Of a stretch of DNA of 23,743 nucleotides, positions 1 through 23,743 are shown piece by piece; the first letter of the stretch is position 1; each line of letters begins with the position of its first letter. Both the position numbers and the translations under genes were made by a program. This stretch comes from a virus. The notes beneath the pieces were generated by a model. It was not told the origin of the DNA and did no database searches. It saw nothing but the letters and a program-made list of their open reading frames with translations. The stretch spans positions 15,877 to 39,619 of IMG/VR virus record IMGVR_UViG_3300002519_000008; one strand, 5' to 3'.

Positions 1-196
1 TATTTAGATGATTAGGATGCATTGCATATGCTTCTGCTTCTTTTGCTTTGCTCTGAAGCCTGGCCAGTGCTTCTAGAGCTCTTTCGAGCATTTCAGTATA
101 GCTCTCCCCCAGCTCTGCATATGTTCTTGATGGTGTGTTAAATAGACTGAATTCTAAAATGTTATGGACTGTTTCAGCATCATTGACGATTGTCAT
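1..196 (-). CDS. Hypothetical protein, 3' end beyond the window
   Basis: An open frame starts at an ATG at 196-194 and runs off the left edge after about 65 codons, so only the N-terminal part is seen. A GGAGGG SD lies 8 nt upstream and overlaps the stop codon of the preceding gene, which indicates translational coupling. The residues from about 25 onward are rich in Ala, Glu, Leu, Arg and Lys (for example YTEMLERALEALARLQ) and should form a long helix or coiled coil. I do not recognise the family. Composition is close to 50% G+C, like its upstream neighbours and unlike the AT-rich head genes. Confidence 0.7.
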   Translation of the reverse strand, partial: MTIVNDAETVHNILEFSLFNTPSRTYAELGESYTEMLERALEALARLQSKAKEAEAYAMHPNHLN

Positions 197-200
197 CACT

Positions 201-671
201 TCAACCCTCCACGAACAATGGAATTTGTTTGTCTGGGTAGTTCTTCAAGAACTCTTTACCAACCCCAACTGAATGGGGGTTCAGCCAGGAGTCGTTCCGA
301 ATCCACCTGCCCTTTTCAAACTGAGAGATTTCAATCAGTGATGCATGTTCATTGAGTGTGAAGATGTAGGTGAAGTTGTGCGTCATATAGAAAATTGAGT
401 TGCCATCAGCTGTCCAGGCGATCATGTTCTTTAGGATGTCATTCTCACAATACTCTGTGAAGCTCATCCCCAGGCCACCTTCAAGCCCTCCGTCTTCTAC
501 ATTAGACCGATAGCACTCATGCTCTTCGAAAGTGAGTTCGCTCGGTGTCGTGAAGATCATTGCCAGTGTTTCGGCCTTCTGGAACATTGCCTTGGGAAGG
601 TTGTCTTCCATTTCCATCCTCCTTACTGCCTCTTCACCATCTGTGTAGGAAGTTCGGTGGCCTTCATTCAT
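201..671 (-). CDS. Hypothetical protein, 156 aa
   Basis: The reading frame is complete, and its ATG overlaps the TGA of the upstream 50-aa gene in the classic ATGA arrangement. The next gene's SD overlaps its own stop, so it sits in the middle of a coupled operon led by the AAA ATPase. The product is acidic in its first half (EEAVRRMEMEDNL, SELTFEEHECY). It has alternating hydrophobic and aromatic strands in the second half (NSIFYMTHNFTYIFTLN), which suggests a small alpha/beta domain. There is no signal peptide or membrane segment. No family was recognised. Its position in a promoter-proximal, higher-GC block suggests an early-expressed accessory function, which is inference. Confidence 0.75.
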   Translation of the reverse strand: MNEGHRTSYTDGEEAVRRMEMEDNLPKAMFQKAETLAMIFTTPSELTFEEHECYRSNVEDGGLEGGLGMSFTEYCENDILKNMIAWTADGNSIFYMTHNFTYIFTLNEHASLIEISQFEKGRWIRNDSWLNPHSVGVGKEFLKNYPDKQIPLFVEG

Positions 672-820
672 CGAGCGTTCCTCTCCTTCAGAGCCCGCAC
701 GTTCCTGGTCAGTTCTTCCTGGAGCTCATTGATCTTGACCCCAACGCTGCTGTCGTAGCGGTTCTCCCTGAGTGCCTTGAGCTCGTCGCGGATTTCGGTG
801 ATCCTTTCGATGGTTCCCAT
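668..820 (-). CDS. Small helical protein, 50 aa
   Basis: This short gene starts at the ATG at 820-818 behind AAGGAG with 6-nt spacing. It ends in a TGA that shares ATGA with the start of the next gene. The translated product starts MGTIERITEIRDELKALREN and ends ALKERNAR. It is nearly all charged and leucine-rich helix, so it is probably a short coiled coil. Strong SD, tight coupling on the 3' side, and codon usage like its neighbours (CTC, ATC, GAG) support a real gene. Function is unknown; a small subunit or adaptor for a neighbouring protein is possible but unproven. Confidence 0.75.
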   Translation of the reverse strand: MGTIERITEIRDELKALRENRYDSSVGVKINELQEELTRNVRALKERNAR

Positions 821-844
821 TTGTTTCTCCTTTTGCTTGGTTGA

Positions 845-1738
845 CTACCGGGTGATCATGTAGGAAGCCAGTTCTTTCCAGTTGTTGTCGACATGCATCC
901 GAATCTTCAAACCCCTGAGGAAGGTGCGGAGGCTGAAGTCAAAGGCCTCCTTTTGCTTCTCAATCATCAGGTCAAGGACATCGGTCTTCTGTTCGATGGT
1001 GGCATTCTCAGGACCCAGGTCACCCAGGATCTGTCGGATTCGCTCAATTCGGTCCTCGATGGACATGGAGACGTCGATCAAGATGGACCTACTGATGAGA
1101 GCATCATTCATCTTCTCAGCAGGGTAGTTGGAGATGAATATCACCTGGCCGGTGAACTCGAAGTTCGTGGGAAGATCAGAAGCCTTCTCGGTTCGGTAAT
1201 GGATGACTCTGCGATCGTAGGAGTCCAAAGCAGCCTTGAGGATATTGAGAGCCACAGCATCCTTGAGGACGGAGTCACAGTCATCGAAGATGACCAGTTT
1301 GTTGTGGAACTCATACAGGATGCGATACATCGACTTCGGAGTGGTGAATCCCTTGATCACGATGTAGTCAACCCCTTCGGTCATTTCGGAGGCCTTGATG
1401 ACATCCAAAACCGTGTGGGATTTGCCAGTTCCTGAGTCACCAGTGATGATCAGTGAGGGAGTGTTCTTCTCAACGACCAACCTGGTCAGTTGCTCCATGA
1501 ACTCGAACCGCTTGCCAATCTCATATTCTGACTGCTTGAACTTGGAGGCGCCTTCAACAGAGTCCCCGTCCTCACCGGTTCGGTCCACGTAGTCGGTGAC
1601 TCCCAGCTTCTGTGCGGCCTTGGAGAGGGCCAACCTGGAAGTGCATGCCTCCCGGTTTTTCGAGGACACCAGCTTCTTGCCATTGAATCGGATCAGGTAG
1701 GTTTCGTCAACCTTGACCAGTTCGCCGATTCGTTCCAT
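845..1738 (-). CDS. AAA-type ATPase, 297 aa
   Basis: The ATPase core is visible: Walker A GDSGTGKS at about residues 100-107 and Walker B LVIFDDCD at 148-155. A sensor-1-like Asn lies in FISN near 204, and a candidate arginine finger in ALISRS near 217. About 90 residues precede the core and carry no recognised domain. The C-terminal 70 residues look like the helical lid typical of AAA proteins. Such proteins use ATP hydrolysis to remodel DNA or protein complexes; which process this one serves cannot be told. An AGGAGG SD sits 7 nt upstream of the ATG. It is the first gene of the leftward operon, 53 nt downstream of a T4-early-like promoter, so it is probably expressed early. Confidence 0.85.
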   Translation of the reverse strand: MERIGELVKVDETYLIRFNGKKLVSSKNREACTSRLALSKAAQKLGVTDYVDRTGEDGDSVEGASKFKQSEYEIGKRFEFMEQLTRLVVEKNTPSLIITGDSGTGKSHTVLDVIKASEMTEGVDYIVIKGFTTPKSMYRILYEFHNKLVIFDDCDSVLKDAVALNILKAALDSYDRRVIHYRTEKASDLPTNFEFTGQVIFISNYPAEKMNDALISRSILIDVSMSIEDRIERIRQILGDLGPENATIEQKTDVLDLMIEKQKEAFDFSLRTFLRGLKIRMHVDNNWKELASYMITR

Positions 1739-1790
1739 TTGACAACCTCCTTGATTTGGTATGTTTCCGTTCCTTATTTCCTGTAGTTAT

Positions 1791-1819
1791 AATATAACAA
1801 AAATCACCCAATTAGTAAA
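1791..1819 (-). promoter_or_regulatory. Early-type promoter for the leftward operon
   Basis: On the minus strand TTTACT (1819-1814) is followed after exactly 17 nt by TATATT (1796-1791). The -35 is extended as GATTTTGTTTACT. T4 early promoters are known for a GTTTAC-type -35 element read by host sigma70 polymerase. The same hexamers, the same spacing and the same upstream extension occur on the plus strand before the topoisomerase gene. The -10 ends 53 nt upstream of the ATPase start codon. Confidence 0.65.
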
Positions 1820-2305
1820 CAAAATCACAAAATAATCACAAACTTTTATGTTTTTTATGTAAGTCAAACACTACTATGGACTTAGTTTAAGTATAACAGT
1901 TTGTTATGGCTATTCCTTTATATTACGCGCTAGCTAGAACCCCCTAAGACTCATTCGTTGGTCTCCATCTATATAATTACCCAGGAGGTTCAGTCTTATG
2001 ATATGTCACTCTAAGTGTATATAATACAACATATTAGAGACCTCTTTTTATGAAGAATAGGTGTTCTCTACACCGTGCTGGCTTATATTTATTATGGTAT
2101 ATGTCCTTGCTATCAAAGGACTTAGATCTCATAAGAAGTGTATACTAGACAAGGCAAAGAGGGCATGTAGACTCAGATCCAACCCTAGCCTAGGGGGTCT
2201 AGAGTGTTATAGTACTTGATACTACTTGATAACATGTCATCCACATCCACGGGATCCTATAGCACTTGATATCACTTGATATAAATATAAAATTTTGAGA
2301 TTTTG
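1820..2305. other. Non-coding control region between divergent early promoters
   Basis: About 490 nt hold no credible gene on either strand. Visible elements are a perfect ATAACA-GTT-TGTTAT inverted repeat (1893-1907) and a hairpin with a TTCG loop and one mismatch (1947-1964). There is also a perfect GGTGT/ACACC hairpin with a 5-nt loop (2060-2074), a CCCTAG-C-CTAGGG palindrome (2183-2195), and two occurrences of GGACTTAG. The ACTTGAT repeats lie at its right end. I saw no tRNA. It could be an operator cluster, a replication origin or a source of small RNA; sequence alone does not decide. Confidence 0.6.
2208..2281 (+). repeat. Two 24-bp direct repeats carrying phased ACTTGAT motifs
   Basis: Copies at 2208-2231 and 2258-2281 match at 21 of 24 positions and start exactly 50 bp apart. 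Each contains two ACTTGAT heptamers, at 2214-2220 and 2224-2230, then 2264-2270 and 2274-2280. The motif spacings are 10, 40 and 10 bp, so all four lie on about the same face of the helix. They end 25 bp before the -35 of the rightward promoter, which suits binding sites for a cooperative regulator; origin iterons are an alternative. Confidence 0.75.
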
Positions 2306-2334
2306 TTTACTATTGGTTCGATATTGATTATATT
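2306..2334 (+). promoter_or_regulatory. Early-type promoter for the topoisomerase gene
   Basis: TTTACT (2306-2311), 17 nt, then TATATT (2329-2334). The -35 is preceded by GAGATTTTG, nearly identical to the divergent promoter at 1791-1819. The -10 ends 27 nt before the ATG, leaving a short leader that contains the AAAGGAGG ribosome-binding site. The GTTTACT core fits the known T4 early-promoter style. Confidence 0.65.
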
Positions 2335-2361
2335 AGCTATGTTCAAAGGAGGTAATACAAG

Positions 2362-3279
2362 ATGATTGAACTCAAATTCAATGGAAGACACACTCTGTTC
2401 TTTGCCAAACTTGGCGGAAGGATCAAGCAGAAAGACGCCAAAGCTGGGAAATTCAACAGAGTAGGCAAATTGGCTACACATTGGAATGAGATTGAACCCA
2501 GGCTTTATGCTGAACTTGAAAAAGGTTCACAGGAAGCCTTTGCTTGTCTTTTGATGTCGAAGCATGGACTCAGGATTGGGAATGAAGATTCAGCCGGTGG
2601 CTATGTCAGCAAGGTGAAGGGATTCGAAGGAGAGACTGTTTCCACTTACGGAACGAGCACTCTCCTCAAGAGCCATGTTGAAGTGACTGGCAAGACACTG
2701 ACTCTAGACTTCGTTGGAAAGAAGCTTGTAGAACAGAACATTGTAATCACCGATCCGTTGATGGTCAAGTTCGGAGCCAAGTTTCTGAACGATTCCACTA
2801 CTGATCGTTGGTTGAATATCACATCAGCTTCTGTCAAGAAGTTCATGAACAAGAAGATTGATAGAAGGCTGACAATCAAAGACTTTCGAACCTTCTGTGC
2901 AAATTGTATTGCTTGGAAGATCTATGAAGACTCTGTAAAGCCCAATGAAATTCCGAATACGAAAGGAGAGCTCAACAAGGAAATCAAGGTGGTCCTTGAA
3001 GAGACTGCTGAAGTATTGGGAAACACTGCCGGAATATGCAAATCAGCATATGTGTCACCTGAATTTTTAGAACACATCAGAGAAGCCCGAAGTTCGATCA
3101 TTCAGGGCAAGACTGATGAACGAGCAAAGAAGAAGATCGAAAGAGAAGACAAGTGGAAGAAGATGAATGAAGAGAGAGTTGCCAAAGGTCTTTCAAAGAA
3201 GTACAAGAAGAGGAAGAAGAGAGTCACAAAGGGAAAGAGCAATGACAAACAGTCAGATGCCACAGAGAGAGTTGAGTGA
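2362..3279 (+). CDS. DNA topoisomerase, type IB
   Basis: Type IB topoisomerases relax supercoils through a 3'-phosphotyrosyl link. The catalytic set can be read off: Arg71 in HGLRIGNE, Lys120 or 121 in DFVGKK (beta-hairpin Lys), Arg176 in TIKDFRTF, and Tyr230 in ICKSAYVSP. Asn221 (LGNT) stands where vaccinia virus has His, as in bacterial enzymes of this family. The spacing between the first Arg and Lys is longer than in vaccinia, implying a loop insertion near residues 76-96. The last 50 residues form a Lys/Arg-rich tail that could bind DNA. The SD is AAAGGAGG. It is the first gene of the rightward early transcript. T4 itself uses a type II topoisomerase, so a type IB enzyme here is notable. 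Confidence in the family is high. Confidence 0.9.
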   Translation: MIELKFNGRHTLFFAKLGGRIKQKDAKAGKFNRVGKLATHWNEIEPRLYAELEKGSQEAFACLLMSKHGLRIGNEDSAGGYVSKVKGFEGETVSTYGTSTLLKSHVEVTGKTLTLDFVGKKLVEQNIVITDPLMVKFGAKFLNDSTTDRWLNITSASVKKFMNKKIDRRLTIKDFRTFCANCIAWKIYEDSVKPNEIPNTKGELNKEIKVVLEETAEVLGNTAGICKSAYVSPEFLEHIREARSSIIQGKTDERAKKKIEREDKWKKMNEERVAKGLSKKYKKRKKRVTKGKSNDKQSDATERVE

Positions 3280-3382
3280 CGAGGATTTGTTAGCTGAATA
3301 CAGTCAATTTCTAGTTCGACACAAGCGCCCTCATCCAATACCAGCATTGTCGAAAGATGTTCTAAAGGGTCTTCGTGGGTGA
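3242..3382 (+). CDS. Small hypothetical protein, 46 aa
   Basis: The frame starts at an ATG at 3242, inside the 3' end of the topoisomerase gene (38-nt overlap, different frame), preceded by AAAGGGAAAGAG. The product begins MTNSQMPQRELSDEDLLAEY and ends DVLKGLRG. The acidic helix followed by a His/Arg/Pro stretch (RHKRPHPIPALS) looks like real protein rather than shadow. A longer frame extends upstream to 3167 but would be antisense-like low-complexity Arg/Glu, so the internal start is preferred. It is co-transcribed with the topoisomerase. Function unknown; a short linear adaptor or inhibitor is possible. Confidence 0.55.
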   Translation: MTNSQMPQRELSDEDLLAEYSQFLVRHKRPHPIPALSKDVLKGLRG

Positions 3383-3426
3383 TCGCTGCTGACAGAGTTA
3401 GGAAAGGTATAGATACTTACCCCATC

Positions 3427-3651
3427 CTATAAGCCTTCACCAGGTGAAGGCCAGCCTATAAACTTACTAGCTGCTACATGTCTTGCATTTCCATCTGGCT
3501 CACTTCTAAGCTCTGTCATTCGCTCACCCCAATACTCTCCTGTTTCATTTTGAAACATTGGATCGCCAACAGGTGCAAATCGCCACTTTCGCAGTAGTTG
3601 TTCGTAACTTAAAGAATCGATATGATTCTTGTTTTCTTCAGTTAGTTTCAT
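3427..3651 (-). CDS. Conserved hypothetical phage protein, 74 aa
   Basis: The ATG at 3651 lies 7 nt after a GGAG SD. The product has a helix (SYEQLLRKWRFAPVGD) followed by a Gly/aromatic loop (FQNETGEYWGERM) and ends in ASKFIGWPSPGEG. From memory, short phage proteins with an LLRKWRFAPxGDPMFQ-type motif are widespread and of unknown function; I did not verify this by search. It lies just downstream of the capsid gene's terminator and converges on the small plus-strand gene with a 44-nt gap. It therefore either relies on read-through or has its own promoter (TATTATAC lies upstream without a clear -35). Confidence 0.8.
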   Translation of the reverse strand: MKLTEENKNHIDSLSYEQLLRKWRFAPVGDPMFQNETGEYWGERMTELRSEPDGNARHVAASKFIGWPSPGEGL

Positions 3652-3676
3652 TGTGATTCTCCATATTCTAGTATAA

Positions 3677-3707
3677 TAAAAAAGAGCCAGCTTTTAAACT
3701 GGCTCTT
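3677..3707 (-). terminator. Rho-independent terminator after the major capsid gene
   Basis: On the minus strand a perfect 9-bp stem AAGAGCCAG/CTGGCTCTT closes an 8-nt loop, and its 3' arm runs into a six-T tract. It starts 31 nt past the capsid stop codon. The strong stem and T-run fit an intrinsic terminator that ends the highly expressed head transcript. Confidence 0.9.
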
Positions 3708-3737
3708 AATTTATTTATGTTACTGTTGTTACATTAC

Positions 3738-5498
3738 TTATGAACTTGATACAGATGCAGGTTCACCGATTATGTGCAAGTCTGATACAACGACCTTTCC
3801 ATAATATTCTGGCCTGACCATTTGAGTAGCAGCTCTATGCATAACACCCTTTCTTGGAGTGAAGTCATCCGGCTCAAAGATTGTAGGTGTTACAACAAGA
3901 GGTACATATGGTGCATATACAAATCCGGAATCAAGGAAGCCAGCTCCCTTATATCCAACAAGGATCTTATCAACTGGGAAGTACGGATCTTTGTAGATAG
4001 TAAACCTATTTGTCAATGTACCAATCTTTTCAATTCCTAAGCTGTACTGTACTTCTGTTGGATCAAATACTGCATTAGGTTTGAATGTTGCAATAGCCTC
4101 GATAACTGAACTAATTTCAGGTGATGTCACCATCCAGTTAGCACCAGATCTCAAGTTTCTCTTATGAATTTCATTACTTACCACGATGATTGTCTCACCA
4201 AGAGTCTGGTACCAATCCTGTTGTGTTCCGTGGAAAGACTGATATGTATAAGACGTCGTAGGCGTGATAGTTTGTACATTATCATTAATCACCCACTTGA
4301 CATAACGACCGATAGCTCTTGACCATGCAGCCTTGACAGCAGCACCGTTAAGAAGTTGTGCCAAAATGTCACGATCGATTTCAGTTGAGATGACTTCAGA
4401 TAGAATTGTAGTCAATTCGACTTCAGCATCCAAAGCGTGATATGCGTTCAAGTCCTGAGCCAACTCGGGTGTCCATGTAGCTTTCAATTTTCTTGTCTGC
4501 GCTGTTACAGCCACTGAACTAACTGACAAGTTAATTTCTGGAATAGCACTTGTTGACTCAAAGTCACCAAGATTATTCGTTCCATTGTCTACACTAACAC
4601 TAGTTCTTGCAGATCCTACTAGACGTGCAGCTGTTACAGATGCTGCAGACCATGTAACGTCGATAGTTCCAAGTTCCGAACAGAAACACTGGATAAGACT
4701 ACCTGTTACATAAGTCATTGTATGGTCAAATGTTCCCCAATAGTGACCACCTGATACGGAGTGAAGAGCACTTAATGATCTAAACGTTTTAGATCCATCA
4801 AAGTTCAACTCACCATATCTCTGGATTCTTATGTGATGTAGATCAGCAAGATCGGTTGATGCAGAAGCACTGAGTGTAAAGTTATATCCAGATACTGTTG
4901 CGCCCCCAAGAAGCTGTGATGTAGCTGTAACACCCGAATATGCAGGAGCAGTTGAGCCATCATCGATGACAAACTGTCTCATTGAATATCCAGACTGCAT
5001 GTTGTAATAGCCACCAGAAGCTGCTTGCTCACCAACACCATCTAACTGCGGATTATTGTTAGGTGGAGCATTGTCCAGGTTGCCATAAACAGACCCACCA
5101 CTTGTCATACCGTTCTTATTTCTATCCCACTTGAAGTCTAGATAGAATAGTAATCCTGAAGGTAAGCTCATAGGTTGTACTGATACAATCTCATTAGCAA
5201 GAAGCTGTCCAAATACTCTACGTACCAACGGAAATGCTATCTTATTATAGTTAGCAACGTTACCAGTTTGTGTAGCCTCTGATAGTTGCATGCTTCTAAG
5301 ATATGCAGCTTGGTTTTCAAGTAGTCTAGCAACAACGCCCTTCTTACCAACGTATCCGTATGAACCATCCTCTTTCAACTTCTTCAATAAACCTGTTCTT
5401 TCCCATTTTTCGACAAGACGTTTGAGTTCTTTCTTTCTATTCACGACCTCGTAGTCTTTTGTCATTTCTTGGATGATATCCATTTCTTTGTCTCCCAT
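3738..5498 (-). CDS. Major capsid protein, T4 gp23 type
   Basis: The main shell protein of a T4-type head. Segments recognisable against T4 gp23 are VRRVFGQLLANEIVSVQPM (T4 has MVRRAIPNLIAFDICGVQPM), the RKLKATWTPELAQDLNAYHA stretch, and a C-terminal VGYKGAGFLDSGFVYAPYVP. Length is 586 aa against 521 in T4; the extra length lies mainly in Gly/Ser/Thr-rich segments around residues 130-330. QLSE-AT at residues 71-76 sits where T4 gp23 is cut by the prohead protease (E65-A66), so the mature protein probably starts at Ala75. GGGAG lies 8 nt before a second in-frame ATG (MDIIQE), a possible true start five codons in. It follows the scaffold gene by 29 nt and is followed by a strong terminator. Confidence 0.93.
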   Translation of the reverse strand: MGDKEMDIIQEMTKDYEVVNRKKELKRLVEKWERTGLLKKLKEDGSYGYVGKKGVVARLLENQAAYLRSMQLSEATQTGNVANYNKIAFPLVRRVFGQLLANEIVSVQPMSLPSGLLFYLDFKWDRNKNGMTSGGSVYGNLDNAPPNNNPQLDGVGEQAASGGYYNMQSGYSMRQFVIDDGSTAPAYSGVTATSQLLGGATVSGYNFTLSASASTDLADLHHIRIQRYGELNFDGSKTFRSLSALHSVSGGHYWGTFDHTMTYVTGSLIQCFCSELGTIDVTWSAASVTAARLVGSARTSVSVDNGTNNLGDFESTSAIPEINLSVSSVAVTAQTRKLKATWTPELAQDLNAYHALDAEVELTTILSEVISTEIDRDILAQLLNGAAVKAAWSRAIGRYVKWVINDNVQTITPTTSYTYQSFHGTQQDWYQTLGETIIVVSNEIHKRNLRSGANWMVTSPEISSVIEAIATFKPNAVFDPTEVQYSLGIEKIGTLTNRFTIYKDPYFPVDKILVGYKGAGFLDSGFVYAPYVPLVVTPTIFEPDDFTPRKGVMHRAATQMVRPEYYGKVVVSDLHIIGEPASVSSS

Positions 5499-5527
5499 AA
5501 AAATTTATGTTTTTTCTGTTTTTTTTG

Positions 5528-6475
5528 TTACTCTAAGATTCCTGCAAGTTCCTGCATCCTACCATACTCTGTATTTTCATTAAGAGTATTATTAACAGGC
5601 TTGATGGACTTTTTAGGTGCTTTAGATCTATTCTTTGAAGATGTTCTATAAGCTTCACGCAATGCACTGTAAACTCTTCTTACTTCATTTACGCTTTCAC
5701 ATTCGTCAAACTTATTTACTAGTCTATTCTTCTCTCTATCTGTCAATGTGACTTCCCTCATAAGCTTAGTTGCACCGGCAAGTCTTGCATTGAATAGATT
5801 GACCTCGTTAAACTTGTCCTTGAGGCTAGTTACTGCAGTTTCTAGTTTCTTACATCTCTTTGCAAGGACGTTATTTTCTTTCTTAAGTTTAGTTTCTCTC
5901 TTTAGAGAAGCTTCCATTTCGATGTTCTCTAGATCATCGATCTCTTCTTCGTCATCAACAACGATTTCTTCTTCTTCGTCATCTATGCTTTCGATATCTT
6001 CATCGTCATCTTCTACGATCTCAATAACGTCGTCATCGTCGTCAACGTCCATGTCAGTATCTACTTCTATGTCATTTTCGTCGCCCAAGTCCAACTCGTC
6101 ATCGACGTCCTCTTCGAAATCTATTTCCTCTTCGCCTTCCTCTTCCCAATCTTCTTCATCTAGACTAGCCTCGATAACAGCAGGCCCGTCACCTTCATCT
6201 GAAAGATCTTCGCCAGTGTCACCAACAGCTGCTTGATTGTCACCTATTCTCTTTTGCTCGCCATCTTCGTCGTAGTTCCCTGGAGGGTCACCACTACCAC
6301 CGAGCTCTTCATTAATATTCTCTGAAACAATCTTCTTCATTGTAGGTGCCATTGCCTCGGCAAGAGTCTCTCTAGCTAGTTCAAAAGCAGAAGATTTAAC
6401 CTTTCGTGCTGCCTGAACAGCCTCTTCAACGATATCTTTTGCCACTTTCATTCTCCATATTTTAATTATTGACAT
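5528..6475 (-). CDS. Prohead core scaffold protein, T4 gp22-like (acidic)
   Basis: The gene lies directly before the major capsid gene, as gp22 does in T4. The N-terminal 60 residues are helical (VAKDIVEEAVQAARKVKSS). Residues about 110-200 are an extreme Asp/Glu tract (DEEEEIVVDDEEEIDDLEN), followed by a coiled coil and a basic region ending MQELAGILE. Scaffolds of this type fill the prohead and are shredded by the prohead protease; LAE-A and VIE-A sites are present. Start is uncertain: the ATG at 6475 has no SD, the ATG at 6451 has GGAGA too close, and a GTG two codons later has GGAG at 7 nt. A TTTATAATG motif lies about 30 nt upstream. Confidence 0.8.
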   Translation of the reverse strand: MSIIKIWRMKVAKDIVEEAVQAARKVKSSAFELARETLAEAMAPTMKKIVSENINEELGGSGDPPGNYDEDGEQKRIGDNQAAVGDTGEDLSDEGDGPAVIEASLDEEDWEEEGEEEIDFEEDVDDELDLGDENDIEVDTDMDVDDDDDVIEIVEDDDEDIESIDDEEEEIVVDDEEEIDDLENIEMEASLKRETKLKKENNVLAKRCKKLETAVTSLKDKFNEVNLFNARLAGATKLMREVTLTDREKNRLVNKFDECESVNEVRRVYSALREAYRTSSKNRSKAPKKSIKPVNNTLNENTEYGRMQELAGILE

Positions 6476-6502
6476 TTGCAGAACATACGTTACATACTAC
6501 TA

Positions 6503-6517
6503 CCATTATAAATATAT
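6503..6517 (-). promoter_or_regulatory. Candidate late promoter before the scaffold gene
   Basis: The minus strand reads ATATATTTATAATGG, with a consensus TATAAT but no recognisable -35 at 16-18 nt. T4 late promoters also lack a -35 and consist of an AT-rich -10 octamer. The core TTTATAAWG recurs at 12366, 20521 and 21065 before other minus-strand units. Low confidence without transcription data. Confidence 0.35.
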
Positions 6518-6545
6518 TTAACATTGATAAAGATGCAACTTCTTA

Positions 6546-6761
6546 TTAAATTGAAGTTCCATCAGTTAATTTTTTTCTCCTTTTTCTTAGTTTTTTTTGA
6601 TCACTTGGCTTTAGGTAATAATCCCATTTTCTTATCTCTCTGAAACGATCTTCAAATTTTAGTTTCTTTTTAAACCTTCTGAGCAACGACTCTATATTTT
6701 CACCTTCTTTCGCTACAACTTTCAAAGCATTATTTGGTCGTTCCTCTTTGTTTCTTAGCAT
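6546..6761 (-). CDS. rpsU: Ribosomal protein bS21 homologue
   Basis: The 71-aa product matches the layout of bacterial bS21: a basic N-terminus and a short strand, then ESLLRRFKKKLK, REIRKWDYYLKPSDQ and a terminal Lys/Arg helix KKLRKRRKKL. E. coli bS21 has the equivalents ALRRFKRSCEK, EVRRREFYEKPTTE and a basic tail at nearly the same length. bS21 sits at the 30S platform near the anti-SD helix and helps initiation. Some large and marine phages are known to carry bS21. A GGAGG SD with 5-nt spacing overlaps the upstream stop codon, so it is coupled to the previous head-associated gene. Probably incorporated into host ribosomes late in infection; that is inference. Confidence 0.85.
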   Translation of the reverse strand: MLRNKEERPNNALKVVAKEGENIESLLRRFKKKLKFEDRFREIRKWDYYLKPSDQKKLRKRRKKLTDGTSI

Positions 6762-6769
6762 GTATCCTC

Positions 6770-7525
6770 CTATCTTACTTTGGATTCTCCAACTATCTCT
6801 AAATCAGCAACTCTATTTTCTCTACGGTCTGTAACTGTGATACCTTTCTTAACTAATAATCTTACAAACTCTTTAAAGCGTACTGTATTATTTCCACCTT
6901 TGTAAACTTGACGTAAAAAGTTTCTTGCTGTCTTAACATCAGTAGCTCCTTTGTCACTAACTCCTTTACTTGACTTTACAAATTCTTGATACGCACTATT
7001 CGGACTATTGTAGTCTTCTGAGTCATATGCTAAAACGTCATAACCAACTTCATTTACTTCACCTTTCCCTAGATAATCACTAATAACATCTTCAATAACT
7101 TTCTCAATAGAACTCTCAGATTTCGAAAGCTTTCTTAGATTGTCTCTATACTTCGAATCTTTCTTCAACCTGCTTTTGTTCTTACTCATCTTGTTGATTC
7201 TATCTTTTATTGCTTGTTTTCTATCTTGAGAATCTCTTTCATTTGAGTATTCTTCTATTTCCTCTTGATCTTGGCTACAGTGTTCATAAACTATCCAAGC
7301 AGGCATTACTTCAAACTCTTCTTCAGAATTTGGGGTTGCTCTAACCCTTAATGGAATCTCATTCACAAGCCAGGCTGTGCCGTCTGGGAAATTACTTCTA
7401 AACTCTGTAGGAGCAGATGGTGTCAAGTAGACTTTTGCAACATCTCCTGTTCTTTCAGAGTTGTCTTCTCTTCTTCCCGTAATTACGCTCTCTAATAACA
7501 GTTTAAGATCTATTTGCTCATTCAT
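6770..7525 (-). CDS. Hypothetical head-associated protein, 251 aa
   Basis: The N-terminus MNEQIDLKLLLESVITG contains LLE-S at residue 12, a fit to the prohead protease consensus. Residues 90-150 are highly charged helix (KQAIKDRINKMSKNKSRLKK). The last 70 residues hold TARNFLRQVYKGGNNT and FKEFVRLLVKKGITV, which resembles MKQFIKSLKKRGVTV in the neighbouring 225-aa protein, so the two share a small C-terminal module. No known family recognised. It lies between the bS21 gene and other small genes downstream of the protease. A capsid-internal or scaffold-associated role is suggested by context and the cut site only. Confidence 0.75.
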   Translation of the reverse strand: MNEQIDLKLLLESVITGRREDNSERTGDVAKVYLTPSAPTEFRSNFPDGTAWLVNEIPLRVRATPNSEEEFEVMPAWIVYEHCSQDQEEIEEYSNERDSQDRKQAIKDRINKMSKNKSRLKKDSKYRDNLRKLSKSESSIEKVIEDVISDYLGKGEVNEVGYDVLAYDSEDYNSPNSAYQEFVKSSKGVSDKGATDVKTARNFLRQVYKGGNNTVRFKEFVRLLVKKGITVTDRRENRVADLEIVGESKVR

Positions 7526-7541
7526 TGTTTTTATCTCTTAA

Positions 7542-8060
7542 TTATTTTTCAAGTTTATCCATGAATGCACTATAATCAACATTTGCAGGATTCACATCAT
7601 TCAATTCATCGTCAACGTCAGTAACACTCTTTAATTTTTGTGGCTTAAATGTTGCATCGCCGCCTTCAACAATATTATCTTGTATTTGAGCTGTGTTGAT
7701 CAAGTCATCAACTGTTTGAGGGTCGGAATACATAGAGTCCAACATAGTCTTAGCTTTTGATTTACCACTTGCTATGCTTTCTTCCCTATCACCATCTTCA
7801 ACTAACTTGCCATTCCCATTCTTTCCCTCTTCAATTATATAAGATGATAGTTTTCTTTCACTCAAATTAAGCTCCTGATCTACTAAGCATTTTTTAATCT
7901 GCTCTTTAACAATCCTCTTATTGTTCTTCAAAATAAGTCTGGCTTGCTCAGTCATAAGCTTTTTGAAAACAGGAGTCAGCTTTCTTACTACTTCATTTGC
8001 GATTTCTTTACTTAATTCGTCTTTTGAAACCATTTTTGCTTTTTGATTTCTGTTTTCCAT
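7542..8060 (-). CDS. Hypothetical protein, possible core or scaffold component
   Basis: The start at 8060 is chosen because GAGGTG lies 7 nt upstream; an in-frame ATG at 8075 has no SD. The 172-aa product starts with a charged helix (VSKDELSKEIANEVVRKLTP). It has a Lys-rich middle, a Gly/Asn/Asp-rich linker (EEGKNGNGKLVEDGDREES) and an acidic C-terminus ending NVDYSAFMDKLEK. IVE-G near the middle of the C-terminal half matches the protease consensus. Its first 53 nt overlap the end of the upstream coiled-coil gene in another frame. No family recognised; context in the head module suggests an assembly role. Confidence 0.7.
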   Translation of the reverse strand: MENRNQKAKMVSKDELSKEIANEVVRKLTPVFKKLMTEQARLILKNNKRIVKEQIKKCLVDQELNLSERKLSSYIIEEGKNGNGKLVEDGDREESIASGKSKAKTMLDSMYSDPQTVDDLINTAQIQDNIVEGGDATFKPQKLKSVTDVDDELNDVNPANVDYSAFMDKLEK

Positions 8061-8244
8061 GAGTTTGCACCTCATTTTCTAGTTCATTTATTTTAACTGT
8101 AAGCATTCTTACAGTTCTAGAGATATTTATAATCTTTCTTTCTAGATCTCGTTTATCATGACTTGAGAATTTATCTTTATCTAGTCGTAGAATTTTTCTC
8201 TTTAAGTCATCAACTTCTTTTACTGATTTGCTTTGTATGTTCAT
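8008..8244 (-). CDS. Small coiled-coil protein, 78 aa
   Basis: The ATG follows the upstream stop directly (TAAATG), so translation is probably by termination-reinitiation. The sequence is a heptad-like charged helix: VDDLKRKILRLDKDKFSSHD, then RTVRMLTVKINELENEV, then a basic tail (KSKSKNGFKRRIK). It has no membrane segment and no Cys. The 3' end overlaps the next gene by 53 nt in another frame. No family recognised. A small core or internal head protein is plausible from its place between head genes, but there is no direct evidence. Confidence 0.6.
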   Translation of the reverse strand: MNIQSKSVKEVDDLKRKILRLDKDKFSSHDKRDLERKIINISRTVRMLTVKINELENEVQTHGKQKSKSKNGFKRRIK

Positions 8245-8922
8245 TTATCTACCGATTCTATTATCAATCATTTCTAATATATCTTGTCTAAATGCTGAAT
8301 GTAAACCTGGACCGATAAACGCGCCTGCTTTCTTGATTGCTTTGTCATATCCGGATAAAGCCCTCTCAACACTCTTTAACATGGTCTTGAGGCTCTTGGC
8401 TGCTGCAACAGGATCGCCATATTCATAATCATCATATTCACCAGAAAGATAATGATCCAAACCAGCAGCTTCTGCTAATACTTCTTTGTTTTCTTCTATG
8501 ACTTCTTTGACAAGTTCTTTGATAGCATCTTTTCTGATCTTCATCTTTATCATTTTACTCTCCACTGTCACTCCTCTTTTCTTAAGAGATTTTATGAATT
8601 GTTTCATAGTTATAAGATCACTAACTTCTCCAGAGGTGACCTTGCCAATTAACATTTGTATATGATGTCTTCTGATCTTTTTGTTATTGACTAGCTCAGG
8701 ATGATCATTGAACAATATAGAAATAGCTTGATCTATAAGCTGTTGTTCAATATGAGGGTCTACTACAGATTCTGGTTCTTTCTCTAACTCAGCCTTAGTT
8801 TTATAGTCATTTCTACTATAGCCTTTTGGCCCTCCCCATTGAGTCCATTGACCTGGGGAGCCACCAATAGCTCTAAAGCCCGTTACCTTTTCATAGCCCT
8901 CTTCATTTAGTTTCTTTTTCAT
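8245..8922 (-). CDS. Hypothetical protein, 225 aa, apparently two modules
   Basis: The N-terminal half (residues 1-123) begins MKKKLNEEGYEKVTG, has a Gly/Trp-rich stretch (SPGQWTQWGGPKGYS) and ends in MKQFIKSLKKRGVTV, a motif also seen at the C-terminus of the 251-aa protein at 6770-7525. The second half restarts at Met124 as MIKMKIRKDAIKELVKEV, the amphipathic start shared by several neighbouring small proteins. It is followed by VLAE-AAG, a good prohead protease site. An SD (GGAG, 6 nt spacing) lies before that internal ATG at 8553, so a separate 102-aa product from 8245-8553 is likely, with or without the full-length form. Function unknown; internal head protein is inferred. Confidence 0.7.
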   Translation of the reverse strand: MKKKLNEEGYEKVTGFRAIGGSPGQWTQWGGPKGYSRNDYKTKAELEKEPESVVDPHIEQQLIDQAISILFNDHPELVNNKKIRRHHIQMLIGKVTSGEVSDLITMKQFIKSLKKRGVTVESKMIKMKIRKDAIKELVKEVIEENKEVLAEAAGLDHYLSGEYDDYEYGDPVAAAKSLKTMLKSVERALSGYDKAIKKAGAFIGPGLHSAFRQDILEMIDNRIGR

Positions 8923-8930
8923 CGATTACT

Positions 8931-9137
8931 CTACATATTTTTCATTAGAAAGTCTACAATAGATCTAACATGTCCATCTAATGCTTTTGCTTTCTTTGGA
9001 TTTTCCTGTGCAAAATCACTCAATTTGTTTGCTGTTTCTTGATCGATATCTGCTGCAATATTTTTCAAATCTAACAAATCTTTTACAAATTGTCTAGCTT
9101 CTCCGCCTTCATTTATTACTTCTCTCATCTTCATCAT
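8931..9137 (-). CDS. Small putative internal head protein, 68 aa
   Basis: The product starts MMKMREVINEGGEARQF. INE-G at residues 8-11 matches the T4-type prohead protease consensus, and the MK(x)RE start resembles several neighbours. The rest is helical (FVKDLLDLKNIAADIDQ, then GHVRSIVDFLMKNM). Two consecutive ATGs are possible starts; the first shares ATGA with the end of an upstream reading frame at 9134-9283, implying coupling. No family recognised. If the cut is used, a mature protein of about 58 residues would be left in the capsid. Confidence 0.65.
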   Translation of the reverse strand: MMKMREVINEGGEARQFVKDLLDLKNIAADIDQETANKLSDFAQENPKKAKALDGHVRSIVDFLMKNM

Positions 9138-9283
9138 CTATCTCTCTTTAACATATTAGCCAAATAAAACATAACTCTACCTGCTTGAACTCCCTTGACT
9201 TTCCTTAGTTTAGACTTCACAAAATCAAGAACAAGAGGCTCAAGCACTTCAGCCACTTCTTCTTCTTTAGTGAATCCTTCATT
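9134..9283 (-). pseudogene. Open frame without a start, possibly a frameshifted end of the 9279-9524 gene
   Basis: This 49-codon open frame has protein-like content (NEGFTKEEEVAEVLEPLVLD, then VQAGRVMFYLANMLKRDR) and ends with the ATGA overlap typical of a translated gene. It has no ATG; in-frame GTG codons lack a clear SD. Its frame is offset from the preceding gene (9279-9524), whose stop lies exactly at its beginning. Removing one A from the AAAA run at 9282-9285 would join them into one protein of about 130 aa through ILRTI-NEGFT. It may be a sequencing or natural indel, a programmed +1 shift, or a gene using an unusual start. The coding nature seems good; the mechanism is open. Confidence 0.5.
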
Positions 9284-9524
9284 TTATTGTACGCAATATT
9301 CCTGCGCCTTTATCTATTAGGCTGCTAGCTTTTTCAACAAGTCTCATTTGCTTTGTCATACCGGCTTCTTCAAGCATACTGATAATTTCTGCCAACTGAT
9401 CTTCTTGGTCAATGATCGTTTCATACACATCATTCAAAACATCTTTCCATCCGTCGCCTTCTATACTTGCTTCTGTAATCACTTCTCTAATTAGCTCTTT
9501 CATATCTTCTTTTCTAATCTTCAT
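9279..9524 (-). CDS. Small putative internal head protein, 81 aa
   Basis: The N-terminus MKIRKEDMKELIREVITE is a basic-acidic amphipathic helix ending in ITE-AS, a textbook match to the (L/I)xE-(A/G/S) cut of T4 prohead protease (T4 internal proteins are trimmed after a start of similar form). Residues 19-81 are an acidic helical domain (DVYETIIDQEDQLAEIISML). The frame stops at a TGA beside an A-run, after which a second open frame continues (9134-9283), so the natural product may be longer. A GAGAG SD precedes the ATG. A role inside the capsid is inferred from the N-terminus and neighbours. Confidence 0.7.
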   Translation of the reverse strand: MKIRKEDMKELIREVITEASIEGDGWKDVLNDVYETIIDQEDQLAEIISMLEEAGMTKQMRLVEKASSLIDKGAGILRTIK

Positions 9525-9555
9525 CTGTTGTCTCTCACATTATCTTTTTCATTAT

Positions 9556-9822
9556 TTACCAGTTAACAAATGATTCCATAAACGAATTAATTACAGCAGC
9601 ATCACCTTTATCCTTCATTTTACTTCTCAATTTACTTGTTACTGCTTTTGCTAGATCACGACTGCTTTTTGCTCGTACACCAAAAACTTGATATATCAAA
9701 TCAGAATGTAACTTTTTCCCTAAGTAATTAGCTTTCTTTCTATCTCCGCCAGCTTTTCTAACATATTCTAATGGGTCGATAGTACCAGTACTTTCTTCTT
9801 TTATGATTTCTCTAATTTTCAT
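9556..9822 (-). CDS. Small basic protein, 88 aa, putative internal head protein
   Basis: The ATG shares TAATG with the stop of the protease gene, so it is coupled to it. The start MKIREIIKEESTGTIDPLEY matches the small-protein N-terminal theme; the cut site is imperfect (IKE-E, or the next residue with Ser following). The body is basic and helical (GGDRKKANYLGKKLHSDL, VTSKLRSKMKDKGDAA) and ends in SFMESFVNW. No family recognised. Basic charge and position directly after the protease suit a DNA-contacting capsid-internal protein, as an inference. Confidence 0.7.
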   Translation of the reverse strand: MKIREIIKEESTGTIDPLEYVRKAGGDRKKANYLGKKLHSDLIYQVFGVRAKSSRDLAKAVTSKLRSKMKDKGDAAVINSFMESFVNW

Positions 9823-10427
9823 TACTTGATCTCCAGTCCTAAGATTTCATTGAGAATATTATCAAGTAGCACATCTCTATTAGCTTCAACCATCATCTTG
9901 AATTCTTTGCTTTCTTTCATACATTCAAGATATGCACCACTAGTCGATGGATTGGATACTAGATCGTATGTGACTAATTGGAAGTCATCTTCAACTAGAT
10001 CATAGCCTTCATTAGTTTTCTTAGTTGATCCCAAACCCCTTGAAGATATACCTAGTTTAACATTCCTTTTTATAAGTGATTCGAGTATTTTGCCCTTTGG
10101 AGTATCTAAGATTTCAATCTCACCAAGTATATTGTCACCGTCCCACCAAGTTTTAGTAAGGAGATGAGATGCATTTTCTAACTGGACAATGGGTGAATCA
10201 GGATGATCACATTCACCAAGAGCTCTTCTCTCTTCTATAGACGGTTGCATGTTCTTATCTTCACGTTCTAATATAGCTCTCGGATATATTCTATTATTAG
10301 CATTGGGAGCGTTAGCTTTTTGAATAACACCACTCATTCTTAAGATTCCATCACTCTTCGGATCTTCAATTGGCTCTACACCCTCTGCTTCGAATATCAT
10401 AAATTCTCGCAGTAATTGCTTTTCCAT
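9822..10427 (-). CDS. Prohead core protease, T4 gp21 type
   Basis: This serine protease cuts scaffold, shell and internal proteins before DNA packaging. The conserved blocks are visible: GECDHPDSP with catalytic His75, LGISSRGLGS with the nucleophile at Ser128 or Ser129, and the following DFQLVTYDLVSNPS with Asp155 as a likely supporting residue. The layout matches the herpesvirus-assemblin-like fold of gp21, and 201 aa is close to T4's 212. IFE-AE at residues 11-15 suggests self-cleavage of a 13-residue leader. It follows a 29-aa frame directly (TAAATG) and is coupled to the next gene (TAATG). Its predicted specificity ties together many neighbours described here. Confidence 0.92.
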   Translation of the reverse strand: MEKQLLREFMIFEAEGVEPIEDPKSDGILRMSGVIQKANAPNANNRIYPRAILEREDKNMQPSIEERRALGECDHPDSPIVQLENASHLLTKTWWDGDNILGEIEILDTPKGKILESLIKRNVKLGISSRGLGSTKKTNEGYDLVEDDFQLVTYDLVSNPSTSGAYLECMKESKEFKMMVEANRDVLLDNILNEILGLEIK

Positions 10428-10517
10428 TTACATCTCTCCTTTAACTGCCCAACGGTTAACTCTTCGATTCTGGAAGAATTCACCACCTCCAGTGCTCTTT
10501 AACTTATCTGTAGACAT
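10428..10517 (-). CDS. Very small protein, 29 aa
   Basis: A short frame starts at the ATG at 10517 within the 3' end of the preceding gene and stops directly before the protease ATG. It encodes MSTDKLKSTGGGEFFQ and ends VNRWAVKGEM. GGGTG lies about 7 nt upstream as a weak SD. The frame fills the gap exactly, shares protein-like residues (Gly, Phe, Arg, Trp) and contains the protease gene's SD (AAAGGAGAG) in its last codons. It may act as a coupling peptide or a small head component. Alternatively it is the correct C-terminus of the upstream protein after a frameshift. Confidence 0.5.
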   Translation of the reverse strand: MSTDKLKSTGGGEFFQNRRVNRWAVKGEM

Positions 10518-11446
10518 TTTCTTACACCCAGCTTGTTTGCATTCTTATCTGGTATTTGTTTTGGTGGTGTCTTCTTTGCTTCATTTGTATCTTGCGCATC
10601 AGCTTTACGCATGTTAGCTATATGTCTTTTCCACATATTATCGTATTGGGGTAACCATTCTTTGTGATATGTTTCAGCATCTTTACCTCTTAAATCCCAA
10701 TTGCTTTTAACACCAAATCTCTTTAAGAACTTTGCTTTACTAGTTTCTACTTCCTTTCTAAACCTAGCACTTTCTTTCTCATGTTTCTTTTCATATGCAT
10801 CTGAATGAGCTTTCGCTGCATCATCAGCTGAAGTCCAAGCTTCATTTACTTTTTTTTTGTTCTCTCTTATAACTGGAATCTCTATGAATTCAGACTCTAG
10901 TTGTTTTCTTATCATGGGGCTTTGCTCTACAGGGTTCTCTTCAACTTTTTTATCTTGCATTTCTTGTGAAGCCTCTTGCTTATGTTTGCTGTAAACCTTT
11001 AGCAATATCTGATCAATATCTCTAATCAACTTGGAAACTCTACTTAACTCTGCTTTTGATCTCTTGTAATTAAACTCAACTGCATCAGGTCCCAACTTCA
11101 TTCCATCAATCATAAACATTCTTGCATATTGAAGAGAAAGTGCTAGCATCTTTGTAACATTATCATAAAGGTCCATGATCTGATTTGGTTTACCTTGCTC
11201 AACAATAAGATCAAACATTTCATTTTTTACAATGTTTTCAATAACGTTCATGTTTACTGTTGAATCAGCTAGTTGTTCAAACTCTTTTGGTTGACCAAGT
11301 TGTTTTCCTTGCTTATTCATTTCTCTCCTTTTTTTATCTCTTTTCTTAGTTTGCTTTGGGTCGAGATCATTTGTTGCTCCAAGACCATTGCTGCCATTAG
11401 GGGCGATGTCACCAACTACAGTAGTTTCTCTTTTAATTTTTTCCAT
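10499..11446 (-). CDS. Hypothetical head-assembly candidate, about 315 aa
   Basis: The ATG at 11446 (MEKIKRETTVVGDIAPNG) follows GAGA at about 6 nt; a TTG at 11458 overlapping the upstream stop would add four residues. The N-terminal 60 residues are Lys/Gly/Gln-rich and probably disordered. Residues 65-165 are helical (IENIVKNEMFDLIVEQ, VTKMLALSLQYARMFM). The C-terminal half is highly charged with a VNE-AW site near residue 205, close to the protease consensus. Ending NKLGVRKCLQIS, it overlaps the 29-aa frame. It lies between portal and protease, where T4 encodes the core proteins gp67 and gp68, but I see no sequence match to them. Confidence 0.7.
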   Translation of the reverse strand: MEKIKRETTVVGDIAPNGSNGLGATNDLDPKQTKKRDKKRREMNKQGKQLGQPKEFEQLADSTVNMNVIENIVKNEMFDLIVEQGKPNQIMDLYDNVTKMLALSLQYARMFMIDGMKLGPDAVEFNYKRSKAELSRVSKLIRDIDQILLKVYSKHKQEASQEMQDKKVEENPVEQSPMIRKQLESEFIEIPVIRENKKKVNEAWTSADDAAKAHSDAYEKKHEKESARFRKEVETSKAKFLKRFGVKSNWDLRGKDAETYHKEWLPQYDNMWKRHIANMRKADAQDTNEAKKTPPKQIPDKNANKLGVRKCLQIS

Positions 11447-11454
11447 TGTCTGTC

Positions 11455-12324
11455 TCAAAAAAGCTTTAGTGTGTTGATGAGTTCAAAAGAAAGAAGTAGA
11501 TTCACCATATTGTCTGATTCTAAGATGTTTTCTCTGTTTATAACTTCCAACTTTCTTTGTGTAAGTTGCAATTTCTCTTGAAGTTTATCATCTTTAATAG
11601 ATTCTTTCTTCTCTTTTATTTCATTAACAACCTTGTCAAGCTTCTTCTCAGCCCATCTACAAAATGATCTATTTGAAGGTGATGTCAAATATTTTATCAA
11701 GAACTCATTTTGATCATCATTCAATGTGTGATTGTACCTCTCTTTAAACTTCTTCATTGCAATTGCTACAGCAAGATTTTGTTCTGCTATCTCATCTTTA
11801 GTCTTAATTGTCTTTAAAACTTTATGACTCTCATTCAACTTCTTTACTTCTTGATTGTCATTCAGATGCTCCATTATTATGTTTTCGCATTGAAGCCTAT
11901 CTTTGGGAGTTAAACCAATATCTTTCTTCAAATGATCGCCTAAGCACTTTATACTAGCATGGAGTTTATAATTATCAATTTTTTCATTAAACAATTTCTT
12001 TCTATTAGTAACCTTATCGATATCAGCAATCAATTTGTTTATTTCTCTGTTCAAGTCTTCTTCATCAATGTTAACATACTCTTCCATGATATATCCAAGG
12101 AAATTGCCTGCATAATAATGATTCCTTGTCTCTCCATATAGTATAGGAGAATATATTCTATCATATACTTCTCTTATATAACCTGATTTAGATAGGAAAT
12201 ACTTCCTCATTAAATTAAACAAACTTTTCCCCTCATCAATATTTCCTATAGCTATACAAGAAGATATCTTCTTATTGAGTAGCTCAAGGATTATTCCGGG
12301 GTTACGTATCTTGTTATGACGCAT
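11455..12324 (-). CDS. Hypothetical helical protein downstream of portal, 289 aa
   Basis: The ATG has an AAGGGAG SD at 7 nt spacing. The product is almost entirely helical and charged. Its N-terminus MRHNKIRNPGIILELLNKKI is followed by a Tyr-rich segment (REVYDRIYSPILYGETRNHYY) and long coiled-coil-like stretches (REINKLIADIDKVTNRKKL; KVVNEIKEKKESIKDD). No catalytic motif, signal or membrane segment is seen. A TTTATAAAG motif upstream may be a late promoter. It has its own leader after the portal gene, so it may be transcribed both from read-through and from that site. Family not recognised; a head-assembly or chaperone role is suggested only by position. Confidence 0.75.
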   Translation of the reverse strand: MRHNKIRNPGIILELLNKKISSCIAIGNIDEGKSLFNLMRKYFLSKSGYIREVYDRIYSPILYGETRNHYYAGNFLGYIMEEYVNIDEEDLNREINKLIADIDKVTNRKKLFNEKIDNYKLHASIKCLGDHLKKDIGLTPKDRLQCENIIMEHLNDNQEVKKLNESHKVLKTIKTKDEIAEQNLAVAIAMKKFKERYNHTLNDDQNEFLIKYLTSPSNRSFCRWAEKKLDKVVNEIKEKKESIKDDKLQEKLQLTQRKLEVINRENILESDNMVNLLLSFELINTLKLF

Positions 12325-12364
12325 TTTTTAACTCCCTTAAACAATTGTTTGTCACATCCAACCC

Positions 12365-12377
12365 GCTTTATAAATAT
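12365..12377 (-). promoter_or_regulatory. Candidate late promoter downstream of portal
   Basis: The minus strand reads ATATTTATAAAGC, followed by GGGTTGG, about 42 nt before the ATG at 12324. It shares TTTATAAWG with sites before the scaffold gene, the tmRNA and the zinc-protein/CxxC gene cluster. No convincing -35 (TTCAAA is 15 nt away). One copy of the same core also occurs inside a gene at about 18125, so the motif alone is not specific. Confidence 0.3.
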
Positions 12378-12395
12378 AAATAAGTTGTTTGAATA

Positions 12396-14096
12396 TTAAT
12401 TATCCGCTTTTTCTTTTTTAAGATCTAAGTTTTCCAAAATTCCTACAATTTCAGCATCATATTTTAATGCACTTGTTATACCTCTAGCAAAAGGATCTCT
12501 TCTCTTTCTCTTTTTCTTTCTAAATCCATCATCGAAGTTCTCTTTGTCAGTTACCAAATTTGGTACACCTGGCAAATCTTTAGTTCCTGTAGGATCAGGT
12601 ATCTTACCTGGATGAGGTCCGAACTTGTCTTCAAAGCTCTCAGTCTCTTCTTCATCGTCATCATCGTTATTTCCAAATGGGTTCCCACCTTCAGAATCTG
12701 CAGGTGCTTCAGCTCCTTCATTTTCCAATGAAGATAATATAAATTTCTTTCTAGCCTCGTCAAACAACCTGTTATTGACATCATTAATCTCATGGTCAGA
12801 TAACTGTAGAACTTTCCTTTGTACGTAAAGATCTGACACCAAGTTGGTTTCAGCCATTTGTGATGCAACAGCAAATCTCTTATCTAGCAACTCTAACTGC
12901 ATCATTTCCATTACTGTCGAAGGGTTTGTAAGTTTAAGATCGAAATCATAGATCTTTTCTTTATCAAATCCTCTTAAGAATAGATGGATCAAACCAATCT
13001 TTGCTAATTCAGAAACTACAATCTTTTGTATTCTTTGAATTGTTCTAGCAAATTTTATATCCTCTTGTGCAAGAGTAGATTTACCTGACAAATCTTCTTC
13101 ACTTTGAAGATAGCTCTTCGGAACACCAAGAGCAATGAACATCTTCTGCTGCAAGTATTCCACATCTTCAATGTCACCTTGATTAGTTCCACCAGGCAAC
13201 GTTTCAATATCAGAACCTCTATCACCTCTAACAGGTAAGAAGAAGTCTTCATCGATACTCATAGGATTAAATCTAAGATCGATTTGTCCAGTAGACTCAG
13301 TTATAAGAGGAGATCTCTTTAACTTGTCTCTAGCATTTATCATATAAGTTTCTACTTGATTGGGAGGGATATTTGCAACATCTATCTTGAACACCCTTCT
13401 TTCAGGAGCTCTAGTCATACGATAGATGAGCATTGCATCTTCAGCCATTTGAAGCTGTTTCCAAATTCTTCTTGCAGGATCTAGAACAGAGCGTCCATAA
13501 GGCAAGAACTTGTCATCACCAAGGATTCTCATATGGGATATCTGATAGTTCTCAAACCTTGTGTTTCCCTGTTGTGTCCATCTAAATCTCAATGAGTTGG
13601 GATCACCATCGAAGCCTTCTTCTCTTTCAATCTCTAAAACAGGAAGTGATATAGCACCAAGAACACCCTCTCTTTCAACAATGTCTAACAAGTTGAAATG
13701 ATCACCATATTTACACATATTCCTAACCCAGTTCCAAATATAGAACTCTATATCTAACCTGTCATAATAGAGTTCTTCTAGTTCTTGCGTTATTCTTTCG
13801 TCATCAGAAACGATATCAATAACGTCGCCTTCTTCTGAATATGTAGTTGAGTCATCAGAGTAGATATCAAGAGCTTTAGAGATCTCAGGTGATTGATCCA
13901 TCTCTTCATAGTCTCTAACTCTTTCACTTCTTTCTGCAGCACCCTGTAATGCTTGTGTATACAATGACGAAGCAGCTCTAGCAAAAGTGTCAAAAGCTCT
14001 CTTTTGCGCTCTCATCCCAGGTCTTTCACTAGGAGTCTTTGCTTGTGCTCTCTTACCTGTGAGCAATTTTTTCAGCACTTCAAACTTATCAGCCAT
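12396..14096 (-). CDS. Portal vertex protein, T4 gp20 type
   Basis: The dodecameric portal forms the DNA channel at one head vertex and starts prohead assembly. The 566-aa length is near T4 gp20 (524 aa). Diagnostic blocks are LIYRMTRAPERRVFKIDVAN at residues 224-243, then PPNQVETYM, and DVEYLQQKMFIALGVPKSYL at 311-330, all typical of gp20 homologues. The C-terminal 90 residues hold an acidic run (NNDDDDEEETESFEDKFGP) and a basic KKKRKRR patch, an extension with low complexity. AAGGA precedes the ATG. It lies downstream of terminase, the PAS gene and a small membrane-protein gene, and was probably transcribed with them. Confidence 0.93.
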   Translation of the reverse strand: MADKFEVLKKLLTGKRAQAKTPSERPGMRAQKRAFDTFARAASSLYTQALQGAAERSERVRDYEEMDQSPEISKALDIYSDDSTTYSEEGDVIDIVSDDERITQELEELYYDRLDIEFYIWNWVRNMCKYGDHFNLLDIVEREGVLGAISLPVLEIEREEGFDGDPNSLRFRWTQQGNTRFENYQISHMRILGDDKFLPYGRSVLDPARRIWKQLQMAEDAMLIYRMTRAPERRVFKIDVANIPPNQVETYMINARDKLKRSPLITESTGQIDLRFNPMSIDEDFFLPVRGDRGSDIETLPGGTNQGDIEDVEYLQQKMFIALGVPKSYLQSEEDLSGKSTLAQEDIKFARTIQRIQKIVVSELAKIGLIHLFLRGFDKEKIYDFDLKLTNPSTVMEMMQLELLDKRFAVASQMAETNLVSDLYVQRKVLQLSDHEINDVNNRLFDEARKKFILSSLENEGAEAPADSEGGNPFGNNDDDDEEETESFEDKFGPHPGKIPDPTGTKDLPGVPNLVTDKENFDDGFRKKKRKRRDPFARGITSALKYDAEIVGILENLDLKKEKADN

Positions 14097-14106
14097 TTAT
14101 TATTCC

Positions 14107-14325
14107 TTATTTCATGAAATGAGTTGCCACTCCAGTAGCTATAGCAGCAAATATCAAACCAGCTGCACCACCCCAGAAAGCAGACTTAGTTTTTAAAGTT
14201 GCAACTTCAATTAAAATCTCATTAGTTTTACCATCTATTACTGTGCACCAATTGTCTAGTCTTCTTAGCTCTGCCAATACAAGTTTTTGATAACTGTCCC
14301 AACTCTCATTTTCTTCTGGCATCAT
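14107..14325 (-). CDS. Small membrane protein, 72 aa, C-terminal anchor
   Basis: The start at 14325 is chosen because its ATG overlaps the PAS gene's TGA (TGATG) and a GGGGA lies upstream. Residues 5-48 form a charged helix (LVLAELRRLDNWCTVIDGKT), followed by one clear membrane segment (FWGGAAGLIFAAIATGVATH) ending MK. The layout of a soluble coiled helix with a C-terminal anchor is like XhlA-type small phage membrane proteins, which assist holins. The match is one of architecture, not of confirmed homology. Placed between the PAS protein and portal, it might equally anchor the PAS protein or the packaging complex at the membrane. Confidence 0.7.
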   Translation of the reverse strand: MMPEENESWDSYQKLVLAELRRLDNWCTVIDGKTNEILIEVATLKTKSAFWGGAAGLIFAAIATGVATHFMK

Positions 14326-14789
14326 CAATCCCCTATCCTGTAGTCAATAACAGTGCATATAATTCCTTTGTCCTCAAATTCTACAAAACTAGTTTTAACA
14401 ATTGCAAGTATGATACTCCCATCTTTCTTTACATGCTTAGTTTCAAATTCATCATATTTATTTTCTTTTACTTTTTTAATATGGTCTTTAACTTGTTTTT
14501 CGTCTTTCAAAACGTCTATATCACTTGTTTTCATACGATAAAACTCTTCATCTGTATAACCAAGTGTTTCATATGCTTTTCTATTGTATATTATTATACT
14601 CTCTTTTTCAGGGCAAACAACCCAAACTGCAACTGGCAACATCTCAAAGATTGTTTCAAATAGTATTCGATTTTTTTCTATTCTATTCGTGAGTTCTTCA
14701 ATTTTCTTCAAAGAACCATTTGATCTATGTTTATTTGACTCATTTTCTAATTTCATCAACAACACTGATTGAACAATCTTTGTGATCAT
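14325..14789 (-). CDS. PAS-domain protein, 154 aa
   Basis: Residues about 43-152 form a PAS domain: FETIFEMLPVAVWVV, then IYNRKAYETLGYTDEEFYRM and the later DEFETKHVKKDGSIILAI, followed by the final strand GIICTVIDYRIG. The spacing and the NxxxxxxLGY and KDGS blocks are characteristic. A 40-residue helical, coiled-coil-like N-terminus precedes it (LKKIEELTNRIEKNRILF). There is no kinase, GGDEF or DNA-binding output domain. PAS domains sense ligands, light or redox or mediate dimerisation. Lying between terminase and a small membrane protein, it may be a single-domain sensor or a modulator of a host PAS signalling protein. The domain call is firm; the role is open. Confidence 0.85.
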   Translation of the reverse strand: MITKIVQSVLLMKLENESNKHRSNGSLKKIEELTNRIEKNRILFETIFEMLPVAVWVVCPEKESIIIYNRKAYETLGYTDEEFYRMKTSDIDVLKDEKQVKDHIKKVKENKYDEFETKHVKKDGSIILAIVKTSFVEFEDKGIICTVIDYRIGD

Positions 14790-14807
14790 TGTGTTATTCT
14801 CTCCAGT

Positions 14808-16472
14808 TCATCCTCTTATTAGCCAAAGAAGATCTTCATTGCTATCTCCAACTTTCAAAGTAAGTTCTTTCGGTATAGCTTTTTCAGCTTTAGGTTTTAT
14901 TATACCAAATTCGTAAGGATGATGACTGAAAGACATGTTATCAATAAGTCCCTTCTGTATCTCATTACCAGCTTGATACATCCTAAGCATCGTTCCTCTT
15001 ATAAACACGCCAATGGCTAAAGCTAGAATTAAATCATCGTTATAGCCATCCATGTGTTCGGGTTTACCATTTTCTTTAAATACAAATGTATGGAACTCAG
15101 TAAGTAGTCTAGTAGAATGTAGTATTAAATCATGACTTCTAATTTCTTCTTCCATTCTAGCTATCATAACAGGTCTTGTTCTTGATGTTGTACTGAATCC
15201 TGGTATCATATTCTTTTTTGTAGTGTCATATGGATCATGTATATCTTGTGTTTTATTGATGTCAATAAAGTTTCTAGCTTTGTCTGTCCAATATAAGTTA
15301 CCATAATTAAGATCGAGTATTTTCTGTATTGTTGCCCAACCAACATTGTTATTTTCTGGAACTAATAACGCATTATTGTATTGAACAGCAACTTGTACTA
15401 GCATATGACCAAAAACATCTGTGGGTATCTTACCTTTGTACTCAGCAACTTGCTCATATGCTTCTACATCTATAACGTGAAATGTTGAATAATCCGATCC
15501 ATCACCTCTAGCAACATCAGCTGATATTAGATACTGTCTGGAATAATCAGGGTATTTCCATATCCAGAGATTTTTATCAAAACCTGATTTCTCAATGGGC
15601 TCTCTTTCATGTGGACATTCAGACTCATCAAAGCCTTCTGATATCGTAGGATTCTCTTTGTACCAGAATATATCATTCATGTCTATAACATTACTACCAG
15701 ATTGTAAGAAGTCAGCATCATGTTCTTGTGCAAACGCTCTCAATCCTATACTTTTTCTCATTGATGCTGCCCATTTTTCTTCTCTTTCAGGATGCATAGA
15801 CCAATGAAGTTTTATAGGATTGAATGATATAGATCTTCCACCAACAAGCATTTTACTACCTTGCTCAGCTTCAGTATATAATTTATGGAACCAATTTCCT
15901 ATCCCATTAGGAGTGCTCAGCACAACACAATCACCACCAGTAGACAATGTAGGTTGAGCTGCTATCCATATTTCATCCATATCGTTAATGAACGCAGCTT
16001 CGTCAACAATTAAAAGACTCAACGATTCAGATCTACCGGCTTCTCTAGTAGTAGTAGATGCATGGATCTTTGAGCCATTTGAAAGCTCTACACTTTGTCT
16101 ATTGTCAATAGTTGGCTTGTTCTTATAGGGTTTCAACCAATCAGGCAAGTTGTCAAAAAGTACTTTTACTTTAGATACTAAGTTTGTAGCTACAGTTCCT
16201 TTTGTTGCCAATATATAGATTTCTTTGTTGTCAAAGAATGTCATCAACCATGCTGCATATCCAGCACATAACGTAGACAACCCGAGCTGTCTGGCTTTAA
16301 GTACTATATTATATGAGTTCTTAAGAAAGTGAGTGACACATTCTTCTTGAAAATCCCAGAGATCAAATTTCAACAATCCTTTTGTAGGGTGCCTAACAGT
16401 TCCATACTCTCTTAGAAAGTATATGGGCTCTTTCCTACATTTTATGAATTCTCTAGTCTGATGTTCTGTCAT
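14808..16472 (-). CDS. Terminase large subunit, T4 gp17 type
   Basis: The ATP-driven DNA packaging motor and headful nuclease. With the start at the ATG at 16472 (MTEHQTREF) the product has 554 aa. A TTG upstream gives a hydrophobic leader with no SD and is rejected. The ATPase carries a variant Walker A ARQLGLST (about 60-67; T4 has SRQLGKTT), Walker B LLIVDEA (153-159) and the coupling motif LSTPNG (185-190). The RNase H-like nuclease acidic residues are Asp319 in SADVARGDGSDY, Glu373 in LLVPENNN and Asp479/480 in GYNDDLILAL. Promoter TTGTCA-17-TAGAAT lies just upstream. No small terminase gene was recognised in the window. Confidence 0.95.
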   Translation of the reverse strand: MTEHQTREFIKCRKEPIYFLREYGTVRHPTKGLLKFDLWDFQEECVTHFLKNSYNIVLKARQLGLSTLCAGYAAWLMTFFDNKEIYILATKGTVATNLVSKVKVLFDNLPDWLKPYKNKPTIDNRQSVELSNGSKIHASTTTREAGRSESLSLLIVDEAAFINDMDEIWIAAQPTLSTGGDCVVLSTPNGIGNWFHKLYTEAEQGSKMLVGGRSISFNPIKLHWSMHPEREEKWAASMRKSIGLRAFAQEHDADFLQSGSNVIDMNDIFWYKENPTISEGFDESECPHEREPIEKSGFDKNLWIWKYPDYSRQYLISADVARGDGSDYSTFHVIDVEAYEQVAEYKGKIPTDVFGHMLVQVAVQYNNALLVPENNNVGWATIQKILDLNYGNLYWTDKARNFIDINKTQDIHDPYDTTKKNMIPGFSTTSRTRPVMIARMEEEIRSHDLILHSTRLLTEFHTFVFKENGKPEHMDGYNDDLILALAIGVFIRGTMLRMYQAGNEIQKGLIDNMSFSHHPYEFGIIKPKAEKAIPKELTLKVGDSNEDLLWLIRG

Positions 16473-16506
16473 TGAGAGTTCCCAAACGATAATATATGAT
16501 AACAAT

Positions 16507-16535
16507 ATTCTATATAAATATAGTACTAATGACAA
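16507..16535 (-). promoter_or_regulatory. Sigma70-like promoter for the terminase-portal operon
   Basis: On the minus strand TTGTCA (16535-16530) and TAGAAT (16512-16507) are separated by 17 nt; each hexamer differs from consensus at one position. The leader to the terminase ATG is about 30 nt. An overlapping TATTTATATA lies in the spacer, resembling the candidate late motif. Confidence 0.55.
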
Positions 16536-16587
16536 AAAAAGATCTTATTTACATAAGGCTTTGATTGTTTTAGAATATTTTTTGTGT

Positions 16588-16890
16588 TTAGAAACTTCTT
16601 GGTTTAAACTTCCTGTTTTCCAGAACTCTTAAGAACAAAAAATGATCGATAATCCAACGTTTTATATGTCTATGCTCAAATTTGACAGCTGGAGAGACAT
16701 CAAATCCATATACAAATGTTACACTTTTTAAAAAGCCATAATCATCAACAACTTGCTCAGTTCTAACTTCATATGGTTCAATAGTTCGTCTGACTATTTC
16801 TCCATCTTTCTTTTTGTATTTTATATCAAGAATGTTGCTATTCATGATGCCTTCAGATACTAAGCTTTTCACTCTACTTACTGGTAACAT
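16588..16890 (-). CDS. WYL-domain-like protein, 100 aa
   Basis: Residues about 20-95 resemble a WYL domain: LDIKYKKKDGEIVRRTIEPY, then VYGFDV and HIKRWIIDHFLFLRVLEN followed by FKPR. WYL domains usually bind a nucleic-acid or nucleotide ligand and regulate transcription or defence effectors. Here there is no helix-turn-helix, so it is a stand-alone domain. The ATG at 16890 follows GAGGTG. A 12-codon frame starting MKLDEVSYVTSK overlaps the start in another frame. It precedes the terminase promoter and follows the 227-aa gene. Its possible role as a regulator of phage or host transcription is inference, and the domain call itself is moderate. Confidence 0.6.
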   Translation of the reverse strand: MLPVSRVKSLVSEGIMNSNILDIKYKKKDGEIVRRTIEPYEVRTEQVVDDYGFLKSVTFVYGFDVSPAVKFEHRHIKRWIIDHFLFLRVLENRKFKPRSF

Positions 16891-16924
16891 AACTCACCTC
16901 ATCTAGTTTCATTTTCAGTCTCTC

Positions 16925-17608
16925 TCATTCAATAGGTTTCTTAGTCTTTGGGTCTAGTTCTTCAACTGAATATACTTCAAAACTAGGTTCCAATACATCA
17001 AATATGTCATCTCTTTCGAACTTTGTTTGAACAAGCATATCAACTTCTATGTCAACAGTCTTGTCTTCTTCTGTACCAGTATTAAAGCTATTCACCTTCG
17101 CTTTAGCACTATTAATTTTGAAGTACTTCCTTTTCATGTAGTTTTCTAAATTCTTTACTTCAGCTTTTATGTTGCTCTGGTCAATCATAGGGATACCGAC
17201 AGATAATTTATACAACTTTATTCTATCTATTGGTGAAGCTTCTGTTATACCAGATTGAACTAAACCATTTGCTGATAAAAGAGAATACAATTCTGTGTTA
17301 TTTGTAATAGCAGATAGATCATCAACAAATCTAGTAGTATCTAGTCTATCCCAGCCGATACCCATAAGTCTTATTGCTATTGAACCCTTGGCCTCCTCAG
17401 CTTCTTGTTCATTTTGGTTCTTGAGAGCGTTCACATATTGTATAGTTAAGTCTTCTACATTCCCAGTATTTGTAATCTCATGTTTGAATCTAGCTCTCTT
17501 CTCTTTATTTTTCCTCTCCCTTGCAGCTTTTAATCTCATATCAACATTCAATGCATCTCTTTCGTTGTTCGTCTTTGCTGCAGGGTGACTCACTTCTCTT
17601 AGTTTCAT
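16925..17608 (-). CDS. Hypothetical protein, 227 aa
   Basis: The start at 17608 (MKLREVSHPAAKTN) follows AGGAGA at 7 nt, and that SD overlaps the upstream stop; a TTG nine codons earlier is rejected. Residues 20-60 are highly basic helix (ERKNKEKRARFKHE). The middle is helical and acidic (NEQEAEEAKGSIAIRLM). The C-terminal half includes YMKRKYFKINSAKAKVNSF and alternating beta-like strands (KTVDIEVDMLVQTKFERDD). The first five residues echo the MK(x)RE start of several capsid-targeted candidates, but no clear protease site is seen. No family recognised. It is coupled downstream of the ART-like gene and may act with it. Confidence 0.7.
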   Translation of the reverse strand: MKLREVSHPAAKTNNERDALNVDMRLKAARERKNKEKRARFKHEITNTGNVEDLTIQYVNALKNQNEQEAEEAKGSIAIRLMGIGWDRLDTTRFVDDLSAITNNTELYSLLSANGLVQSGITEASPIDRIKLYKLSVGIPMIDQSNIKAEVKNLENYMKRKYFKINSAKAKVNSFNTGTEEDKTVDIEVDMLVQTKFERDDIFDVLEPSFEVYSVEELDPKTKKPIE

Positions 17609-17618
17609 CAAGATTCTC

Positions 17619-19298
17619 CTATTGTTTTGCAATTTCTATTACTTGGTCAGCAAAACTTGCATCTATAATGTAGTATCCCTTTGTGTAACTGAATAAGACT
17701 TCTTTTTTACTAACAGCTAAAGTTGGTAGACTATCTTTAGAGTTTTTGAAATATCCGGAAAGTGCAAAATCAGCTATTTCTTTATCTTTTGTTAGATATT
17801 TCTCGTTTTCAGGATCGGGATTTTTTTCATATCGTTGTTTTTCAGAAGCATAATTACTAATAGCTTGATAAGGTTGTGAATGGTAGAAATCATCAATCTT
17901 ATTGCTTTGAAAATATGTAGTACCATTTACAGCAAACACTAAGTGCGGTCTTCCATATAAATTACCAAATGCAGGAAGCTGTGCAGGTGTTTTAGAGCTG
18001 TTAAAACAATATGCATATGCTGAATATTGTCTGGAAGGAATGTTTGGGAAATGGTCTTTCCTAAATTCTTCTACATATTCATCAATTTCCTTCTTGCTAT
18101 CTTTTGGTGTCCTTTTATTTAGGTGCTTTATAAATGCATAATCTTTACTAATGCCTTCTCTAACACCTCTTACTAATCCCTTGCCTTTTGCATATGCTTG
18201 CCAAGCAATACTACATTGTTTCTTTATCTTAGTTTCTATTAACTCAGCAACATCTGGTGATTCACTAGTTGCTTTAGAACTTATTGATGGTATAGGAGGA
18301 GGTTTGAATAAGTCGTCAATTTCTTTATTTTTTGCATTCTTTTGCTTCTTCTTCATATCAAGAAGTGCTTTTTTAGCTTTAGCTAGACTTAGATTCGACA
18401 CTACTTTCATATCAACTTTGTTACTTGTGTCAATACCCCCACTATTAGAAAAAGGATACAAACGAACGTTGTTTCCATAAATTGATATCCTGCATGCAGA
18501 AGAATTTTTATTAGTAGAATCAAATCTAACACCTTTTGTTACAAGAGTAGATTTATAAAACGTTCCAATAGCATCTAGATACTCAGCAAATTCTATTGCA
18601 AATTTGTCTGAGCCCTTCTTTTTCAAATGGATTCCTAGTTCTGATGTTGAAGTTTTACTTAATATAGCTTTCTTAGTTTTTGAATCACCTTTGACTCCTT
18701 CTGGAGAAAGGAGACCACGTAATTTTTCTACTTTGTTTGCTGTACTTAGAAGAACTCTTATAATCTTGTTACTTATAAATCTCACTTTAGCTACAGTTCC
18801 TTTACCATACTTCTTTAGTGAGATGTATCTAACTTGAGGGTTACCAGTATACTTTGGTCCTGGCTTGAAAACTTCAACTCTACCTTGTTCTGTATGTGAA
18901 GGCACAAAATCAAAATCAACCATCATACTCATAAGTTGCTTATCAAACGTTGCATTTTTATAACCTTGCTTAACAGGCTTTTCAGGTTCTGGTTCTTCTG
19001 GAATGCCAGTTCCACCTGGAGCAACTAGTTTTTTTGCTTTATTCAGTTTGTTATTAGTAGTAAGAAAAACTCTAATCACTTTGTTATGGAAATATATTTT
19101 TGCAACAGTGCCTTTTGAGTAGTCCTTTAGCGTTATTTCTCTTATATTAGGATTAGCTGCACTAGCTCCTGGCAAGTAAGTAACAATTCTACTACTTTCA
19201 TAGTGCTTATAACCAGCTTTCTCTATAAAGTCTATAAACTTCTCTTTAATCTGAGTTTTGTTATCTAATTCAAGCAATAGCGATTCTAATAAATTCAT
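17619..19298 (-). CDS. Multi-module protein with possible ADP-ribosyltransferase-like C-terminus
   Basis: The 559-aa product begins MNLLESLLLELDN, with LLE-S as a possible prohead protease cut. Two imperfect repeats follow (about 20-95 and 120-200), each with a KGTVAK block, an IRV(F/L)L block and TxNK. A third, weaker segment covers 235-310. After a Pro/Ser linker the C-terminal domain has GLVRGVREG near 375, HLNKRTPKDSKK near 395, RQYSAYAYCFNSS near 425 and a later LVFAVNG. The Arg-Gly strand and the YSA strand resemble the R-S part of R-S-E ADP-ribosyltransferases, but I see no clear ExE motif. T4 Alt is an ART packaged in the head and injected; this could be an analogue. The family call is tentative. 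Confidence 0.5.
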   Translation of the reverse strand: MNLLESLLLELDNKTQIKEKFIDFIEKAGYKHYESSRIVTYLPGASAANPNIREITLKDYSKGTVAKIYFHNKVIRVFLTTNNKLNKAKKLVAPGGTGIPEEPEPEKPVKQGYKNATFDKQLMSMMVDFDFVPSHTEQGRVEVFKPGPKYTGNPQVRYISLKKYGKGTVAKVRFISNKIIRVLLSTANKVEKLRGLLSPEGVKGDSKTKKAILSKTSTSELGIHLKKKGSDKFAIEFAEYLDAIGTFYKSTLVTKGVRFDSTNKNSSACRISIYGNNVRLYPFSNSGGIDTSNKVDMKVVSNLSLAKAKKALLDMKKKQKNAKNKEIDDLFKPPPIPSISSKATSESPDVAELIETKIKKQCSIAWQAYAKGKGLVRGVREGISKDYAFIKHLNKRTPKDSKKEIDEYVEEFRKDHFPNIPSRQYSAYAYCFNSSKTPAQLPAFGNLYGRPHLVFAVNGTTYFQSNKIDDFYHSQPYQAISNYASEKQRYEKNPDPENEKYLTKDKEIADFALSGYFKNSKDSLPTLAVSKKEVLFSYTKGYYIIDASFADQVIEIAKQ

Positions 19299-19307
19299 CA
19301 ACACTCT

Positions 19308-19943
19308 CTATTTAGTTATCTTGTTCCCATTGTATCTATACCAAGCACTCACATTATCCGAATTATACATGATCAAGTAAAGATCAGGGTCAAATAGATT
19401 CCAGAACTTCTTGATTCTGCTTTGTGACTTTTCCCAAGAATGCTTTAGATAATCTAGCTCTACTTGTCTATCAGTTTTCTCATTTCTCTTTACTGTTGTT
19501 TCTAATGGAGAGAACGCATGAAGGAATACAACTTTGTAGCCATTCTTCTTTGACGCATTGATGACTGACCTGTATTTCATATATGAACTGCCTGTAACAT
19601 CATAGACTACAACAATACGGTCTTTTCTCTTATCACCAACTATATTTCCGAATCTCTTACTAGCTAATGTAGTTGACCCTTTGTGATAGATGTTTGTGTC
19701 ACCTGTAAACTTCATTGATATATCGTCAACAGCGACAACAACTACGTTTCTTGCTTTAGGTTTGATATATTTGTTGATAATTGTGCTTTTACCAGTCCTG
19801 GGTGAACCGGCTAGAAAGATGGCAACATTTTCATTTGAGGAAAGGATCTTGTTAAGGTCTGATTGAGAACTTTCTACTAATATACTATTTTCTATAAATA
19901 TAGAATTTAATTCTTGTTCAAACAATATTGTTTCAAGCTTCAT
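19308..19943 (-). CDS. P-loop kinase-like protein, 211 aa
   Basis: A Walker A motif, AGSPRTGKST, at residues 45-54 follows a hydrophobic strand, as in zeta-toxin-like and polynucleotide-kinase-like P-loop kinases. Further strands are NVVVVAVDDISMKF (about 66-79), DRIVVVYDVTGSS and YKVVFLHAFSP. The N-terminus MKLETILFEQELNS leads to ILVE-SSQ at 21-27, a fit to the prohead protease consensus, so residues 1-24 could be a removable capsid-targeting leader. The ATG follows GAGAT. It is the gene before the ART-like gene, ending 9 nt before that start. The substrate cannot be inferred; a nucleotide, a nucleic-acid end or a sugar nucleotide are options. Confidence 0.7.
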   Translation of the reverse strand: MKLETILFEQELNSIFIENSILVESSQSDLNKILSSNENVAIFLAGSPRTGKSTIINKYIKPKARNVVVVAVDDISMKFTGDTNIYHKGSTTLASKRFGNIVGDKRKDRIVVVYDVTGSSYMKYRSVINASKKNGYKVVFLHAFSPLETTVKRNEKTDRQVELDYLKHSWEKSQSRIKKFWNLFDPDLYLIMYNSDNVSAWYRYNGNKITK

Positions 19944-19951
19944 GTGTTATC

Positions 19952-20185
19952 TCATCTTCTGAATAAGTAGTCAAGCTCTGATATTACCCAAGTCATTCCA
20001 ACTGTTGCCAATGCAACAAATTCTGGTGCTGAGAAAAATGGTGCCCAGGCTTGTAATGATTCTGGATCAGTATACATGTACCACGGGATGTTACCTAATA
20101 TTACAACGAAAGTTGCTGCAACTCCCGAATGTGCTTTAGATCTCGCTTTAGCGTTTACTGGTTTGTGCTGTCTTGCTGGTGACAT
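19952..20185 (-). CDS. Small two-helix membrane protein, 77 aa
   Basis: After a basic N-terminus (MSPARQHKPVNAKARSKAHS) come two hydrophobic segments, GVAATFVVILGNIPWYMY (about 21-38) and FVALATVGMTWVISELDYLF (about 56-75), with a short loop between and RR at the end. This size and layout fit a class II holin, but many small phage membrane proteins look alike. No lysin gene is seen nearby. The start has a weak SD. It lies 34 nt downstream of the tmRNA 3' end on the same strand, so both may come from one transcript. Confidence 0.65.
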   Translation of the reverse strand: MSPARQHKPVNAKARSKAHSGVAATFVVILGNIPWYMYTDPESLQAWAPFFSAPEFVALATVGMTWVISELDYLFRR

Positions 20186-20219
20186 CTACATTCTCATGTA
20201 TGAGATTCTTTCTAATTTT

Positions 20220-20521
20220 TGGTGGACCCGCTGGGGTTCGAACCCAGGTGTTGTATAGTTCAATGAAAGAAGTTCGTTCACATTCATAGTCGATTTAAGA
20301 TTAGCCACCGAGAGTCAATCGACAAATTCTCTCAGTGTCATTACAAGGTGTTCGTGTGTTCATTACCGATTCGGTAACGAGGAAATTATAATCTTATCGG
20401 TGTCCGAAGTTCCCCGGGCTACTTATGCAGCCATCCTGTATGAATCGTCATTTACTTTTTTACTGCAGTTGAATGCACTTCAGTTCATTACATCCTACCA
20501 GTCGATTCCAGTGTCGGGCCC
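20220..20521 (-). ncRNA. ssrA: Transfer-messenger RNA (tmRNA), phage-encoded
   Basis: The RNA of about 302 nt rescues stalled ribosomes. The 5' end GGGCCCG (20521-20515) pairs over 7 bp with CGGGTCC (20230-20224), followed by an encoded ACCA (20223-20220). The stem contains the G3-U pair needed for alanine charging. The T-arm CTGGG/CCCAG with loop TTCGAAC lies at 20247-20231. Near the 5' end CACTGGAATCGACTGG matches the tmRNA signature. A small pseudoknot (20482-20464, TGAA/TTCA stem with TGCA loop pairing to a downstream TGCA) precedes the tag frame 20455-20423. The tag reads VNDDSYRMAA then TAA, against E. coli ANDENYALAA. It is one-piece, and shorter than E. coli's 363 nt. The resume codon appears to be GTA, which is unusual and uncertain. 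Confidence 0.95.
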
Positions 20522-20572
20522 ATTATAAAAGTTTATGTGACAAAACTTCAACTTCACCATGAGTAGTATTAG

Positions 20573-20776
20573 CTATTTCTGTAAGCTTATACTTTCATTC
20601 ATTGAATCTAAAGCTTTTGCAATTCTTACATATATATTTCCAGTACCGTGATGTATGACTGGTGTTACAGCTCTATCTACATCTTCGAAACGTTTTCCTG
20701 TCATGTCCACTAATGCGTTCAATATTTGAGCTTCAACACCTCTTTCATGATATCCTTTTGCTTCACTAAGCTTCAT
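20573..20776 (-). CDS. Hypothetical small protein, 67 aa
   Basis: Starts MKLSEAKGYHERGVEAQILN at an ATG sharing ATGA with the upstream CxxC-protein stop, so translation is coupled. The product has a helix (AQILNALVDMTGKRFEDVDR) and a possible strand pair (VTPVIHHGTGNIYVRIAKAL). The MKLSE start echoes other small proteins in the window, without a good protease site. No family recognised. It lies 51 nt upstream of the tmRNA on the same strand and could be on the precursor transcript from which tmRNA is processed. Confidence 0.65.
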   Translation of the reverse strand: MKLSEAKGYHERGVEAQILNALVDMTGKRFEDVDRAVTPVIHHGTGNIYVRIAKALDSMNESISLQK

Positions 20777-21000
20777 CTTCTAATCTCCACTGTCTCTATT
20801 TTTAGTAGTTTCCAGCATGTTATCCAAGAAATACCACCATCCCTCAATATCTCATCTCTCTGTTCTTCTTCACTGATTATTGCTTTCTGTTCTTTTCTAA
20901 TCTTTGCTTTGAAACTCCCTTTCAAACCATTCATCTTATGAGGCTTGCACATAAGACAACCGGACCTACGATTCTTGGGTCTTTTGCGCTTATGATGCAT
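20773..21000 (-). CDS. Small basic protein with a CxxCKPHK motif, 75 aa
   Basis: The ATG follows AGGAGGTTAAT. The N-terminus MHHKRKRPKNRRSGCLMCKP is strongly basic and runs into CLMCKPHKMNG, then a Lys/Arg helix (SFKAKIRKEQKAI) and an acidic segment (SEEEQRDEILRDGG). Short bacterial and phage proteins with a CxxCKP(W/H)K motif are common in my recollection, but of unknown function. One CxxC plus the nearby His residues could bind a metal or nucleic acid. It is followed by the 67-aa gene with a 4-nt overlap and preceded by a 12-codon frame whose stop overlaps its SD. Confidence 0.7.
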   Translation of the reverse strand: MHHKRKRPKNRRSGCLMCKPHKMNGLKGSFKAKIRKEQKAIISEEEQRDEILRDGGISWITCWKLLKIETVEIRR

Positions 21001-21060
21001 ATTAACCTCCTATAAAAGTACTGGAATATCTCTAGTTCTATTTGCCATCTCTTTAACCAC

Positions 21061-21074
21061 CCCCTTTATAAATT
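21061..21074 (-). promoter_or_regulatory. Candidate late promoter before the CxxC-protein gene
   Basis: The minus strand reads AATTTATAAAGGGG, sharing TTTATAAWG with three other sites placed before minus-strand units. No clear -35. It lies in the 79-nt gap between the zinc-protein gene and the gene at 20773-21000. Confidence 0.3.
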
Positions 21075-21079
21075 GCAAC

Positions 21080-21229
21080 TTAACCTCTTAGCAATTGTTT
21101 TTTGAATGACTCTTTCTCATCAACTCTTTTAGCTGTTCCATGCCCTTCGCATGCTGGGCATAACTCTACTTGCTTTGTGTCTTCATTTAATGTTGTCTTC
21201 TTCCCTTCACATACTTTGCAAATTAGCAT
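21080..21229 (-). CDS. Small zinc-binding protein with DnaJ-type CxxCxG motifs, 49 aa
   Basis: This gene is easily missed because of its size. The ATG at 21229 follows AGGAG at 6-7 nt. The product has CKVCEGKK at residues 4-11 and CPACEGHGTAKR at 24-35, that is two CxxCxG motifs about 17 residues apart, as in the zinc-finger region of DnaJ-type proteins. A basic tail follows (ESFKKQLLRG). It lacks a J-domain, so it is not a chaperone by itself. Four Cys can bind one zinc ion. It fills the gap between the basic protein gene and the candidate promoter. Function unknown; RNA, DNA or protein binding is possible. Confidence 0.8.
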   Translation of the reverse strand: MLICKVCEGKKTTLNEDTKQVELCPACEGHGTAKRVDEKESFKKQLLRG

Positions 21230-21239
21230 GTCATACTCC

Positions 21240-21563
21240 TTAGAGACCCAATCTTGCTCTCTTCTTCATAGACTTATTACGTTTCCTTGTTATTCTAGCT
21301 TGCTTACCTTTCTTCTTTATAACCGCTCTCTTGGCACCACGTTTTCTCTTAATTCTTTCAGCAGCTTTCATGCGAACTGCCCTTCCACCAGCCATCTTCT
21401 GTCCTCTATCTGCTTTCCACTTCTTCACTTTCTTCCCGCCTCTAACCATAACTTTTTTAACTCTACCTTCATCAAGTAACTCTTCTGAATCAACACCTTG
21501 AATGTACTCACTAACAACCTTTCTTATAGTTTCCTTTAGAGATTTTTTTGTGATTTTCACCAT
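21240..21563 (-). CDS. Strongly basic putative internal head protein, 107 aa
   Basis: The leader MVKITKKSLKETIRKVVSEY runs to LLDE-GRV, with a prohead protease-type cut after Glu32. The predicted mature part (residues 33-107) is nearly all Lys, Arg, Gly and Ala (GGRAVRMKAAERIKRKRGAK), giving a very high positive charge. T4 packages internal proteins that are cut by gp21 and bound to DNA, so a capsid-internal DNA-binding role is likely. GGAG lies 4 nt before the ATG. Its first 53 nt overlap the end of the upstream 115-aa gene in another frame. A ribosome-associated role cannot be excluded for such a basic protein. Confidence 0.75.
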   Translation of the reverse strand: MVKITKKSLKETIRKVVSEYIQGVDSEELLDEGRVKKVMVRGGKKVKKWKADRGQKMAGGRAVRMKAAERIKRKRGAKRAVIKKKGKQARITRKRNKSMKKRARLGL

Positions 21564-21858
21564 TATTCTCCGATTGAGCTTCAGCTCTACCTTGTCTGAC
21601 TCTATTCAAAGTCTTTATCATTACAATTAGTTGCTTATCTTTAGTTTTTTGATATGCATATATTAGTGCGTTAACAATTTTTTCTAATTGATCAGCAGTA
21701 AGTAGTCTAGCATTCTTAGCTAGCTCCATATCAATTGAGCCACCTTTTGGTTCTTTCATATTACTAGATGCTTTAGCCAACTTCCCTTCTTCTTCCTCTT
21801 CAATTTCTTCAATTGCTTCTCTAATTATTTTTTTAAACTCTTTCTTTCTGAATTTCAT
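21511..21858 (-). CDS. Hypothetical protein with amphipathic leader, 115 aa
   Basis: Starts MKFRKKEFKKIIREAIEEIE, the strongest example of the basic-then-acidic amphipathic start shared by several proteins here. GGGGAG precedes the ATG. After an acidic run comes a Lys/Ala/Ser linker, then a helical domain (LTADQLEKIVNALIYAYQKT, QLIVMIKTLNRVRQGRAEAQ). No clean (L/I)xE-(A/G/S) site is visible, so cutting by the protease is doubtful. The last 53 nt overlap the next gene in another frame. No family recognised; a capsid-linked role is inferred from the N-terminus only. Confidence 0.65.
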   Translation of the reverse strand: MKFRKKEFKKIIREAIEEIEEEEEGKLAKASSNMKEPKGGSIDMELAKNARLLTADQLEKIVNALIYAYQKTKDKQLIVMIKTLNRVRQGRAEAQSENNGENHKKISKGNYKKGC

Positions 21859-21875
21859 TTCTACTCCCCGATAAG

Positions 21876-22145
21876 TTAAATTTTTTCTAATGTACTAACA
21901 ATCTCATCATCAATTCTATGAGGTACAGCTATATATACTTCTTGTTTAGTAGCTGATTCGTCTTTTGCCATACCAAATAAATCGAAAATAAATTCTACAT
22001 CACGATTGCTTATTGAAAAAGGTAGAATTATAAGAGTTTGATCCACCCCCAAATCAAGGAGCTTCCATTTGCTTTCAGGGTAAGAATAAAAGTTTCCTTC
22101 TCTCCTTATATTATAACTATCACCGCAAACACTAATCATGCTCAT
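21876..22145 (-). CDS. Hypothetical protein, 89 aa
   Basis: The ATG at 22145 (MSMISVCGDSYNIRREGNFY) follows GAGGAG at 6 nt; a GTG at 22196 inside the preceding gene would extend it without an SD. Alternating strands and helices (WKLLDLGVDQTLIILPFSIS, VEFIFDLFGMA, EVYIAVPHRIDDEIV) suggest a compact alpha/beta fold. No motif recognised. It follows the glycosyltransferase gene by 25 nt and is probably co-transcribed with it. Confidence 0.7.
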   Translation of the reverse strand: MSMISVCGDSYNIRREGNFYSYPESKWKLLDLGVDQTLIILPFSISNRDVEFIFDLFGMAKDESATKQEVYIAVPHRIDDEIVSTLEKI

Positions 22146-22170
22146 ATTAGACTCCTCGATTTTATATGGC

Positions 22171-23547
22171 TTACATAACTTGCTTAAGATCACCAAAGTC
22201 TCTAGCTATTCTATTTATCTCCCTTTCTTGAAACTCTTCAGTCTTCTCTAGCAAGAACATCAACCTATTTTCAGCATCATCATTAAGATCATATCGTTCA
22301 TCTGAAAATTTAGTTATTTCATTTGTGACTTCAATTGCAGTGTCAATAGGTTTCACACCATTCTCTATTCCCTTACTCAGTACATCAACCCAATGACTCA
22401 CAGAATCAATCCATTGCTTGGGCATCATAGAGACAATAGCCATATTTTTCTGTCTTATCTCTCTTGGAACTGCATCCCAAAAATCTTTATACCCACCATA
22501 CAAACTAAATACAGGAATGCAATTGTAATGCAAGCTTTCAACTGTCTTGATTTCTGATTTGCAGCTATTAAAAGCATTATGTTCTATATAAGCAAGTGAG
22601 ATATCAAACAAAGAATAGAATTTACCATACATCTCTAATGGAAGAGCATCAAATATCTTAAGCCTGTCACTATCTATATCAGAATATAAGCTTTTGACTC
22701 TATTCTTATAGAGCATACTCTCATCTTCTATTTCTTTCTCTTTAAACATTGGCTTGTTGTCTTCATCATATTGTATTTCAATAGAAGAGTCTTTCAAAGC
22801 CATACCTGCAAGAACAAAATACGTATTAGGATGCTTGTCATGAATCTTCTTAATTACTCCATGCATCCTTTTAATATCCTCATAATGCGAAGTTAGACCA
22901 GCCCATCCAATTATGACTTTGTCATCTGTAGGATACCAATCTTCTAACATCTCTTTTCTTGTTACTTCTTTATCTAGATTCCATTGAGGTAAGTCCCAAT
23001 CAAACATATTTCTAATTACATAAACTTCATTGTTCAAGAATTTGAATGTCTTATGAAGTTTCTCTGTTGTTGTACAAACAAACTCAGAATGCTTGATAGT
23101 TTGAATAGACATCTTGTCTTTACCAGAGGCATACCACAACTCTCTCATTGGGTGTGTCTTTGGAAGATTGAATTCATTATCATCAACATCATGTACTATC
23201 AATGGCTTCTGTTCTGTCTGTGGCCACCTCTGAGATACTGATACGAAATGAGAATGAAGGTTACCGGCTCGATGCATTATAATAGCATCTGCCAACTTAA
23301 GATGATTGGGTTGCAAATTCTCTGTATATACAAAATTTGCTTCATCTTTCAAATGCTTCCACATAACTCTCATTGGTTCAAAGATTCTAAAAAAAGACGT
23401 CCCAGTTTCTGAAGGTGTTGAAAAAACAAAGGTCTTCTTTCTCCTGTCAATTGAACTGGGGTATGTGAAATATTGTTTTAGAACATCTCGTTCTTCTGAG
23501 TTGTTATATTTCATACATCTTTCAACGTTTTCTATACTTAAATCCAT
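22171..23547 (-). CDS. GT-B type glycosyltransferase, 458 aa
   Basis: The C-terminal half has features of retaining GT-B (GT4-like) enzymes: VIIGWAGLTSHYEDIKRM at the start of the donor domain, YFVLAGMAL, then LKIFDALPLEMYGKFYSLFD, and KSEIKTVESLHYNCIPV, the region that contacts the nucleotide-sugar. The N-terminal half has strands and His-rich contacts (AIIMHRAGNLHSHF, LIVHDVDDNEF) of an acceptor domain. There is no membrane segment. An AGGAGG SD lies 4 nt before the ATG and a sigma70-like promoter about 60 nt upstream. Phage enzymes of this kind modify phage DNA bases, virion proteins or host surface sugars; the acceptor cannot be read from sequence. Confidence 0.85.
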   Translation of the reverse strand: MDLSIENVERCMKYNNSEERDVLKQYFTYPSSIDRRKKTFVFSTPSETGTSFFRIFEPMRVMWKHLKDEANFVYTENLQPNHLKLADAIIMHRAGNLHSHFVSVSQRWPQTEQKPLIVHDVDDNEFNLPKTHPMRELWYASGKDKMSIQTIKHSEFVCTTTEKLHKTFKFLNNEVYVIRNMFDWDLPQWNLDKEVTRKEMLEDWYPTDDKVIIGWAGLTSHYEDIKRMHGVIKKIHDKHPNTYFVLAGMALKDSSIEIQYDEDNKPMFKEKEIEDESMLYKNRVKSLYSDIDSDRLKIFDALPLEMYGKFYSLFDISLAYIEHNAFNSCKSEIKTVESLHYNCIPVFSLYGGYKDFWDAVPREIRQKNMAIVSMMPKQWIDSVSHWVDVLSKGIENGVKPIDTAIEVTNEITKFSDERYDLNDDAENRLMFLLEKTEEFQEREINRIARDFGDLKQVM

Positions 23548-23607
23548 TTACCCTCCTGTTATTGTTTGCGATCTTCATGATCTTGTATGTCCCATTTTAG
23601 TTTTGAT

Positions 23608-23635
23608 GTTATATATCTTTCTATATATCAGTCAA
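23608..23635 (-). promoter_or_regulatory. Sigma70-like promoter for the glycosyltransferase gene
   Basis: TTGACT (23635-23630) and TATAAC (23613-23608) are separated by 16 nt on the minus strand, each one mismatch from consensus. It lies in the 118-nt gap between the preceding stop and the glycosyltransferase ATG. Confidence 0.55.
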
Positions 23636-23665
23636 TGTCCCTATTTAATAAGTCCTGCATGCCCT

Positions 23666-23743
23666 CTACGGATTACTAGCTTCTAATGTTTTTTCTACGT
23701 CCTCAATAGTTGCACCAAGAGCTGCATCATACGCTGTCAAAAT
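23666..23743 (-). CDS. 3' end of a gene entering from the right edge
   Basis: An open frame enters at the last base and ends in TAG at 23668-23666. The last 25 residues read ILTAYDAALGATIEDVEKTL then EASNP. The helical, Ala/Glu/Asp-rich content and the following promoter gap support it as the true C-terminus of a gene on the same strand. Too short to assign a function. Confidence 0.55.
   Translation of the reverse strand: MLTAYDAALGATIEDVEKTLEASNP

Follow-up and report, generated by a model that had tools for sequence, protein, structure and literature searches.

A one-piece tmRNA gene of a marine T4-like phage that apparently has an A-rich linker in place of pseudoknot 1

Background

The locus described here raises the question of whether an RNA gene lying between the glycosyltransferase and terminase genes of a phage is a complete and working tmRNA and, if so, at which codon translation resumes and what occupies the place of pseudoknot 1 (PK1). 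PK1, the pseudoknot beside the resume codon, is retained by almost every one-piece tmRNA. It was well supported in a 274-tmRNA alignment published in 2005, the exceptions being Oenococcus oeni, a partial chloroplast sequence and a mitochondrial RNA (PMC1168896). In E. coli, tagging persists when PK1 is cut down to a hairpin or exchanged for single-stranded RNA (PMC4236655). The DNA analyzed, referred to as the window, is a stretch of 23,743 nucleotides that forms part of a 39,619-base virus record.

Results

The virus and the gene neighborhood

The window carries a T4-type terminase, portal, prohead protease and major head protein on the minus strand (phrog_2, phrog_213, phrog_207 and phrog_138, respectively), and the virus is a marine T4-like (myovirus-type) phage. 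The large terminase gene (14808-16535, minus strand, phrog_2) is downstream of the tmRNA on the same strand, an arrangement that is syntenic in the related contig L004. Upstream of the tmRNA is a glycosyltransferase (GT)-like gene (22171-23547, minus strand; phrog_7162, E 1.8e-16), which is a conserved neighbor in relatives that have the tmRNA downstream of it. The clade of related phages was fetched by terminase and GT searches of viral contigs, and 13 different tmRNA sequences were gathered from it. The order GT, tmRNA, terminase on a single strand was kept wherever the contig was long enough; the gene upstream of the tmRNA in L004 is a SpoVR gene in place of GT. The nearest annotated phages by terminase were Microcystis phage Mel-JY01 and the Flavobacterium immuto phages, at 42-44% identity, and a search for a full tmRNA in these phages found none. 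A search for SmpB genes found none, either in the record that contains the window or in 16 further phage records, mostly fragments, so that host SmpB would probably be needed.

Three other genes of the window were recorded. A P-loop kinase of the zeta-toxin/polynucleotide-kinase type (19308-19943) lies between the tmRNA and the terminase; such a kinase is also near the tmRNA in L004 and is more distant in other relatives. A 561-residue protein of unknown function (17619-19304) has a C-terminal part that matches three tandem L004 genes downstream of the tmRNA. A type IB topoisomerase-like protein (2362-3279; PF01028, E 2.9e-16) is encoded on the plus strand, opposite the structural genes.

Identity and detection of the tmRNA gene

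The gene is a one-piece tmRNA (ssrA) gene of 302 nucleotides on the minus strand (20521-20220), complete and with an encoded CCA, as the first-pass annotation had proposed. In a local Rfam scan, positions 1-374 of the RF00023 model aligned with it end to end (40.8 bits, E 6.5e-15). The match was therefore full-length, but its score was below the RF00023 gathering score of 47, a curated detection cut-off and not a biological feature. PK1-bearing relatives in the clade scored 67-137 bits against the same model. Default ARAGORN called no tmRNA in the window. When its threshold was lowered to 50% (-ps50), a setting too noisy for sole use across loci, the program returned exactly 20220-20521 with the tag DDSYRMAA. 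The failure of both default ARAGORN and the Rfam gathering score to detect the gene is probably due to the absence of PK1, described below.

Independent support came from a leave-one-out DNA profile built from three relatives with the window excluded, which found the window tmRNA at E 7.9e-36, the runner-up being at E 3.9. A structural descriptor comprising the acceptor stem, T-stem, CCA and 5' signature gave a single match in 19 Mb of random sequence. Moreover, the 3' half of the tmRNA in another contig, L002, was identical to that of the window. The window tmRNA is thus genuine and conserved in related viruses. A 26-nucleotide BLASTN match to Streptomyces phages, found among annotated phages and confined to the tRNA-like part, was rejected (E 0.1). 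The exact 5' pattern had no match in viral contigs, and a looser version gave 12 matches, mostly chance, among which L004 was recovered again as L090.

Secondary structure and covariation

All of the elements of the tRNA-like domain noted at first were present. The 5' strand of the acceptor stem, GGGCCCG (20515-20521), pairs at all seven positions with the 3' strand, CGGGTCC (20224-20230), which is followed by A-CCA (20220-20223). The third pair is G-U in each of the four PK1-free sequences identified in the clade (the window, L004, L117 and L118). The 5' signature TGGAATCGAC and the T-arm, CTGGG-TTCGAAC-CCCAG (20231-20247), complete the domain. The T-loops of the L004 and L117 tmRNAs, two of the four, have 8 nucleotides rather than 7. 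Close relatives keep the acceptor stem, the T-arm and the tag frame, none of which has been lost.

Helix 2 (2c and 2d), which joins the tRNA-like and mRNA-like domains, is formed by GAAGT-GCATTC (20471-20481) and GAATGT..ACTTC (20269-20285); all 40 of its cells, one for each pair in each sequence, were paired, with compensatory changes in the relatives. The helix 5 hairpin, GGCT-GCATAAGT-AGCC (20417-20432), also has compensatory changes and carries the stop codon in its loop, as in known tmRNAs. Two pseudoknots follow, PK2 at 20365-20416 (CGGGGAA/TTCCTCG and ACCGAT/ATCGGT) and PK4 at 20289-20337 (CACTGAGAG/CTCTCGGTG and GTCGATT/AATCGAC), in which every cell was paired and 17 pairs were compensated. 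All of these elements are on the minus strand. The gap between PK2 and PK4 is 27 nucleotides, and consequently there is no room for PK3.

The covariation set consisted of only the four PK1-free sequences, which are 67-76% identical. Nine helices were located in all four RNAs: the acceptor stem, the T-arm, 2c, 2d, helix 5, the two PK2 stems and the two PK4 stems. The pairs were registered by hand, MAFFT having misaligned helix 2 of the four RNAs, and counted in Python. The 49 aligned pairs gave standard pairing in 196 of 196 cells, and 30 of the 49 had double-sided compensatory changes. When the partners were slid by 1-3 nucleotides, 64-94 of the 196 cells paired and 3-6 pairs appeared compensated, a control biased in favor of the proposed structure because the pairs had been registered from these same four sequences. 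The count of compensated pairs is the stronger measure.

Absence of PK1

The first-pass annotation had included a plausible PK1, and this element turned out to be absent. The site of PK1 is occupied by an A-rich linker of 21 nucleotides (20450-20470, minus strand) in which no pseudoknot could be drawn. A search for an H-type pseudoknot with stems of at least 4 bp in the 24-32 nucleotides before the resume codon (32 in the window) found none in any of the four sequences, in which the distance from helix 2d to the resume codon is 21 (window), 17, 16 and 17 nucleotides. PK1 was drawable in each of the nine remaining clade members, whose resume codons lie at nucleotides 92-97, as against 65-73 in the PK1-free four. 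The window codon, at nucleotide 73, is likewise early in comparison with the tag starts at 85-99 in 27 one-piece tmRNAs from diverse bacteria (ARAGORN calls, two overlapping spurious calls having been discarded).

The three PK1-free lineages that carry GT formed one group (92/97) in the GT tree, nested in the PK1-bearing ones, which is consistent with a single loss of PK1. Thus PK1 has apparently been lost in a phage subclade, where a single-stranded A-rich linker of 16-21 nucleotides is predicted in its place. When prokaryote species genomes were scanned for the PK1-free signature, there were 101 pattern matches, none with tmRNA structure; the pattern fixes GTGCANYY and the filter needs an encoded CCA, so that other PK1-free forms could escape it.

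The resume codon

Two codons of one open frame could serve as the resume codon. The tag frame that begins at GAC (20447-20449) runs GAC GAT TCA TAC AGG ATG GCT GCA TAA (20423-20449, minus strand) and encodes DDSYRMAA. The codon proposed initially, GTA (20453-20455, minus strand), lies two codons upstream and would extend the tag to VNDDSYRMAA. Several observations make GAC the most likely resume codon: 1) it is preceded by a canonical UAAAU, which has the natural-tmRNA pattern of U at -5, A at -4, a purine at -3 and a pyrimidine at -1, 2) each of the 13 clade sequences has in this register a codon beginning with G (GAC, GGC or GCC), with an A at -4, the upstream pentamers being TAACT, TATCT, TAAAT, GAACT and TATTC, and 3) both Rfam and ARAGORN set the resume codon at GAC. 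The A at -4 is the most important upstream position in E. coli (PMC2481249). Asp is a documented but infrequent resume codon, present in 3 of 274 tmRNAs (PMC1168896).

A functional tmRNA that resumes at GTA has some points in its favor. Its ten-codon tag could be aligned codon for codon with the E. coli tag ANDENYALAA, the linker would be 15 nucleotides, close to the 16-17 of the relatives, and L117 also has GTA at the matching place. However, GTA is preceded by AAAAA, with A at both -5 and -1; in natural tmRNAs A at -1 is rare, and in E. coli a change of U to A at -5 gives reading in the -1 frame (PMC2481249). Nor is the register kept, since GTA occurs there only in the window and L117, the equivalent codon being AGA or ATA in L004 and L118 and ATA, CTA or TTA in the PK1-bearing relatives. 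Resumption at GTA is therefore improbable and the original assignment was probably wrong.

A bacterial tmRNA (L335) may provide an example of resumption at a Val codon in a canonical context. In it, UAAAU precedes GTA GAT GCG AAC..., and ARAGORN places the start of that tag at GCG, two codons after GTA.

The tag peptide

With a GAC start, the window tag has eight codons and the peptide on rescued chains would most likely be Ala-DDSYRMAA. The divergent tag and the frame ending in -MAA described at first are indeed present, but the first two residues, V and N, were probably misassigned; consequently the Asn of the SspB motif, which was thought to be retained, is probably not encoded. The tags of the PK1-free relatives are DEQYALAA (L004), DETYALAA (L117) and DNEYSLAA (L118). 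Those of the PK1-bearing members are GEETHQYKMAA (L110), DETQEYRLAA (L104, L106), AEETTEYALAA (L082, L084, L129) and DEELEYKMAA (L083, L086, L087), so that an open tag ending in [LM]AA is kept in 13 of 13 clade tmRNAs.

It had also been suggested that -MAA in place of -LAA might weaken ClpXP targeting, a suggestion for which no support was found. ClpX recognizes chiefly the terminal Ala-Ala-COO- (PMC7652416), which is intact in the window tag. The -MAA ending recurs in the L110 and L083/L086/L087 tags, and a pattern search found YAMAA tags in 16 of 296 Bacteroidota-group genomes, all confirmed by ARAGORN. The idea that -MAA is a novel degron class was rejected for this reason. The exact window tag was unseen elsewhere among the fetched sequences, but its ending is common.

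Tags of unusual length were also seen in phage contigs. A tmRNA in a 193-kb viral contig (L094, 985-1409 in minus-strand coordinates, record G061) has a 39-codon tag (ANIKDVAPMTASEFAASWGGNTPVFKMSDYRSSKLALCA), and similarly long tags occur in L116 (GKRLSPFGIDDFLL...VYAQA) and LR756508 (L144, GVNNADYESAG...KPAAV).

Discussion

Proposed function

The gene has the identity of a tmRNA, a covarying structure, a conserved tag frame and a conserved position in the clade, and it has no PK1. The reading we prefer is that it is very probably a functional one-piece tmRNA of a marine T4-like phage that resumes at GAC and has lost PK1, its activity being predicted from these features. Host AlaRS would probably charge the RNA with alanine by way of the G3-U pair, and host SmpB would probably bind it. 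The charged RNA would then enter ribosomes stalled on broken or non-stop mRNA, and translation would resume at GAC, positioned by the canonical UAAAU just upstream. Ala-DDSYRMAA would thus be added to the chain as a presumed degron for a ClpXP-type protease. The likely benefit to the phage would be that ribosomes are kept free while mRNA is broken in infection.

Another explanation is that the RNA is a decoy or SmpB sponge whose tRNA-like domain blocks host trans-translation, the tag frame being incidental. Its location in a phage and the loss of PK1 would suit such a role, and a decoy-type role has been suggested for a phage molecule that consists of the TLD alone, that of mycobacteriophage DS6A (PMC4131195). 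For the present gene it is quite unlikely, because the gene has retained the tag frame, the A at -4, helix 5 with its stop codon, PK2 and PK4, with compensatory changes, and also the G3-U pair; the same features argue for a working tmRNA over a relic. Decay of a host-captured tmRNA that is shedding its parts would account for the missing PK1 and the low Rfam score. It is very improbable given 30 compensated pairs and an intact tag across four sequences that are 67-76% identical, and given that PK1-bearing sister lineages hold a tmRNA at the same locus. Chance resemblance or misassembly, to which the misses by default ARAGORN and the Rfam gathering score might point, has already been refuted by the independent profile match and by syntenic homologues in independent contigs.

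Significance

As far as the tools used show, the functional tmRNA preferred here belongs to a new lineage of one-piece phage tmRNAs that have no PK1 and are missed by default ARAGORN. In this lineage, evolution apparently made the exchange of PK1 for single-stranded RNA that experiments in E. coli tolerate. We consider it somewhat more probable than the contrary that these RNAs represent a class of PK1-free, two-pseudoknot, one-piece tmRNAs, with an A-rich linker for PK1, that arose once in a marine T4-like phage clade, trans-translates with host SmpB, and is missed by standard annotation and undercounted. Default ARAGORN is the tool behind published counts of phage tmRNAs and it misses the PK1-free gene, so that these counts are lower bounds. 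Moreover, the occurrence of a PK1-free lineage and PK1-bearing sisters in one clade makes the role of PK1 testable with natural pairs.

Comparison with known tmRNAs

An ARAGORN survey reports tmRNAs in 402 of 18,146 phage genomes and describes marine or aquatic phages as the source of most two-piece tmRNAs and few one-piece ones (PMC9004378); compared with that account, the window tmRNA is of marine type yet one-piece. Phage-encoded tmRNAs also appear in two other reports (PMC4131195, PMC7162821), and ssrA is likewise borne by mycobacteriophages Bxz1 and Wildcat, Bacillus phage G, huge phages and the OM43 phage Melnitz. The passages of the phage-tmRNA literature that were covered contained no description of PK1 loss.

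The Bacteroidota-group tags, such as ADDYSYAMAA and GETSYAMAA, share with the window tag the -MAA ending and a preceding Tyr. Their tmRNAs differ in that the tag has 9-10 codons and the resume codon is at nucleotides 94-103, a position that fits the presence of PK1.

With the canonical one-piece tmRNA of the E. coli ssrA type, the window tmRNA has in common the acceptor stem with G3-U, the CCA, the T-arm, helix 2, the tag frame, helix 5 with the stop codon, PK2, PK4 and the A at -4. It differs in that it has no PK1, no room for PK3, an Asp resume codon and an eight-codon tag. The tmRNAs of Oenococcus oeni, the Pavlova lutheri chloroplast and the Reclinomonas mitochondrion likewise have no PK1 pseudoknot. 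In Oenococcus and Pavlova, helix 4 alone is missing and part of PK1 remains, while the Reclinomonas mitochondrial tmRNA is without any pseudoknot and apparently without an ORF (PMC1168896). The window tmRNA differs from these reduced-PK1 molecules in that both PK1 helices are gone and PK2 and PK4 remain.
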